Shown here in pieces: positions 1 to 64,000 of a stretch of 64,000 bases of DNA. The number at the start of each line of letters is the position of its first letter. Position 1 is the stretch's first letter. The notes beneath the pieces were generated by a model. That model saw only the letters and a list, made by a program, of their open reading frames with translations, was not told where the DNA came from and made no database searches. Position numbers and translations under genes: made by a program. Source of the stretch: Sulfurospirillum oryzae. Lineage in GTDB: Bacteria; Campylobacterota; Campylobacteria; Campylobacterales; Sulfurospirillaceae. Where the stretch lies: contig NZ_JANZKZ010000002.1 in assembly GCF_025770725.1 (NCBI RefSeq), forward strand, positions 372,001 through 436,000, given 5' to 3'.

Positions 1-585
1 TCAAAATTAACAGCATTTTTTACTGGATTTTTAGCTGCATTCGTGGCTGTCATGTTGTCTCAAGAAGATAGAGATTCTTTAACCCTTTTAGCTCTCGATG
101 AGTATCTTTCTTTTGTAAGGAATATGGATAGCGAAACAATCGAAAGTTTGCATGTAAGAATTCGAAGTAAAGGTGGTTGTCTTCTGCCTGGAGTTCAATT
201 TTTTCCTGATGATCATTTATCCGACGGTCTTACTCAGAAAATATTAAATTCTACAACTTATTGGTTTTTATTCCAGGGCATTGATGAATACACATTAAAT
301 AAAATTGGTTCTACTGTAGGTAAAGTCAGATATAAAAAAGAACAAGCTAAAGATATTCGTGCTGAACGCTTTGCTAATAAAGATTACTCCATTGAAGAAT
401 CTGACTTGCTCAATATTAGTATTTTTCATTCATTGGGAGAAAAATACGAACACATCACATTTATACCATCGAGGAAAATTTTATATAAAGGGTATACGCC
501 ACAAGTCAAACTGAAAAATAGAAATGAGAGCTTTATTCAGAGTGAGAATATTGCTAAATTTTATCAACAAAAGTCGAGAGCTTGA
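1..585 (+). CDS. Hypothetical membrane-anchored protein (5' end outside window)
   Basis: The reading frame is open from the first base of the window, so the true start lies upstream; a GTG at 43 is the first start-like codon but is probably internal. The first 20 residues seen are hydrophobic (rich in F, L, A, V) and look like a membrane anchor. The rest is a soluble, charged domain of about 170 residues with no motif I recognise. The gene is AT-rich with little codon bias, unlike the core genes further right. It ends 22 bases before the convergent gene at 607. No function can be assigned. Confidence 0.6.
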   Translation, partial: SKLTAFFTGFLAAFVAVMLSQEDRDSLTLLALDEYLSFVRNMDSETIESLHVRIRSKGGCLLPGVQFFPDDHLSDGLTQKILNSTTYWFLFQGIDEYTLNKIGSTVGKVRYKKEQAKDIRAERFANKDYSIEESDLLNISIFHSLGEKYEHITFIPSRKILYKGYTPQVKLKNRNESFIQSENIAKFYQQKSRA

Positions 586-606
586 AGAGCTCGCATAATC
601 TTGACG

Positions 607-1287
607 TTATTGTAATTTTACTGCTGTAGTTGTTGTATGATAATGATGCTTTGTATCTGTTTTTACTGTTTTTGTTGTAACGCTTGAATATGTGTTTGAA
701 GAAACAGAATGATTAGTCGAAAATGCAATAAGGGCATCTGCCCGTAATGAATAAGCTTCTTGAACTAAATCTTCAGGAATACCTTTTTCATTATTGAGAC
801 TTGATGATAAAAATCCTAATGATATAAATTTTTCATTATTAATGTTAGTAAGACTAGTAACGTGTAGCATATTTTTATAGAGTAATAGCTCTATTGCTTC
901 AATCGATAACGGCTGAGCTTTTTGATAAAAAAATTCTTTGATAGCTTTAAAAAAACCATTAGAGCCATAAAACAAAATAATTAAGCCAATAATACCTCCT
1001 GCAGCAGCTCCACCACCACTTCCACCACTTAAAAGCATGATACCTATAGCAACAAGCATCATTATTAAGGATGTAACAATATATTTAATGAATTCTTTCA
1101 ATCGCCACTTCGGATCACTTTTAAATTTTTGCTCTATCGTTTCTTGCTGTAATGCATGAATCTTAGATGCCTCTTTTTTAATAAGGTCAAAATCAATCTT
1201 TTGAAGAGGAGGGTGAGGAATTTCTTTGGGAACTGGCAAAGGTAATGAAAGTAATTTTTGAGGTTCTAACAACTCTATATCAACCAT
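607..1287 (-). CDS. Hypothetical membrane protein with two TM segments and a C-terminal globular domain
   Basis: I place the start at the ATG at 1287 because an AGAAGG ribosome site lies just upstream; a longer frame from a TTG at 1320 has no such site. The protein has a proline-rich N-terminus, a charged helix (about residues 30-65), a hydrophobic pair around residues 68-115 with a Gly/Ala-rich turn (GGSGGGAAAGG), and a C-terminal domain with an EAYSLRADALIAF stretch. That stretch faintly recalls YbjQ-type domains, but this is only an impression. The tail is rich in Thr, Ser and His. Function unknown. It lies on the 3' side of tRNA-Leu with the preceding unknown gene. Confidence 0.6.
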   Translation of the reverse strand: MVDIELLEPQKLLSLPLPVPKEIPHPPLQKIDFDLIKKEASKIHALQQETIEQKFKSDPKWRLKEFIKYIVTSLIMMLVAIGIMLLSGGSGGGAAAGGIIGLIILFYGSNGFFKAIKEFFYQKAQPLSIEAIELLLYKNMLHVTSLTNINNEKFISLGFLSSSLNNEKGIPEDLVQEAYSLRADALIAFSTNHSVSSNTYSSVTTKTVKTDTKHHYHTTTTAVKLQ

Positions 1288-1449
1288 TTTTTTCCTTCTA
1301 AAAACTAATTCAAGAGGCAAATTGTAATGATGACAAATTATAACATAAAATATTACTAAAACTATTGTAGTAAAAATGTAGTAAAAAAAGGATTTTTTTG
1401 AAACTTAAAAAGAAAGGAAATAAGCTTTAAAAACTCGATTTAAAGGGGA

Positions 1450-1534
1450 TGGTACCTGAGGCCGGACTCGAACCGGCACATGTCTCCATACTAGATTTTG
1501 AGTCTAGCGCGTCTACCAATTTCACCACTCAGGC
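1450..1534 (-). tRNA. tRNA-Leu (anticodon CAA)
   Basis: The reverse strand folds as a class II tRNA: acceptor GCCTGAG pairs with CTCAGGT, followed by discriminator A and an encoded CCA (1452-1450). The D-loop has GGTAGAC, the anticodon stem CTAGA/TCTAG encloses loop CTCAAAA (anticodon CAA), there is a short variable arm, and the T-arm is GCCGGTTCGAGTCCGGC. Length 85 nt. Confidence 0.96.
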
Positions 1535-1553
1535 ACAATAATTAAGAGTTGGA

Positions 1554-1559
1554 ATTATA
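1554..1559 (-). promoter_or_regulatory. -10 element of the tRNA-Leu promoter
   Basis: On the minus strand TATAAT lies 20 nt upstream of the mature tRNA 5' end. It is preceded by a G and an 8-T run that is also the U-tract of the hup terminator. No good -35 hexamer is visible at 16-18 nt, which is usual for sigma-70 promoters in Campylobacterota. Confidence 0.5.
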
Positions 1560-1561
1560 CA

Positions 1562-1606
1562 AAAAAAAGCTTAAACATCAGTAAAACTGTATGTTTAAGC
1601 TTTTTG
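1562..1606 (-). terminator. Rho-independent terminator of hup
   Basis: AAGCTTAAACAT (1567-1578) pairs with ATGTTTAAGCTT (1591-1602), with an inner CAGT/ACTG pairing in the loop. On the minus strand an 8-T run follows the stem, so it terminates hup transcripts. Confidence 0.85.
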
Positions 1607-1617
1607 AGGCGAAGAAA

Positions 1618-1896
1618 TTAAGCTTTTGCTACAACGTCTTTAAGTTTTTTACCAACTTTAAATTTAACGGCTGTAGTTTTAGCTACGTCAACGACTCTAT
1701 TTGTACCAGGAACTCTAGCTTTTCTAGCAGCTCTTGTAGCAGTACTGAATGTACCAAAACCGATAAAGCTTACATCTTTGCCAGCAACTAGTGCTTCAGT
1801 GATTGCTTCTAGAGCTGCATCGACAGCTTTTTGACTATCTTTCTTAGAAAGACCTGCTTTCTCAGAGACCGCTTGGATAAATTCCGCTTTTTTCAT
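1618..1896 (-). CDS. hup: HU-family DNA-binding protein
   Basis: A 92-residue histone-like protein that bends and compacts DNA in the nucleoid. It starts MKKAEFIQAV with the helical dimerisation half (residues 1-45), then the FIGFGTFS signature (about 44-51) and the DNA-binding beta-arm with its RAARKARVPGTN tip (about 56-67). Length matches the family (90-95). The start is an ATG with an AAGGAAT ribosome site. It is monocistronic with a strong terminator downstream. HU and IHF subunits are similar, but the arm and length favour HU. Confidence 0.95.
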   Translation of the reverse strand: MKKAEFIQAVSEKAGLSKKDSQKAVDAALEAITEALVAGKDVSFIGFGTFSTATRAARKARVPGTNRVVDVAKTTAVKFKVGKKLKDVVAKA

Positions 1897-1977
1897 TGCT
1901 CATTCCTTAATATAAAGTGTTTGTGCGAGGATTGTACAATTTTTTTTAAAAAAAGACAATAATATTTTTTAAAAAGT

Positions 1978-2004
1978 TAAAGAATAGTGCCAAAAAGTCG
2001 ATAT
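1978..2004 (+). promoter_or_regulatory. Sigma-28 (FliA) type promoter of flgL
   Basis: TAAAGAAT (1978-1985), 11 nt, then GTCGATAT (1997-2004). This is very close to the flagellar sigma-28 consensus TAAAGTTT-N11-GCCGATAA. It lies 56 nt upstream of the flgL ATG. Confidence 0.7.
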
Positions 2005-2060
2005 TTTCTACAAGGAATTAAAATTGCTTATGTCAATAAAGAAAATTTTTGGAGTAAATC

Positions 2061-4700
2061 ATGAGAGTTACAAATTCACTTTTATTTAATACATCTCTTC
2101 GTAACTATCGCATTTCTACAGAGAAATTGTATGATATAAATCAACAGATATCTACTAAAATGAAAATACAAAATAGTTATGAAGATACAAGTGTGTATGT
2201 AGATGCTATGCGTCTTAGTAATGAAATTGATACTCTAGCACAATCTTCTGATAGCAGTAGTAAAGCTAAAACATTCGCTGATAATACGGATTCTACTTTA
2301 TCAAGTTTTAATACATCACTGGATCAATTTAAAGCAAAACTTGTTCAAGCTTCAAATACTTCAAATTCTTCAACAAGCTTACAAGCACTAGCTAATGACT
2401 TACAAGGTATCAAAGATCACTTAATTAACTTGGCCAATACTTCTATAAATGGTCAATTTTTATTTTCAGGTTCAGCATTATCTCAAAAGCCAATTGCCAG
2501 TGATGGTACGTATAAAGGTAATGCAGAAAATTTGACAGCAATGATAGGTTCTGGTGTCGAGCTTCCTTATAATATTACAGGTCAATCTCTTTTCTTGGGA
2601 AAAGATACAGATTATAACAGAGTGGTTTCTACTAATATATCAATGTACAATCAATCAAAATTACACCCTGATGTTATGACCAGTGATAGTCAAAATGCAG
2701 CCTCCTCAAAGGTATATTTGAAAGATACTGATACTATTCGTGATCTTGTTGGTGATACTAACAATAATGCAACAGATGACTCTAAGGCAGTTTTTTATCT
2801 CTCTGGTCGAAAAAGTAATGGCTCAACATTTTCTAATGTTATATCTCTTGACACCAGTTCAAAAGTCTCTGATTTGTTAGACAATATAGGAAATTCTTAT
2901 GGCAATACGGCAACAAATAAAATTGTAGATGTCAGTATGAATGCGCGTGGTCAGATAGAAGTCAAAGATTTGAAATCTGGAAGCCAACTTCTTGATATGA
3001 ATATTTTTGGTGCTATTGACCGTAATGCTCTCCCTGGTGAAACGGGCAATGCAAAACAAGTGATGAATGTAGATAACCTGTTGACAAAACCAAATGTTGA
3101 TATTATTGCGTTTAATAAGAGTAACTATGAAACAACTGCTTCTAGCCCTGATTTAACGATGCGCTCTGTTGCTGTCGTTTCAGGCACAGATGCCATAGAT
3201 TTTCCAATAAAAAATGTATCGAGTTCAAATATTACACCAACAACACTTTTAAATGGCATTTTCCCCTCTGATGTTGATCATATTGATTTTGGAGGAACAT
3301 CATTCTCAATTAATGGGAAAACGGTGCAAGATTTGATGACAGCTATTGAAACAGAGTATGGGTTAGGTGCAGGAGATGTTACATTATCAGGTGGTCGTAT
3401 GCTTGTTAATGATCCTACCAATACATTTTCTGCTTTTTTAGAACCTAAAAATGCTTCCAATGCATTAGCACATGGTGATCCGCTTCCTGATGCAATGAAC
3501 TATGCACGAAGAGGCTTTGAAAAAGATGGCAATACGCTTTCAAGTAATGTTTCACAAGTCGTCAAGAGTACAAGTGATTTTGCAACGGCAAGTACAAAAC
3601 TTGTTGATGTTGCGGGGGTAGACAGCTTAAATGGTAAGCAAATGGTGCTTAATTATACCGATAAAAATGGTGTCAAAAGAACAGGCACGCTTAATCTAGA
3701 TATCGCCGATACAACATTTTCTATTGATTTAAATGGAGATGGAAACACGACAGGTGCAAATGAAACTTTTTCTATTTATAATGGTCAAGGAGACCCTTTA
3801 AATTTAAAAACGACTGCTGACAAGATGACATACCAACAACTTAATGATCTCATCAGCATGGCAACTTCGGGTAATTTACCAAAACAAGGTGTTTCTACCA
3901 CGGCTCAAACGGCAATTAACAATGCAATTGCTTTTGGAGTAGCCGCAGATGCTGTCAATCTTGCTGCTCAAACGACAATAGCCAAAGCGGGTGTTTCCAC
4001 TGAAACGGCTAGTTATATTCAAAAAGCTATTGATGCGGGTATTATAAGAGACAATCCTGCATCAACCGCAGCTGAAGTGGCAAAAGCGACTACTGATTAT
4101 AACAACGCCATTGGGGACGCTAATATTGCAGAATATAATTATGCTGTTGGAACCGCCAAAAATAGCGTTGAAGTCAATTTAGATTATCAAGGGAAAATGA
4201 CTATTAAAGATAAAACAACTTCTGAATCTAAAATCGACTTTACCATGTATGACAAAAGTATAACTGATTTTACAGGTGTTGGAAGCTCTACACTCACGTT
4301 TATGGCGAATAATGCAGTCACGATTTCTAATCCATCAATCGACATGTTTAAACAAATGGATGAAATGATAGCAGCGGTTCGCACGGGGGCATTTCGTATG
4401 GATTCGACATCGGATGATCCGCGAAATATTGGTATCCAAAATTCACTTGCACAACTTGATCATATCGCAGATCATGTCACAAAAGCACAAACAAAAATCG
4501 GTGCTCTCACCAATGCATTGAATGATGCTAATACAAGATCTGAAATACTTAGTGTTAATGTTAAAGCAGTACAAGATAATGTCATAGGTGTTGATACAGC
4601 AGCAGCTTACTTGGAATATCAATCTATTACAACTTCATATCAAGCAATGTTATCGACGATGTCGAAGATAAATTCAATGTCTCTTTTAGATTACATGTAA
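2061..4700 (+). CDS. flgL: Flagellar hook-associated protein 3 (FlgL), long form
   Basis: FlgL is the hook-filament junction protein, exported by the flagellar type III system. The N-terminus (MRVTNSLLFNTSLRNY, then a coiled coil to about residue 140 ending NGQFLFSG) and the C-terminus (about 780-879, with DTAAAYLEYQSITTSYQAML) are the paired helical D0/D1 segments of the flagellin/FlgL family. The roughly 600-residue middle is surface-exposed, Thr/Ser/Asn-rich and variable. At 879 residues it is far longer than the enteric protein (about 317); Campylobacter forms are also long. The start has a GGAG site. The stop codon lies inside a TTACATGTAA palindrome. A sigma-28 promoter precedes it. Confidence 0.88.
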   Translation: MRVTNSLLFNTSLRNYRISTEKLYDINQQISTKMKIQNSYEDTSVYVDAMRLSNEIDTLAQSSDSSSKAKTFADNTDSTLSSFNTSLDQFKAKLVQASNTSNSSTSLQALANDLQGIKDHLINLANTSINGQFLFSGSALSQKPIASDGTYKGNAENLTAMIGSGVELPYNITGQSLFLGKDTDYNRVVSTNISMYNQSKLHPDVMTSDSQNAASSKVYLKDTDTIRDLVGDTNNNATDDSKAVFYLSGRKSNGSTFSNVISLDTSSKVSDLLDNIGNSYGNTATNKIVDVSMNARGQIEVKDLKSGSQLLDMNIFGAIDRNALPGETGNAKQVMNVDNLLTKPNVDIIAFNKSNYETTASSPDLTMRSVAVVSGTDAIDFPIKNVSSSNITPTTLLNGIFPSDVDHIDFGGTSFSINGKTVQDLMTAIETEYGLGAGDVTLSGGRMLVNDPTNTFSAFLEPKNASNALAHGDPLPDAMNYARRGFEKDGNTLSSNVSQVVKSTSDFATASTKLVDVAGVDSLNGKQMVLNYTDKNGVKRTGTLNLDIADTTFSIDLNGDGNTTGANETFSIYNGQGDPLNLKTTADKMTYQQLNDLISMATSGNLPKQGVSTTAQTAINNAIAFGVAADAVNLAAQTTIAKAGVSTETASYIQKAIDAGIIRDNPASTAAEVAKATTDYNNAIGDANIAEYNYAVGTAKNSVEVNLDYQGKMTIKDKTTSESKIDFTMYDKSITDFTGVGSSTLTFMANNAVTISNPSIDMFKQMDEMIAAVRTGAFRMDSTSDDPRNIGIQNSLAQLDHIADHVTKAQTKIGALTNALNDANTRSEILSVNVKAVQDNVIGVDTAAAYLEYQSITTSYQAMLSTMSKINSMSLLDYM

Positions 4701-4749
4701 TAATCTGTTATAATATCAACTCTATATTATTACATGTAAAGGATCTGCT

Positions 4750-6897
4750 ATCTTAAAAGAGACTCTTTTTATCATTTTTATTGCCATTGCATTATTTTTA
4801 GGTGTGGCAACTATTTTACCTGATGCTTCTGTTGTTGGAAAATTTGGTGCCTATCTTGGCACATTGAATCAGAGTACATTTGGTTATGTTGCTTTTATCT
4901 ATCCCTTCTTATTGATTTTTCCTTCTTTCTCACTTTATAAAGAGAGTAAGCTTACTGAACGTCGTATTGGAGTATTTCTTGCCTCAGCAATTTTGATTTT
5001 TGCTGTTTTGATGGCTCAGTCGATTCTTGTTAAAAGCGTCTTTATGGGATCATTCGGTCGATCAATAGTGGATATGCTTATTAGCTTTATTGGCATTATG
5101 GGCGTTTGGCTTTTTATTATTGCCATTTTCTTACTTTCGATGACTTTGCTTGTCGAGTCAAGCATTAGTGATTTTCTCACGTTCATGAAACCAACATTTA
5201 CCAAAACAAAAATCAAAGAGTATAAAGCAGAACCAGAAGAAAAGCGTATTCCTGAAAAGACAAAAAAAGAGATGTCGTTGAAAGAACGCATCAAGCTTGA
5301 AGACAAAGTCATGTTAGATGATGATACTCCTGATGAGAATCCAGCGATTATAGAGCCGCTTTATCCTGAGAACAATGAACCTAAAAAACCACTCGTTCGT
5401 CTTAAAAGTGCTAAAAAAGTTGAGATTTTAAGCGAAGTAGCGGAGAATACGAAGCTTCTTTCTGAGATTGATCAAGGCGAATGTGACAAACCAAAAGACT
5501 TTAAACTTCCGCCTCTCTCTTTTTTAGCCAATCCTCCAGCAAAAGCTGTTCATGTCAATGAGAATGAGATTGACCAAAAGATTCAAGATCTTTTAGAAAA
5601 ACTCAGACGTTTTAAAATTGAAGGCGATGTTGTACGTACCTACTCAGGTCCTGTAGTTACAACCTTTGAGTTTAAGCCGGCGCCTCATGTAAAAGTTTCT
5701 CGTATTTTAACGCTTCAAGATGACCTTGCAATGGCATTAAAAGCCAAAACAATTCGTATTCAAGCCCCAATTCCTGGAAAAGATGTTGTGGGTATAGAAG
5801 TTCCAAACCAAAAGATAGAGACCATTTATCTCAAAGAAATTTTAGAGAGTGACATCTTTAAAAAGTCTTCTTCTCCACTAACCATTGCTCTTGGAAAAGA
5901 CATCGTTGGTAACGCATTTGTTACCGATCTTAAAAAACTTCCACATTTATTGGTGGCTGGAACAACAGGTAGTGGTAAAAGTGTAGGAATTAACGCGATG
6001 CTACTTTCGTTGCTCTATCGCAACTCACCCGATACATTACGCTTTTTGATGATCGATCCTAAGATGTTGGAGTTTTCGATTTATAATGACATTCCACATC
6101 TATTAACACCTGTTATTACAAAACCAAAACAAGCGATTGTTGCACTTGCCAATATGGTAGGAGAAATGGAGCGACGTTATCAGATGATGAGCCGTTCAAA
6201 GACAAAAAATATTGAAAATTACAATGAAAAGGCTAAAAGTATTGGTGTTGAGCCACTGCCTTATATTGTGATTATTATTGACGAATTAGCTGACCTTATG
6301 ATGACCAGCGGTAAAGATGTTGAGTTTTATATAGCACGACTTGCTCAAATGGCAAGAGCAAGCGGAATTCACATCATTGTAGCGACACAAAGGCCTTCTG
6401 TTGATGTTGTGACGGGTCTTATTAAAGCAAACTTACCTTCTCGTATTAGTTTTAAAGTAGGGCAAAAAATCGACTCAAAAGTCATTTTAGATGCTATGGG
6501 AGCAGATTCTTTGCTTGGAAACGGCGATATGCTTTTTACACCTCCAGGTACTTCTGGACTCATTCGTTTACATGCTCCATACACCTCTGAAGACGAGATT
6601 GATAAGGTGGTTGAATACCTCAAGAAACAGCGCCCTGTCGTATATGACGAAAGTTTTTTAAGAGAGAGCGAAGAGGGTTTTTCAGCTGGTGCTGGAAGCA
6701 AAGATAGTGGTGATTTAGATGAGCTTTTTGAGGACGCAAAAGCCATTGTCCTTAATGAAAGAAAGAGCTCAATTTCTTATATTCAAAGAAGATTGAATAT
6801 TGGCTATAATAGAGCTGCGACGATTGTAGAGCAACTGGAAGCGATGGGAATACTTTCATCACAGAATGCAAAAGGTCAACGCGAAATTATTGTTTAA
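4750..6897 (+). CDS. ftsK: DNA translocase FtsK, probable non-canonical ATC start
   Basis: FtsK pumps DNA at the division septum and helps resolve chromosome dimers. Visible parts: N-terminal hydrophobic helices (within about the first 140 residues), an acidic/basic linker, the motor with Walker A GTTGSGKSVG (about residue 405) and Walker B IIIDELADLMM, and a C-terminal winged-helix gamma domain (SSISYIQRRLNIGYNRA). Start choice: the first in-frame ATG/GTG/TTG is the GTG at 4804, which has no ribosome site and cuts into the first membrane helix. From 4714 to 4804 the frame is open without canonical starts, and AAAGGA (4738-4743) is well spaced for an ATC at 4750, giving M-L-K-E-T-L-F. The next upstream in-frame stop is at 4711. 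Confidence 0.85.
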   Translation: MLKETLFIIFIAIALFLGVATILPDASVVGKFGAYLGTLNQSTFGYVAFIYPFLLIFPSFSLYKESKLTERRIGVFLASAILIFAVLMAQSILVKSVFMGSFGRSIVDMLISFIGIMGVWLFIIAIFLLSMTLLVESSISDFLTFMKPTFTKTKIKEYKAEPEEKRIPEKTKKEMSLKERIKLEDKVMLDDDTPDENPAIIEPLYPENNEPKKPLVRLKSAKKVEILSEVAENTKLLSEIDQGECDKPKDFKLPPLSFLANPPAKAVHVNENEIDQKIQDLLEKLRRFKIEGDVVRTYSGPVVTTFEFKPAPHVKVSRILTLQDDLAMALKAKTIRIQAPIPGKDVVGIEVPNQKIETIYLKEILESDIFKKSSSPLTIALGKDIVGNAFVTDLKKLPHLLVAGTTGSGKSVGINAMLLSLLYRNSPDTLRFLMIDPKMLEFSIYNDIPHLLTPVITKPKQAIVALANMVGEMERRYQMMSRSKTKNIENYNEKAKSIGVEPLPYIVIIIDELADLMMTSGKDVEFYIARLAQMARASGIHIIVATQRPSVDVVTGLIKANLPSRISFKVGQKIDSKVILDAMGADSLLGNGDMLFTPPGTSGLIRLHAPYTSEDEIDKVVEYLKKQRPVVYDESFLRESEEGFSAGAGSKDSGDLDELFEDAKAIVLNERKSSISYIQRRLNIGYNRAATIVEQLEAMGILSSQNAKGQREIIV

Positions 6898-6924
6898 CTA
6901 ATCAACCACAAGGAGTCAGTCACA

Positions 6925-9483
6925 ATGAGTTTTTTCCAAGCGTATGAAGCAGAAGTGAATGAAAGAGCAAAGTTAGGTGTTCCTCCTTTACCTCTTGATG
7001 CTAAAAAAACAGCAGAGGTAGTCGAGCTTTTAAAGAAAGAAGAGGGCGATCAAGCCTTTTTAAAAGACTTAATTGCAAATCGTGTTCCACCAGGAGTGGA
7101 TGAAGCCGCTTACGTAAAAGCAGCTTTTTTGAATGATGTGGCTCAAAAAAAAGTTACATGTAAAGCCATAACTCCCGTTTATGCGATAGAGCTTTTAGGT
7201 ACTATGTTTGGTGGGTACAATGTTCAACCGCTTGTGGATGCTCTTAGCTCCTCAGATGCCGCTGTGGCTCGTGCAGCATGCGATGCACTGAAAAGTATCG
7301 TTCTTGTGTATGGCTCTTTCAACGATATTGAAACACTTGCAAAAACTAACGCTTATGCTAAAGAAGTTCTTCTTTCTTGGGCAAATGCTGAATGGTTTAC
7401 GACAAAACCAGCTATTCCTGAAAAAATTACCGTAGCCGTTCTAAAAGTAGCGGGTGAAACCAATACCGATGACCTTAGTCCTGCAAGTGAAGCGTTTACA
7501 AGAAGTGACATTCCTCTTCATGCCAATGCTATGTTGGTTAAAAGACTTCCAGGTTCTATTGAGAAGATCAAGGAATTGATCGCAAAAGGATACGAAGTTG
7601 CTTATGTCGGTGATGTTGTAGGAACGGGAAGTAGCCGAAAATCAGGTATTAACTCGATTCAATGGTTTATGGGAAGAGACATCCCCAATGTTCCTAATAA
7701 AAAAACAGGTGGCTTGGTCATTGGAACGACCATCGCTCCAATTTTCTTTAACACAGCAGAAGATAGCGGTGCGCTTCCAATTGAAGTGAATGTTGAAGGC
7801 TTAGAAACAGGCGATATTATCGATGTTTATCCACTTGCGGGGAAAATTGAAAAAAATGGCAAAGTGGTGGCAACTTTCAAACTTGCTCCTAACACTTTAG
7901 CCGATGAATACCGTGCAGGTGGCAGAATTCCTCTTATCATTGGACGAGGTTTGACAACCAAAGCGAGAGCAAGCCTTGGTATGGGTGCTGAGAATATCTT
8001 TGCAAAACCAGAACAACCAGCAGAGCAAAAAGGTGTCGGTTATACGCTTGCTCAAAAAATGGTTGGGCGAGCTTGCGGTGTTGAGGGTGTACGTGCAGGT
8101 ATGTATGTTGAGCCTCAAACATTAACTGTCGGTAGCCAAGATACAACAGGACCAATGACCAGAGATGAGATCAAAGAGCTTGCCGCTCTTGGCTTTAGTG
8201 CTGATCTTGTTATGCAAAGCTTCTGCCATACAGCCGCTTATCCAAAACCGAGCGATGTTAAACTTCATCACACTCTTCCAGCATTTATTACCTCACGTTC
8301 AGGTGTCAGTCTTAGAGCAGGGGATGGCGTTATTCACTCATGGTTAAACCGTATGGTGCTTCCTGATAGCGTTGGAACAGGTGGAGACAGTCATACACGT
8401 TTTCCTATTGGTATCTCTTTCCCAGCAGGTTCCGGATTGGTCGCTTTTGCTGCTGTTACGGGAAGTATGCCGCTTAATATGCCAGAATCTATTTTGGTAC
8501 GCTTCAAAGGTGAATTACAACCTGGTATTACCCTTCGCGATCTTGTCAATGCGATTCCGTATTATGCGATTAAAAAAGGTATGTTGACCGTTCCTAAAAA
8601 GAATAAAAAAAATATTTTTGCAGGAAAAATCCTTGAGATCGAAGGACTACCAAAACTCAAAGTTGAACAAGCTTTTGAACTGAGCGACGCTTCGGCTGAG
8701 AGAAGTGCGGCAGCGTGTGCTGTAGCCTTAGATGTTGAGCCAATCGTTGAGTACCTTAAATCTAACATTACACTGCTTGAATCAATGATTAAAGCGGGCT
8801 ATGCTGACGCTAAAACATTGCAACGTAGAGCAGATAAGATGAAAGCATGGATCAAAGAGCCTAACCTTCTTAAAGCAGATGCTAATGCACAGTATTCTGA
8901 AATCATTGAAATCAATCTTAATGAGATCAAAGAGCCGATTTTGGCATGCCCAAATGATCCTGACGATGTTGCAACACTAAGCGAAATCTTGGCTGATGCA
9001 AATCGTCCTAAGAAAATCGATGAAGTTTTTGTAGGAAGTTGTATGACAAACATTGGTCACTACAGAGCATTGGGTGAAGTCCTTCAAGGCGAAGGTAAAG
9101 TTCCAACCACACTTTGGATCGCACCTCCTACGAAGATGGATAAAGAGCAATTGACTGCTGAGGGTTATTATGCGCTCTTTGGCGCGGCAGGCGCTCGTAT
9201 TGAAATTCCAGGCTGTTCACTCTGTATGGGTAATCAAGCAAGTGTTAGAGAAGGTGCTGTCGTCTTTTCAACATCGACCAGAAACTTTGACAACCGCATG
9301 GGACCAAACTCAAAAGTTTACCTTGGTAGTGCCGAGCTCGCTGCTCTTTGCGCACTTTTAGGGAGACTTCCAAGCGTGGAAGAGTATATGAGTTTAGTGC
9401 CTAAAAAACTTGCAGGTAAGACAGATAAAGTCTACAAATACCTCAATTTTAACCTCATAGAAAACTATCAACTCGGCAATTAA
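6925..9483 (+). CDS. acnB: Bifunctional aconitate hydratase B / 2-methylisocitrate dehydratase
   Basis: Converts citrate to isocitrate in the TCA cycle; AcnB enzymes may also act on 2-methylisocitrate. At 852 residues it has the AcnB order: N-terminal HEAT-like domain (1-160), swivel domain (about 165-380, with [10 protein letters not shown] and [12 protein letters not shown]), then the Fe-S domains. The cluster cysteines lie in [19 protein letters not shown] and the CSLCMGNQ stretch (about residue 764). An AAGGAG site precedes the ATG. It is 27 nt behind ftsK, and a clear terminator follows. Confidence 0.97.
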
Positions 9484-9489
9484 TACCCC

Positions 9490-9516
9490 AAAAGCCACTC
9501 AAAAAGAGTGGCTTTT
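9490..9516 (+). terminator. Rho-independent terminator of acnB
   Basis: AAAAGCCACTC pairs perfectly with GAGTGGCTTTT across a 5-A loop, followed by a T-rich tract. It ends just before a TTACATGTAA copy at 9522. Confidence 0.92.
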
Positions 9517-9539
9517 ACTTTTTACATGTAAGGACTCTT

Positions 9540-10037
9540 TTGACTATACAAAAAAATTGTATTGTAACCCTCGACTACACTGTTTTCGACACTGAGAACA
9601 ACCTTTTGGACAGTGGTGCTCAATCACTTGTCTATCTGCATGGCGGCTATGGCGATATATTTGAAAAAATTGAAAAAGCGTTAGAAGGCAAGAGTGTTGG
9701 AGAAAGCATTCACATTCAACTTTCCCCAAAAGAAGCCTTTGGTGAGTATAGACAAGAGTTAGTGCTCATTGAAGATCGTAGCCAGTTTGAAGATGATTTA
9801 GAAGTAGGGCAAAATGTTGAAATGGTCTTTAGTGAAGATGATGACGATGAAATTATGCTGGCTTATACGGTTATCGATATTTTAGAAGATCGCGTTATTT
9901 TAGATGCAAACCATCCTCTTGCTGGTGTAACAATCATTTTTGATGGAACCGTCATTGGTATAAGAGAAGCTACGAGTGATGAGATTGAGCAAAGACTCCT
10001 CACTCAAGAAGAGTCCTTATTTGCAATGCAAAATTAG
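9540..10037 (+). CDS. slyD: FKBP-type peptidyl-prolyl isomerase, SlyD-like
   Basis: A cytoplasmic prolyl isomerase/chaperone of 165 residues. It shows the split FKBP fold of SlyD: N-terminal CIVTLDYTVFD, then YLHGGYGDIFEKIEKALEGKSVGE, the AFGEYRQELV segment leading into the flap (insert-in-flap) chaperone domain, and NHPLAGVTIIFDGTVIGIREAT at the end. The His/Cys-rich metal-binding tail of E. coli SlyD is absent. The start is TTG at 9540 with AAGGA 6 nt upstream. The gene overlaps the convergent ppsA by 4 nt. Confidence 0.88.
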   Translation: MTIQKNCIVTLDYTVFDTENNLLDSGAQSLVYLHGGYGDIFEKIEKALEGKSVGESIHIQLSPKEAFGEYRQELVLIEDRSQFEDDLEVGQNVEMVFSEDDDDEIMLAYTVIDILEDRVILDANHPLAGVTIIFDGTVIGIREATSDEIEQRLLTQEESLFAMQN

Positions 10038-12415
10038 CGTAAACTCTCTTCCAAATTTTCAACCACTTGGTGCATTTTATAGAGTGAATCAGGGTTGAGA
10101 GAGATCGAATCTATCCCATTTTTCACTAAAAACTCTGTAATTTCAGGGTAATCAGAAGGTGCTTGCCCGCAAATACCGATGTATTTTCCTCTAGCTTTGC
10201 ACGCAGCTATTGCCATTTTAAGCATTATTGTTACTGCATCATTGCGCTCATTAAAAATATGAGCGATTTGTCCGCTCTCCCTATCGACACCTAAAACAAG
10301 CTGTGTAAGATCGTTTGAGCCAATGGAATAACCATCAAAGATTTTTAGAAACTGATCGGCGATGATGACATTGGCCGGTATCTCGCACATGGCATAAATT
10401 TGTAGCCCATTAATGCCTTGCACTAAGCCTTGAGCATTCATAATGTCAATAACTTTTTGCCCTTCTTCGGGTGTGCGAACAAATGGAATCATAATGATGA
10501 CGTTGGTAAGCCCCATATCATCTCGTACGCGTTTGAGCGCTTCACATTCCAACGCATACGCCTCTTTATAACTTTCATCATAGTATCTGCTTGCACCTCT
10601 GAAGCCTATCATAGGGTTTTCTTCCTCGGCTTCGTAAGCAAGACCTCCAAGCATATTGCGGTATTCGTTGCTTTTAAAATCGCTGGTACGAATGATGACA
10701 GGTTTGGGGTAAAATGCTGCGGCAATCATACCAACACCTTCGCTGATCTTTTGAAGAAAAAACTCTTTAGCATCGGTGTAAGGGTTCATAAAAGCCTTAA
10801 TAGCTTCTTCATCTTGCACAGGGCTTCCCTTGTGCATATTCACGAGTGCCATCGGATGAGCATTAATGGAATGCGTCATTATGAACTCCATCCGTGCAAG
10901 CCCTACACCATCATTCGGCATTTTAGCAAGATTAAACGCTTCAGCGGGATTGCCCACATTCATCATCAGTTTGGTCTTTGTATGCTTTAAAGAACTGAGG
11001 TCTATCGTTTTACATGTAAAGGCAATTTCACCCTCGTATATGTGTCCTTCATCGCCATCAGCGCAACTAACGGTTACTTTTTGAGTATTGCTCAGTACTT
11101 CAGTCGCATTACCACAACCAACCACTGCTGGCACACCGATTTCACGCGCAACAATAGCAGCATGACACGTTCTGCTACCTCGATTTGTAACAACGGCTGA
11201 AGCCTTTTTCATGATAGGTTCCCAATCAGGATTGGTCGTATCGGCAACCAAAACATTACCTTCTTTAAAGAGAGCAAATTCTGAGGTATTATGAATGACT
11301 TTGACTTCGCCACTGCCTATTTTATCGCCGACGGCACGACCAGAGGTGATAAGCTTCAAATCTTTGGTGCTACTCAAGGCGTATTTTTCGATGGAGATGT
11401 TATTTTGGAGTTTACTTTGAACCGTCTCTGGACGTGCTTGGACGATGTAGAGTTTGCCATCAAGGCCATCTTTTGCCCACTCAATATCCATCGGACGTTT
11501 ATAGTACTCTTCAATAATCAGTGCTTGATGCGCTAAAATCAACACTTCTGTATCACTGATCGAAAAATGTTTTTGCTCTTCTTCTGTTGTGGGCACATTG
11601 ATAGTATGGGCTTCATCGCTATAAAGCATTTTCTCTTTTTTACTGCCTAGTGAACGTTTTAAAATGGTATTGAGCCCTTTTTTAAGGGTTGGTTTAAAGA
11701 CGAAGAACTCATCGGCATTAACCTTGCCACTTACCACATTTTCGCCCAGTCCCCAGATAGAATTGATTAAGATGAGATTTTCAGAGCCACTCTCAGTGTC
11801 GATGGTAAAGATGACACCACTGCTGGACATATCACTTCGCACCATTTTTTGAACACCGACTGAGAGAGCGACTTTAAAATGGTCAAATCCACGACTTGTT
11901 CGATAACTAATGGCACGATCCATAAATAACGAAGCGTAGCAACGCTTTACACACTCTAAAAGCTTCTCTGACGTGTTAATGTTCAAAAAGGTCTCTTGTT
12001 GTCCTGCAAAGCTAGCATCGGGTAGATCTTCAGCAGTTCCTGATGAGCGCACGGCAACGTCGATGTTTTCTGAGCTATATTCTTGAGAGAGCATGTGGTA
12101 AGCACTTTTTAGCTCTTTGATAAGCTGTTCAGGAAGTGTTGATGCCAAGATAAGTTCACGAATGGCACGACCACGTTCTTGAAGCGAAAGGGTATCGGAA
12201 ATATCTAAACCTTCTAAAAGCTTTTCGATCTTTTCTTTAATGCCATTTTCTTTGAGTAACAGGTGGTAAGCCTCGCTGGTTGTCGCAAAACCATTGGGGA
12301 TTTTGATACCTTTGGTCGATAGCTTTTGGTACATTTCACCCAAACTAGCATTTTTGCCGCCAACAAGGGGAATATCGCCGATATGAAGTTCATTGAAGAA
12401 ACGAATAAAACGCAT
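10034..12415 (-). CDS. ppsA: Phosphoenolpyruvate synthase (pyruvate, water dikinase)
   Basis: Makes PEP from pyruvate, ATP and water for gluconeogenesis. Length 793, as usual. The N-terminal ATP-grasp domain begins IPLVGGKNASLGEMYQ and has VRSSGTAEDLPDASFAGQQE. The central swivelling domain carries the phosphohistidine in SRTCHAAIVAREIGVPAVVG (about residue 417). The C-terminal TIM barrel has MIPFVRTPEEG, GSNDLTQLVLGVDR and the catalytic Cys in GICGQAPS. A TTACATGTAA copy at 11010 encodes TCK in the linker. Its stop overlaps that of slyD. Confidence 0.96.
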   Translation of the reverse strand: MRFIRFFNELHIGDIPLVGGKNASLGEMYQKLSTKGIKIPNGFATTSEAYHLLLKENGIKEKIEKLLEGLDISDTLSLQERGRAIRELILASTLPEQLIKELKSAYHMLSQEYSSENIDVAVRSSGTAEDLPDASFAGQQETFLNINTSEKLLECVKRCYASLFMDRAISYRTSRGFDHFKVALSVGVQKMVRSDMSSSGVIFTIDTESGSENLILINSIWGLGENVVSGKVNADEFFVFKPTLKKGLNTILKRSLGSKKEKMLYSDEAHTINVPTTEEEQKHFSISDTEVLILAHQALIIEEYYKRPMDIEWAKDGLDGKLYIVQARPETVQSKLQNNISIEKYALSSTKDLKLITSGRAVGDKIGSGEVKVIHNTSEFALFKEGNVLVADTTNPDWEPIMKKASAVVTNRGSRTCHAAIVAREIGVPAVVGCGNATEVLSNTQKVTVSCADGDEGHIYEGEIAFTCKTIDLSSLKHTKTKLMMNVGNPAEAFNLAKMPNDGVGLARMEFIMTHSINAHPMALVNMHKGSPVQDEEAIKAFMNPYTDAKEFFLQKISEGVGMIAAAFYPKPVIIRTSDFKSNEYRNMLGGLAYEAEEENPMIGFRGASRYYDESYKEAYALECEALKRVRDDMGLTNVIIMIPFVRTPEEGQKVIDIMNAQGLVQGINGLQIYAMCEIPANVIIADQFLKIFDGYSIGSNDLTQLVLGVDRESGQIAHIFNERNDAVTIMLKMAIAACKARGKYIGICGQAPSDYPEITEFLVKNGIDSISLNPDSLYKMHQVVENLEESLR

Positions 12416-12501
12416 AATAACCTCCCATACGAAAAGTTATACCTATGGTAGCACAAATTATAATTAAGAGTGCTATAAAAAAGAGATTACATGTAAGAGT
12501 G

Positions 12502-12534
12502 AAAAAGTCCACAACAAAAGCTAGTGGACTTTTT
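12502..12534 (-). terminator. Bidirectional-looking terminator downstream of the MipA-like gene
   Basis: AAAAAGTCCAC (12502-12512) pairs with GTGGACTTTTT (12524-12534). It lies 22 nt past the stop of the outer-membrane protein gene, and T-runs follow on both strands. Confidence 0.85.
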
Positions 12535-12555
12535 TAGATGAGGGAATAACGTATT

Positions 12556-13296
12556 TTAGGGCAAGAATGTATACATGATAGACAAATACCCAGCCACTTG
12601 GTAATGGTCATCTACAATAGGGCTTTTATAGATCGTTTTGTCAAATTTTTTGTATTCGACATTCGCAATGATTGACCATGTCTCGCTAAAGGCAAAGATT
12701 TGTGTTAAACCAATAAAGGGGTTGATCGCACCATCTGCATGGTAGCTTGGTCGTGCAAAGGTTGCCTCTTTTGCTTTAACACCGTAGTAATAATTGCTTT
12801 TCTTATCACTGAGGTATTCTGCGCCAGCATAGAGGGATAAACCTGAATTTTCTGTCTCTAAAAGAGTGTAGTTATACGCGGTATTGATAGTGTAGCCATC
12901 TGTAGTACCGCTGACATCACGCGAAACCGTACCGCTTAAAAAGCTATTCTCAAAATTGTATTTCATTCGAAGACCGCCTTCTAAGGACATATTGCGATTG
13001 TCCATACCTTTTAAGTCATTACTATCTTTACTTTTATAGCCTGCCAGTACGGGAAGTAGGATAACTCCAACTTGTAACGTTTTGGTATCGTAAAAGTTAT
13101 ATCCCATATTAATGCCTTCAATAAAAGCGCTTTTGTACGTAAGCTCAATATCAGGCAAGGGTATCGTAACACTTGAAACGCCTTTATAGGGGCTTGTACT
13201 GGTTGAGACACCAACACCTACTTGCAAGGAAGGATCATCTGTTGCATATAAATGTGTGAGTAAAACAGATAGCAATAGAATAAGCTTATTTTTCAT
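12556..13296 (-). CDS. MipA/OmpV-family outer-membrane protein
   Basis: A 246-residue predicted beta-barrel. An N-terminal signal peptide (MKNKLILLLSVLLTHLYA) is followed by alternating strand patterns and a C-terminal aromatic-ending strand (YLSIMYTFLP). DPSLQVGVGVSTSTSPYKG and the later barrel segments match the MipA/OmpV family (outer-membrane proteins linked to MltA in E. coli). I chose the ATG at 13296 behind GGAGA; a TTG two codons upstream is also open. It is divergent from an AraC-type regulator at 13433, a plausible but unproven controller. Confidence 0.78.
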   Translation of the reverse strand: MKNKLILLLSVLLTHLYATDDPSLQVGVGVSTSTSPYKGVSSVTIPLPDIELTYKSAFIEGINMGYNFYDTKTLQVGVILLPVLAGYKSKDSNDLKGMDNRNMSLEGGLRMKYNFENSFLSGTVSRDVSGTTDGYTINTAYNYTLLETENSGLSLYAGAEYLSDKKSNYYYGVKAKEATFARPSYHADGAINPFIGLTQIFAFSETWSIIANVEYKKFDKTIYKSPIVDDHYQVAGYLSIMYTFLP

Positions 13297-13328
13297 TATC
13301 AAATCTCCGTCTTAGTTTGAATGCGGAA

Positions 13329-13340
13329 ATTGTATACAAT
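13329..13340. promoter_or_regulatory. Perfect 12-bp palindrome between mipA-like and araC-like genes
   Basis: ATTGTATACAAT is a perfect dyad in the 136-bp divergent intergenic region. Its position, 33 bp from the MipA-like start and 93 bp from the regulator start, fits an operator. AraC proteins more often use direct repeats, so the binding protein is unknown. Confidence 0.4.
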
Positions 13341-13432
13341 AGCAATGTCTTTTTTATAGTAAAAAAGCGAACTCTTGATGTCAATTTTTAGTATATAATT
13401 CGATGATTTTTTGAGCTTTTTGAAGGAATAAT

Positions 13433-14317
13433 ATGTTTTTAGATACGGGAATGCCACCGCATGGTGATTACGCCAAAGCATTTCCAAAAAATCCAGCTCT
13501 TTTGCCTTATATCCATTCGTATGTCTCTATTATCAGTGAAGTAGAAGATACGAATGAGCAGTATATTACACGCTTTTTCCCATCTTTCATGACGCAGTTT
13601 GTTTTTGATTTTTACGGAAGTCTGAATGAAGTTCTTGAAGAAGGAAGTGTCCAACTGGACATTGACAAAGGAACCTATGTTAAAAGTGGCATTGGAACAT
13701 GGATGGACTTTTTTCAAAAAGAGAGTTTAGCCTCTAAGCGATTGGTGAAAAGCTTTAAAGTGACGCTTTATCCGCATGTTCTCTATGAAGTGTTTGGAAT
13801 TTCTCCTTTTGAAATTAAAGATGAATCTTTGAGTATCTGTGATATCTGGGGGAAAGAAGAGGGTGAATTTCTTTTTGAAGAGTTAGAGGCAATGGGTACA
13901 GCAGAAGCAATGATTGCTGTATTTGAGCGCTACTTTATAAAACAGTTATCGAAGAAACATCTTTTCCCAAAAAATATTTCACCTTATCTTATGGAAGGAC
14001 ACGCCTATCCAACGTTAAAAACATTATCTAAAGAGTGTGGCTATAGTGAACGATGGATACAAAAACAGTATCTTGAAGTCTTTGGTGAATCGTTTAAACA
14101 TATACAAAACAATGTACGTTTTATCAAAACATTACGATTGATGAATAGCGCTGTTTTAAGAGGAGAAAGTAACCTGAAATTTGCTTCTATAGCGTATCAA
14201 TGTGATTATTTTGATCAAACTCATTTTATTAAAGAGTTTAAAAAATTTACAGGGCTAACACCCTCGTATTATTTTCATACATTTAGAGAAAAAATTCCAC
14301 TTTCATGGCTATGGTGA
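13433..14317 (+). CDS. AraC-family transcriptional regulator
   Basis: 294 residues. The C-terminal third (about 190-285) has the double helix-turn-helix of AraC proteins: TLKTLSKECGYSERWIQKQYLEVFG, then FASIAYQCDYFDQTHFIKEFKKFTGLTPSYY. The N-terminal region (about 10-160, starting PALLPYIHSYVSII) resembles the sensor-like domain found in AraC proteins without a cupin; its ligand is unknown. ATG with AAGGAATA just upstream. Divergent from the MipA/OmpV-type gene, so it may control that gene and itself. Confidence 0.85.
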   Translation: MFLDTGMPPHGDYAKAFPKNPALLPYIHSYVSIISEVEDTNEQYITRFFPSFMTQFVFDFYGSLNEVLEEGSVQLDIDKGTYVKSGIGTWMDFFQKESLASKRLVKSFKVTLYPHVLYEVFGISPFEIKDESLSICDIWGKEEGEFLFEELEAMGTAEAMIAVFERYFIKQLSKKHLFPKNISPYLMEGHAYPTLKTLSKECGYSERWIQKQYLEVFGESFKHIQNNVRFIKTLRLMNSAVLRGESNLKFASIAYQCDYFDQTHFIKEFKKFTGLTPSYYFHTFREKIPLSWLW

Positions 14318-14335
14318 AGTTTTCAAGTAAGAAAA

Positions 14336-14413
14336 TGGTCGGAGTGACAGGACTCGAACCTGCGACCTCTACCACCCCAAGGTAGCGCGCTAGCCAGGCT
14401 GCGCTACACCCCG
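14336..14413 (-). tRNA. tRNA-Pro (anticodon TGG)
   Basis: On the minus strand CGGGGTG pairs with CACTCCG, discriminator A, and encoded CCA (14338-14336). The anticodon stem GCTAC/GTGGT region encloses CTTGGGG (anticodon TGG), and the T-arm is GCAGGTTCGAGTCCTGT. About 78 nt. It lies between the AraC-type gene and the radical SAM gene, on the opposite strand. Confidence 0.95.
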
Positions 14414-14528
14414 ACACATTTAAGAATTTGGATTTTAACCAAGATAACCAAAAAGTTTTATTATAATAGAGAGATCAATATTGAACAGATATATGAATCG
14501 TTTTTATACAAATCAACAATGGTACTTC

Positions 14529-16043
14529 ATGAAAGAAATTCTCTTAACCACCTTTAACGCGCGTTATACGCATACTTCCATTGCACAACGTTACCTCTTT
14601 GCGAATCTTGAAGAGCTTCAAGGCAGAGCAAAAATCTTAGAGTTTGTCATCAACACTCAAGTTGTCGATGCCGCAGAAGAAATCCTTAGTTATAATCCAA
14701 AAATTGTAGGCATTGGAGCGTATATTTGGAATGCGTTGGAAGTGCAAGAGCTTATAACCATTCTTAAAAAAGTAGCACCGCATGTTCTCATCATTTTGGG
14801 AGGACCAGAAGCGAGCCATTTTCCTCACAGAGTTGATTTTAGTGGAGCAGACTACATCATCCAAGGGGAGGGTGACATCACCTTTTATGCACTATGCAAA
14901 GCACTTCTTGAAGGCAATAAACCGAATGAGCGCGTCATCAAAGCACCTATGGTTGACTTAAATGCCATCAAACTTCCCTATGATTATTACACAGACCACG
15001 ACATCCAAAATCGTTACTGTTATGTCGAAGCTAGTCGTGGATGTCCCTTTACGTGCGAGTTTTGCCTCTCATCGGCTGATAAAAAAGTACGCGATATAGA
15101 GATAACACGTTTCATAGGTGAACTGGAAAAACTTTGGCAAAGAGGAGTTCGAAATTTCAAGTTTATAGACCGAACTTTCAACCTAAGCATTGAAAATGCA
15201 ACAAAGCTTTTGGACTTTTTTCTCTCAAAAACAGAAGAATACTTTGTCCATTTTGAAGTGATACCTGACCATTTTCCAAGCTCCATTAGAGAGAAAATAG
15301 CACAGTTTCCTCCTGCTGCACTGCAGCTTGAAGTGGGCATACAAACGCTTGATGCTGAGATTTCCAAAAACATACATAGACGACTCAATATCCCAAAAAT
15401 CGAAGACAACCTTGCTTTTTTACAACAGCAAACCCATGCACATTTACATGTAGATTTGATTATCGGTTTACCAGGGGAAAGTTTAGAGGGTTTTGGGTGC
15501 AATTTAGACAAGCTCCATTCCCTTACACAGTGTGAAATTCAAATAGGCATCCTCAAAAAGCTCTCTGGTACAACCATCTCAAGGCATGATGAAATCTATG
15601 GCATGGTGTACTCAGATAAACCGCCTTATGACATTTTGCAAAATGATCTTATCTCGTTTAAACAGATGCAAAAGATGAAGCGTTTTGCTCGTTTTTGGGA
15701 TATGGTCTACAACAGCGGTAATTTTAAAAAGAGTGCAACACATATATGGCGTGAAGGAAAAGTATACGAAGGTTTTTATGCGTTTAGTGAATGGCTATAC
15801 CAACAAACAGAATCCACATGGCAGATTTCACTGGATCGTTTAGCGCAACTCATTTTTCGTTACCTTTGTGAAGAGATGGGGCACGAAGAAGAGCGTATCA
15901 AAGCGATGCTGATTGAAGATATTATGACGGTACGTGGTCGCAAGATGCCTTCGTTTTTGCGCGAAAATTATGTGCCTAATGTTGAGCAAAAAGAGGGAAG
16001 CGCAAAGCTCAATAAACGTCAGTTAAAACATGCCACAGTATAA
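14529..16043 (+). CDS. B12-binding domain radical SAM protein (DUF4080-type)
   Basis: Two modules are visible: an N-terminal cobalamin-binding Rossmann-like domain (about residues 1-125, with IVGIGAYIW and LGGPEASHF) and a radical SAM barrel with the cluster motif CPFTCEFC (CxxxCxxC, about residue 176) and a GLPGES turn. The C-terminal part fits DUF4080 proteins. The reaction is unknown; relatives are thought to act as methylases or in cofactor or tRNA modification. I chose the ATG at 14529 (MKEILLTTFNARYTHTS), where family similarity begins; the frame is open upstream to a TTG at 14481. A motif variant TTTACATGTAG lies at 15443. Confidence 0.82.
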   Translation: MKEILLTTFNARYTHTSIAQRYLFANLEELQGRAKILEFVINTQVVDAAEEILSYNPKIVGIGAYIWNALEVQELITILKKVAPHVLIILGGPEASHFPHRVDFSGADYIIQGEGDITFYALCKALLEGNKPNERVIKAPMVDLNAIKLPYDYYTDHDIQNRYCYVEASRGCPFTCEFCLSSADKKVRDIEITRFIGELEKLWQRGVRNFKFIDRTFNLSIENATKLLDFFLSKTEEYFVHFEVIPDHFPSSIREKIAQFPPAALQLEVGIQTLDAEISKNIHRRLNIPKIEDNLAFLQQQTHAHLHVDLIIGLPGESLEGFGCNLDKLHSLTQCEIQIGILKKLSGTTISRHDEIYGMVYSDKPPYDILQNDLISFKQMQKMKRFARFWDMVYNSGNFKKSATHIWREGKVYEGFYAFSEWLYQQTESTWQISLDRLAQLIFRYLCEEMGHEEERIKAMLIEDIMTVRGRKMPSFLRENYVPNVEQKEGSAKLNKRQLKHATV

Positions 16044-16067
16044 TGGCGATTTTTTCAAGGAGAGAGA

Positions 16068-16778
16068 ATGAAAATTGATAAAAGTTGGTGGACAGACATT
16101 ATTAGTGTTTTGTTTATTGTGGTTTCGTTTGTGTTGCCAGAGCCTTATGCGCATTGGTCACTTCTAACAGGACTTTTTGCCTTTTCAGGTGCGATAACGA
16201 ATCAAATCGCGATTCACATGTTGTTTGAAAAAGTACCTTTTTTGTATGGTAGCGGTGTGATTCAGCTTCAGTTTGAGGCGTTTAAAGCTTCGATTAAAAA
16301 CTTGATGATGGATCAGTTTTTTACCAAAGAGCAGTTGGATGCTTTTTTTGCCAAAGAGGAAAAAACACTTGATTTAAGCCCAGTGATTGCCGAAGTGGAC
16401 TTTTCACCTGCCTTTGATGCGCTTACCAAAACCGTTATGGAGTCATCTTTTGGGGGAATGCTTGGTATGTTTGGAGGTGCGAGCGCATTAGAGGGGCTTA
16501 GAGCACCTTTTAGTGAGAAACTCAAAGATTCTATCATCGAAATCAGTGAAAGTAATGTATTTCAACAAAAAATAGCACAAACCATACAAAATTCATCACT
16601 TAGTGATGATATGCTCATTACCATAGAGCAAATGATTGATGCAAGGCTAAATGAGCTGACGCCTCAAATGGTTAAAGAGATCGTTCAGAATTTTATCAAA
16701 GATCATTTAGGCTGGTTAGTGGTTTGGGGTGGATTTTTTGGTGCATTAATTGGTCTTCTTTCAACATTAGTTTTATAA
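16068..16778 (+). CDS. DUF445 family membrane protein
   Basis: 236 residues with hydrophobic helices at the N-terminus (about 10-45, including ITNQIAIHMLFEK, typical of DUF445/YheB proteins) and one at the C-terminus (LGWLVVWGGFFGALIGLLS). The middle is a helical soluble region. Shorter than many DUF445 members (400 or more). It follows the radical SAM gene by 24 nt with an AAGGAGAG site, so the two are probably co-transcribed. Biochemical role unknown. Confidence 0.78.
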   Translation: MKIDKSWWTDIISVLFIVVSFVLPEPYAHWSLLTGLFAFSGAITNQIAIHMLFEKVPFLYGSGVIQLQFEAFKASIKNLMMDQFFTKEQLDAFFAKEEKTLDLSPVIAEVDFSPAFDALTKTVMESSFGGMLGMFGGASALEGLRAPFSEKLKDSIIEISESNVFQQKIAQTIQNSSLSDDMLITIEQMIDARLNELTPQMVKEIVQNFIKDHLGWLVVWGGFFGALIGLLSTLVL

Positions 16779-16861
16779 GTACTCAAAAGGGTTGTTTTAA
16801 CGAATTTAAAAAGTAAAATATATATAATTTTACATAAAATAATACATATTAAAGAGGTTTT

Positions 16862-17965
16862 ATGGAGTGTTCGTATTTTGGAAAGTGTGGCAGTTGTACG
16901 CTTTATACAATGGACTATAACGCGCAGTGTGCGCATAAACAAGAGGTTATGCGTACGCTATTTGCACCTTTACATGTAAAAGAGTTTGACTTCTTTGCAT
17001 CACCCTCAGAACACTACCGTGGACGCTCTGAATTTCGCATTTGGAAAGAGGGCGATACGATCAGTTATGCTATGGGCGCTGTCGATAAAAAAGGTGCTGT
17101 GTGTATTGATGTCTGTCCTAAAGTTGAGATGAAAATTTACACTTTGATGCCCAAGCTTTTAAAGCAAATCGAAAGTTCACCATTACTTCGTGAAAAGCTT
17201 TTTGCCATAGAATTTTTGGCCTCCTCTGAACATCTTTTAGTGACTCTTATTTATCACAAGCCTTTACATGTAGAATGGGACAATGAAGCTAAAATGCTTG
17301 AGCAAATGTTTGGCATTTTTGTCATTGGCAGAAGCCGTGGCATCAAGCGTGTACTGACGCAAGATTTTGTAGAAGATCGTTTTGATATTGCCAGTAAAAC
17401 TTATCGTTACCACATTATTGAAGGAGGCTTTTCCCAACCCAATCGTTTGATGAATCAAAAGATGATTAGCTGGGTTTTAAGCCATCTTGAAAACTGTGAA
17501 GATTTGTTAGAGCTTTACTGCGGTTATGGCAATTTTACCATTCCAATGGCTGAAAACTTCAAAAAGGTTTTAGCTACTGAGATTTCTAAGACGTCTATTG
17601 CCTCAGCACTTCAAAACTGCAAGTTAAACGATACTCATAACATCACTTTTTTACGCATGAGTGCTGAAGAACTAACCTCTGCTTTAAAAAAAGAGCGTGA
17701 ATATAACCGCTTAAAGGGCATTAACCTTGATGATTACACTTTTTCGCATGTCTTTGTTGACCCGCCACGTTCTGGCATGGATGAAGCAAGCTTGGCGTTT
17801 ATCTCTCAGTTTGAGAATATCATCTACATTTCGTGCAACCCAGAGACGCTCAAGCGAGATTTGGAAATGCTTACATGTAACTATACCATAGAGCATTTTG
17901 CATTGTTTGATCAGTTTCCAAATACCGAACATTTGGAGTCTGGCGTCATTTTAAAACGAATCTAA
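16862..17965 (+). CDS. trmA: tRNA (uracil-5-)-methyltransferase TrmA
   Basis: SAM-dependent methylation of U54 in the tRNA T-loop. 367 residues. The N-terminal MECSYFGKCGSCTLY and central GGFSQPNRLMNQKM are typical of TrmA; the SAM site is LLELYCGYGNFTIPMA, then FVDPPRSGMD. The catalytic Cys lies in IYISCNPETLKRDL (about residue 324) and a Glu near the end (NTEHLESGVIL). The gene holds two exact TTACATGTAA copies (16970, 17871) and a variant at 17264. Its stop codon lies in the left arm of the terminator hairpin. Confidence 0.96.
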   Translation: MECSYFGKCGSCTLYTMDYNAQCAHKQEVMRTLFAPLHVKEFDFFASPSEHYRGRSEFRIWKEGDTISYAMGAVDKKGAVCIDVCPKVEMKIYTLMPKLLKQIESSPLLREKLFAIEFLASSEHLLVTLIYHKPLHVEWDNEAKMLEQMFGIFVIGRSRGIKRVLTQDFVEDRFDIASKTYRYHIIEGGFSQPNRLMNQKMISWVLSHLENCEDLLELYCGYGNFTIPMAENFKKVLATEISKTSIASALQNCKLNDTHNITFLRMSAEELTSALKKEREYNRLKGINLDDYTFSHVFVDPPRSGMDEASLAFISQFENIIYISCNPETLKRDLEMLTCNYTIEHFALFDQFPNTEHLESGVILKRI

Positions 17966-17989
17966 CCCTTTTACATGTAAAGGGTTAGA
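17961..17989. terminator. Shared bidirectional terminator of trmA and the chemoreceptor, centred on TTACATGTAA
   Basis: TCTAACCCTTTTACA pairs with TGTAAAGGGTTAGA (one unpaired T). The centre is TTACATGTAA (17971-17980). The TAA of trmA (17963-17965) lies in the left arm and the stop of the minus-strand chemoreceptor (17985-17987) in the right arm, so both genes end inside one hairpin. Confidence 0.85.
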
Positions 17990-19166
17990 TTTTAAATTGA
18001 TTGAGATTAGAAGAGAGCTCATTGGCTTGATTTAACAAATTTTTTGATGCACTACTTAGTTCTTGAATATTTGTGCTATTTTGCAATGAAACATCATACA
18101 TGTGTGCAACATTTTGTAAAATTGTTGCTGTGTCATTAGATAGTTTTTGAGTGACACTTGACATATTTGATGACGCGATGGACGCTTGTTTCATAACCGT
18201 TTCTGTTGTGCTAATTTGTGTTTGGGCTGTTTCTGAATGGTTGACGATTTTTTCGATAAATGCGTAATTGTCATTCATTTGACCACTCGCATCAATGATA
18301 TTCTGTACGATAACGCTAATCGTGGTATTAATCTCTGCAAGGCTTTTTTGTGTTCGCTCTGCAAGATTGCGAACTTCATCTGCAACAACTGCAAATCCAC
18401 GTCCATGTTCTCCTGCGCGTGCTGCTTCAATCGCAGCGTTAAGCGCTAATAAATTGGTCTGATCAGCAATATCAGAAATAACAGTCAAAACACTTTTAAC
18501 TTGATTAGCGTCAGCACTGAGTTGATTCAGTCTTTGAACCGTTACAGACTCAACCTCAGAAGCTTTTTGAATATCATCTGCCAACTGTTTAATCTCTTTC
18601 GTCGTATCATTAAGTGTCTGTGAGGCTTCAAAAATATCGCTACTCGTCTCTTTTGCACTCAGGGTTGACTGCTCTAACTCACCTTTCATTACATCACTTA
18701 AACATTTAGTTGTTTGAACAAATTTTAGTTCATTGTCAATGCGTTGTTGAAGTGTTTGGGCAATGCTTGCAAAGTGATCGGCCATTATGCTGCTCTCGTA
18801 AGAAGCTTTTGTAGCAGCGATAATTGTCTGATGAATTTTTTCAATAAATTTATTGATATTACCAGAAAGCTCTGCAATTTCATCGCGTGATTGGATGGTA
18901 ATACGTTTGGTTAAATCACCGCTTCCAAGGGCAAGGTCGAGCGTAATAGCTGAAAGTGCGTCGATAGAACGTGAAATGCTCAATGTCATAATGCGCGTAA
19001 AAATAAAAAAGAAAACCATTCCTAAAAGAGAACCCGATACCAAAATGATGCGATTGGTGCCTTCTAACAAAAGAGCAACTAAAACAGTATTTCCCATAAA
19101 TCCAAAGAGCGTTGCAAGTGCTAAAATCCAACCTTTTGTTTTAATACTAATGGCATTGAGAAACAT
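17985..19166 (-). CDS. Methyl-accepting chemotaxis protein without a periplasmic sensor domain
   Basis: 393 residues. Two hydrophobic segments (about 13-33 and 39-60) are separated by only a few residues, so there is no periplasmic ligand domain. A HAMP-like segment follows ([25 protein letters not shown], then [18 protein letters not shown]), and the MCP signalling hairpin has the conserved tip [39 protein letters not shown]. It may sense via the membrane or through a partner. It ends in the hairpin shared with trmA. Confidence 0.9.
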
Positions 19167-19332
19167 TATTTTCCTTAGTGTTTAGATGTGAGATGGCTAG
19201 ATTATAGCACAGGATAAACGACATTGACATGACATATATCAAGGTCATTTGACAATATTATACATCAGGGATAATCACGACAAAAGCTAGGAAGTGCTAC
19301 ACTTTTAGCTTAAATTTTTTAAAGGAGCAATA

Positions 19333-19767
19333 ATGGAATGCGACATTTCAAATATTAGCATGCCTGGTGATGCAGGCATTAAAGACATTTTTTCGATGTG
19401 TAAGAGTATTGCCATTATTGGTTTATCTCCTGATCCAACCAAAGATAGCCATAGAGTGGCACGCTACTTGCAAAATCATGGGTTTAAAATCTATCCGATC
19501 TACCCCAAAGAAGAGATCATTTTGGGTGAAAAAGTTTACCGAAGTCTTTTAGACATTCCCGAAAAGATTGATATGGTAAATATGTTTCGCAAACCGGAAA
19601 TTGCGAACAGTCTGATCGAAGAGATTTTAAAAAAAGGTGACGTGAAAGTCTTTTGGTTACAACTGGGCATCATCAATAATCAAGCTTGTGTAAAAGCACA
19701 GGAACACGGCATAAAAGCTGTACAAAATCGATGCACCAAAGTAGAATATGAAAGGTTAATGAAATAA
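19333..19767 (+). CDS. CoA-binding domain protein (YccU-type)
   Basis: 144 residues forming a single Rossmann-like CoA-binding domain: SIAIIGLSPDPTKDSHRVARYLQNHGFKIYPIYP, then VYRSLLDIPEKIDMVNMFRKPE, VFWLQLGI and NRCTKVEYERL. The fold is that of the CoA-binding domain of succinyl-CoA synthetase alpha, but no catalytic partner is fused. Function unknown. AAAGGAG site. Its stop overlaps the ilvA start (ATAATGA), so they are translationally coupled. Confidence 0.87.
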   Translation: MECDISNISMPGDAGIKDIFSMCKSIAIIGLSPDPTKDSHRVARYLQNHGFKIYPIYPKEEIILGEKVYRSLLDIPEKIDMVNMFRKPEIANSLIEEILKKGDVKVFWLQLGIINNQACVKAQEHGIKAVQNRCTKVEYERLMK

Positions 19768-20978
19768 TGATAGCTCTTAGTGAAATAATAAAAGCAAAAC
19801 GACAATTAGGCAATATCGTCACAAAAACACCTTGTTCTTTGGCACCTCATTTAAGCGAAGAGGTGGGCGCACAAGTCTTTCTAAAAAAAGAAAATCTCCA
19901 AATTACAGGGGCTTATAAACTTAGAGGTGCATACAATAAAATTGCCTCTTTAACCAAAGAAGAGCGTGCAAAAGGCGTTATTGCAGCAAGTGCTGGCAAT
20001 CATGCCCAAGGTGTCGCATACTCCGCTCGTAGCTTTGGCATCAATGCTACCATCATTATGCCTGAAGCAACACCTCTTTTAAAAGTTACCGGCACAAAAG
20101 CGCTTGGGGCTGAAGTCATTTTGAGTGGTGATAATTACGATGAAGCGTATGCTTATGCGCTCACTTATGCCAAAGAGCATGGATTGACGTTTATTCATCC
20201 TTTTGAAGATGATGTTGTCATTGCAGGACAGGGAACGGTTGCGCTAGAAATGATTGACGAGATCAATGATCTTGACATTGTGGTTGTTCCCATCGGTGGA
20301 GGAGGGCTTATCAGTGGTATGGCTTCAGCTATCAAGCAGATAGACCCAAAAATTAGAGTCATTGGTGTTAATGCTTCGGGTGCGCCTGCGATGTATGAGT
20401 CTTTTTATGCCAAAAAAGCGATCAATTCCAAAAGTGTTCGCACCATCGCAGATGGTATAGCAGTTCGAGATGTAAGTGAATCAAACCTTGCTCACATTTT
20501 AGAGTGTGTCGATGAAGTCGTTACGGTTGATGATGAAGAGATCGCTGCGGCTATTTTGTTCCTCTTGGAGCGTCAAAAACTCGTAGTTGAAGGCGGCGGA
20601 GCGGCAAGTGTTGCAGCCATTATGCATCAAAAATTTGCCTACGATAAAAATATGAAAATAGGGGCAGTTTTGAGTGGCGGAAACATCGATGTTCAAATGC
20701 TTTCTATCATTATCGAAAAAGGTCTTATCAAGTCACATCGTAAAATGAAGTTGGTCATTACACTCATCGACAAACCAGGATCACTGATGCGTCTGACAGA
20801 TCTGTTTAAAAATGCCAATGCCAACATCATTCAAATTGATTATGACCGTTTTTCAACGAAACTTTCGTATGGCGATGCGCAAATTACCATTATGCTTGAA
20901 ACCAAAGGTATTGAACATCAAGAATCAATCCGTGGACTTTTGAAAGAAGCAGGGTATCCGTTTACAGAAGAGGTTTAG
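19767..20978 (+). CDS. ilvA: Threonine ammonia-lyase (threonine deaminase)
   Basis: Converts threonine to 2-oxobutyrate, the first committed step to isoleucine. 403 residues: a PLP domain with the Schiff-base Lys in ITGAYKLRGAYNK (about residue 51), AASAGNHAQGVA, the phosphate-binding GGGGLISG loop, and a single C-terminal ACT-like domain (about 325-403, LVITLIDKPGSLMRLTDLF). This is the shorter form with one ACT domain. The acetolactate synthase genes lie far away at 50281. It overlaps the CoA-binding gene, and a terminator follows. Confidence 0.94.
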   Translation: MIALSEIIKAKRQLGNIVTKTPCSLAPHLSEEVGAQVFLKKENLQITGAYKLRGAYNKIASLTKEERAKGVIAASAGNHAQGVAYSARSFGINATIIMPEATPLLKVTGTKALGAEVILSGDNYDEAYAYALTYAKEHGLTFIHPFEDDVVIAGQGTVALEMIDEINDLDIVVVPIGGGGLISGMASAIKQIDPKIRVIGVNASGAPAMYESFYAKKAINSKSVRTIADGIAVRDVSESNLAHILECVDEVVTVDDEEIAAAILFLLERQKLVVEGGGAASVAAIMHQKFAYDKNMKIGAVLSGGNIDVQMLSIIIEKGLIKSHRKMKLVITLIDKPGSLMRLTDLFKNANANIIQIDYDRFSTKLSYGDAQITIMLETKGIEHQESIRGLLKEAGYPFTEEV

Positions 20979-20984
20979 AAGAAG

Positions 20985-21009
20985 AAAGTGAGGTTTTAAG
21001 CCTCACTTT
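20985..21009 (+). terminator. Rho-independent terminator of ilvA
   Basis: AAAGTGAGG (20985-20993) pairs with CCTCACTTT (21001-21009) over a 7-nt loop and runs into T residues. It abuts the convergent gene ending at 21010 and may work for both. Confidence 0.9.
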
Positions 21010-21459
21010 TTAATCAAGTTGTTCGTAAGCTTCCAAAAGGCTTTCACGAAGCGCGTCTGCAAGTGCTTCTCCATCCACACAGTACTCTTTAAGAAAATCA
21101 TCTAAATGACTCAAGAGTTCAAAAAGATCGGCTTCGATCTCTTTAGAACTCTTCTTCTTAGCCATCATGGTTTCAAAAAAGACCAATTTACGTATAAAGT
21201 TTGAAAGAAGCTCAAGTGCTTCTTCTTCATTTTTCCCCTCTAAAAGTTTAAAAGGGCGTTCGGCTGATGTTTTAGAACTATCAAGACTGTGTTTGATTTC
21301 ACGCACATTCTCTTGGATAATGGCTGAAAATTTGGCATAGCGTTCGTATGAATCTGCATCTGCAAACGTGTCAAGTTTACTTGTCAATTTACCTATCTGC
21401 TTAACCAAAACGAACGCAACCATCGCAACTATCATCAAAACCGGAATCAATTGCTCCAT
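21010..21459 (-). CDS. Hypothetical protein with N-terminal membrane anchor
   Basis: 149 residues. Residues 3-20 form one hydrophobic segment (LIPVLMIVAMVAFVLVKQ). The rest is helical and highly charged, with a possible coiled coil around 25-60 and an acidic C-terminus. No family recognised. It starts 26 nt after aapP on the same strand, with a TTACATGTAA copy (21469) in the gap, so it may be the last gene of the transporter operon. No role can be assigned. Confidence 0.75.
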   Translation of the reverse strand: MEQLIPVLMIVAMVAFVLVKQIGKLTSKLDTFADADSYERYAKFSAIIQENVREIKHSLDSSKTSAERPFKLLEGKNEEEALELLSNFIRKLVFFETMMAKKKSSKEIEADLFELLSHLDDFLKEYCVDGEALADALRESLLEAYEQLD

Positions 21460-21485
21460 TTCTTATCCTTACATGTAAAACAAAA

Positions 21486-22232
21486 TCAGTGCGATAAGAT
21501 TTGCTCCAAAAAGAGTTTAAGACGATCAGACTCAGGATTTTGGAAAAACTCTTCAGGTGTATTTTCTTCGACAATTTGCCCTGCATCCATAAAGATAATC
21601 CTGTCGGCTACCTTTTTTGCAAAGCCCATTTCGTGGGTAACACACACCATCGTTTTATCTTCGCGTGCTAATTCTATCATAACATCCAAAACTTCAGCAA
21701 CCATTTCAGGATCAAGTGCAGAAGTTGGTTCATCAAAAAGCATGATTTTAGGATTTTTACATAAACTACGTGCTATGGCAACACGTTGTTGTTGTCCACC
21801 AGAGAGTTGATTTGGGTATTTGTGTGCTTGATTGGCAATGCCTACACGCTCCAAATATTTCATTGCCATAGCTTCAGCCTCTTTGCGTGGCATTTTTCTA
21901 ACCCAAACTGGGGCAAGCGTAAGATTATCTAAAATTGTTAAGTGTGGGAAGAGGTTAAAGTGTTGAAACACCATTGCAACTTCTTCTCGAATCGCTTTGA
22001 TCTTTTTAACATCATTAACAAGCTCGATGCCATCAACAATAATCTGTCCCTCTTGAAATTGCTCAAGATAGTTGATACAACGAATGAGGGTTGATTTACC
22101 TGAACCTGATGGTCCACAGACAACTATGATCTCACCTTTTTTAATGGTAAGGTTAATATCTTTTAAAACGTGAAAATCCCCGTACCATTTGTTTAAGTTT
22201 TTAATTTCTATGATTTCTTTTCTATCTTTCAT
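21486..22232 (-). CDS. aapP: General L-amino-acid ABC transporter, ATP-binding protein
   Basis: 248 residues, the ATPase of a polar amino-acid uptake system. Walker A is GPSGSGKST (about residue 38), the signature LSGGQQQR, Walker [13 protein letters not shown] and the switch His in MVCVTHEM. The sequence closely follows GlnQ/AapP proteins ([12 protein letters not shown]). It ends a four-gene operon (aapJ-aapQ-aapM-aapP) and starts 8 nt after aapM. GlnQ is an alternative name; the two long permeases favour Aap. Confidence 0.93.
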
Positions 22233-22240
22233 CTTCTATC

Positions 22241-23326
22241 CTATCTCAAATTGGTATTAAATCGTTTTTCAAGCTTTTGGCTAAAGTTAGACATGGAATA
22301 ACAAAAGAACCAAAAGATAAAGGTAACAAACACATAGCCTTCCGTTTCATAGCCCAACCAATACGAATCAGCAGCACTTAAACGCACCATTGCAAGTAAG
22401 TCAAATAGTCCAATAATAAGTACGAGCGTGGTATCTTGGAAGAGGGCAATGGAAACACCTACAAGGTTAGGAATAGCCACTTTTAACGCTTGAGGCAAAA
22501 TAACCAAAAACATTTTTTGCCAGTAAGAAAGCCCAATAGCATCGGCCGCTTCATATTGACCTTTAGGAATGGACTGAAGACCACCACGTATATTTTCAGC
22601 GATATAGGCCGATTCAAACATAGCAATACCAATGAGTGCGCGAAGCAGTTTATCGAAGCTCATACCCTCAGGAAAGAAGAGGGGCAAAATAATAGATGAC
22701 ATAAAAAGAATGGTAATCAATGGTACACCTCGAATAAATTCGATGTAAGTGACACTGATGCTTTTAATAATAGGTAAATGTGATGCACGTCCAAGGGCTA
22801 AAATAACACCAAGAGGAAAGGCAGCAGCTATACCAACGGCTGCGACCATAATGGTAAGCATCAAGCCACCCCATTTATCGGTAGGCACAGCTTCCATGCC
22901 AAAGAATCCACCGTGTACTAAGAAAAAGCCAACAATAAAATAAAGATGCGCTAAGACAAGCTTAATCGATGGACTTTTTAAGTACTTAAAAGATGCTGCT
23001 AAAACAAAGAAAAGCCCATAAATAGTATTGACTCTCCATCGAAGTTCAGAAGGGTAAAAACCATACATAAACATATCGATCTTCATGCGAATAAAAACCC
23101 AACATGCTCCTCCGCTGACGCAATCTTCACGCGTAGTACCTGCAAAATTAGCATTAATGTATGCCCATTTAATAAAAGGAGGAATGACCCAAAAAAGAAT
23201 CATTACACCAAGAAAAGTGAGTGCAACATTCAATGGCGATGAAAAAAGATTTTCACGCACCCAATGTGTTGCTCCTTTTGTACTTGAAGGAGCTTTTCGT
23301 TCTTGTTTTTTTTCATATATTGCCAT
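22241..23326 (-). CDS. aapM: General L-amino-acid ABC transporter, permease
   Basis: 361 residues with several hydrophobic segments and the inner-membrane component domain in the C-terminal half (EFIRGVPLITILFM; EAADAIGLSYWQKMFLVILPQALKVAIPNLVG is the EAA loop contacting the ATPase). The long N-terminal part with additional membrane segments and a Cys pair (EDCVSGGACW) is typical of AapM rather than the shorter HisM/GlnP permeases. GGAGC site; separated from aapQ by 1 nt. Confidence 0.92.
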   Translation of the reverse strand: MAIYEKKQERKAPSSTKGATHWVRENLFSSPLNVALTFLGVMILFWVIPPFIKWAYINANFAGTTREDCVSGGACWVFIRMKIDMFMYGFYPSELRWRVNTIYGLFFVLAASFKYLKSPSIKLVLAHLYFIVGFFLVHGGFFGMEAVPTDKWGGLMLTIMVAAVGIAAAFPLGVILALGRASHLPIIKSISVTYIEFIRGVPLITILFMSSIILPLFFPEGMSFDKLLRALIGIAMFESAYIAENIRGGLQSIPKGQYEAADAIGLSYWQKMFLVILPQALKVAIPNLVGVSIALFQDTTLVLIIGLFDLLAMVRLSAADSYWLGYETEGYVFVTFIFWFFCYSMSNFSQKLEKRFNTNLR

Positions 23327-23327
23327 A

Positions 23328-24482
23328 TTAACGCTCCTGAATCTTCATTTTATGGTTAAACCAGTTGAGTATGGCAGAGACAACCAAACTGATGATGAGA
23401 TAAACGAGCATCGTCATCGAAATAATCTCAATGGCTTGTCCTACTTGGTTAAGTGAAGTACCCGCAAAGACTGTAACAATCTCAGGATACCCAACAGCAG
23501 TTGCAAGTGAGGAGTTCTTAATTAGATTGAGATATTGATTAATAATTGGAGGAATCGCGATACGTATAGCTTGTGGCAAAACAACAAGCTTCAACGATTG
23601 ATAAGGGCTAAAACCCATAGAAGCTGCCGCTTCTTTTTGTCCATGACTCACGGCTTCAATACCTGAACGTACCGCTTCAGCAATAAACGTAGCCGTATAA
23701 ATAGTAAGCGCAAAAGTTAGCGCTAGAAATTCAGGCGAGAGTGTTTTTCCCCCTTTAAAGTTAAACCCGCGAAGTTCTGGAAAACTAAAATCAAGATGAG
23801 CTCCGCTGACAAAATAAGCTACTATTGGGAAAAGAATGAACATTCCTAGAGCATAAGGGAGTACTAAAAAATCGTCTCCGGTTGTTTCTTTGCGTTTATT
23901 TGCCCATGAGTTAAGCGCAATCGCACCAAATAACGCACAAAGCAAACTTGCAAGTATTGCAAAAAAGGTTGTATTGTAGTCAGGAAGCGGGAAGTAAAGA
24001 CCTCGATTATTAATAAAGATGATTTCAAAAAAGCTATAACTCTGCTTGGGACTTGGCATGGCGCGCAGTACGACGTTGTACCAAAAGAGTATTTGAAGAA
24101 GAAGTGGAATATTTCTAAAAAAGTCGATATATGCTTTTGCCAACTTTGCGATAAGCCAGTTTTTTGAAAGCCTTAAAATACCAATAATAAGTCCTACTAT
24201 CGTAGCACAAATAATACCAACAAATGCAATAATAAGAGTATTAAGCAATCCAACAATGAAAACGCGCCCATGCGTATCTTCTTCAGTGTAGGAAATAGGG
24301 GATTGATCAATACCAAATCCTGATGTACCATTCAAAAAGCCAAAGCCTGTTTGAATGCCTCTTTGTTCTATATTGGCGACAGTGTTGGTGCCAATATACC
24401 ACAAAAAAGCAACCAAGCCAATAACTGTCAATAATTGGAAAAGAATTCCTCGAATCTTTTGATTTCTCAAAAGTGCTAACAT
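23328..24482 (-). CDS. aapQ: General L-amino-acid ABC transporter, permease
   Basis: 384 residues, the second permease, pairing with aapM. It has an N-terminal membrane helix, a periplasmic loop (GFGFLNGTSGFGIDQSP, typical of AapQ), and an inner-membrane component domain split by an additional segment between FFRNIPLLLQILFWYN and the EAA loop (KEAAASMGFSPYQSLKLVVLPQAIRIAIPP). Separated from aapJ by about 74 nt holding a stem-loop. Confidence 0.92.
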   Translation of the reverse strand: MLALLRNQKIRGILFQLLTVIGLVAFLWYIGTNTVANIEQRGIQTGFGFLNGTSGFGIDQSPISYTEEDTHGRVFIVGLLNTLIIAFVGIICATIVGLIIGILRLSKNWLIAKLAKAYIDFFRNIPLLLQILFWYNVVLRAMPSPKQSYSFFEIIFINNRGLYFPLPDYNTTFFAILASLLCALFGAIALNSWANKRKETTGDDFLVLPYALGMFILFPIVAYFVSGAHLDFSFPELRGFNFKGGKTLSPEFLALTFALTIYTATFIAEAVRSGIEAVSHGQKEAAASMGFSPYQSLKLVVLPQAIRIAIPPIINQYLNLIKNSSLATAVGYPEIVTVFAGTSLNQVGQAIEIISMTMLVYLIISLVVSAILNWFNHKMKIQER

Positions 24483-24505
24483 ACGTGTCCTTTATACGTT
24501 AAGAT

Positions 24506-24529
24506 TGAGGGCAGATAATCCTACCCTCA
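24506..24529 (-). promoter_or_regulatory. Intercistronic stem-loop between aapJ and aapQ
   Basis: TGAGGG pairs with CCCTCA across an imperfect loop, with no long U-tract on the minus strand. Such hairpins often stabilise the mRNA for the binding protein, allowing it to be made in excess over the permeases. This role is inferred by analogy. Confidence 0.5.
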
Positions 24530-24556
24530 GTGTTTTACTGTTTCTTAAATTATTTA

Positions 24557-25582
24557 CTATCTAAAAGGAGGAGCGTATTGTAAGCCACCTTGGTTCCAAA
24601 GAGCGTTATAACCTCTTTTAATTTTAAGAGGAGACTCTTGTCCAACTGTTTTTTCAAATGATTCACCGTAGTTACCAACTTGCTTGATAATGTTATAAGC
24701 AAAATCTTTTTTCAGACCTAAGTTTTCACCCATTTGACCTTCAACACCTAAAAGACGTTTGATGTCTGGATTATCAGATTTAAGCATTGCATCAACATTT
24801 TTACTTGTTACACCTGATTCTTCAGCTGTTAGCATTGCATAAGATGTCCATCTAACGATGTCAAACCATTTACCATCGCCTTTACGTACCACTGAACCTA
24901 ATGGCTCTTTAGAGATAACTTCTGGAAGAACAATAGACTCATCAGGTTTTAAAAGTTTAATTCTCAAACCGTAAAGTTGTGATTGATCAGAGGTAAGTAC
25001 ATCACATCTTCCACTCTCATAACCTTTTAAAACTTGGTCATTAGTATCATAAGAGACGAGTTTGTATTTCATTTTGTTTGTTCTAAAGTAGTCAGCTACA
25101 TTTAGCTCAGTAGTAGTTCCTGTTTGAAGACAAATAGAAGCACCATCAAGTTCTTTTGCACTTTTAACACCTAGCTTTTTGTTAACCATAAAGCCTTGAC
25201 CATCATAATACGTTACACCTGTAAAGTTAAGACCTAAAGAAGTATCTCTTGTTTCTGTCCACGTTGTATTGCGTGAGAGCATATCGATCTCACCTGATTG
25301 AAGTGCTGTAAGTCTCTCTTTTGCGTTAAGAGCAATATATTTAACTTTCTTAGCATCACCAAAAATAGCAGCAGCAACTGCACGACATTGATCAACATCG
25401 ATACCTTTATAAATACCATCACTACCTACTTCAGAAAATCCTGGTAAGCCACCATCAACACCACACTTAACAAAACCTTGTTTTTGTACTTCGCTGAGTG
25501 TATCAGCACTTAGTGTTGAGCCTAAGCTCAAAACAGCAATTGTTGCTAAAGAGATTTTAGCGAATTTAGAACGTAACATCAT
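24557..25582 (-). CDS. aapJ: General L-amino-acid ABC transporter, periplasmic binding protein
   Basis: 341 residues from the ATG at 25582, chosen because GGAAG lies 5 nt upstream; the frame also opens at an ATG at 25609 without a site. A signal peptide (FAKISLATIAVLSLGSTLSADT) is followed by the solute-binding fold: GFVKCGVDGGLPGFS, GIDVDQCRAVAAAIFGD, LSRNTTWTETRDTSLGLNF, YDGQGFMV. These match AapJ/BztA, which bind many L-amino acids. First gene of the operon. A long AT-rich leader region lies upstream. Confidence 0.94.
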   Translation of the reverse strand: MMLRSKFAKISLATIAVLSLGSTLSADTLSEVQKQGFVKCGVDGGLPGFSEVGSDGIYKGIDVDQCRAVAAAIFGDAKKVKYIALNAKERLTALQSGEIDMLSRNTTWTETRDTSLGLNFTGVTYYDGQGFMVNKKLGVKSAKELDGASICLQTGTTTELNVADYFRTNKMKYKLVSYDTNDQVLKGYESGRCDVLTSDQSQLYGLRIKLLKPDESIVLPEVISKEPLGSVVRKGDGKWFDIVRWTSYAMLTAEESGVTSKNVDAMLKSDNPDIKRLLGVEGQMGENLGLKKDFAYNIIKQVGNYGESFEKTVGQESPLKIKRGYNALWNQGGLQYAPPFR

Positions 25583-25752
25583 TATCTTCCTTTCTAAGTT
25601 GATATGCATAGAATTCTAACACTAAATTTCCAATTTTGGCGAAAAAATTGCCTATTTATTAATCAACATGCTCATGTGTGTAAAATCTCTATATTTTTCG
25701 GCAATATTCCATTTTTGCATAGTAATTGGTTATTTTTTAATCACCTACTAGA

Positions 25753-25782
25753 TTGACAATTATTTTTTATTTTTTGTATAGT
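25753..25782 (+). promoter_or_regulatory. Sigma-70-like promoter
   Basis: TTGACA (25753-25758), 18-nt T-rich spacer, TATAGT (25777-25782). It points right. Predicted transcription start is near 25789, about 26 nt before a terminator-like hairpin and about 200 nt before the chemoreceptor gene. Confidence 0.5.
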
Positions 25783-25788
25783 ACAGCG

Positions 25789-25848
25789 TTATTTTTTTAA
25801 ATATATAAAGCTTGAAACTCCCTATTATAGGAGGTTTTATTTTTTAAC
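25789..25848 (+). ncRNA. Candidate small RNA or leader attenuator
   Basis: In the 403-bp gap between aapJ and the chemoreceptor gene, the promoter at 25753 is followed by AAACTCC (25815-25821), an 8-nt loop and GGAGGTTT (25830-25837), then TATTTTTT: an intrinsic terminator shape. The transcript would be about 55-60 nt. GGAGG is a perfect Shine-Dalgarno-like string held in the stem, with anti-Shine-Dalgarno-binding potential. No ORF fits. The rest of the gap (25583-25750 and 25850-25975) is AT-rich, with nothing else I can name. Confidence 0.35.
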
Positions 25849-25985
25849 TTTGAGAGGTACACTGAAAGACTTTATGTTTTTTTATTGCTACTATGCAGAG
25901 ATCAAGATTAATGAACTGCATAAATATCAAAAATAAATCACTTTATATGATTAATAAATAATCAAATTTACCAAGGAGTTTCCCT

Positions 25986-28097
25986 TTGTTGTCATTCAAA
26001 GATAAATGTATTATCCTGCCAAAGTGGCTTAGAAATAAAGCGATGCTCAGTGCTATTGAAACAGCATTTGAGGGAATTGCACAGACGCGTAAGCGCATTA
26101 TGATTGAATGGGCGAATGAAATATGGCGCGAAGTGGAGAATACAACAATTCTTCTAGAGCAAGAAGAGAATGATGTCATCTCAATATTAAAAGAGCAAGA
26201 GAAACTAAGTGAATCAATCTTGGAGTATTATGTTTTAAACAGTGCTAAAAAAATGCTCTTTAGCTCAAGCAATCGTTTACTGAAAGAATACCGATACGAT
26301 GAAAGCGCCTTTTGTGAAGCTATTGACTCTGTTTTTCTTAGCTCAACACAGCTCTTTTTTGGACCCTATGTTGATGATGACACACTTACATTTAAGCCTA
26401 AAGCTTCGTCTTTTCACGATCGTGTAACACTTGCATTTATCAAAAATTATAAGGTAAGAGATGAAAATTTTGTTTTGATTGCACGTGTTTCAAACGACAC
26501 TCTAAGTGATCTTATTCAGCGGGAAGCAGGGCATATTTTCAAAGAATCGGGCGACAACTATCTTTTCATGACAGAGCCTTATTTTAATAAAAATATTAAA
26601 TTAGGCACAGCTCTTTCTCGCTCGCGGTTTGAAGATAACACGTTTAGCTTTGGTGAAAACCTTAAAGAAGGTGTCCATACAGAACAGGGTATTATTTCTA
26701 TTAAACAACATACAGAATTTGAAATTGTCTTTAATGATCCAGCAACGGGATTATTACACCTAGGCGTTGCCAATACAATCAAAAAAGGCACCAATCTTTT
26801 CTGTGCCTATCCTGGTTATCCTGATTATCGAGGTATTCCTGTTATTGGAAAAGGTATCACTTTCAGTTTGCCTTATAGTTTAGATAAATGGGGTATGATG
26901 TGTGAAGGTGACCTTTTAGAAGTCTATGACATCATGCAATTTCGCCACAAGATTTACGCAAAAATGGCGCTTTTAATTGGTATTCTCATTCCTAGCAGTT
27001 ATCTTTTAGTCTCCACCTTCCTACCATTTTTGAGCCGTTTTGAAGAAGTAAGTGTTATTACAGTGGCCTCATTATTTATGATCCTAGGAACAATGGGAAA
27101 TGAATTATCTGACTTTTTTAGTAAATATGCCTCCTTACGTGTGCTGTTGCAAGGCTTTGTTGAAGGTGATGGCGATATTACAAAGCGAGCAGATCTCACA
27201 AAATTTAATAAAGATGAGAACAGACGTACCGCTATCTGGATCAATAGTGTCATCGATATCTTTGATACAATTCTAAAGAAGACAAAAACATCACTTCTTA
27301 ACCTACTCAATCTTAATCAACACCTTACAAACACCATCGTAGTCACGGGCAAAAAAATTGAACAGATTGGTGTGAGTATTCAAAATATCGTTTCACACAT
27401 ACAAACGCAAAACAACTCCATACAAAACTCGGTTAATAAAGCTGATGCAATGAGTCACAAAATTGCTCAAACACAAACACAAGTAGCAGCAAGCCTTGGC
27501 AATGTAGAGTCTTCCATCAGCAATATTAAATCAATTGCAGGAGAGACAACACAAATTATCTTTACATTAGAGCAAAATGTAGCCGAAGTTTCATCGATGA
27601 TAGAAACGATCAAAGATATCACCGATAAAACCAATCTTCTCTCTTTAAATGCAGCAGTTGAAGCAAGCCGCGCAGGTGAGCAAGGACGCGGTTTTGCTGT
27701 TGTTGCAGAAGAAGTGCGAAAGCTTGCAGATATGACCGATAAAGCAACCGTACGTATTGAAACTATCGTCCATAGCATCAATGAAAATGTCAATGAAGCA
27801 CTTTCCAGTATGCAAAACGTCAATAATACAGTTGATAAAGGCATAGAAATTTCAACCCAATCCCTTCATAGTATTGATGCAATTTTATTAGATCAAAAAG
27901 AGGTCATTTTAGAGATGAAAGATGATGTCTATAAAATTTATGAAGATTCAAAAAATACAATGTCACATGCCAATGCTATCAGCAGTGAAGTTCGTGAACT
28001 TACACATCTAAATCATCAAGTTAAAACCATTTCAGATAGTGTGACACATCATGTTAATTCACTCAGTAAAACTGTAGGGCAGTTTAAAACTTCATGA
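25986..28097 (+). CDS. Methyl-accepting chemotaxis protein with N-terminal sensor and central TM hairpin
   Basis: 703 residues. The first 310 or so have no N-terminal membrane helix but contain a sensor region resembling Cache/PDC folds (helical stretch 30-110, then mixed region ending around YSLDKWGMMCEGDLLEVYD). Two hydrophobic segments follow close together (about 325-345 and 355-372), then a HAMP-like stretch (VEGDGDITKRADL) and the signalling domain with tip [36 protein letters not shown]. The sensor may thus be cytoplasmic. TTG start at 25986 behind AAGGAG. Confidence 0.87.
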   Translation: MLSFKDKCIILPKWLRNKAMLSAIETAFEGIAQTRKRIMIEWANEIWREVENTTILLEQEENDVISILKEQEKLSESILEYYVLNSAKKMLFSSSNRLLKEYRYDESAFCEAIDSVFLSSTQLFFGPYVDDDTLTFKPKASSFHDRVTLAFIKNYKVRDENFVLIARVSNDTLSDLIQREAGHIFKESGDNYLFMTEPYFNKNIKLGTALSRSRFEDNTFSFGENLKEGVHTEQGIISIKQHTEFEIVFNDPATGLLHLGVANTIKKGTNLFCAYPGYPDYRGIPVIGKGITFSLPYSLDKWGMMCEGDLLEVYDIMQFRHKIYAKMALLIGILIPSSYLLVSTFLPFLSRFEEVSVITVASLFMILGTMGNELSDFFSKYASLRVLLQGFVEGDGDITKRADLTKFNKDENRRTAIWINSVIDIFDTILKKTKTSLLNLLNLNQHLTNTIVVTGKKIEQIGVSIQNIVSHIQTQNNSIQNSVNKADAMSHKIAQTQTQVAASLGNVESSISNIKSIAGETTQIIFTLEQNVAEVSSMIETIKDITDKTNLLSLNAAVEASRAGEQGRGFAVVAEEVRKLADMTDKATVRIETIVHSINENVNEALSSMQNVNNTVDKGIEISTQSLHSIDAILLDQKEVILEMKDDVYKIYEDSKNTMSHANAISSEVRELTHLNHQVKTISDSVTHHVNSLSKTVGQFKTS

Positions 28098-28170
28098 AAG
28101 CTCATATTCCTTCAATTGTCTTTAAAGCCAATATCATTATAATAAGACAAAATTCAATTAAGGGTCGTTT

Positions 28171-29535
28171 ATGAGTTCTTGGACGCGTGCATCATGGAGA
28201 GAAAAACCAATTAAGCAACAACCATTGTATACTAATCAAGAAATGCTGAAAAGTGTTGAGCAAGAACTAAGTAAATATCCTCCGCTTGTCTTTGCGGGTG
28301 AAGTAAGACAACTTAAAGCTTCTTTGGCTGACGTTGTAGCAGGTAAAGCTTTCTTGCTTCAAGGTGGAGATTGTGCTGAGAGTTTTGCAGAGTTTAATGC
28401 TGTCAACATTCGCGATATGTTCAAAGTTATGCTTCAAATGGCTGTTGTTTTAACCTTTGCTGGAGGTTGTCCTATCGTTAAAGTAGGGCGTCTTGCAGGT
28501 CAGTTTGCCAAACCACGTTCATCTGATTATGAAGAGATGGATGGCGTTTCACTTCCAAGTTACCGTGGTGACATCATTAATGACATCGAATTTACCGAAG
28601 ATTCACGTGTTCCAAACCCAAAACGTATGCTTAAAGCCTACAACCAATCAGCCGCAACAATGAACCTTCTACGCGCATTTTCACGCGGTGGTTTGGCTGA
28701 CCTTCACCAAGTCCATAAATGGACACTAGGCTTTGTTTCTGAGAGTCCTTTAGGTGAGCGTTACCAACATCTTTGTGACCGTATCTCTGAAACATTGGCG
28801 TTTATGGAAGCGTGTGGCATCACTTCTTCTAACACACCAAATATCAACGAAACGGTCGTTTATACTTCACATGAAGCGTTACTCTTAAATTACGAAGAGG
28901 CGCTTACGCGTCAAGATAGCCTTACAAATGACTGGTACGACTGTTCGGCACACATGCTCTGGATCGGAGATCGCACACGTGATGTTGATGATGCGCATGT
29001 TGAGTTCCTTAGAGGTGTAAAAAATCCTATCGGCATTAAAGCAGGACCTACCATGACGGCTGAGAGTTTAATGAAGCTTATCAACAAACTCAACCCTGAA
29101 AATGAACCAGGACGTCTCAATATTATTGTGAGAATGGGTGCAGACAAAATCGAAAAAGAGTTCCCAAAACTTGTACGTGCTGTCAAAGAAGCAGGCGCAG
29201 AGGTTCTTTGGAGTATTGACCCAATGCATGGCAATACCATTAAAGCATCCAATAACTACAAAACACGCTCATTTGATGAAGTATTACGTGAAGTCAAAGG
29301 CTTCTTTAAAGTTCATGAAGAAGAGGGCACTTTCCCTGGTGGCGTTCACTTAGAAATGACAGGTCAAGATGTTACTGAGTGCATCGGTGGCGCACAAGAT
29401 ATTACCGAAGAAAAACTAGCACACCGCTATCATACACAGTGTGATCCTCGCCTCAACGCTAACCAAGCTTTAGAGCTTGCTTTCCTCATCGCAGACTCGC
29501 TTAAAGCAGCACGTCAAAGATTTCTAGCACACTAA
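28171..29535 (+). CDS. aroF: 3-deoxy-7-phosphoheptulonate synthase, class II
   Basis: First step of the shikimate pathway: PEP plus erythrose 4-phosphate to DAHP. 454 residues, the plant/Helicobacter type: [16 protein letters not shown] start, [40 protein letters not shown], and C-terminal [16 protein letters not shown] and [16 protein letters not shown]. These are the class II metal and PEP-binding segments. Own promoter likely (TATAAT near 28137). A perfect hairpin follows. Confidence 0.96.
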
Positions 29536-29542
29536 AAACTTC

Positions 29543-29579
29543 TTTGCATGTAAAGGTTAATAAAACCTTTACATGCAAA
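29543..29579. terminator. Perfect bidirectional hairpin with a TTTGCATGTAAA/TTTACATGCAAA pair
   Basis: A 16-bp perfect stem (29543-29558 with 29564-29579) and a 5-nt loop AATAA. Each arm holds a one-base variant of the window's repeated palindrome. It lies between the convergent stops of the DAHP synthase and the DnaJ-like gene, so it probably terminates both. Confidence 0.85.
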
Positions 29580-29580
29580 C

Positions 29581-29859
29581 TTATCTTCCACACAACCAAT
29601 CGCTCTTAGAATATGGATATTGCTTTTTAAACTCTTCCTCATCAAAATCAAACCGATAATTTTCCATATATGCTTTAACTAATTGATACGCATCGTTAAT
29701 CTCTTGAAACTTTGCTGTATCACCATTGGGTGAGTCTGGGTGAAACTCTTTTGAAAGAGCAAGGTAGAGTTTATGAAGGGTTTTTTTATCGGTTTTGGCG
29801 ACAACGCCCAAGGTTGAGAGTGCTTTTTCAAAATCATTATACTCTAAACCTTGAATCAT
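29581..29859 (-). CDS. J-domain (DnaJ-like) small protein
   Basis: 92 residues, essentially one J-domain: helix II KKTLHKLYLALSKEFHPDSPNG contains the HPD tripeptide (about residues 37-39) needed to stimulate DnaK ATPase, and helix III FQEINDAYQLVKAYM follows. There is no Gly/Phe or zinc region, so it is a co-chaperone-like fragment rather than a full DnaJ; the partner is unknown. It lies 14 nt downstream of the dedA-like gene. Confidence 0.85.
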   Translation of the reverse strand: MIQGLEYNDFEKALSTLGVVAKTDKKTLHKLYLALSKEFHPDSPNGDTAKFQEINDAYQLVKAYMENYRFDFDEEEFKKQYPYSKSDWLCGR

Positions 29860-29873
29860 GGTCTTTCCTTATT

Positions 29874-30494
29874 TTACAACTTTTTTAAGCGATGCTTTCG
29901 AGCTTTTCTTTTATGAAGCCATATATAAATCACCGCAGTAATTACAATAAAAATAACCACCGCAATGGTTATAGTATGCAAATGCTCATTAAGTAGCGCC
30001 TCATTTTGACCGAAAAAATAGCCTAAAAAGGTCAAAATACTCACCCAAATTCCAGCACCAAAGCCAGTGTAAAAACAAAAAAGCCCTAGATTCATTCGAG
30101 CCAAGCCTGCGGGCAAAGAGATGTAATGGCGGATGACGGGAATCAATCTTCCGGTAAAAGTTGAGAATGAGCCATGTGTTTTAAAAAAAAGTTCTACTTT
30201 TTCCAAGGTTTCAGGTGTAAAAAAGACGTAATGCCCGTACTTTAAAATGAGTTTTCGCCCAAGCTTTACAGCTAAAAAGTAGTTAATGAGTGCTCCAGCA
30301 ATACTGCCTAAAATACCAAGCAAAATGACAATCCATAATGTCATCTCACCTTTGGCACACAAATACCCAGCAGGTATCATGACTACTTCGCTTGGAAGCG
30401 GAAAAATGCTACTTTCAATCAGCATCATAAAAAAGATACCCAAATAACCTAAAGCGCCAACAGTTTGAACAATCCAATCAATAATAACGTGCAT
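29874..30494 (-). CDS. DedA/SNARE-associated family membrane protein
   Basis: 206 residues. It shows the DedA pattern: hydrophobic start, [25 protein letters not shown], a re-entrant glycine-rich stretch ([22 protein letters not shown]), and [22 protein letters not shown]. DedA proteins are inner-membrane proteins, some shown to flip lipid carriers (such as undecaprenyl phosphate) or to support pH/envelope homeostasis. A short basic tail ([13 protein letters not shown]) ends it. The gene follows the ABC ATPase by 12 nt. Confidence 0.9.
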
Positions 30495-30506
30495 TCTAGT
30501 CCTAAT

Positions 30507-31085
30507 TTAAGATTTTAACTCAATGGTGCTATCACTGCACCATGATGCTAAATTTTTATCGTGGGTGATGAGCAAAATGCCCACTTGGTCTAAAAACTGC
30601 ATCAAAAGTTGCATGACATGTAAGCCTGTGATGTTATCGAGTGCAGAAGTGGGTTCATCGGCTAAAAGAAGTGAGGGTTTCATCAACAAAGCCCTTAAAA
30701 TAGAACACCTTTGAAGCTGACCACCGCTGAGTTGATGTGGCTTTTGTGTCAGGACATCTGTATCAAGATCGAGGGAATGACAGAGTTGGCGTAAATCATG
30801 CAAAGGGGCAACATCACTGATTTGATTGATGATCGTGTAGGTCGGATGAAACGACGTATAAGGGTCTTGGAAAATTTGCGAGAGTTTTGAAGCGGTGATA
30901 GTACCGCTTTTGGCTTTCAGATTTCCTGCAATCAACTCAAAAAGTGTACTTTTTCCACTACCACTCTCACCCAAGATGGAAACAACTTCTCCCACCTTTA
31001 CATGTAAAGAGAAATTGTCGTATAAAAGCTTGGAATTGGGGTAAGCGAAGCTTAGGTTTTCAATGCGTAAAACCTCTTGGCTCAT
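30507..31085 (-). CDS. Orphan ABC transporter ATP-binding protein, oligopeptide/nickel-type
   Basis: 192 residues. Walker A GESGSGKST (about 37-45), Q-loop QIFQDPYTSFHP (typical of Opp/Dpp/Nik ATPases), signature LSGGQLQR, Walker [13 protein letters not shown] and the switch His in LLITHDK. It is shorter than usual (Dpp/Opp ATPases about 260-330), lacking the C-terminal extension. No permease or binding protein lies beside it. It overlaps proA by 4 nt. An exact TTTACATGTAAA at 30997 encodes LHVK. Confidence 0.85.
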   Translation of the reverse strand: MSQEVLRIENLSFAYPNSKLLYDNFSLHVKVGEVVSILGESGSGKSTLFELIAGNLKAKSGTITASKLSQIFQDPYTSFHPTYTIINQISDVAPLHDLRQLCHSLDLDTDVLTQKPHQLSGGQLQRCSILRALLMKPSLLLADEPTSALDNITGLHVMQLLMQFLDQVGILLITHDKNLASWCSDSTIELKS

Positions 31086-32317
31086 GCGCGAATCTGCCCT
31101 TTACCATAGACTTTAAACTTGTAGGTTGTAAGGTCATTGATGCCCATAGGTCCACGGGCATGAAGCTTGTTGGTACTGATGCCTACTTCTGCGCCAAAAC
31201 CAAATTCACCACCATCGGTAAAGCGTGTAGAAGCGTTCGCATAAACACAGGCTGCGTCAACTTCGTTTAAAAAACACTCAACCATACTGTAGTTTTCACT
31301 CAAAATGGCTTCGGAATGAGAAGATCCAAACTCGGCAATATGCGCAATGGCTTCATCCATATTCTCAACAATCTTGATGTTAAGGGCGTTACAAAGATGT
31401 TCTGTATGGTAATCTTCATCGCTTGCAAGCGTTACATGTAAAAGTCTTTGCGTTTTCTCGCACCCCTTAATCTGCGCACCGGTAAGTTCAAGCGCCTCTT
31501 TCATGCGAGGTAAAAAGCTTTTTGCAATTGCTTCATGCACCAAAAGCGTTTCGAGTGAATTACACGCACTTGGACGTTGGCATTTGGCATTCAGTACAAT
31601 CTCAATAGCTTGCTCTAAATTTGCCTCTTTGTCCACATACGTATGGCAAACACCTTTGTCGTGTTTGACCACAGGAACGGTAGCATTTTCACTGACAAAG
31701 CGAATGAGCGCTTCACCACCACGAGGAATGATGAGATCAACGAATTTGTCCATCTTAATGAGTTTTGCAACACCTTCGCGACTGGCATCGGGTAGAAGTG
31801 AGATAATCTCTCTTGGAAGGTGGAATTTTTCCAAAACATCTTGCAAAAGTGAAGCGATGATAGCATTGCTGTAAAACGCCTCTTTACCACCTTTAAGCAC
31901 GCAGGCATTGCCACTTTTAAAGCAGAGTGCAGCGGTGTCACTGGTGACATTAGGACGACTTTCATAGATGATACCCACCACACCAATAGGAATACTGACT
32001 TTTTCGATTCTGATGCCACTAGGAACAACCCAGCCCTCAAGTACACGACCGACTGGCTCTTTAAGCGCTGCGATTTCGCGGATCGCTTTTGCCATTTCAG
32101 CAATTCTTTTGGTATTGAGTAAAAGCCTATCAACAAGAGCGGAGCTTAGATTATTTTTCTTTGCTTCTTCTAAATCTTTTTCGTTTTCCGTTATGATGAT
32201 GTCACTGTGTGCTTCCAAAGCATCTGCCATGTGCGCCAAAACATCTATTTTTGTTTTGGGATCAAGCGTCGCAATAATACGACTAGCAGATTTGGCACGT
32301 TTGAGAAAAGTTTGCAC
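31082..32317 (-). CDS. proA: Glutamate-5-semialdehyde dehydrogenase (gamma-glutamyl phosphate reductase)
   Basis: Second step of proline synthesis. Using the GTG at 32317 (behind AGGGAAG) it is 411 residues, the normal family length; a longer frame from 32440 would overlap the divergent gene and is not conserved-looking. Motifs: GVVGIIYESRPNVTSDTAALCFKSGNACVLKGG (nucleotide binding), the catalytic Cys region (KCQRPSACNSLETLLV), and the C-terminal FTDGGEFGFGAEVGISTNKLHARGPMG. An exact TTACATGTAA at 31432 encodes LHVT. No proB nearby. Confidence 0.95.
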   Translation of the reverse strand: MQTFLKRAKSASRIIATLDPKTKIDVLAHMADALEAHSDIIITENEKDLEEAKKNNLSSALVDRLLLNTKRIAEMAKAIREIAALKEPVGRVLEGWVVPSGIRIEKVSIPIGVVGIIYESRPNVTSDTAALCFKSGNACVLKGGKEAFYSNAIIASLLQDVLEKFHLPREIISLLPDASREGVAKLIKMDKFVDLIIPRGGEALIRFVSENATVPVVKHDKGVCHTYVDKEANLEQAIEIVLNAKCQRPSACNSLETLLVHEAIAKSFLPRMKEALELTGAQIKGCEKTQRLLHVTLASDEDYHTEHLCNALNIKIVENMDEAIAHIAEFGSSHSEAILSENYSMVECFLNEVDAACVYANASTRFTDGGEFGFGAEVGISTNKLHARGPMGINDLTTYKFKVYGKGQIRA

Positions 32318-32434
32318 GTTTCTTCCCTTAGAATGGTATTTAATAGAGATTTTACCACTTTTGTATTTAATATGCCATAAGTATGTTTGGAGTATAATAA
32401 TTAGCATTAGAAGAGAATAATACAAGGACATAAA

Positions 32435-33388
32435 ATGCAACAGATTTACGACTTAGTCATTATTGGCGGTGGACCTGGTGGTATTGGTGCAGCAGTTGAA
32501 GCTAAGGTACTGGGCATCCAACATATTATGATGATCGAAAAAGGCGAAAACCATTCCCAAACGATCCGTAAATTTTACAAAGATAATAAACGCGTTGATA
32601 AAAACTACAAAGGTCAAGAGATCGAGCTTAAAGGATCTATTGATTTTCGTGATGGAACCAAAGAGAGCACATTAAACTATTTTGACTCGCTTCTCGATAA
32701 AGGTGAAATTGACTCAGCATTTAACAGCGAAGTAGAGAGCATTACCAAGGAAGAGGGTGAATTTCACATCGTAACAACCAAAGCAGGTTATAGGGCAAAA
32801 CATGTCATTGTCGCTATTGGCACAATGGGCAAGCCCAATAAACCCGATTATACACTCCCCATTTCACTCAAAGATCGCATCAACTTTAACTTAGACAAGT
32901 GTTCTCAAGGCGAAAAGCTTCTTATCGTCGGTGGCGGAAATTCAGCCATTGAATATGCGATTGAGCTTTCTAAAACCAACAATGTTACGGTCAACTACCG
33001 CCGTGACACCTTTAGCAGACTCAATGAGATCAACCTAAAAATGATTCACGAATACAATGGTCAAGAAAAACTTCGTCTGCGCCTTGGTATGGACATTGTT
33101 TCAATCGAAAATGAAAATGGCTTGGTAAAAGTCAATTTTACCGATGGCTATTATACGATTTACGATCGTGTTGTTTATGCCATTGGTGGTACAACACCGG
33201 TTGATTTTCTCAGAAAATGCGGTATTTCCATGGATAGCGAGGGGAAACCAGAGTTTGATGAGAATTTTGAGACCAAAACAAAAGGGCTATATTTAGCAGG
33301 TGATATTGCCGTAAAAAGTGGTGGAAGTATCGCTATTGCCCTTAATCATGCATATCACATAGTGTCACATATCTTAAATTCAAAATAA
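32435..33388 (+). CDS. FAD/NAD(P)-dependent oxidoreductase, thioredoxin-reductase-like fold
   Basis: 317 residues. GGGPGGIGAAVEA near the N-terminus is the FAD-binding dinucleotide fold, LLIVGGGNSAIEYAIEL (about residue 168) the NAD(P)H fold, and GLYLAGDIAV the C-terminal FAD contact. The CxxC redox pair of thioredoxin reductase is missing, so it is more like YpdA or ferredoxin-NADP reductase relatives. The electron acceptor is unknown. SD-like AAGGA before the ATG. Divergent from proA. Confidence 0.83.
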   Translation: MQQIYDLVIIGGGPGGIGAAVEAKVLGIQHIMMIEKGENHSQTIRKFYKDNKRVDKNYKGQEIELKGSIDFRDGTKESTLNYFDSLLDKGEIDSAFNSEVESITKEEGEFHIVTTKAGYRAKHVIVAIGTMGKPNKPDYTLPISLKDRINFNLDKCSQGEKLLIVGGGNSAIEYAIELSKTNNVTVNYRRDTFSRLNEINLKMIHEYNGQEKLRLRLGMDIVSIENENGLVKVNFTDGYYTIYDRVVYAIGGTTPVDFLRKCGISMDSEGKPEFDENFETKTKGLYLAGDIAVKSGGSIAIALNHAYHIVSHILNSK

Positions 33389-33404
33389 TTAAGGCATTTC
33401 AGTA

Positions 33405-36400
33405 ATGGCAAAAATTGCTCTCTCTTCTTCGCAGATTTTAAATATTGCACTTGGTATGGTTATCGTTGTAGGGGGCTTTACCACCTATCAATACGGAAAT
33501 TTTGGTGGAGTCTCTTTTGATGAACTAGGCGAAAAATACATCAGTAAAAGTGATGTCAAATTCAGTGATTTACCACTGGGTATGCAAAAGCGTTATATTG
33601 ATAAAGAAGCTACCATTGAGCAGAGTAAAGAGGGCAATTTACTGGAAGATGAGTACCTTGACGAGCAAGGCAAGCCAATTCCAGAATCAGAGATTACCAA
33701 GCAAGATTACAAACGGATGATCAACAAACTTCAAAAGACACTTCTCTTCCTACAACACGATAATCTTTTGATGGCAAATGAAAAAAATGAACTTTCCAAA
33801 AAGCTTGAAGAAGAACAGAGCGATCTTGAGGAACAACGCAATCAATGGACCAACAAAAACACTGAACGTCTCAATGAAGCTGAACAACAGCATTATCGAA
33901 ACATTAGCGATCTGACGATGAAAATCAATGAACTTCAAAAAGAAAATGTTGTTATTTCACAAAAAGCCAACATCGAAGCCAATACCTTAAGAGGGCAAAT
34001 TGAAGAGTTAAAAGCTAAAGCTGTTGAAGATGAAGAGAAAAAACATGTAGCCATCAAAAAAGCACGTGAAGAAGAACAGGCAAAACTAGGCGACTACAAA
34101 GAGAAAATCAAGCTCTTAAATGACCAAATATCACTTCTTAATGAGCAGATCAATACCAACAACGAAACAGCAAAAAATGCCTTTGCTCGCAAACAAGAAG
34201 AGATTAACAAACTTAAAGATGAGATTGTGTTAGGTGCAAAAGAGAAAAATGAACTTATGAACAAACAGACTCAAACACTCCTTGCTTCGGATCAAAAGCA
34301 TAAAGAAGAGATAGCCCAATATGCTAAAACGACGGAACAACTCAAAGTCGATACCGAAAAGTTAATTGCTAAAAATCGCCAAGATATGGCAGCTCAAGAG
34401 GAAGATCATCTTAAAAAGATGGCACTTCAAGAAGAGAAAATCAAAGGGTTAAATAACGAAATAGCAAGCTCTAAAAAGCATATTGATGCGTTGATGCTTG
34501 AAAACGAAAAAGACTTTAATAAATTCAGAACGTATCTTGAAGATGAGAAAAAACTCAATAAAGAATTAACCGCAGCCAATAAAAAATTGGAAGAAAATGC
34601 TCAAAATATTGAAAAAAATCTCAATGCTTCGATCTTAAAACTTAATGAGGAGATCGCAAAAAGAGAGATTACGATTAAAGAATTGAGCAATAAAATCGTG
34701 GCTTTAAATAACGAGAAACTCAACTTTGATGCTGAAGTTAAAAAACGCGTGGATGAAAATGACAAAATCCATAATAAAAACTACAAAGTTTTCAATGAAA
34801 AAATTGCTCATTTTGATGCCTCTAAAAAAGAGTTGGTTGACAAGCTTGATCAACAGCTTAACGAATACAAAGCAACGGTTAAAGAAAACAGTGATCGTAT
34901 GCAATTTCACGTCAATGAGCTTACAGCATCCAATAACGATCTAAAGCTCAAATACGATGAAAAAGATAAAGAGCTTCAAACGTTAAAAACTCAGATCATC
35001 GCTTCCAAAACAGAAAGTCAAAAAGCTAAAGAAAGTGATGAAAAAAAGCTAGGAGAACTTCGTGCTACTTTGGATGAGCTAAAAGCAAGTAGCAAGGCAA
35101 AAGAGGGCGATTATAGTGCTAAAATTCAATTACTTCAAGCAGATATAAAAGAAAAAGAGACAGCCATTGTCAGCAATAGAAAAGATGAAACACTCAAAAT
35201 TGCTGCTTTGGAAAAAGAGATCAAAAGTAAAGCACTCGAAATCCAATCCATTCGTGATGAAAATGCACGTAATGAGACCTCCATCAAAACCTTACAAGTC
35301 AAGCTAAAAGATGCGGAAGACAACGCAACCAAAGCAACCAATAAAAACGTCGAAGAACTTAGAGCTAAACTTGCTACCATTGAAAAAAATCGTGTAAGTG
35401 AAGATTCTAAAATGGTCGCACTCAAAGATGAGCTACGCCGTAGAGAGATTGAGTATTTAGATGCAATTAAAGAGAAAGAAAAAGAACTCAAAGCGAAAGA
35501 AGCAACGATTGTTGCAAATAAAGAAGCGACTAAAAAAGTAGAAGCACTGAAAGCTTCAACAGATGAAAATCTTACAAAATTCAAAGAAGAGTTTAAACAA
35601 AAAGAGCTTCAACATTTAGCTGAGATTAAAGCACTTCAAGGTGAAATCAAATCTAAAGAGAGTCAGTTGAGTGCTTCAAATAAAGAAGAAACGCTTAAAA
35701 GTATCGCTTTAGAAAAGGAGCTCAAAGCAAAAGATGCGCAGCTTTTAGTGGTTAAGGAAGAGATCAAAAAGATTGAAGCACAAAAAGGTGCAAGCGAAGA
35801 GAAACTCGCAAAACTCAAAGAGGAATTCAAACAGCAACAACTTCAAAGTATCGAAGCTGCAAAAGCATTACAGGCTGACTTGAAGAGCAAAGAGACCCAG
35901 CTAGGTTCAAGTAAAAAAGATGAAACGCTTAAAATTATTTCGCTCGAAAAAGAGTTAAAACAAAAAGAGAGTGTTTTAGCGCAACAGCAAGATGAATATA
36001 CAAAACGCATTGCATCTAATGAGCAAACTATTAAAACCTTGAATGAAAAGATTAAACTCTTAGAAACAGCGACACCAAAAGCAGTTGTGGCAAAAACTTC
36101 AACACCTGCACCAAAAGGGAATAAACCTGTGATGATCGACAAGGTAACCTGCACCGATATGGGAACAGGGGTTAATGCTATCTCTGAAACGTGTAAAAAA
36201 GAGGTTCAAACCTTCCTTGCCAAATATGACAGTTCATATTTCTTTGAAGTTGCTCCAATAGTTGACAATGGAGGTTTTGCTTCACTCAAACTGATTAAAA
36301 GTAAAAAAGTGGGCGTAGAAGATACAGAGATTGATCGTATTAGTGGACTTGCCAATATTGGTCTTGGAAAAGCAAGAGCAAAAGCCGGTGGAGAACTCGT

Positions 36401-36497
36401 TGAAAGCTATGTAGGTGAGGGTGCAAAAATCAGCTATGCACTTTCTAATATAGAGCAAGACAAGGCACGAGGCTTCCAGATTAGGGTTTACCACTAA
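33405..36497 (+). CDS. Large membrane-anchored coiled-coil protein with C-terminal globular domain
   Basis: 1030 residues. One hydrophobic segment near the N-terminus (about 11-30, LNIALGMVIVVGGFTTYQYG) is followed by about 800 residues of charged, nearly proline-free coiled coil (roughly 100-900) rich in K, E, A, L. Repeats of about 50-80 residues recur near 573, 725 and 804 (pattern KSKE.QL..S.K.ETLK...LEKELK). A threonine/proline/alanine linker precedes a C-terminal domain (about 910-1030) with two cysteines. I do not recognise the family. The DNA repeats may be recombination-prone. It starts 17 nt after the oxidoreductase stop. Confidence 0.85.
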   Translation: MAKIALSSSQILNIALGMVIVVGGFTTYQYGNFGGVSFDELGEKYISKSDVKFSDLPLGMQKRYIDKEATIEQSKEGNLLEDEYLDEQGKPIPESEITKQDYKRMINKLQKTLLFLQHDNLLMANEKNELSKKLEEEQSDLEEQRNQWTNKNTERLNEAEQQHYRNISDLTMKINELQKENVVISQKANIEANTLRGQIEELKAKAVEDEEKKHVAIKKAREEEQAKLGDYKEKIKLLNDQISLLNEQINTNNETAKNAFARKQEEINKLKDEIVLGAKEKNELMNKQTQTLLASDQKHKEEIAQYAKTTEQLKVDTEKLIAKNRQDMAAQEEDHLKKMALQEEKIKGLNNEIASSKKHIDALMLENEKDFNKFRTYLEDEKKLNKELTAANKKLEENAQNIEKNLNASILKLNEEIAKREITIKELSNKIVALNNEKLNFDAEVKKRVDENDKIHNKNYKVFNEKIAHFDASKKELVDKLDQQLNEYKATVKENSDRMQFHVNELTASNNDLKLKYDEKDKELQTLKTQIIASKTESQKAKESDEKKLGELRATLDELKASSKAKEGDYSAKIQLLQADIKEKETAIVSNRKDETLKIAALEKEIKSKALEIQSIRDENARNETSIKTLQVKLKDAEDNATKATNKNVEELRAKLATIEKNRVSEDSKMVALKDELRRREIEYLDAIKEKEKELKAKEATIVANKEATKKVEALKASTDENLTKFKEEFKQKELQHLAEIKALQGEIKSKESQLSASNKEETLKSIALEKELKAKDAQLLVVKEEIKKIEAQKGASEEKLAKLKEEFKQQQLQSIEAAKALQADLKSKETQLGSSKKDETLKIISLEKELKQKESVLAQQQDEYTKRIASNEQTIKTLNEKIKLLETATPKAVVAKTSTPAPKGNKPVMIDKVTCTDMGTGVNAISETCKKEVQTFLAKYDSSYFFEVAPIVDNGGFASLKLIKSKKVGVEDTEIDRISGLANIGLGKARAKAGGELVESYVGEGAKISYALSNIEQDKARGFQIRVYH

Positions 36498-36499
36498 AA

Positions 36500-37198
36500 A
36501 TGAACTTATTTCAACCTGAACGAGGCTACCGCTACAACAGCGATACACTTTTACTTTATGATTTTATTAGCTCCTTTCATCCAAAAGGTCAACTCCTTGA
36601 TGTTGGGTGTGGTTGTGGTATTTTGGGATTGCTACTTAAACGCGATTTTCCAAGCATCACGATGCATCTTTTAGACATTCAAGAACAAAACTGTATGATA
36701 GCTCATGCTAATGCAGAGCAAAACCATATCGAGATTGCAAGCTTTACATGTAAAGATTTTTTAGAAACAAAATTCGAGCATAAATTTGACATGATTGTCT
36801 CAAATCCACCTTTTTATCACAAAGGTGGCGTTAAAAGCGAGGATGATGCACTTTCACTCAGCCGACATAGTAGCGCACTTCCTTTTGCCGCCTTTGCCTC
36901 AAAAGTAACCAAAACACTTTCCAATCGTGGTTATTTTTGCTTTTGCTACGATGCTAAACAGTTAGATCATTTAATGGCAACGCTGCTTGCCAATGGGCTC
37001 AATGTTGAAGATCTTTGTTTTGTGTACCCAAAAGAGGAGAAAGAAGCTTCTTTGGTGCTGATTCGTGCGCGCAAAAACTCAAAAACGCTGTGTAAAATTC
37101 ATCCACCGCTTTTTATCTACACAGGAGAGACATTTAGCCCTCGTGTTCAAGCAATTTTTGAGCGATCCCAAACAAAGAGTCTAACATGGAAAAGCTAA
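36500..37198 (+). CDS. trmN6: tRNA1(Val) adenine-37 N6-methyltransferase-like (TrmN6/YfiC)
   Basis: 232 residues: FQPERGYRYNSDTLLLYDFI is the family N-terminal signature, LLDVGCGCGILGLLLK the SAM-binding motif I, and IVSNPPFYHKGG the NPPF motif for adenine N6 methylation (about residues 97-100). An exact TTTACATGTAAA at 36743 encodes FTCK. It lies 2 nt after the coiled-coil gene and overlaps the next gene by 13 nt, so it belongs to this plus-strand operon. Confidence 0.87.
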   Translation: MNLFQPERGYRYNSDTLLLYDFISSFHPKGQLLDVGCGCGILGLLLKRDFPSITMHLLDIQEQNCMIAHANAEQNHIEIASFTCKDFLETKFEHKFDMIVSNPPFYHKGGVKSEDDALSLSRHSSALPFAAFASKVTKTLSNRGYFCFCYDAKQLDHLMATLLANGLNVEDLCFVYPKEEKEASLVLIRARKNSKTLCKIHPPLFIYTGETFSPRVQAIFERSQTKSLTWKS

Positions 37199-37566
37199 TG
37201 AAAGAAGAAGGTTATCCATACGCTTTTGATCCAAAAGCATGCCAAAGTTGCTCTGGTAAATGCTGCATAGGAGAGAGTGGATATATCTGGATAACTCAAG
37301 AAGAAATAAGTGCTATTGCAGGCAAACTTTCTTTATCAAAAGAGGCGTTTATCAATAACTATTTACTAAAAATTCGCTATCGTTTCACGATTAAAGAAAT
37401 CGCGTACGAAGGCGGCTATGGTTGCGTCTTTTTTGATATGGAAAAGAAGATGTGTCGTATCTATGACGTACGCCCACAACAGTGCCGTACATTCCCATTT
37501 TGGGAGTATTTTAAAGAAAACATTGACGAGGTAGTTACAGAATGTCCCGGTATTATTCGCTTATAG
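37186..37566 (+). CDS. YkgJ-family cysteine-cluster protein
   Basis: 126 residues with the cysteine spacing of this family: CQSCSGKCC near residue 20-28, and a second set around CRIYDVRPQQCRTFPFWEYF, plus a Cys near the C-terminus (ECPGI). It probably binds a zinc or Fe-S cluster; function is not established for the family. It overlaps the methyltransferase and the TPR lipoprotein gene, suggesting translational coupling. Confidence 0.88.
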   Translation: MEKLMKEEGYPYAFDPKACQSCSGKCCIGESGYIWITQEEISAIAGKLSLSKEAFINNYLLKIRYRFTIKEIAYEGGYGCVFFDMEKKMCRIYDVRPQQCRTFPFWEYFKENIDEVVTECPGIIRL

Positions 37567-38813
37567 TCGTTCTTTTTTTATTGGTGGGATGTACCACCAA
37601 AGAAGTTGTTGTCACCAATGAGACGACAAAAAAGGTTTTTGAAGAAGAAGATAATTTGATCTTGCAAGCATTAGATTACCAACAAAATGGCGATTATGTT
37701 AATGCCCGTAAAATTTACCATTCACTTTATGAACAGAGTCAAAAAAAAGTTTACCTCACAGAAGATGCTGGTCTTGCGTTTGTTTTGGGTGATCCAGATG
37801 CCAGAGATCTCATTATGCAAGGCATTCGTAAATATCCTGATGAAAAAAACTTTAACCGTTTATTGGTAGGGCAACTTGTTAAAGAGAAGCGTTATGAAGA
37901 GGCAGAAAAAGAGATACTTAAACTCATTGAATACGATAAAACTGTACAACATTTAAGTATTGCAGGCAATCTTTATTTGCAAATGAAATCGTATGATTTA
38001 GCGCTCAAATATTTTGAAAGTGCCTATAAACAAGAGCAATCGGAAGATCTCTTGCTCAACATTGTCGAACTTCTATACCGCTTTTTAGGTCGTAAAGATG
38101 ACGCTGTTGCCTACTTGGAAACGTATGCCAATATAGAAGGTTGCGGTGAAAATGCGTGTTTTAAACTGGTTGAAATTTATGGACGTGACCGTAATGTTCA
38201 AGGACTCATTGCAACCTATAAAAAACTTTACAAAGAGCGACAAAGCGAAGAGATTGCCAAAAAAATAGTCGAGCTGCTAATGTACATTAAAGATGTCAAA
38301 GGTGCAACAACATTTTTGGAGAAAACAGGCTTTAATCAAGATATTTTGCTTCAAATCTATGCGACACAGAAAAAATTTACCGAAGCGTATGCGCTGGCTT
38401 CAAAACTCTATGAAGAGAGTAGCAACCTTGATTATCTGGGGAAAATGGCTATTTATGAGTTCGAGCTCAATAAAAACAAACTCTCTCCTGAAATCTTGCA
38501 GTCGATCTCTAAAAAATTCGAAGAAGTGACGAGCTTGCTCAAAGACTCGGTTTATATGAATTACTATGGTTATTTATTGATTGACCATGATATTGATATC
38601 AAAAAAGGCATTGCATTGGTGCAAGAGGCACTTCGCTTAGAGCCTAATTCGCCTTATTATTTAGACTCTCTTGCATGGGGGCTTTTCAAACAAGGTAAGT
38701 GCGACGAAGCCTATGCTATTATGAAGTATTTTGGTGAAAATGTGATTGAAGAAGAAGTAAACGCACATATTGAAGCCATTAAAAAATGTTTGAAAGAGAA
38801 GAATCCACAATGA
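37542..38813 (+). CDS. TPR-repeat lipoprotein
   Basis: 423 residues with a lipoprotein signal peptide ending in LLVGC (Cys about residue 17). Successive helix pairs of tetratricopeptide type follow (for example [23 protein letters not shown], and [30 protein letters not shown] at the end). TPR lipoproteins scaffold envelope assemblies; the partners are unknown here. The start overlaps the YkgJ-like gene by 25 nt and the end overlaps trpC (ATGA). Confidence 0.87.
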
Positions 38814-39598
38814 TTTTAGATGAAATTATCAAAAAAACGCGTGAAGATTTAGAAAAAAAGAAAAAAGAGTATACGATTGACTGGTTAGGCAGAAGTCTCG
38901 CCTTTAACCCTTTCATGCCTCGTGATGTCAAACCTTATCTGAAAGCAACACCCGAAAATCCGTACCGCATTATTGCAGAAGTGAAAAAAGCAAGCCCAAG
39001 TAAAGGTATTATCAAAGCTGATTTTGATCCACTTGCTATTGCCAAGGCGTATGAATTAGGAGGAGCAGATGCGATCTCTGTTCTGACAGAGCCTCACTAT
39101 TTTCAAGGAAATTTAGAGTATTTAACCCAAATTCGTCGCTATGTGCCGACACCTTTGTTACGTAAAGATTTTATTGTTGATGAGTATCAGATACTTGAAG
39201 CCCTTGTTTACGGGGCTGATTTTATATTATTGATCGCAAAAGCGCTTTCAAAAGCCGAATTGAAACATCTTTTAGAGTATGCTTTACGACTTGGACTTGA
39301 AGTTTTAGTCGAAATACATGACAAAGAAGATCTCGTCAAAGCGATCTTTGCTGGAGCAAACATTATAGGCATTAACCATCGTAATCTAGAGACCTTTGAG
39401 ATGGATATGAGTTTAACAGAAAAGCTTATGCCACTGATTCCACAAGGAAAAATCATTGTTGCGGAGAGTGGGCTGAATGATAAAGAGACCATTAAACATT
39501 TAAGTAAAATTGGAGCCGATGCCTTTTTAATTGGTGAGTATTTTATGCGTGAGCCTGATATTCAAGCCTCACTTGAAGCGATTAAAAAGGTCGATTGA
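38810..39598 (+). CDS. trpC: Indole-3-glycerol phosphate synthase
   Basis: Tryptophan synthesis, fourth step. 262 residues from the ATG at 38810, which overlaps the preceding TGA (ATGA); an upstream ATG at 38786 adds residues not typical of the family. TIM-barrel motifs: [13 protein letters not shown] (catalytic Lys), [44 protein letters not shown]. It stands apart from other trp genes in this window. It overlaps the HIT gene start by 1 nt. Confidence 0.96.
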
Positions 39599-40089
39599 TG
39601 AATTACATGTATGCTCCTTGGCGTGATGCTTATTTTACAGAAAAAACAGAAGGATGTGTTTTCTGTCACATTAGCGAAAATTCAAAACTTGATGAAAAAC
39701 ACCATGTTTTATATCGCGATGAGCTTTGTTTCATCGTGATGAATCGTTATCCTTACTCGCCAGGGCATTTCATGGTTATCCCTCACTTTCACACCGATGC
39801 GATAGAAGAGCTTGAGCCTGAAGTGTGGTTGCATATCTCTTTTATTGTTCAGCGTTGTGTGAAAATGCTCAAAGAAGGCATTGGCGCGCAAGGCGTTAAC
39901 CTTGGCATGAATCTTGGTAAAAGTGGCGGTGCTGGTATTGCGGAGCATATACACTACCATTTGATTCCAAGGTGGATTGGCGATACCAATTTTATTACTA
40001 CGATCGCTGATACACGGGTTTATGGAACGGATTTTGAAAAAATCTACCATCATCTTAAAGGGCTTGTTCCTGAGTATATTTCATGTTAA
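39598..40089 (+). CDS. HIT-family nucleotide-binding hydrolase
   Basis: 163 residues. The histidine triad is seen as HIHYHLIPRW (about residue 121), preceded by NLGMNLGKSGGAGIAEH. The N-terminal CVFCHI (Cys pair with the later His) suggests a zinc site as in Fhit/AP4A phosphorylase-like HIT proteins. The physiological nucleotide is not clear. The start ATG overlaps the trpC TGA (TGATG); the end overlaps selU by 7 nt. Confidence 0.9.
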   Translation: MNYMYAPWRDAYFTEKTEGCVFCHISENSKLDEKHHVLYRDELCFIVMNRYPYSPGHFMVIPHFHTDAIEELEPEVWLHISFIVQRCVKMLKEGIGAQGVNLGMNLGKSGGAGIAEHIHYHLIPRWIGDTNFITTIADTRVYGTDFEKIYHHLKGLVPEYISC

Positions 40090-41096
40090 CTGATTTGGAC
40101 ATTGAACCCTTCATTGCACAAAAATCCTCTTTTGATCTCTTAATAGATGCAAGAAGTCCCAACGAATATAACGAATCGCATATTCCCAATGCTCAAAATT
40201 TTTATGCCCTGAATGATGCAGAACATCAAGAAGTAGGAACACTTTACAAACAAGTCTCTCGCAATGATGCCAAAATTTTGGGAGCACGTTATATCTGTCA
40301 AAATGTGGCGCATCATCTTCAAGAAATTGCAAAAACCTATAAAATAGGCTCTAAAATAGGTATTTATTGCGCTAGAGGAGGGCTACGATCTAGCTCAATC
40401 GCCATTATCCTCTCGCATATTGGATACCAAGTGTACAGACTAAGCGGGGGCTATAAGAACTACCGTTTACATGTACTCACCTATCTTGAAAATCTTCCGC
40501 ACCATCGTTTTATTGTCTTAGGGGGGAACACAGGTTGTGGCAAAAGTGAACTTTTACAAACCCTCCAACCCTCCATCGATCTTGAAAAACTGGCTAACCA
40601 TCTAGGATCAAGTTTTGGAAGCATCAAAGGTGCACAGCCAAGTCAAAAAGCATTTGAAAATATTTTATGCGAAATTTTATGTAAAATCGATCCAAATGCC
40701 CTTATTTTCATAGAAGCAGAGAGCAAAAGGATGGGTAAACTTACCTTACCAGCTCTTTTACATGCAAGAATGAAAGAGAGTTTTCGCATCGAAATCACAG
40801 CACCTCTGATACAGCGTGTTGAGCGCATTTTAAAAGACTATCACTGCATTACACCGCTTTTCTTTGACCAAGCCATGCAGATGATTGCGCCTTACATTAA
40901 AAAAAGTGCCAAAGAGGCTGCCATGCTTGCTTATGAGCATCACCAGCTTGATGAAGTGGCTAAAATACTTTTAGTTGAGTATTATGATCTTGTTTATAAA
41001 AAACCACCTCATATTGATATGGTTTTAGAAAATACGGAGCCAAATGCGACTATTGAGACACTTCAAGCCTTACATGTAAAGCTGTCCAACGCCTAA
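40083..41096 (+). CDS. selU: tRNA 2-selenouridine synthase
   Basis: Replaces 2-thiouridine by 2-selenouridine at the wobble position of some tRNAs, using selenophosphate. 337 residues: an N-terminal rhodanese domain (LLIDARSPNEYNESHIPNA, catalytic Cys in IYCARGGLRSSS, about residue 95) and a P-loop domain (LGGNTGCGKSELLQTL, about residue 148). This implies selenium metabolism. Translationally coupled to the HIT gene. The end overlaps the convergent cbiO-like gene by 4 nt. An exact TTACATGTAA at 41070 encodes LHVK near the C-terminus. Confidence 0.93.
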   Translation: MLTDLDIEPFIAQKSSFDLLIDARSPNEYNESHIPNAQNFYALNDAEHQEVGTLYKQVSRNDAKILGARYICQNVAHHLQEIAKTYKIGSKIGIYCARGGLRSSSIAIILSHIGYQVYRLSGGYKNYRLHVLTYLENLPHHRFIVLGGNTGCGKSELLQTLQPSIDLEKLANHLGSSFGSIKGAQPSQKAFENILCEILCKIDPNALIFIEAESKRMGKLTLPALLHARMKESFRIEITAPLIQRVERILKDYHCITPLFFDQAMQMIAPYIKKSAKEAAMLAYEHHQLDEVAKILLVEYYDLVYKKPPHIDMVLENTEPNATIETLQALHVKLSNA

Positions 41097-41845
41097 AAAT
41101 GGTGCATGTGATAATGCGAGTGTTGAAAGTCTTTATGCTTATGCACATGAAGATGGAGTAAATTGCCTTCAATTAAGGTCTTTTTATCACGCATCAGTGC
41201 TTCAATTTCTCCATTGTAAATGAGTTGGTGTTTGTCGTTTAAAACCAACGCTTTATCGCCAAGTTCATAGGCTAAAGAGATATTGTGTGTTGAAATAAGT
41301 GTTGTTATATTCATCTCAGAGAGCAGATCCACAAACCATCCCGTTGTTTTAGGGTCCATATTAGCCGTTGGCTCATCTAAAAGTAAAAACTGCGGCTCTA
41401 AGGCTAAAATAGCGCATAGCATCACTTTTTGTTTTTCACCACCACTGAGTTTAAGCGGTGAGCTTTGAAGATGTTTGGTGAGTCTAAACTTCTCGGCTAT
41501 GGTATGGACGCGCTCATCGACATTAGGGACATCAAACTCTCTAAGCCCAAAAGCAATCTCATCATACACCGTAGGATTAAAGATCATTGTTTCTGGATTT
41601 TGAAATAAGATGCCTACCTCTTTACGAAAGTTTTTACCAACACTTTTTTGGGTGATTCGTTCATCTTTAAAGAAGTAGTTTCCCTCGCCAAAATAAAGCC
41701 CTGCAAGAATCCGAAGGAGGGTACTTTTGCCACTGCCATTGTTACCGAGTAAAACAACTTTTTCACCGGCTTTAATCTCAAATGAGAGTTTATCTAAAAC
41801 GCATTTTGTTTCGTACTGATACGCTAAATCTTCAACTTTTATCAA
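41093..41845 (-). CDS. cbiO: Cobalt/nickel ECF transporter ATP-binding protein (CbiO/NikO-like)
   Basis: About 250 residues from the TTG at 41845 (AAGGGGA upstream), overlapping the permease by 14 nt; a longer frame from 41953 would overlap more and lacks a site. Walker A LLGNNGSGKST, ILFQNPETMIFNPTVYDEIAFG (ECF Q-loop style), LSGGEKQK, LLLDEPTANMDP. The C-terminus is histidine-rich (LHLHVHKHKDFQHSHYHMHHF, a split stretch of about 11 His), probably a metal-binding tail. Last gene of the cbiM operon. Confidence 0.9.
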   Translation of the reverse strand: MIKVEDLAYQYETKCVLDKLSFEIKAGEKVVLLGNNGSGKSTLLRILAGLYFGEGNYFFKDERITQKSVGKNFRKEVGILFQNPETMIFNPTVYDEIAFGLREFDVPNVDERVHTIAEKFRLTKHLQSSPLKLSGGEKQKVMLCAILALEPQFLLLDEPTANMDPKTTGWFVDLLSEMNITTLISTHNISLAYELGDKALVLNDKHQLIYNGEIEALMRDKKTLIEGNLLHLHVHKHKDFQHSHYHMHHF

Positions 41846-42416
41846 AAAATCCCCTTGCTTTGAGTGCCAAACTTTTTTCCTCGCTATCATACAACGCTTT
41901 GGTAAAAAAATAACCAAATACAGAGGTAATAAACTCTTTTCGAGCACGTTCACTCATTTTTTTAATCAGTCTGCTTTTGAGGGCTAACATGAAGTTTTCA
42001 TAACTCTTTTGATAGCTGTAGATTTGGGAAAGTGCGATAGTCATAAGAAAACTAAGCGTTTTAGAAAAAGAGAGAGCAAGTGCAATGTTGACATAATGGG
42101 AGAAAAGCATCGTTGTCAATGTTAAATCAAAAACACGTAAGTTGAAAAGAAGTAAATATTCCATCCAAGGCTTTTGGTGCAAAAGGGCAATAATCACGAA
42201 ACCTATACTAATGGCAATGTTAAAAAAGAAAATGGATTTGAGTGCTTTTTTAAGCATTTTAAACCACTCAGAACGCGCAAGTAAGAGCAATAAAACGGCA
42301 AAAAAACCCAAAATATAAAAAGAGTGGCTAGCCAAAATAAGAGCTAGCCCTAGAAGATAGAAACCAAAGAGGATTCTATCGCGCAAGTTTTTTTCCAAGC
42401 AGGTAAAAAATCCCAA
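41832..42416 (-). CDS. cbiQ: ECF transporter transmembrane (T) component, CbiQ/NikQ-like
   Basis: 194 residues, mostly hydrophobic helices, with the C-terminal cytoplasmic region ending KSLALKARGFF, the conserved arginine-containing coupling helix that docks on the ATPase. Shorter than the usual CbiQ (about 230-260). It couples CbiO ATP hydrolysis to the CbiM substrate component. The gene overlaps the upstream small gene by 41 nt and cbiO by 14 nt. Confidence 0.82.
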   Translation of the reverse strand: MGFFTCLEKNLRDRILFGFYLLGLALILASHSFYILGFFAVLLLLLARSEWFKMLKKALKSIFFFNIAISIGFVIIALLHQKPWMEYLLLFNLRVFDLTLTTMLFSHYVNIALALSFSKTLSFLMTIALSQIYSYQKSYENFMLALKSRLIKKMSERARKEFITSVFGYFFTKALYDSEEKSLALKARGFFDKS

Positions 42417-42657
42417 AAATCAGAGCAACACCAAGCATTCCTGAAAGGTAGTAAGCGAGAACATCGTTGAGTCCGTCTATCGTATAATCAGGCGCGAGAG
42501 CTTTGATTTTAAAAGCATTTTCGATCCCTTTGGGAATAAAACCTAACACCTCTTGGTAATATTCATTCTCCCATTCCGCCCAAGCAGGATTTTCACTAAT
42601 CAATCCCAAGGGAATAAGTACAAATAAAATGAGCATAGGATAAAAAATCTTTTTCAT
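42376..42657 (-). CDS. Small PDGLE-type subunit of the Ni/Co transporter (CbiN/NikN-like)
   Basis: 93 residues with an N-terminal hydrophobic segment (possibly a signal anchor), a periplasmic stretch (about 20-65) with APDYTIDGLNDVLAYY, reminiscent of the PDGLE domain, and a second hydrophobic helix. Small subunits of this type stimulate metal loading of CbiM/NikM. Its place between cbiM and cbiQ supports this. Confidence 0.75.
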   Translation of the reverse strand: MKKIFYPMLILFVLIPLGLISENPAWAEWENEYYQEVLGFIPKGIENAFKIKALAPDYTIDGLNDVLAYYLSGMLGVALIFGIFYLLGKKLAR

Positions 42658-43301
42658 ACATTTGCTCCTTTGTAGATACGGTTTTTCACAATATAACGGT
42701 ACGCGATACCTGTAAAAATAGCTTCAACTACGCCAAAAAAGAGCATGTGAGAGCCCACAACGGCAGGAAAGGTGAGTGCAAAGCCAAAAGGAAAATACAG
42801 AGGCTGACCATCCGCTACTGCAATGATAGGTTGAATGCCAAGAAATAAAGTAAGAACAATAGACGCACAAACAACCCCAACCCAACCACTGACATAAGGT
42901 GCAAATGTTCTGGTTTTCAGTGCTTCAAAAACATAATAAGACGAAAAAGAGGCTGCAAATGCCATCAAAAGTGCATTAGCACCAAACGTGGTAACACCGC
43001 CATCTCCAAAAATAAGCGCTTGAATCAATAAAACAAGACTCACACATAATGAAGCAACCCACGGTCCAAATAAAATAGCAATCAATGAAGCACCAACGGC
43101 ATGTCCGCTTGTACCGCCTGGGATGGGGATATTAAACATCATAATAATAAAGCTAAGAGCACTTAAAGATGCTATAAGAGGAAGCGTTGTCTCATCAAGC
43201 TGACTTTTGAGTTTTTTAAACGCAATGACCCACAGTGGCAAAGCAGCAGCATACGTTGCAATACATGTCAGAGGGGAAAGATAACCATCTGGGATATGCA
43301 T
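42654..43301 (-). CDS. cbiM: Cobalt/nickel ECF transporter substrate-capture component CbiM/NikM-like
   Basis: 215 residues from the ATG at 43301, behind GGAGG. The mature start MHIPDGYLSP carries the conserved N-terminal Met-His motif that ligates Ni2+ or Co2+. Hydrophobic helices follow, with IPGGTSGHAVGASL and IFGDGGVTTFGANAL typical of the family. Nickel or cobalt cannot be told apart by eye. Upstream are AT-rich AATAAT/ATTATT stretches, but no clear NikR site. It overlaps the next gene by 4 nt. Confidence 0.93.
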   Translation of the reverse strand: MHIPDGYLSPLTCIATYAAALPLWVIAFKKLKSQLDETTLPLIASLSALSFIIMMFNIPIPGGTSGHAVGASLIAILFGPWVASLCVSLVLLIQALIFGDGGVTTFGANALLMAFAASFSSYYVFEALKTRTFAPYVSGWVGVVCASIVLTLFLGIQPIIAVADGQPLYFPFGFALTFPAVVGSHMLFFGVVEAIFTGIAYRYIVKNRIYKGANV

Positions 43302-43412
43302 AATTGTAACCTCCAAGAAATGTCAATTCAAAATAATAATTGAGCAATATATAAATATTACGCAATCAAATCTAGTATTATTATTACATTTCTATTCTTA
43401 GCGTTACATGAA

Positions 43413-44348
43413 TTAGAATGTAAGAAGTGTTTTTCCCGTTGCTAATTTAACCGCTTCTTTTACAGCATTGACGTAACTCAGTGTAGAAGGATTTTCATCT
43501 TTATAGGCAATGTCAAATGCCGTACCATGGTCAACTGAAGTGCGAACAATGCCCGCATTTAGGCTTACATTGATACTCTCTTCAAAGTAGAGTGTTTTAA
43601 GAGGAATCAAACCTTGATCGTGATACATACAGACAAAATAACGGAATTTTTCGCGATTGCCTTTAGCGAAAGCCATATCAGGAACAAAAGGTCCCACAAA
43701 GACTTCACGCTCTAAAAAGTGGTTGGCTTTTAAAATCGCTTTTTCGATCTCTTCATCTTCATCGCCAATGACACCATGATCTCCAGCATGAGGATTAAGC
43801 CCTAAAACAGCAATACGCTCTTCACCAATCTCTTCATAGACTTTCAGTAAAAATGGTTTAAGTTTTTTAGCTTTGATTTCGTGAGGAACATCACGAAGGG
43901 GAATATGATGTGTGTAGAGGATGGTAAACATCTCCTCACAACCTAACATCATAATGGCTTCGCAACCTAACAGATCACTGAGCGCATCAGTGTGTCCTTT
44001 GTACTCAAGTCCAGCCATGGACCATGCTTCTTTATTGATCGGAAGCGTGACGATGCCACTGACTTCATTGCTTTTAGCCAATGCAACTGCTGTGATGAAC
44101 GAATCATAAGAACTCTCCCCCGCATCCGCAGAACAGAGACCTGGTTGAATCTCAAAGACCTTACCACAATCACGTATATCAAAGTCACTTGGGACATCAA
44201 GCCCTAGAAGTGCAGCACCCCAGCCAAGCATATTTTCATTAATGCAATAAATAGGATAGCAATGCTTTTTGACCTCTTCATGCGCACGAAGGGCTATCTC
44301 TAAGCCTATACCGTTTAAATCACCAATACTAATCGCTATTTTTTTCAT
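43413..44348 (-). CDS. pdxA: 4-hydroxythreonine-4-phosphate dehydrogenase
   Basis: Vitamin B6 (pyridoxal phosphate) synthesis by the DXP-dependent route. 311 residues: ISIGDLNGIGLEIALRAHEE at the start, TLPINKEAW and GHTDALSDLLGC, metal-binding His in GLNPHAGDHGVIGDEDE and MYHDQGLIPLKTL, and VRTSVDHGTAFDIAY. It overlaps pdxJ by 4 nt, so the two pathway enzymes are made together. Confidence 0.96.
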   Translation of the reverse strand: MKKIAISIGDLNGIGLEIALRAHEEVKKHCYPIYCINENMLGWGAALLGLDVPSDFDIRDCGKVFEIQPGLCSADAGESSYDSFITAVALAKSNEVSGIVTLPINKEAWSMAGLEYKGHTDALSDLLGCEAIMMLGCEEMFTILYTHHIPLRDVPHEIKAKKLKPFLLKVYEEIGEERIAVLGLNPHAGDHGVIGDEDEEIEKAILKANHFLEREVFVGPFVPDMAFAKGNREKFRYFVCMYHDQGLIPLKTLYFEESINVSLNAGIVRTSVDHGTAFDIAYKDENPSTLSYVNAVKEAVKLATGKTLLTF

Positions 44349-45124
44349 CGTATCAACCCTAACATCTCTTTAACTGCTTGCTCAAAACCAACAAAGACAG
44401 AGCGTGCAATAATGCTCTGCCCAATGTTCAGCTCACTAATCTCTTTAATCTCTAAAATACGTTTGACATTATGGTAGTTTAGTCCATGTCCCGCGGCAAC
44501 TTTGAGCCCCAATTGCAAGGCTTGTTTGGAAGAGCGTTCAAGTTCATGGGTTGCTTCAAGGAGCTTTACATGTAAAGATTCACGATCTAACTCAAGCGCT
44601 TTAATGCTATGACGTGAACGAGAAAGATTGGAGTAGAGCATCGCATAAATATTGGCATACAAGCCTGTATGAAGTTCAATCCACTCTGCATTAATTTCAT
44701 GTGATGCTTCGATCATAGCACTATTTGGATCAATAAATAAAGAAAGTTCAATATGCTCTTTTTTAAGTCTTTTTGCAATTTCTTTAATCACTTCTTTGTT
44801 TTTAATCACATCAAGACCACCCTCCGTGGTGACTTCTTCGCGCTTTTCAGGCACAAGTGTCGCACGATGAGGACGAAGTTCTATGACTTTATCAATAATT
44901 TCTGGCGTAATGGAACACTCTAAATTAACAGGAAGCTGCGAATTTTCAATAATCTTTTGAGCGTCTTCATCATTAATATGTCGTCTATCTTCTCTTAAAT
45001 GAATGGTTATTTGGTCAGCTCCCGCGCGTTTTACGAGAGAGATAGCATCCAAAGGATCAGGATCATTGATCTTTCGCGCTTCTCGTAATACTGCAATATG
45101 ATCGATATTTACGCCTAGAAGCAT
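44345..45124 (-). CDS. pdxJ: Pyridoxine 5'-phosphate synthase
   Basis: Condenses DXP with 3-amino-2-oxopropyl phosphate to pyridoxine phosphate. 259 residues: LGVNIDHIAVLREAR, GADQITIHLREDRRHI, LVPEKREEVTTEGGLDV, VAAGHGLNYHN and ELNIGQSIIARSVFVGF are the family motifs. An exact TTTACATGTAAA at 44565 encodes LHVK. First gene of the pdxJ-pdxA pair. Confidence 0.97.
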   Translation of the reverse strand: MLLGVNIDHIAVLREARKINDPDPLDAISLVKRAGADQITIHLREDRRHINDEDAQKIIENSQLPVNLECSITPEIIDKVIELRPHRATLVPEKREEVTTEGGLDVIKNKEVIKEIAKRLKKEHIELSLFIDPNSAMIEASHEINAEWIELHTGLYANIYAMLYSNLSRSRHSIKALELDRESLHVKLLEATHELERSSKQALQLGLKVAAGHGLNYHNVKRILEIKEISELNIGQSIIARSVFVGFEQAVKEMLGLIR

Positions 45125-45199
45125 TATAGTATCCTTCGTTTTTTGGGTGTATTATAACTAAAATATGGTTTCGAAAAAATTTCAGTTAAATGGTTTGAG

Positions 45200-45616
45200 T
45201 TAAAAATTGGTATAAGATAGATAGCGTATTAGCATTTTTTGGCAATGCGGTATCTTTTGGGCAAGCCCCTTCATCAAGCCATTGGCAATATAACTGGTAT
45301 TGGTCTTAGAGGTCATATAAGCTTCGCTCAGGTAGCAGCCAGCTGGTACATTGCCATTCTCACGTGCAAATTCTAAAAGTTCAATCGATTTAGGATAATC
45401 AACATTGACACCTTCGCCATAAAGGTACATTTTCCCTAACATATAGGCAGCATTAGCCGAGTCTTCTTTGCTGATGGCAAGTTCAAAAAATGTCTTTGCT
45501 GAAGCGTAGGATTTTTGATTGTAAGCTAAGACACCTTCCCTGAGATAGTTATCAGCCCCTAAAAGCGTTAAAACACTTACCATACAAAGTAGAAATAACG
45601 TTTTCACAATCAACAC
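45200..45616 (-). CDS. Small secreted Sel1/TPR-like repeat protein
   Basis: 138 residues with a signal peptide (FLLCMVSVLTLLGADN) and a TPR-type helix pair (YLREGVLAYNQKSYASAKTFFELAIS) followed by a Sel1-like repeat (NAAYMLGKMYLYGEGVNVDYPKSIELLEFA, seen in two parts). Probably periplasmic. No partner is evident; a separate unit between the cytochrome cluster and pdxJ. Confidence 0.78.
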   Translation of the reverse strand: MLIVKTLFLLCMVSVLTLLGADNYLREGVLAYNQKSYASAKTFFELAISKEDSANAAYMLGKMYLYGEGVNVDYPKSIELLEFARENGNVPAGCYLSEAYMTSKTNTSYIANGLMKGLAQKIPHCQKMLIRYLSYTNF

Positions 45617-45682
45617 CTTTCAATTAAAATGGATATAAATGATTATAGTCCATTATATTAAAACTTATTTAAACTTTTAAAA

Positions 45683-46813
45683 TTAACGTGGTATATGAAT
45701 GCGCGCTATATCAAAGATGCCATATTCAAAATCTTCATGACAGGCAAAACAGTTGGAAGCATCTTTTACATGTAAAGATTTAAAGGTGCTTTTTTCGATA
45801 GTTTGATGTGCTTCACGCCAATAAGGAACCTTGCTCATGGAAATAGGGCGCATGTCGCCTAAAGATTCTAACGTTTTAAAAGCAATCTTATGGGTTGAAG
45901 TCTCTGCACTGTGGGCTAAGAGATACTCTTTAATGCTATTTTGCTCACTTTTAGTAATGTTGTTTTCAGTGATTTTCTCACCAAAATGGTTATCCAATCC
46001 ATCCATTAAACGCACCCAAGAGTTAGATGGTAACATAAAAGGAGGGTAGTTTTTATGACATTTGCCACATTTTTCAAAAAAAGCACTGTTTTCACTCTTA
46101 TAATCTCTTTTTTCAAATCTGCTTTTTGTGAAAAATGTTTCATTTGAACTTGCTACAAAATAGAGTACCCCTAAAGACAGCACGATAACAGCATACGAAA
46201 AAAGATGTCGCACCAGAGAGATCGTTGTATCTTTTCCTTCTGCTTTTTTATACCCTGTAAGCATTGCAAAAACCATGTTGGTTTTATGATAAAACTGTTC
46301 AATTAAAACACCCACAATATGAATACTTGCCCAAAAAAAGAGAAGGTATGAAAGGAGGGCATGAAAAATGAATACCGCAGGCGAAAGCCTATAATAATGC
46401 TCATTTAAACCCGACAAAAGTCCACTGGCTTCTTGAATACCTTGAAGAATAAGTCCACTAAGCACTATCAAACTTCCAAGTCCTAGAACAATGAGCGTGA
46501 ACCAACTGGATGCAGCATTGTGTCCTGCGTATATTTTGCGCCACCTATTTGTCATTTTTTCGATGAAATAATGTTGCAAAGCATTCAGGCTTAACTTGAA
46601 TGTTTTAAACGTTGCATAATTTGGTCCAATAAATCCCCAAATAAGCCTAAAAAGTAACACTATGCCAAAGATAAGACCAAATGCGAGATGCCATCTAAAA
46701 AGACTATGATGAAAAGAAGTAACAAAAGAGAAGAAAAAAGAGGTTGCAATAATCCAATGAATAATGCGCGTACAAAGAGGCCAGACAAAAACTTCATAGG
46801 GTCTTTTATTCAT
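45683..46813 (-). CDS. Cytochrome b561-type membrane protein fused to a diheme cytochrome c domain
   Basis: 376 residues. The first 240 are a cytochrome b561-like membrane domain (RIIHWIIATSFFFSF, FRWHLAFGLIFG and later His for heme b). After about residue 245 comes a periplasmic diheme c region with CGKCH (KNYPPFMLPSNSWVRLMDGL, as in the DHC/SHP family) and a second CFACH near the C-terminus. It is likely to pass electrons between quinone and periplasmic carriers. Its neighbours are a cytochrome c lipoprotein and an SQR-like flavoprotein. An exact TTTACATGTAAA at 45765 encodes LHVK. Confidence 0.87.
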   Translation of the reverse strand: MNKRPYEVFVWPLCTRIIHWIIATSFFFSFVTSFHHSLFRWHLAFGLIFGIVLLFRLIWGFIGPNYATFKTFKLSLNALQHYFIEKMTNRWRKIYAGHNAASSWFTLIVLGLGSLIVLSGLILQGIQEASGLLSGLNEHYYRLSPAVFIFHALLSYLLFFWASIHIVGVLIEQFYHKTNMVFAMLTGYKKAEGKDTTISLVRHLFSYAVIVLSLGVLYFVASSNETFFTKSRFEKRDYKSENSAFFEKCGKCHKNYPPFMLPSNSWVRLMDGLDNHFGEKITENNITKSEQNSIKEYLLAHSAETSTHKIAFKTLESLGDMRPISMSKVPYWREAHQTIEKSTFKSLHVKDASNCFACHEDFEYGIFDIARIHIPR

Positions 46814-46873
46814 TCGTAACTTTCAGATGTTTTTTGATGTGCTGCCACACCAAAAAACATCATACTCAAATTT

Positions 46874-47245
46874 TTATTTAGCAACGCTAAACGTATTATG
46901 AAGGTAATTTGCCATCATCTTAATATCGTAGTCATACCCTTTTTCAGCCAATTTTTTCATATTATGTTCCATAACATCATGCTCTGATGCAGTGGATTGG
47001 CCAAGGCCACCATTTTTAATGTCAAAGAGAGACATTTCAAGTTCTTGAACACTTTGTTTGGTCAGCGCAGGAGCTTTTTTCTCAGCTAAACCTTCACCTT
47101 TGAGACCATGGCAATGTGAACAGGTATCTTGGTAAACTTGCGCAGGAGTGTATTTGTACTTAACAATTTCAGATTTCGGTTTATCGCCGCATCCGCTTAA
47201 AACAACTAGGGCAACTAGAGAGAGTGCTAAATTCATTTTTTTCAT
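46874..47245 (-). CDS. Class I cytochrome c, probable lipoprotein
   Basis: 123 residues. A lipobox ends in VVLSGC (Cys about residue 19), and the single heme-binding motif CSHCH (about residue 42-46) is preceded by QVYQDT and followed by GLKGEGLAEKKAP. A candidate axial Met lies in the MEHNMKKLAEKGYDYDIKMMANYL segment. A small periplasmic electron carrier, probably linking the SQR-like protein to the cytochrome b/c fusion. Confidence 0.9.
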   Translation of the reverse strand: MKKMNLALSLVALVVLSGCGDKPKSEIVKYKYTPAQVYQDTCSHCHGLKGEGLAEKKAPALTKQSVQELEMSLFDIKNGGLGQSTASEHDVMEHNMKKLAEKGYDYDIKMMANYLHNTFSVAK

Positions 47246-47277
47246 AAGTTTTTCCTTTTTATTTATTCTAAACGAAA

Positions 47278-48750
47278 CTAGGCTCTACCAGAGAGCATGC
47301 CGTAAATTGTCATAGGTTTAAGTGCATAGACTTTGAGTAACCACCAAATCCATCTCTCTTGCGTTGGGTCAAGTGGGAATGAAGGCGTAGGCTTAGCTGT
47401 CCAGTTAAACTCTGCAAGCATAACCGTTCCAATACTTGTAATCAAAGGACAAACGGTATAACCATCGTATGCTGCTGGCAATTTCTCTTGTTTTTCCATA
47501 ACGGCAATCAAGTTTTCCGCGACAACGGCATATTGTTTACGCGCACTACCACCTGTTTTACCCATAGGTACAGCGGCAACATCGCCTAAAGAGAAGACAT
47601 TTTTGTACGTAACATGTTGAAGTGTCTCTTTAACCACTGGTACCCAGCCTTTGCTTGATCCAATTGGCGATTTTCCAACAACATCAGGCGCTTTTTGAGG
47701 AGGGGTAATATGAATAAAATCATATTTTTTCTCAACATTTTTACTCATAGAGATCATGGTGTATTCTTTGAGGTCCTCATCGTATTCACCTTTTTCTAGC
47801 CATTTTTTCTCAAAAGTAGCCATCTTTTTCTCAGTATCAATAGCGACTAAATTGGTTTTAAATTCCCATTTAAAGTCTCTTACTTTAAATTGCTCAAAAA
47901 TGGCTGTATTGTATTCAGGTACACCAAACATCTTGTCACCCGATGGACAGAATGTCATTTCAACTTTGTCACGAACACCTGCTTTTGTAAGTAAATCGTG
48001 GGTAATATACATGATTTTTTTAGGAGCGCCACCACACTTTATAGCAGTGTCTGGATCAGTAAAGAGAGCTTGAAGCTTCTCAGCACCTTTATGGGCTTTT
48101 GCTTTTGCAATTAACTCTTGAATACCTTTGTACGTATCAACAGCGCCATCTGCAAAATAGATAGAATAAACACCATCTTTACCCACTTTTTTACGAACAA
48201 CTTCGTTGGCTCCGCTTGAGGTAATTTCGCCCTCCAGTCCTTTAATAGCACCATAATTAAGCATAAGTCCTGTTGCAACGACGAGATAGTCGTATCCAAC
48301 TTCTGTACCATTGGCTGTTTTGACTTTATTGTTTTGTGGATCAAAACTAACAACAGAATCTTTAATCCATTTAACACCTTTAGGGATAAAATTCTCTGTT
48401 TCATACGTAATATCACTCTTTTGCCATACGCCACCCGCTATCAAAGTTTGACCTGGTTGATATGAAACTGATTTTGGATTTGGCTCAATAATCGTAATAT
48501 CAGGGTTAGAGAGTCGATTCGTAAGTTTTGCAGCCGTTGCTACGCCTGCAAGCCCTCCACCTACAATGACAATTTTACCTGTTGCACTTGAAGATGCAGC
48601 GTGTACTTCTGTTGCAATAGTTGCACTTGCCAAGACACTCGCAGCGATTGGAGATGCTGCTAAAAACTTCATCGCATTACGGCGTGACATTCCACCTTCA
48701 TGCTTTTCAATCTCGCAGAGAATCTCTTCGATGATTTTGTCTGATTTCAT
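47278..48750 (-). CDS. sqr: Sulfide:quinone oxidoreductase-like flavoprotein, type II-like, with Tat signal
   Basis: 490 residues from the ATG at 48750 (GGATGGG upstream). A twin-arginine signal (MSRRNAMKFLAASPIAASVL) lies around residue 21-45. The FAD fold is IVIVGGGLAGVATAAKL; the redox cysteines resemble type II SQR/SQOR: IKCGGAPKKIMYI and YDGYTVCPLITS, followed by the C-terminal LAEFNWTAKPTPSFPLDPTQER pattern seen in that type. Predicted to oxidise sulfide to persulfide/polysulfur in the periplasm, feeding quinone or the cytochrome c next door. Substrate is inferred. Confidence 0.85.
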   Translation of the reverse strand: MKSDKIIEEILCEIEKHEGGMSRRNAMKFLAASPIAASVLASATIATEVHAASSSATGKIVIVGGGLAGVATAAKLTNRLSNPDITIIEPNPKSVSYQPGQTLIAGGVWQKSDITYETENFIPKGVKWIKDSVVSFDPQNNKVKTANGTEVGYDYLVVATGLMLNYGAIKGLEGEITSSGANEVVRKKVGKDGVYSIYFADGAVDTYKGIQELIAKAKAHKGAEKLQALFTDPDTAIKCGGAPKKIMYITHDLLTKAGVRDKVEMTFCPSGDKMFGVPEYNTAIFEQFKVRDFKWEFKTNLVAIDTEKKMATFEKKWLEKGEYDEDLKEYTMISMSKNVEKKYDFIHITPPQKAPDVVGKSPIGSSKGWVPVVKETLQHVTYKNVFSLGDVAAVPMGKTGGSARKQYAVVAENLIAVMEKQEKLPAAYDGYTVCPLITSIGTVMLAEFNWTAKPTPSFPLDPTQERWIWWLLKVYALKPMTIYGMLSGRA

Positions 48751-48952
48751 AATTTGCCCATCCTTTTTGTTGTATGTACTCCCCATTTTACTTCCAACAA
48801 TCTGAGGCTTTCCTTGGTTTAAAATATTATACTTGATTATTTTAGTTGTTTATAATATTCTAAAATTGTCTTCATAATGTAATCTTATTCAAACCTATAA
48901 TTAAGTTTTTTTTCTCTAAAATCATCTATTCATTTTAAATCAAGCAGGATCA

Positions 48953-49174
48953 ATGTTTAAAAAAGAAGTTCTTGTTTTTATCGTCATTTTTTTAGTTCTA
49001 GCATTGGGAATGCACATTAACCAATGGCTTACCCATCCTATTGAGCATTTTAACCATCTCAGTACACACAAAATGCCCTATCATCCGCTTCTTTACACCT
49101 CAATAGTTTATATTTTTATTGGGCTAATACGCATAATTATACGTATTATTATGAAGCCTTTTCGTAAAAGATAG
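48953..49174 (+). CDS. Small two-helix membrane protein, unknown function
   Basis: 73 residues with two hydrophobic segments (about 6-22 and 46-66) linked by a His-rich hydrophilic loop (NQWLTHPIEHFNHLSTHKMPYHP), and a basic C-terminus (MKPFRKR). AGGATC site before the ATG. It is 6 nt before the Ppx/GppA gene and probably shares its transcript. Function unknown. Confidence 0.7.
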   Translation: MFKKEVLVFIVIFLVLALGMHINQWLTHPIEHFNHLSTHKMPYHPLLYTSIVYIFIGLIRIIIRIIMKPFRKR

Positions 49175-49180
49175 ACAGCA

Positions 49181-50086
49181 ATGATTGGTTGTGATTTAGG
49201 CTCTAATACACTGCGCATTGTACAAATAGAGTGTCAAAGTAAGACGCGTATTCAGGCTTTTGAACGTATTGTACGAACCGCTAAAGACTTACATGTAACG
49301 GGTAAGATTAGTGAAACTTCAAAGCAAAACATCTTTAATGCCTTATTTGAAGCCTCACAAATTTTTGATTTTAAAAACGAACGCTGTTTTTGTGTGACAA
49401 CCGAAGCAATGCGTGTCGCATCAAATTCAAAAGAAATTTTACAAAAGATTGAAGCAACATTTGGACTAAAATTTGAGATTATTTCAGGAGAAAAAGAGGC
49501 TTATTTGACCTCTTTAGCGATTGAAAATGCCCTTTCTCGAGAAGGTTACAATCATCAAACCTATGCCTTATTTGACCTCGGTGGTGGTTCAACGGAACTG
49601 ACTTTTTGTAAAAATGGCACTAAAAAAAGCCAAAGTTTTCCTTTTGGTATTATCAATGTTGCAGAACGGTATACAGAAGATCGTGAATTACATGTAACAC
49701 ATATTGTCAATTCCATTGACACTTTTGTGAATCAGCAAGATCCAATTCCTTCCACTTTTTTACAATTAGTAACAACAGCAGGAACGCCAACAACGGTCGC
49801 TGCTTTTTTAAAAGGCCTTGATTATGCCCATTACGATGCAAATGTTGTTAATGGAACTGTCTTACATGTAAAACAGTTTGAAGAAGCGTATGAGCGTTTA
49901 TCTGCCATGAATGAAGAGGACGCTGAACGTTATACAGGAACAAATCGCCGTGATTTGGTTGTGGTTGGCATTTTAATTGTAAAAGCTATTATGCAAAAGC
50001 TTGGTTTTGAGAGCTGCATTGTCATTGATGATGGGCTAAGAGAAGGTGTAGCGCTTGAGCAATGTTACAATTTGAACAAATCGTAA
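49181..50086 (+). CDS. Ppx/GppA phosphatase family protein
   Basis: 301 residues, an actin/Hsp70-fold phosphatase: the N-terminal phosphate loop is IGCDLGSNTLRIVQI, the second is ALFDLGGGSTELTF (about residue 129), and IDDGLREGVALE closes the fold. It probably acts on polyphosphate or pppGpp; the C-terminal HD-type domain of long Ppx is absent. It holds three exact TTACATGTAA copies (49289, 49688, 49862), all in the LHV(T/K) frame: the densest cluster in the window. Confidence 0.88.
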   Translation: MIGCDLGSNTLRIVQIECQSKTRIQAFERIVRTAKDLHVTGKISETSKQNIFNALFEASQIFDFKNERCFCVTTEAMRVASNSKEILQKIEATFGLKFEIISGEKEAYLTSLAIENALSREGYNHQTYALFDLGGGSTELTFCKNGTKKSQSFPFGIINVAERYTEDRELHVTHIVNSIDTFVNQQDPIPSTFLQLVTTAGTPTTVAAFLKGLDYAHYDANVVNGTVLHVKQFEEAYERLSAMNEEDAERYTGTNRRDLVVVGILIVKAIMQKLGFESCIVIDDGLREGVALEQCYNLNKS

Positions 50087-50126
50087 AATACGCCCTAAGA
50101 AAGAGCCTTGTTTAATCTTTATTTGC

Positions 50127-50280
50127 TATAATAACCCACTTTTTTGCAGAGTTTATGCCTAATAATGCATACTTTGTAAAATAAATTCTGCCTCGTCAGA
50201 GGCAAGCTTTAGCGCCAAGTCGCAACGTAGGTGGTTGGGCTTTGCCCAAATACTGTATAAAAAATATGAAAGGAGAGGTC
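50127..50280 (+). promoter_or_regulatory. Promoter and structured leader of the ilvB operon
   Basis: An extended -10 (TGCTATAAT, TATAAT at 50127-50132) is followed by about 140 nt of leader. Hairpins: TATGC/GCATA near 50154-50171, GCCTC-GTCA-GAGGC (50193-50206), and TTGGGCTTTGCCCAA near 50236-50250. No U-tract follows the last one. A 9-codon ORF (MPNNAYFVK) lacks branched-chain codons of the usual ilv leader type apart from one Val. Function as an attenuator or riboswitch is a guess. Confidence 0.4.
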
Positions 50281-51972
50281 ATGGAGTTAAGCGGTTCCCA
50301 AATGGTCATAGAAGCACTACGTAAGGAGAATGTCAGCGTCGTCTTTGGCTATCCTGGTGGTGCTATAATGAATGTTTATGACGAAGTTTATAAACAAAAT
50401 TATTTTAAACATATCCTTACACGACACGAACAAGCCGCTCTGCATGCAGCAGATGGCTACGCACGAGCAACGGGTGAAGTCGGTGTTGCATTCGTTACCA
50501 GTGGTCCTGGTTTCACCAATGCAGTAACGGGACTTGCAACAGCGTATATGGATTCTATTCCTATGGTTGTGATCAGCGGTCAAGTTCCTATTAGTATGAT
50601 AGGTACAGATGCGTTTCAAGAAATTGATGCTGTAGGCATTAGCCGTCCTTGTGTCAAACACAACTATTTGGTTAAAGATGTTAAAGATTTGCCACGTATT
50701 TTAAAAGAGGCATTTTACATTGCACGAAGTGGCAGACCAGGTCCCGTTCATGTCGATATTCCTAAAGATGTTACGGCACAAATTGGTCATTTTGCATATC
50801 CTAGTGAAATTAAAATGCAAACCTATAAACCAACCTATAAAGGCAATCCACGCCAAATTAAAAAAGCGATTGAAGCCATTGTTGCGGCAAAACGCCCTGT
50901 TTTATACATCGGTGGTGGTGCGATTAACTCAAATGCGAGTGCTGAAGTAAGAGAATTTGCCAAAATTTGTGGTATTCCAGCGGTTGAGACTTTGATGGCA
51001 CGCGGCGTCATGGGTGATGAAAACCCATTGCTTCTTGGAATGTTGGGAATGCACGGCTGTTACAGTGCCAATATGGCAATGAGTGAAGCCGATCTTATGA
51101 TAGCCTTTGGTCCACGTTTTGATGACAGAGTTACTGGAAAACTAAGTGAATTTGCTAAACACGCCAAAATTATTCATGTTGATATTGATCCAAGTAGCAT
51201 TGGCAAAATCGTTCCAATTGATTACCCAATCGTAGGAGATCTTAAAAACGTTGTAGAAGCAATGATTCCTCTTGCAAAAGAGCATGTTGATGCTGATAAA
51301 TACAAACCTTGGCGTGATCTTTTAAAACGTTACAATGAGATTCATCCTCTAAAATACGAAGATTCAAATGAAGTCCTTAAGCCACAATGGGCGATTGAGC
51401 GCGTAGGGCAATTGCTAGGCGATAAAGCGATTATCTGTACCGATGTTGGTCAACATCAAATGTGGGCAGCACAGTTTTATCCTTTTTCTTATCCTCGTCA
51501 ATGGCTCAGTAGCGGTGGACTCGGAACAATGGGTTATGGTCTTCCAGCAGCAATCGGCGCTAAAGTGGCTATACCTTCTAAAACGGTCATTAACTTTACA
51601 GGTGATGGCTCGATTTTAATGAATATTCAAGAGTTGATGACTGCGGTTGAAAATAAAGTAGCCGTTGTTAATATCATCTTAAATAACCAATTTTTGGGAA
51701 TGGTTCGTCAATGGCAAACCTTTTTCTACAATAAACGCTACTCATCAACCGATCTTTCAGTCCAACCAGATTTTGTTAAATTGGTTGAAAGTTTTGGGGG
51801 ACGTGGTTTTAGAGTTAAAACCAAAGATGAGTTTGATAAAGCACTTAAAGAAGCCATTGAAAGTAATACTGTTTGTATGATTGACGTTCAGGTTGATCGT
51901 TTTGAAAACGTTTTACCAATGGTTCCAGCCGGTGGAACGCTCTACAATATGATGCTTGAGTATAAGGAGTAA
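50281..51972 (+). CDS. ilvB: Acetolactate synthase, large subunit
   Basis: First common step of valine/leucine/isoleucine synthesis (ThDP and FAD-dependent). 563 residues from the ATG at 50281 behind AAAGGAGAGG; a TTG at 50242 extends the frame but lacks a site. VFGYPGGAIMNVYD, the catalytic Glu in RHEQAALHAADGYAR, FVTSGPGFTN, and the ThDP motif TGDGSILMNIQELMTAVENK, then NNQFLGMVRQWQ. Operon with ilvH (3-nt gap). ilvI is an equally used name. Confidence 0.96.
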   Translation: MELSGSQMVIEALRKENVSVVFGYPGGAIMNVYDEVYKQNYFKHILTRHEQAALHAADGYARATGEVGVAFVTSGPGFTNAVTGLATAYMDSIPMVVISGQVPISMIGTDAFQEIDAVGISRPCVKHNYLVKDVKDLPRILKEAFYIARSGRPGPVHVDIPKDVTAQIGHFAYPSEIKMQTYKPTYKGNPRQIKKAIEAIVAAKRPVLYIGGGAINSNASAEVREFAKICGIPAVETLMARGVMGDENPLLLGMLGMHGCYSANMAMSEADLMIAFGPRFDDRVTGKLSEFAKHAKIIHVDIDPSSIGKIVPIDYPIVGDLKNVVEAMIPLAKEHVDADKYKPWRDLLKRYNEIHPLKYEDSNEVLKPQWAIERVGQLLGDKAIICTDVGQHQMWAAQFYPFSYPRQWLSSGGLGTMGYGLPAAIGAKVAIPSKTVINFTGDGSILMNIQELMTAVENKVAVVNIILNNQFLGMVRQWQTFFYNKRYSSTDLSVQPDFVKLVESFGGRGFRVKTKDEFDKALKEAIESNTVCMIDVQVDRFENVLPMVPAGGTLYNMMLEYKE

Positions 51973-51975
51973 GCG

Positions 51976-52446
51976 ATGGAACATATCAGAAGAGTTTTAT
52001 CGGTTATCGTTTTGAACGAAGATGGCGTTTTATCGCGTATATCAGGACTTTTTGCTGGACGTGGTTACAATATTGACTCGCTCACGGTTGCTCCAATACC
52101 TAAAACAAATTTGTCACGATTAACCATCGTAACATCAGGAAGCACTCCTGTTTTAGAGCAGATTGTTAAACAGTTGCATAAATTGATTCCAACCTATAAA
52201 GTCATTGAATCAGGTCAGTTTGTTGAAAAAGAGATGGCTCTTGTCAAAATTCCTTTAAGTGAAGATTTTAATGGCCTTGATGCCATGCTTAAAGCTTATA
52301 ATGGAACCATTGCAAGCAGTGGTGAAGATTTTATTGTCGTAATGGTTGCTGATGACTACGATCGCATTGATAACTTTTTAAAAGCGGTTAAAAAATACAA
52401 CCCAACAGACATCGTAAGAAGCGGCTCAGTCGCAATGGATATTTAA
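51976..52446 (+). CDS. ilvH: Acetolactate synthase, small regulatory subunit
   Basis: 156 residues. An N-terminal ACT domain (RRVLSVIVLNEDGVLSRISGLFAGRGYNIDSL in two halves) for valine feedback binding, then a C-terminal ACT-like regulatory domain. It activates and feedback-regulates the large subunit. Its stop overlaps the lpxD start by 1 nt (TAATG). Confidence 0.96.
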   Translation: MEHIRRVLSVIVLNEDGVLSRISGLFAGRGYNIDSLTVAPIPKTNLSRLTIVTSGSTPVLEQIVKQLHKLIPTYKVIESGQFVEKEMALVKIPLSEDFNGLDAMLKAYNGTIASSGEDFIVVMVADDYDRIDNFLKAVKKYNPTDIVRSGSVAMDI

Positions 52447-53396
52447 TGAAACTCAGCCTTCTTGCTCAAGCAATTTCGCTTGAATTTTCTGGTTCCGATA
52501 TGGAAGTTACCTCTTTTGCGACACTCAAAGAGGCAACTTCTTCTCAGATTGCTTTTTTTGAAAATCCAAAGCTTTTAGCTGATTTAGAAAATACTAAAGC
52601 GGGTGTCGTCATCCTTGCACCCACCTACAAAGAGCATCTTCCCAAAAGTTCTCAAGCACTTTTAAGTGACAATCCTCATCTAAGTATGGCGTACGCCAGT
52701 GCCTATTTTGCTAAAAAAGCCTTTGATACGTCCAAGCCTGCTACGATTTCAGACAAAAGTAGCATTGCGCCTCATGTTGTTATTGGTAGCGGAACTGTCA
52801 TAGAAGAGGGCACTTATATTATGCCTAATGTCACCATTGGAGCGAATGTACGTATCGGAAAAAATGTACATATCTTCCCTAATGTTGTCATTTACGATGA
52901 TGCAATCATCAAAGATAACTGCATCATTCAAGCAGGTGCTATTATAGGCAGTGATGGTTTTGGCTATGCTCATACAAAGATGGGTGAGCATATTAAAATT
53001 CATCATAGTGGCAATGTCATTCTTGAAGAGGATGTTGAAGTAGGATCTAACACAACGATTGATCGTGCTGTTTTTGGATCAACCATTATCAAAAAAGGAA
53101 CAAAAATAGACAACCTTGTTCAAATCGGACATAATTGCGAAATTGGACAGGCGTGTATTTTAGTTGCTCAAACGGGTATTTCAGGTTCGACAAAACTTGG
53201 ACGCAATGTTGTTATGGGTGGGCAGAGTGCTACGGCAGGACATTTAGAAATTGGTGATTTTGCAACCGTTGCTGCACGCGGTGGCGTTTCAAAATCAATT
53301 CAAGGCGGCAAAATTTACGGTGGTTTTCCACTTACTTTACAAACAGAGTGGTTAAAGACGCAAGCGAAACTCGCAAGATTTTTTACAAAGAATTAA
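52446..53396 (+). CDS. lpxD: UDP-3-O-(3-hydroxyacyl)glucosamine N-acyltransferase
   Basis: Third step of lipid A synthesis. 316 residues: an N-terminal uridine-binding domain (1-100), then a left-handed beta helix of hexapeptide repeats (VVIGSGTVIEEGTYIMPNVTIGANV and following), with the active-site His in VQIGHNCEIG and DGFGYAHT. C-terminal ITGGFPLTLQTEWLK-like helix. Translationally coupled to ilvH, an unusual pairing with amino-acid synthesis. Confidence 0.95.
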   Translation: MKLSLLAQAISLEFSGSDMEVTSFATLKEATSSQIAFFENPKLLADLENTKAGVVILAPTYKEHLPKSSQALLSDNPHLSMAYASAYFAKKAFDTSKPATISDKSSIAPHVVIGSGTVIEEGTYIMPNVTIGANVRIGKNVHIFPNVVIYDDAIIKDNCIIQAGAIIGSDGFGYAHTKMGEHIKIHHSGNVILEEDVEVGSNTTIDRAVFGSTIIKKGTKIDNLVQIGHNCEIGQACILVAQTGISGSTKLGRNVVMGGQSATAGHLEIGDFATVAARGGVSKSIQGGKIYGGFPLTLQTEWLKTQAKLARFFTKN

Positions 53397-53408
53397 AAGG
53401 ATTACATT

Positions 53409-53654
53409 ATGGGCGGAAAAAACACTATACTTACTAAGTTTCCATTAGCAGGAACAAAAAATGGAATTATCTCTATTTCTCATTTGGAAGAGCCTTATGG
53501 AAGTGGATCATTTCCTGTTGTTAGTATTGGTATTGCACTCAAGAAAAGTGGTAATGAGCCTGATTGGAAAGCGCATATCCCTTACGAAAATCTTGATGAG
53601 CTTATTAATGCTCTTCAAGATGCGAAAGCACGTTTTGGAACAGAGTCAAAATAA
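53409..53654 (+). CDS. Conserved small hypothetical protein
   Basis: 81 residues beginning MGGKNTILTKFPLAG, soluble, with no signal peptide or membrane segment. The central ISHLEEPYGSGSFPVVSIGI and C-terminal WKAHIPYENLDELINALQDA suggest a small alpha/beta domain. Start ATG at 53409 with AAAGGATT upstream. It lies 12 nt after lpxD and before the operon terminator. Function not known to me. Confidence 0.75.
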   Translation: MGGKNTILTKFPLAGTKNGIISISHLEEPYGSGSFPVVSIGIALKKSGNEPDWKAHIPYENLDELINALQDAKARFGTESK

Positions 53655-53660
53655 TCTTTT

Positions 53661-53697
53661 TGAGTTTTACATGTAATATCTTTACATGTAAAACTCA
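53661..53697. terminator. Bidirectional terminator made of two inverted TTACATGTAA copies
   Basis: A perfect 16-bp stem (53661-53676 with 53682-53697) and 5-nt loop TATCT. Each arm contains a complete TTACATGTAA (53667, 53682). It lies between the convergent ends of the ilvB-lpxD operon and the GltD-like gene and is flanked by T-runs on both strands. Confidence 0.88.
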
Positions 53698-53705
53698 TTT
53701 TAACT

Positions 53706-54902
53706 TTAGAGTGTATCAATATACTCTTCAATGGCAACGGCGACACGTTTTGAAAACGCTACAGCTTCGACAACTGTCCTAGCGCCTGTTACAACATCTC
53801 CTGAAGCAAAAACACCCTCCATCGTTGTACGTCCACTCTCATCTGTAATCACTAACCCCTTACCATCAACTTCAATTTGTCGTGCAGATTGAATAATATG
53901 GTCATTTGGGTTCTGACTGATTGCGATTAGGACAGAATTTGCCTCTAACAATCCTTTTTCATCGCTTCCATCTGTACTACTGTAAATAACACCTTGTTCC
54001 GTAATTTCAATGGGCTGTTTATAGAGGTCAAACTTTACACCATCTATTTTGGCACATTCAACTTCATGTTTTGAGGCAGGAATATCATCCATTCCTTTTC
54101 GATACATAATAATAACCTCATGTGCGCCATGACGAACTGCCGTTCTTGCCACATCCATTGCAACATTGCCCGCACCCAAAACGACTACGGTATGTCCTAA
54201 ATGATACACAGAAGGATTTTTGAGATAATCAATAGCAAAATGAACATGGCCTAAACTTTCGCCTTTAATCCCAAGTTTTTTAGGAGACCAAACACCTGTA
54301 CTAATAAATATCGCTTTAAAATCATCACGGAAAAGGTCACTCACAGTAATGTTTTTACCAATCGTGATATTAGGTCTAATCGTGACATCAAGCTGACCAA
54401 GCTTTGTTTCAATGGTATCTAAAATCGTTTTACTCAATCTAAATTCAGGAATGCCGTAGCGCAAGACACCGCCGATTTTATCGTGGGCATCATACATCGT
54501 AATTTCATAACCCTTTGCGCCTAAAATAAATGCCAGCGCAATTCCAGCAGGACCGCTTCCAATAATAGCAACTTTTTTACCATTTCTAAGAGGCTTCTCA
54601 AACTGAAGGTCATTCATATAAAGATCAGAAATATAATTTTCAATGCTCCCTACACTAACCGCTGTTCCTTTTTTATTGAGAACACAATGCCCTTCACAAT
54701 GTTTTTCATGAGGACAAACCATAGAACAGATAACAGAAAGTGGATTATTTTCAAAAAGCATTTTTCCCGCTTTTTTAATATCTCCTGCTAAAAAGAGGCT
54801 GATCATCTCAGGAATTGGAGTTCCCACTGGACAGCCTGATCGACATGATGGTTTTTTACAACCTAAGCATGTTTTAGCAAGTGTGATGACATATTTATTC
54901 AT
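53706..54902 (-). CDS. GltD-like NAD(P)H oxidoreductase (glutamate synthase small-subunit family)
   Basis: 398 residues. Two N-terminal cysteine clusters (CLGCKKPSCRSGC; CSMVCPHEKHCEGHC) for Fe-S centres, the FAD fold KVAIIGSGPAGIALAF, GGVLRYGIPEFRL, and the NAD(P)H fold VVVLGAGNVAMDVARTA, with a closing EGVFASGDVVTGARTVVEA. About 60-80 residues shorter than GltD, and no gltB is beside it. It may serve as an electron-input subunit for another enzyme. Possible NfnB/SudA-type role. Confidence 0.85.
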   Translation of the reverse strand: MNKYVITLAKTCLGCKKPSCRSGCPVGTPIPEMISLFLAGDIKKAGKMLFENNPLSVICSMVCPHEKHCEGHCVLNKKGTAVSVGSIENYISDLYMNDLQFEKPLRNGKKVAIIGSGPAGIALAFILGAKGYEITMYDAHDKIGGVLRYGIPEFRLSKTILDTIETKLGQLDVTIRPNITIGKNITVSDLFRDDFKAIFISTGVWSPKKLGIKGESLGHVHFAIDYLKNPSVYHLGHTVVVLGAGNVAMDVARTAVRHGAHEVIIMYRKGMDDIPASKHEVECAKIDGVKFDLYKQPIEITEQGVIYSSTDGSDEKGLLEANSVLIAISQNPNDHIIQSARQIEVDGKGLVITDESGRTTMEGVFASGDVVTGARTVVEAVAFSKRVAVAIEEYIDTL

Positions 54903-55025
54903 GTCTAGCCTTTGTAATTTATATATATGTAAAAATTATGTCAGAATTGTACCAAAACCATATGACTTTTTTGTTATTTTTTAAAAGAGGAGGGCATTTC
55001 ATAAAAAAATGCCCTTATTTAAGAC

Positions 55026-56195
55026 TTATTTGTAGTTTTCAACAAACGCTTTAATGCGTCCAATTCCATCTTTGATCGTTGCATCATCGGTTGCAAACGA
55101 GAGTCTAAAGTACCCTTCTGTTCCAAAACCAAGACCAGGAACAACCGCAACACCGGTTTCTTCAAGGAGTTTTGAGCAAAACTTCATTGAATCATTCTCA
55201 ACGGCTTTGGTATTGACATAGAGATAAAAAGCACCATCTGGTTTAACAACAGAAAGTCCTTTAATGCTACTGAGCAATTCATACGCCATATTGCGACGAC
55301 GCTCAAAAGCAACACGCATACTCTCAATATCATCATCAACAAGACCTTCGAGTGCTGGAATAGCCGCTTTTTGGGTAATAGAGTTGATATTGGAAGTACT
55401 TTGACCTTGAAGATCAACAATCGCATCAACAATCTCTTTGATAGGGCAGGCAAGATAGCCAAAACGCCAACCTGGCATAGCCACAGATTTACTTAAGCCA
55501 TTAACGGTAATGGTGCGATTAAACATATCCTCACTAATAGAGGCTACTGAGGTAAATTTTAGATTATCAAATAAAATCTTTTCATACATCTCATCAGAAA
55601 CCACTAAAACATTTGTACCTTTAAGAACTTCAGCTAAACCTTCAAGCTCTGCTTTTGAATAAACAGATCCCGTTGGGTTTGAAGGCGTATTAAATAAGAG
55701 CACTCTTGTTTTAGGTGTAATGGCAGCTTTAAGTTGCGCCGGTGTAATTTTAAAACCAGTTGTTTCATCCGTTTCAATATAAACAGGTGTACCACCAGAA
55801 TACTTAACAATTTCAGGGTAGGTTACCCAATAAGGTGAAGGGATGATGACTTCATCGCCCTCGTCAATAATTGCTTGAAAAATGTTGAACAAAGAGTGTT
55901 TTGCTCCAACATTGACTACAATTTGCGAAGGTTTGTAATCGAGGTTATTTTCACGCTTAAGTTTGCCAGCAACTGCTTTAAGCACTTCAGGCGTACCTGC
56001 AACAGCAGTATATTTTGAACAACCTTTTTGAATGGCTTCAATAGCAGCATCTTTCACACGTTGCGGTGTGTCAAAATCGGGTTCTCCTGCAGAAAAGCTA
56101 AGGATGTCTTTTCCCTGAGCTTTAAGGTCTCTTGCTAAAGCTGTAATGGCTAAAGTCAAAGAGGGTGATAATACTTGGATTCTTTTTGATAGCAT
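55026..56195 (-). CDS. aspC: Aspartate aminotransferase (class I/II PLP aminotransferase)
   Basis: 389 residues. Fold type I aminotransferase: LSFSAGEPDFDTP, INPSPYWVTYPEIV-like PSPYWVTYPE, NTPSNPTGSVYS, VVSDEMYEKI, and the PLP Lys in TVNGLSKSVAMPGWRFGY (about residue 235), with the carboxylate-binding Arg in FRLSFA near the end. The type found in thermophiles, cyanobacteria and Campylobacterota. Probably links glutamate to aspartate. Separate from cysE by about 70 nt. Confidence 0.93.
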   Translation of the reverse strand: MLSKRIQVLSPSLTLAITALARDLKAQGKDILSFSAGEPDFDTPQRVKDAAIEAIQKGCSKYTAVAGTPEVLKAVAGKLKRENNLDYKPSQIVVNVGAKHSLFNIFQAIIDEGDEVIIPSPYWVTYPEIVKYSGGTPVYIETDETTGFKITPAQLKAAITPKTRVLLFNTPSNPTGSVYSKAELEGLAEVLKGTNVLVVSDEMYEKILFDNLKFTSVASISEDMFNRTITVNGLSKSVAMPGWRFGYLACPIKEIVDAIVDLQGQSTSNINSITQKAAIPALEGLVDDDIESMRVAFERRRNMAYELLSSIKGLSVVKPDGAFYLYVNTKAVENDSMKFCSKLLEETGVAVVPGLGFGTEGYFRLSFATDDATIKDGIGRIKAFVENYK

Positions 56196-56264
56196 GAAAC
56201 ATTCCCCTATAAAAATATCGTGCAGATTATAGCGAAATATTAATCATTTCTTCCCAAAAAAAAT

Positions 56265-56978
56265 TTATTCTTTGACCGATTCCAAATAGCATTTGTAAAG
56301 CACTTCTAATTCATCATCTTTAATTTTAAGATCTTTATGAGTACTTAGAACCGCTTCCTCTAAAAGTTTAATACGTTTGAACATATAGATAAAAAGCTCT
56401 TTGTTGATATCTGGGATTTTATTGTGTGCCATAGGGTTTTTGTCACGCCCTTTTTCGATAATACGAGCAGGAATTCCAACCGCTGTTGAATCATTAGGAA
56501 TACTCTTTACGACAACCGAATTTGATCCAACGCGACAATTCTCACCAATCGTAATATCGCCCAAAATCTTAGCTCCAGAGCCAATAACCGTATGATTTCC
56601 AATGGTTGGATGGCGCTTCACACCACGCTCCAAACTCACACCACCAAGCGTTACACCTTGATAAATTAAAACATCATCACCGACAATCGCCGTTTCACCA
56701 ATAACCACGCCAAAGGCATGATCAAAGAAAACACGACGACCAATCGTACAGGCGGGATGAATATCCATATTTGTAATAATCTGAGAAATACCCATAATAG
56801 CGCGGGCAAGGGTACGAAAGCCCTTTACATGTAAAGCATGTGCAATGCGATAGTTTACCAAAGCCCATACACCTGGGTAGTTAAAAAAAAGCTCTATTTT
56901 AGAGTTTATGGCTGGGTCATGCAGAATCGGTTGGGAAAAATCTTCTTTAATTTTTTCCCACAAAGAGACGGAGTTCAT
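56265..56978 (-). CDS. cysE: Serine O-acetyltransferase
   Basis: First step of cysteine synthesis from serine. 237 residues: helical N-terminus (1-80), then a left-handed beta helix with HPACTIGRRVFFDHAFGVVIGETAIVGDDV (active His/Asp in the FFDHAFG segment), LGGVSLERGVKRHPTIGNH and VGSNSVVVKSIP. A 45-residue tail follows the helix, which in some relatives binds cysteine synthase. An exact TTTACATGTAAA at 56824 encodes LHVK. It overlaps speA by 4 nt. Confidence 0.94.
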   Translation of the reverse strand: MNSVSLWEKIKEDFSQPILHDPAINSKIELFFNYPGVWALVNYRIAHALHVKGFRTLARAIMGISQIITNMDIHPACTIGRRVFFDHAFGVVIGETAIVGDDVLIYQGVTLGGVSLERGVKRHPTIGNHTVIGSGAKILGDITIGENCRVGSNSVVVKSIPNDSTAVGIPARIIEKGRDKNPMAHNKIPDINKELFIYMFKRIKLLEEAVLSTHKDLKIKDDELEVLYKCYLESVKE

Positions 56979-58819
56979 TGCGCATTATCCTCATTGTTAA
57001 TCGTTTTGAGATAACCATTGTCATTTAAGAAGAGATAAATTTCACCTAAAATATGTTTTTTCTCTTTCTCGCTGATGATGTCCGAAGCCTCAATACGATC
57101 ATTAAGATTTTCTTGAACCTCTTTAATGTCATAATCAAGATCTTCCAAAATATCACTAATACTTTGTGATTCTAAAATATTTTCAATTTCATAACCATCA
57201 TCGTCAATAATAATAGTAGCTTCTGTTGGATGAGTAAAAAGATTGTGTTTCATACCCAATACTTCCTGATAAGCGCCCACTAAGAAAAAGCCTAGAAAAT
57301 AGTCACGATTTTTAATGTCTACGTCGTGTAAAAAGAGTGGTGTTTCCGTGTTAAAACCAATTTCGCCATCACTATCACAGGTAATATCCCAAAGTGATGC
57401 TGAACGCGTTGGTACTTCATCCAAACGATCCAGTGGCATAACAGGAAACGTCTGACCAATTCCCCAAAAATCAGGTAAGCTCTGGAAGAGCGAAAAGTTA
57501 ACCAAGTAACGCTCTTGCACACGATCTTGAATATCCAAAATCTCACTAAATTTTTTATCAGCAACCAAACCTACCGCTCTTTTGATGATGAGATTCACCA
57601 AAATCTCAGTATTTGAGCGATCTTGAAGATCAATATAACCCAAATCAAAGAGTGTTAACAATGATTCCATGTGGTCAATACTATCATGTAAAAATTCAAG
57701 TGCATTTTTACGGTTCATGGTTCCAAGAAGATCGTACAGCTCTTGAACAAGAGGTGGGTTAACTTCTTTGAGTCTGAGCTTTTGGTCGGTATACTCTTGT
57801 GAGAAAAGCTCTAGAACAGGAGCAACAAGCACCGCATGGTGTGCTGCGACAAAACGACCTGACTCGATAAAGATGTCTGGTTCATGAACCCCTTTTTGTG
57901 TTGCAATATCTTTAAGAAGATAGACAACGTCATTCGCATACTCGCTTAGGGTATAGTTTTTATGAAGTGTGGTTTTATGTTGAGAATACTCTACCGCCAA
58001 ACCACCACCAAGATTAATCGCTTTAAGATGCGTTGCACCCATACGACAAAGCTCTGCGTAAATATTTCCCGCCTCACGAAGGGCTTTTTTCAAAGGTGCA
58101 ATGTCGGTAATTTGGGAACCAATATGAAAATGAATCATTGTAAATTTTTCAAGTAAATTGGCATCGCGGAGCATATTGACCGCTTCTAAAAGTTCTGTAG
58201 AAGTCAAACCAAATTTGGAGTTAATACCACCACTTTTTGCCCAAATACCAATACCTGAGCTATGAAGACGAATGCGAAGACCAATGTTTGGGACACAACC
58301 AAAACGATCTTTTGCAATCGAAATAATGCTCTCAAGCTCATTCAGACCTTCAATCGTTAGGGTAATATCATGCCCCATCTCCGCAGCAATAAAGCCTAAA
58401 GAGATCATCTCGTTATCTTTAAAACCATTGACCGTAATAGGCGCATGTGGATTGTTGTATGCCATCGCTAAAATTAGCTCTGCTTTACTACCAGCCTCAA
58501 GACCATAGTGATATTTTTGCCCTAAAGTAACAAGGTTCTTAACAAAATTTGGAAATTGATTCACTTTAAGAGGATAAACGGCACTAAAATTACCTTCGTA
58601 ACCAAACTCTCTTTTCGCATCAGCAAAACTTTTATAAATCATACGAATCTGTTTTTGGATCAGATGAGGAAATCTTAAAAGAATAGGACCACGGATACCA
58701 TCTTTGCGTATCTTTTGTATAATCTCTATCAGAGAAGGCTCGCAGCCTGTGTTAACTTTTACCTTACCATCTTCGATAAAGAAGTTATCGTTTCCCCATG
58801 TTTTAATTCCGTAATCCAA
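56975..58819 (-). CDS. speA: Biosynthetic arginine decarboxylase
   Basis: Makes agmatine from arginine for polyamine synthesis. 614 residues, the normal SpeA length: N-terminal GIKTWGNDNFFIEDGKV, the PLP Lys in YPLKVNQFPNFV (about residue 84), VNGFKDNEMI, HFHIGSQITDI, INLGGGLAVEYS, ESGRFVAAHHAVLV, and a helical insertion and C-terminal domain. It lies between hisS (11 nt upstream) and cysE. Confidence 0.95.
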   Translation of the reverse strand: MDYGIKTWGNDNFFIEDGKVKVNTGCEPSLIEIIQKIRKDGIRGPILLRFPHLIQKQIRMIYKSFADAKREFGYEGNFSAVYPLKVNQFPNFVKNLVTLGQKYHYGLEAGSKAELILAMAYNNPHAPITVNGFKDNEMISLGFIAAEMGHDITLTIEGLNELESIISIAKDRFGCVPNIGLRIRLHSSGIGIWAKSGGINSKFGLTSTELLEAVNMLRDANLLEKFTMIHFHIGSQITDIAPLKKALREAGNIYAELCRMGATHLKAINLGGGLAVEYSQHKTTLHKNYTLSEYANDVVYLLKDIATQKGVHEPDIFIESGRFVAAHHAVLVAPVLELFSQEYTDQKLRLKEVNPPLVQELYDLLGTMNRKNALEFLHDSIDHMESLLTLFDLGYIDLQDRSNTEILVNLIIKRAVGLVADKKFSEILDIQDRVQERYLVNFSLFQSLPDFWGIGQTFPVMPLDRLDEVPTRSASLWDITCDSDGEIGFNTETPLFLHDVDIKNRDYFLGFFLVGAYQEVLGMKHNLFTHPTEATIIIDDDGYEIENILESQSISDILEDLDYDIKEVQENLNDRIEASDIISEKEKKHILGEIYLFLNDNGYLKTINNEDNAQ

Positions 58820-58830
58820 TGTTTTGCTCC

Positions 58831-60039
58831 TTAAAAATGCGCAATATTAATAATTTTTTCTTCTTTACTCACAAGATCTTTGATCCAAACAGTCTGCTTT
58901 TCAAGCTCGTCTTCACCGATACATACACAAAATTTCACATTGTTTTTGTCAGCTATTTTAAGATGATTTTTGAGTGATTTTGCATCGTAATCGGTTAAAA
59001 CTTTGGCTGTTTTTCGTTTACGATCGACCAGTTCAAAAACAACATCTAACGCTTCATTACACAAGGCACCAATATAATACCCTTCGCGTTCCAATTCAGG
59101 CATTTTCACGAGTTCCATCAAACGCTCAATACCCATTGCAAAACCAACCGCAGGTGTTGATTTTCCATCCAAAAACTCAACCAAGCGATCATAGCGTCCC
59201 CCGCCAGCAATAGCGCTTTGTGCACCGATTTCGGAGCTTACAAATTCAAAAGCTGTTTTGGAGTAATAATCAAGTCCGCGAACCAATTTTGGATTGACCA
59301 CGTAGGAGACATCAAACTGGTCTAAAATACCTTTGAGTATGGCAAAATCTTCTTTACATGTAACGCATAAATGATCCACAATCAATGGAGCCTTTGAGAG
59401 CAATGTTTTACACTGCTCGTTCTTACAATCAAGCACGCGAATAGGGTTAGTCAGCTTTCTTCTTTCACAGTCCTCGCACAATCCTTCACACGTTTCAAGA
59501 AACTTCACAAGAGTAGCTCGGTATTGTGGCATACATGAAGGACAGCCCAGTGAATTAATCTCTAAGCTAAACCCAATGCCTAAAGCTTCAAATATGGCTC
59601 TAAGCATCAAAATAATCGTTGCATCTTCTCTGACATCGCTTTCGCCAAAACTCTCAGCACCAAATTGGTGAAATTGACGTAAGCGGCCTTTTTGAGGTCT
59701 TTCATAACGGAACATTGGTCCATGATAAAAAAAGCGTCTATTACCGCCGGCTTTATCAAACTTTTGTTGAATAAAAGCTCTTACAACACCTGCTGTTCCC
59801 TCTGGACGCAAACAGACATCGTTCTCACCCTTGTCGACAAACTGATACATCTCTTTGCCTACAATGTCACTACTTTCACCCACACTGCGTTTAAACAAGG
59901 CTGTCTCTTCTAAAATAGGTGTTTCAATAAACGAAAACCCATAATTCTGTGCAATACGTGTGCACGTCTCAATAATATGCTGATAGACTTCACTTTGCGG
60001 AGATAGCGTATCTTTCATTCCACGTAACGCATTAATCAT
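58831..60039 (-). CDS. hisS: Histidyl-tRNA synthetase
   Basis: Charges tRNA-His. 402 residues, class IIa: ALRGMKDTL start, motif 2 GPMFRYERPQKGRLRQFHQFGAE, the His-specific LVRGLDYYSKTAFEF and motif 3 GGGRYDRLVEFLDG...AVGFAMGIERL, with a C-terminal anticodon-binding domain. In the insertion domain, cysteines (CPSCMPQ, CEGLCEDCERR, CKNEQCKTL) may bind zinc. An exact TTACATGTAA at 59354 encodes TCK. Overlaps tmk by 8 nt. Confidence 0.96.
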   Translation of the reverse strand: MINALRGMKDTLSPQSEVYQHIIETCTRIAQNYGFSFIETPILEETALFKRSVGESSDIVGKEMYQFVDKGENDVCLRPEGTAGVVRAFIQQKFDKAGGNRRFFYHGPMFRYERPQKGRLRQFHQFGAESFGESDVREDATIILMLRAIFEALGIGFSLEINSLGCPSCMPQYRATLVKFLETCEGLCEDCERRKLTNPIRVLDCKNEQCKTLLSKAPLIVDHLCVTCKEDFAILKGILDQFDVSYVVNPKLVRGLDYYSKTAFEFVSSEIGAQSAIAGGGRYDRLVEFLDGKSTPAVGFAMGIERLMELVKMPELEREGYYIGALCNEALDVVFELVDRKRKTAKVLTDYDAKSLKNHLKIADKNNVKFCVCIGEDELEKQTVWIKDLVSKEEKIINIAHF

Positions 60040-60616
60040 TTAAAAATTCCTCAATCTGTTGATAAATTGCTTCAATTTCCAAGGAAGCATCCACTTCTAA
60101 AACCTTAATTGGCAAGGTTTTTACAACGCGACGCATTATATCTTGAATCTGTAACAAATAGCTTACACCGCGCTCTTCAATGGCATCATGTTCTTTGCTA
60201 CCCAGTCTTGATCTCATCAGCGTTTCATTCGTGAGAAAAAGCACCATTTTTTCAGGATAATTCTCCTCAAGTGCTAAACGGTTCATTTGGAGTAAAAATT
60301 CACCATCGACATCGTTATGATTAGCACACGCATACGCAATGCCCGATAAAAAACCGCGATCGCTAATGACCAAACGCTCATGACGAGCGGGCTTCACAAC
60401 GCTGTCGTAATGCAAAGCGCGATCGGCTAAAAAAAGAAAAAGCTCTGCATTGAAAGAGCCCTTTAACGCACCACCTAACAACATTTCGCGAAGTTTTAAT
60501 CCTGTTGGCGTACCACCAGGCTCTTTCGTTGCTAGAACATTTTTATGACGTTTGGCAAAAAGTGCGACTTGTGTACTTTTGCCTGTGGTATCAATTCCTT
60601 CAAAAATCACATACAT
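60032..60616 (-). CDS. tmk: Thymidylate kinase
   Basis: Phosphorylates dTMP to dTDP. 194 residues: P-loop FEGIDTTGKSTQ (residues 4-15), KEPGGTPTGLKLRE, the DRX motif ISDRGFLSGIAYA. Start overlaps the coaD end (ATGTATGTG with TGA of coaD). A degenerate copy of the palindrome (TTTACATGTATG on the minus strand) lies exactly at this junction. Confidence 0.95.
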   Translation of the reverse strand: MYVIFEGIDTTGKSTQVALFAKRHKNVLATKEPGGTPTGLKLREMLLGGALKGSFNAELFLFLADRALHYDSVVKPARHERLVISDRGFLSGIAYACANHNDVDGEFLLQMNRLALEENYPEKMVLFLTNETLMRSRLGSKEHDAIEERGVSYLLQIQDIMRRVVKTLPIKVLEVDASLEIEAIYQQIEEFLND

Positions 60617-61089
60617 GTAAATCTACTTTGTAAATAAGGTAAAACCGTTGGTGGGACTAAATGTGAAACATCACCACCATGTTTGGCAATGGATCGCACA
60701 ACAGATGAGCTAATAAAGGCATTTTTCAAACTGGGCATCAAATAAACTGTCTCGATTTCGCTCCAAAGTGAAGCATTGGCATACCCCATTTGAAGTTCAA
60801 ACTCAAAGTCGCTGACCGCTCTAAGTCCACGTATCATCACACGAATATCTTTTTCTTTCGAAAAATTCACCAAAAGATTATCAAATGGTTCTACTTCAAC
60901 GCCATCCAAATGTTGAATCGCTGCTTGCACCATTTCAACACGCGTTTCTATGTCAAACATGGGACGTTTTTCTTCTGAAATGGCTACAGCAATAAGCACT
61001 TTATCAAAAAGTTTTTTAGCCCGTTTTATAACATCCATGTGACCATTGGTAATAGGATCAAATGTCCCTGGATAAATAGCGACTCTCAT
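60607..61089 (-). CDS. coaD: Phosphopantetheine adenylyltransferase
   Basis: Fourth step of CoA synthesis from pantothenate. 160 residues from the ATG at 61089, inside the ubiX stop (ATGA) with AGGGAG upstream; a longer frame from 61101 is less likely. MRVAIYPGTFDPITNGHMDVI contains the TxxH nucleotide-binding motif (TNGHM); IRGLRAVSDFEFELQMGYANAS and ISSSVVRSIAKHGGDVSHLVP are diagnostic. Confidence 0.97.
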   Translation of the reverse strand: MRVAIYPGTFDPITNGHMDVIKRAKKLFDKVLIAVAISEEKRPMFDIETRVEMVQAAIQHLDGVEVEPFDNLLVNFSKEKDIRVMIRGLRAVSDFEFELQMGYANASLWSEIETVYLMPSLKNAFISSSVVRSIAKHGGDVSHLVPPTVLPYLQSRFTCM

Positions 61090-61613
61090 GCTCCCTCCCA
61101 ACGTTGAAATAGATTGTGCTCAATGCCTAGAAGATCAAACCATTTACCAATCAAGAAATTTTCCATCTCTTCAAGATTTGAGGCTTTGGCATAGTATCCC
61201 AAAATAGGAGGTGCAATATGTATGCCAAGCATAGAGAGTTTAAGCATATTCTCTAAAGCAATTGCCGAAAAAGGCATCTCACGAGGAGCCAATAGAAGAG
61301 GGCGTTTTTCTTTGATCATGACACTTGCAGTTCGTGTTAAAAGATTGTCTGCGATTCCATGCGTAATTTTAGCCAACGTATTCATACTGCATGGAATAAT
61401 TGCCATAGCATCACATTTAAAAGAGCCCGAAGCCGTTACGGCTCCAATGTTTTCATCGTCAAGTAAAAATGTATTGCTTTCTTTGGCAAAAACAACTTTT
61501 GCATGATCGGAGATAATAATATATTTTTCAATTTCAGCAGGAAGTGCTTTAATAAAAGAGAGCCCAAGTTCAACACCACTGGCACCGCTAATGCCTACAA
61601 TAATGCGCTTCAT
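61086..61613 (-). CDS. ubiX: Flavin prenyltransferase UbiX
   Basis: Prenylates FMN to give the cofactor of UbiD-type decarboxylases. 175 residues: GISGASGVELGLSFIKAL (FMN-binding start), the Ser-rich AIIPCSMNTLAKITHGIADNLLTRTASVMIKEKRPLLLAPREMPF in order, and the C-terminal PPILGYYAKASNLEEM. It may serve menaquinone or another quinone pathway. It overlaps flgA by 4 nt and coaD by 4 nt. Confidence 0.95.
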   Translation of the reverse strand: MKRIIVGISGASGVELGLSFIKALPAEIEKYIIISDHAKVVFAKESNTFLLDDENIGAVTASGSFKCDAMAIIPCSMNTLAKITHGIADNLLTRTASVMIKEKRPLLLAPREMPFSAIALENMLKLSMLGIHIAPPILGYYAKASNLEEMENFLIGKWFDLLGIEHNLFQRWEGA

Positions 61614-62503
61614 TCGAGTATAATCACTTCATGAGCTGATACGATTTTTGCATTCAATGTTTTGCCTTGATCTGTTTTTATTTTAACAACATCACCAATA
61701 TCGCCATCCTCTAAGAGTGTTGCTTGAACTTCTATGACCAATCCTTCTTCTTTGAGTAGGGCTTTTACACTCTCTTTTTTACTCAGCGTTTTCTTTACAT
61801 CAAAATGATAATCCGTTAAAATCTGTCCCTCTTTTATGACCGTTTTCGTCGTGGCATTTTGAGGAATTTCATTGATAACAGCTCTTATTGGAAGAGCTTC
61901 TAAACTCACCAAAAAGCTCTCGTAGTCATCGTTTGTAAGGATTTTACCGTTAAGCAAATTACGTTTTGCTTTAAACACCATAACCTTGGCATTCATCTCA
62001 TACGAAAAATAAAGTTTTCGCTCTTTATCGCCTACTTTGAAAATAGCCACAAACGTCCCATTACTTTTTTTCAACATGGTATCGGGAATGTGTATCCCCA
62101 CTAATTGATACCGTTTAAAATCAACAGGGAGAGAAGATTTTGCAGAAATACGAGGTTTCTCTTCGATCAAAACAAATGGGGAAACCTCTTGAAATTTCTT
62201 CAAAAAAGCATTTTCAATGGCATCTGATTTGCCCATAAGCGTACAATTTTGTTTGAAAATGACAATACCATCGCTACTGTCAATAACATTCATATTACGA
62301 TCAGATAAAGCAGAAATAAGTACATTGGAATTGATAGAATACTGCATACGATCTTTAGGAATTTGGACAAGTACAGAGTCATCTTTGCCTTGGTAGCCAA
62401 AAAATGAAGCTTTGATCGCATCTTGTTCAACACAGTATGTTTTGTCAATATAGATTGGTTCTGATGAAAAAAGGGAAGATAAAAAAAGAAGTAAAAATAA
62501 AAT
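61610..62503 (-). CDS. flgA: Flagellar P-ring assembly chaperone FlgA, start codon unclear
   Basis: FlgA is a periplasmic chaperone for the flagellar P-ring. The C-terminal half shows the SAF-like domain ([62 protein letters not shown] in pieces). A signal peptide ([16 protein letters not shown]) begins right at the 3' end of tRNA-Gly. No ATG/GTG/TTG lies between the tRNA and that signal; in-frame canonical starts occur only inside or before the tRNA gene (GTG in the D-arm; TTG at 62599). I show an ATT at 62503, which uses the last A of the CCA, as an inferred start. First gene of the run down to cysE. Confidence 0.75.
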
Positions 62504-62577
62504 GGAGCGGGAAACGAGGTTCGAACTCGCGACCCCAACCTTGGCAAGGTTGTGCTCTACCACTGAGCTATTCCCGC
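62503..62577 (-). tRNA. tRNA-Gly (anticodon GCC)
   Basis: Minus strand: GCGGGAA pairs with TTCCCGC, discriminator T, CCA encoded (62505-62503). D-arm TAGCTCAGTGGTAGAGCA, anticodon stem CAACC/GGTTG with loop TTGCCAA (anticodon GCC), T-arm GCGAGTTCGAACCTCGT. The flgA frame begins within the encoded CCA. Confidence 0.97.
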
Positions 62578-62589
62578 AAAACGGACGGA

Positions 62590-62618
62590 ATTCTACCAAA
62601 AAAAACCCTTTATGTCAA
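62590..62618 (-). promoter_or_regulatory. Strong sigma-70 promoter of tRNA-Gly, possibly also of the flgA operon
   Basis: On the minus strand TTGACA (62618-62613), 17-nt spacer containing eight T residues, TAGAAT (62595-62590). Predicted start near 62583, 6 nt before the tRNA 5' end. No terminator lies between tRNA-Gly and flgA, so transcripts may run through. Confidence 0.75.
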
Positions 62619-62660
62619 TCTATTTGGATTACAATTGTAGCACAAATAGATTTTAAAGGG
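62606..62660 (-). terminator. Terminator of the chemoreceptor gene, overlapping the tRNA-Gly promoter
   Basis: CCCTTTA...AATCTATTT (62606-62624) pairs imperfectly with AAATAGATTTTAAAGGG (62644-62660); the hairpin is followed on the minus strand by eight T residues (62605-62598). The left arm contains the -35 box of the tRNA-Gly promoter. Confidence 0.65.
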
Positions 62661-62674
62661 CTTAGATTGATTTT

Positions 62675-64000
62675 TTAAACTTTAAAAATAGTGATTTCTT
62701 TCTCTAATTCAGCCGTTGATGCATTAAGATTGGTTGAGACATTCATTAGATTATCGGCAATCTTTTTGTTTTCATGGGCAAGCCCTGTGGCTTCCTCAAC
62801 ACCTTGTGTTAAAAGATCAATCTCTTTGGAGATACTCAACGCTTTTTCATAGGCGACATTGGTAATTTCTAAGCTTTTCGCTGTTTTTTCTTTGGTTTCA
62901 TTTGCCATCGACGATATTTTAATAGCATTCTCGTTCAGATCAACGACTTTTTGGCTGTTTTCTTTGATATTTTCACTCGCACTTGAAACACTTTGAACCA
63001 CAACGCTGATCGTAACATCAATCTCTGAGAGTGATTTTTGTGTACGTTCCGCTAGTTTTCGTACTTCATCGGCAACCACAGCAAAACCGCGTCCATGTTC
63101 ACCTGCACGTGCTGCTTCTATGGCAGCATTAAGCGCTAAAAGATTTGTTTGATCGGCAATATCTTTAATCATTTCAAGAACTGAGCGTATCTGAGTTGTT
63201 TGTTCTGCGAGATCATGCATCTGCGAAGAGATATGCTGTTCATCTTGACTCACGCGATTGATGCTATCAACAATTTGATCGAGTGTATCGATCATTTGAT
63301 CAAGCATCACATAATCTTCTTTCATGTACGTAGCAGATGTTTCAGAAATATCGCGTGATTCTTGTAATTCTCGATTGATTTTAGAAGTCAGTTTTTTGAC
63401 GTTATCGACAATACCATCCTGATCTTCTGCAATGCTGGTTATTTTATGCGAAAAGCTTTGCATACTTTTGTTGATTTCAGAGTTTGATATCATCGTCACT
63501 TTAGCCTTAATCAAGGCTTGTTGCAATGTAGCAAGTAAGATATTGAGATTTTCACTGATATGTCCTATTTCATCATGATTGACAACAACAAGAGGGCGAT
63601 TGAGAGCTAAATCTTGCGTAATCTCAGATAAGTGAACACCGATGCGATCAATGCGTCTGACAATATAACGACTAATGGCAAGTAGAAGGCTGGAAGTAAT
63701 CGCTAAAATCAATAAAGAAATACCAATAACGAGATAAAGGTTTTTATCGAGTTTGGCACTGATTTCAACGCTGATGTCTTTGACTCTCTGATTGGTAAAC
63801 TTTGAGATATTATCAAAACGCTTTGAGATGTATTTGCAGTCTGATTCAATTTCAACCGCCATATCACCAATATCTTCGCGGTTATCTTTTACATAAAGTG
63901 CATAAATGCGTTCGTATTTTGGTGCTATCTTTTGGCTATAACGCTCATACGCTTCATTGAGGTTTTGTTTGAGCGTTGGTTCAGCGTAAAAGTCACTTTT
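62675..64000 (-). CDS. Methyl-accepting chemotaxis protein (5' end outside window)
   Basis: The reading frame stays open to the right edge ([12 protein letters not shown] at the edge), so the N-terminus is missing; an internal ATG at 63862 is probably not the start. Visible parts: the end of a helical periplasmic sensor, a TM helix ([22 protein letters not shown]), a HAMP segment ([22 protein letters not shown]), and the signalling hairpin with tip [39 protein letters not shown]. Likely a four-helix-bundle sensor type; ligand unknown. Confidence 0.92.

Follow-up and report, generated by a model that had tools for sequence, protein, structure and literature searches.

Between two convergent genes of Sulfurospirillum oryzae lies a hairpin in which each arm carries one complete copy of a 10-bp word, TTACATGTAA, that recurs throughout the genome. 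This arrangement raises the question of whether the word exists to build terminators or whether the hairpin has been built from a word that the genome keeps for another purpose. We addressed this question for a 64-kb window (the whole stretch of DNA analysed, on contig 2 of a 2.63-Mb genome) and for related genomes.

The hairpin occupies positions 53661–53697 and reads TGAGTTTTACATGTAA-TATCT-TTACATGTAAAACTCA. All 16 of its stem pairs are perfect, the loop is 5 nt long, and TTACATGTAA lies in both the 5′ arm (53667–53676) and the 3′ arm (53682–53691). Upstream, lpxD (52446–53396, + strand) is followed by a small conserved gene of 81 amino acids (53409–53654, + strand), whose stop codon falls 6 nt ahead of the hairpin. 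On the other side, an oxidoreductase-like gene of 398 amino acids (53706–54902, − strand) points its 3′ end towards it. The predicted folding energy is −20.5 kcal/mol, with z = −6.3 on the + strand (200 shuffles) and −7.4 on the − strand, and a consensus terminator scan recovered identical coordinates with the highest pair number of any site in 20 kb. Sequence, fold and scan agree with the preliminary description of this site as a perfect 16-bp stem with a 5-nt loop and a full motif copy per arm, situated between convergent genes. The same description had attributed this design to a second hairpin, which was borne out at 29543–29579: its arms are TTGCATGTAA and TTACATGCAA, the stem is 16 bp and the loop 5 nt (−21.4 kcal/mol, z = −9.1), and the flanking genes end at 29535 (+) and 29581 (−).

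The orientation of the two copies carries less weight than had been proposed. Since TTACATGTAA reads the same as its reverse complement, nearby copies can pair whatever their orientation, and the "inverted" arrangement that had been offered as evidence is automatic and uninformative. One copy per arm is alone no evidence of design. What is non-trivial is that six further pairs extend the stem outwards, that the gap is of loop size, that the genes converge on the site, and that the stem covaries across species.

Using lpxD as an anchor for locating the orthologous hairpin in relatives, we found it downstream of this gene in the majority of genus genomes and in some from outside the genus. The lpxD locus of S. 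oryzae shares 89–90% identity with those of Sulfurospirillum diekertiae JPD-1 and of a related metagenome-assembled genome. In an alignment of 17 genomes, 95% of cells are paired, and both sides have changed in five stem pairs (13 cells), all of them outside the palindrome core. The covariation score of the stem was reached by none of 500 shuffles and exceeds that of all slid versions. A single change in the G014 hairpin results in a G-U pair, and in the motif-poor genomes G009 and G020 one hairpin copy is degenerate while a stem of at least 14 bp is kept. Judged from these aligned sequences, the base pairing of the hairpin appears to be under selection that is independent of the palindrome's own role.

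The 53661–53697 element is likely a terminator-type RNA hairpin, predicted to end both convergent transcripts. It resembles intrinsic terminators in being a stable, covarying hairpin soon after convergent stop codons, and some relatives show clearer U-tract runs after the orthologous structure. It differs from typical intrinsic terminators in its low G+C content (4 of 16 stem pairs are G-C), in a weak U-tract, and in a stem whose sequence is dictated by a dispersed palindrome. The stem is followed on the + strand by TTTTAACTTT, a modest T-tract, and on the − strand by AAAAAGATTATTTT, where a T-tract is lacking directly after the stem.

How unusual is the word itself? In 456 kb sampled, TTACATGTAA shows the strongest excess of any 10-mer, with 175 copies compared with 0.7 expected under a third-order Markov model (~250-fold), and the genome as a whole contains 1056 copies as against 3 of the reversed control. 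Together with the conservation of individual sites described below, these figures refute an artefact of chance or composition, an explanation to which we attach practically no probability. Flanking preferences lengthen the word to CTTTACATGTAAAG. One-base variants are few, and 36 of 61 fall at the outer two positions (positions 1–2), where 25% would be expected. ACATGT outside the core TACATGTA is not enriched in the 456 kb sampled from this genome; a 6-bp restriction-type site was rejected on this ground, although G021 and G030 do show such an excess. In those two genomes (L281–L284 in G021; L285, L290 and L291 in G030), ACATGT is enriched 4–5 fold in varied contexts, such as TGACATGTAA, which suggests a looser or changing specificity, unlike that of S. 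oryzae. The openly licensed literature that we searched, outside which most subscription papers lie, held no earlier report of TTACATGTAA as a bacterial genome motif and nothing relevant on Sulfurospirillum methylation or uptake.

Copies are distributed unevenly. Density is 1.82 per kb in intergenic DNA versus 0.29 in coding DNA, a roughly six-fold difference, and among intergenic classes it reaches 4.5 per kb between convergent genes, 1.95 between co-directional genes and 0.59 between divergent ones; ~70% of copies are nevertheless inside genes. This distribution bears on the proposal that TTACATGTAA is the binding site of an abundant DNA-binding protein, either a nucleoid organiser or a global regulator, with the hairpins as by-products. 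A palindrome of 10–14 bp would suit a dimer, and the sharp consensus and strong site-level constraint would be expected of such a site. However, among intergenic gaps the motif is scarcest in the divergent ones, which bear promoters, and densest in convergent ones, and most of its copies are found within genes, making this proposal improbable.

If the hairpin at 53661–53697 reflects more than high local density, pairs of copies should be commoner than single copies predict. The genome contains 35 TTACATGTAA pairs with gaps of 0–30 nt, 28 of them intergenic and seven coding. A uniform-density comparison (35 versus 13) was set aside, as it is inflated by the clustering of copies between genes, and copies were instead reshuffled among intergenic positions of equal class, which preserves density. 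Intergenic pairs with gaps of 2–13 nt were then in clear excess (20 seen versus 7.1 expected, P = 5e-5), whereas those with gaps of 14–30 nt (8 versus 8.9) and coding pairs (7 versus 6.3 expected from coding density) were at the null. All of these figures are approximate, since gene boundaries were called by a simple ORF finder and the null was extrapolated from a 17% sample. The excess is thus confined to intergenic hairpin geometry, and the earlier suggestion that paired copies exceed single-copy expectation holds, with this class as the source of the excess. The window also contains an exact pair with a gap of 29 nt (4691–4739), the first copy of which (4691–4700) ends the gene at 2061–4700 by providing its TAA stop codon (Tyr-Met-stop), as it likewise does in G012, G014 and G023. 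A further recurrent hairpin has two motif copies flanking GGA...TCC, for example TTACATGTAAGGAAAAATCCTTACATGTAA (centres L060, L063, L069, L072, L073, L074, L075 and L081); it is mostly found between convergent genes, and the form is also present in G012 and G013.

Could the element be a family of terminator hairpins and nothing else, with the genome-wide copies as its scattered remains? Hairpins do recur, several of them with a common inner sequence, GGAAAAATCC, and pairs outlast single copies in motif-poor genomes: G009 retains four pairs among 49 copies, G011 nine among 168 and G020 twelve among 238, compared with 0.03, 0.3 and 0.6 expected from a uniform density that ignores intergenic clustering. 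On the other hand, ~93% of the copies in S. oryzae are outside any pair within 30 nt, ~70% are in genes, and single coding copies are as strictly conserved as intergenic ones. We therefore consider a terminator-only origin very unlikely.

The conservation of single copies is striking in its own right. Copies of S. oryzae are exact in the orthologous 64-kb region at 21 of 22 sites in G023, 20 of 22 in G014 and 20 of 23 in G012, while flanking 10-mers are exact at 21–27% in the same comparisons. G012 and G023, which are 83% identical to each other, share 23 of 23 copies exactly, and across these comparisons of species at 83% identity 87–100% of aligned copies are unchanged. In contrast, only 1 of 18 copies is exact in G009 (81% identity) and 4 of 13 in G020, and the motif sites of G009 have diverged beyond their flanks (3.4 versus 2.3 differences, P = 0.013). 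Within the window, the single intergenic copies at 12487–12496 and 21469–21478 are both exact in G012, G014 and G023, and the latter is altered in G009 and G020; another single copy (17971–17980) sits between convergent genes that end at 17965 and 17985. The coding copy at 45766–45775 specifies Leu-His-Val-Lys, which is retained as LHVK in G012, G014 and G023 and replaced by LPIK in G020 and SPIK in G009. At coding copies more generally, Leu-His-Val-Lys or a similar peptide is mostly common to the motif-rich species, and G009 often has others. At many places the element determines which amino acids a protein carries, with Leu-His-Val where motif-poor relatives differ. Conservation at the copies themselves indicates that selection or drive acts on the DNA word.

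The word is a property of the family. Of 44 Sulfurospirillaceae genomes, 43 show an excess of the core TACATGTA (92–1727 copies versus 16–74 for the control), and sampled genomes from other families of the order hold 0–6 copies of TTACATGTAA. The one genome that lacks the excess, G026 (28 versus 25), contains 166 copies of a different word, TATCATGATA, against 2 of its control; this genome also encodes a D12 methyltransferase that is 49–51% identical (L087–L091). A third form, CTACATGTAG, is dominant in G029, G036 and G066 and occurs alongside TTACATGTAA in G025 and G030. Within the genus, motif copies have decayed in two lineages. A tree of 32.5 kb of DNA places G009 and G020 as sisters with support of 100/100, and three independent losses, as read from an LpxD tree, were rejected in favour of two events.

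An orphan D12-class adenine methyltransferase is a candidate partner of the word. The enzyme of S. oryzae (325 amino acids, G000:C3:196220-197197) matches Pfam PF02086 with E = 4e-41 and shows FAGSG and DPPY motifs in an alignment; a PDB sequence search returned no match. Its gene is located between CheY-like and transglutaminase-like genes in motif-rich genomes from the main clades of the genus, and it is absent from this conserved locus in G009, G020, G010 and G011; presence and absence were confirmed with a specific profile over 44 genomes. Among genus genomes that are at least 90% complete, carriers hold more TACATGTA than non-carriers (P = 0.0006 in a rank test that ignores relatedness), and the gene is present in 14 of the 16 such genomes with more than 600 copies, the two lacking it being G017 and G010. 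The association has exceptions in both directions. One clade retains the word although it lacks the enzyme: G001 and G017 have 840 and 934 copies without the enzyme, as does G027, outside the genus, with 567, and several g4 genomes encode a D12 relative and have few copies. Because G009 and G020 are sisters, the link is backed by no more than two loss events within the genus, and we regard it as a lead, not as proof. The gene is split into two frames at G006:C239:3555-4603, in a motif-rich genome that is 78% complete, by either a frameshift or an assembly error, and remnants of D12 methyltransferase genes at G025:C10:84224-84490 and G024:C13:45140-45555 suggest repeated gain and loss.

Competence genes follow a different pattern. 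The family as a whole encodes ComEC and T2SSF, S. oryzae and the motif-poor genomes included, and a pilus cluster and pilin-like genes add to the evidence for competence machinery. Since ComEC and T2SSF persist in motif-poor genomes, and since the genes of the pilus cluster and those on the comEC side are intact and of full length in G009 and G020, loss of competence was rejected as an explanation for the loss of the motif. Beside priA, two pilin-like genes (L109:12392-13375) diverge fast, being 41–78% identical among close species where their neighbours are about 85–98% identical, and are candidates for a DNA-binding minor pilin.

The preliminary description had further proposed a history like that of the uptake sequences of Neisseria and Haemophilus. 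Abundance, intergenic enrichment, terminator pairs, dialects and conservation do match Neisserial DUS, and to this extent the proposal stands as plausible. All of these features except the pairs would also fit HIP1, and a methylation-linked palindrome of the HIP1 type accounts for the element's history about equally well in our analysis. The palindromic form, a loss that goes with that of the orphan methyltransferase, and the intact state of the examined competence genes in motif-poor genomes favour such a methylation-linked palindrome over a plain uptake word read by a receptor.

We tentatively prefer a model with two layers, in which our confidence is a little below even: a terminator hairpin formed from a dispersed palindrome, and a family-specific mark of self-DNA that acts through methylation and competence. 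The hairpin would be a terminator for two convergent transcripts, made of two close copies of the palindrome. The palindrome itself (core TACATGTA, genus form CTTTACATGTAAAG) would be the self-DNA mark, with ~1000 copies kept by a process acting on sequence. The orphan D12-class enzyme may modify the ACATGT core, and a competence pilus/ComEC system may prefer DNA that bears the motif, such that transformation by DNA from kin would restore mutated copies; this would be similar to RAATTY in Campylobacter jejuni, with a longer word that accumulates. Once the marking or reading system was lost, coding copies would decay and mainly those in terminator stems would remain. Hairpin structure and position, the pair excess in hairpin geometry, covariation, site conservation, dialects and the decay in two lineages are the observed elements on which this model builds. 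For the mechanism, we infer that the D12 enzyme marks and the competence system reads, and this is the version we prefer.

A realistic competitor, though one we find somewhat doubtful, is that the word is made and kept within the cell by a process tied to methylation, such as methyl-directed repair or recombination; it would then play no part in uptake, and the terminator pairs would be later co-options. Such a HIP1-like origin agrees with the palindromic form of the word, with the alternative palindromes of relatives (TATCATGATA in G026 and CTACATGTAG in others), with the lack of ACATGT enrichment beyond TACATGTA in S. oryzae and with the bias of variants towards the ends of the word (36 of 61 at its outer two positions, where 25% would be expected). 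An association with an orphan methyltransferase that admits exceptions is also what Elhai found for HIP1, according to passages of PMC4390886. However, the six-fold intergenic enrichment and the terminator pairing resemble uptake sequences, and G001 and G017 keep the motif without the D12 enzyme. We place a function in uptake or self-recognition, probably linked to methylation, slightly above a HIP-like intracellular role, and we hold it likely that the pairs serve as terminators. It is also possible, if rather unlikely, that the two coincide: a long palindrome would be methylated by the orphan D12 enzyme and recognised by the competence system, and this single word would serve both for uptake and as a methylation word of the HIP type. 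If so, the dialects, the paired terminators and the decay after enzyme loss would join two classes of iterated oligonucleotides that have so far been treated apart. The element would also extend genome marks of the uptake or HIP type to a family without an earlier report in the literature searched. With one candidate enzyme and sister genomes that either carry or lack the word, the genus provides a natural contrast that makes the question of copy maintenance testable in free-living, non-pathogenic bacteria.

Three known systems offer points of comparison. Neisseria DUS are over-represented, have conserved copies and dialects with a constant core, and form rho-independent terminators as inverted pairs (PMC2397512, PMC3630211). 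The Sulfurospirillum word is like Neisserial DUS and Pasteurellaceae USS in its copy number of hundreds to thousands, high conservation, constant-core dialects and terminator pairs. Unlike DUS and USS, which are not palindromes (PMC1939737), it is palindromic, its loss is accompanied by loss of a methyltransferase, and both its role in uptake and a receptor for it are putative. HIP1 is described in passages of PMC4390886 as an iterated palindrome with alternate palindromes and an association, with exceptions, with a cognate methyltransferase; its deviations are biased to the ends, and the excess of the inner site vanishes once the full word is subtracted. On the basis of those passages, the Sulfurospirillum word resembles HIP1 and the alternate HIPs as a palindrome at very high excess, with different palindromes in genomes poor in the main one and with end-biased deviations. 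It differs in sequence and phylum, in the candidate D12 adenine enzyme, and in its strong enrichment between genes, convergent ones above all, and its terminator pairs, a pairing that the PMC4390886 passages do not describe for HIP1. Finally, Campylobacter jejuni takes up DNA in which RAATTY, a site of six bases that occurs about 28,000 times in C. coli, is methylated by CtsM (PMC8627207, PMC8468864). Here the likeness lies in the shared phylum, an orphan adenine methyltransferase (as candidate marker in Sulfurospirillum), a palindromic site, and a T2SS/T4P-like system with ComEC; the Sulfurospirillum word is unlike RAATTY in being 10–14 bp long and in having about 1000 copies. The element shares features of DUS, HIP1 and CtsM/RAATTY.
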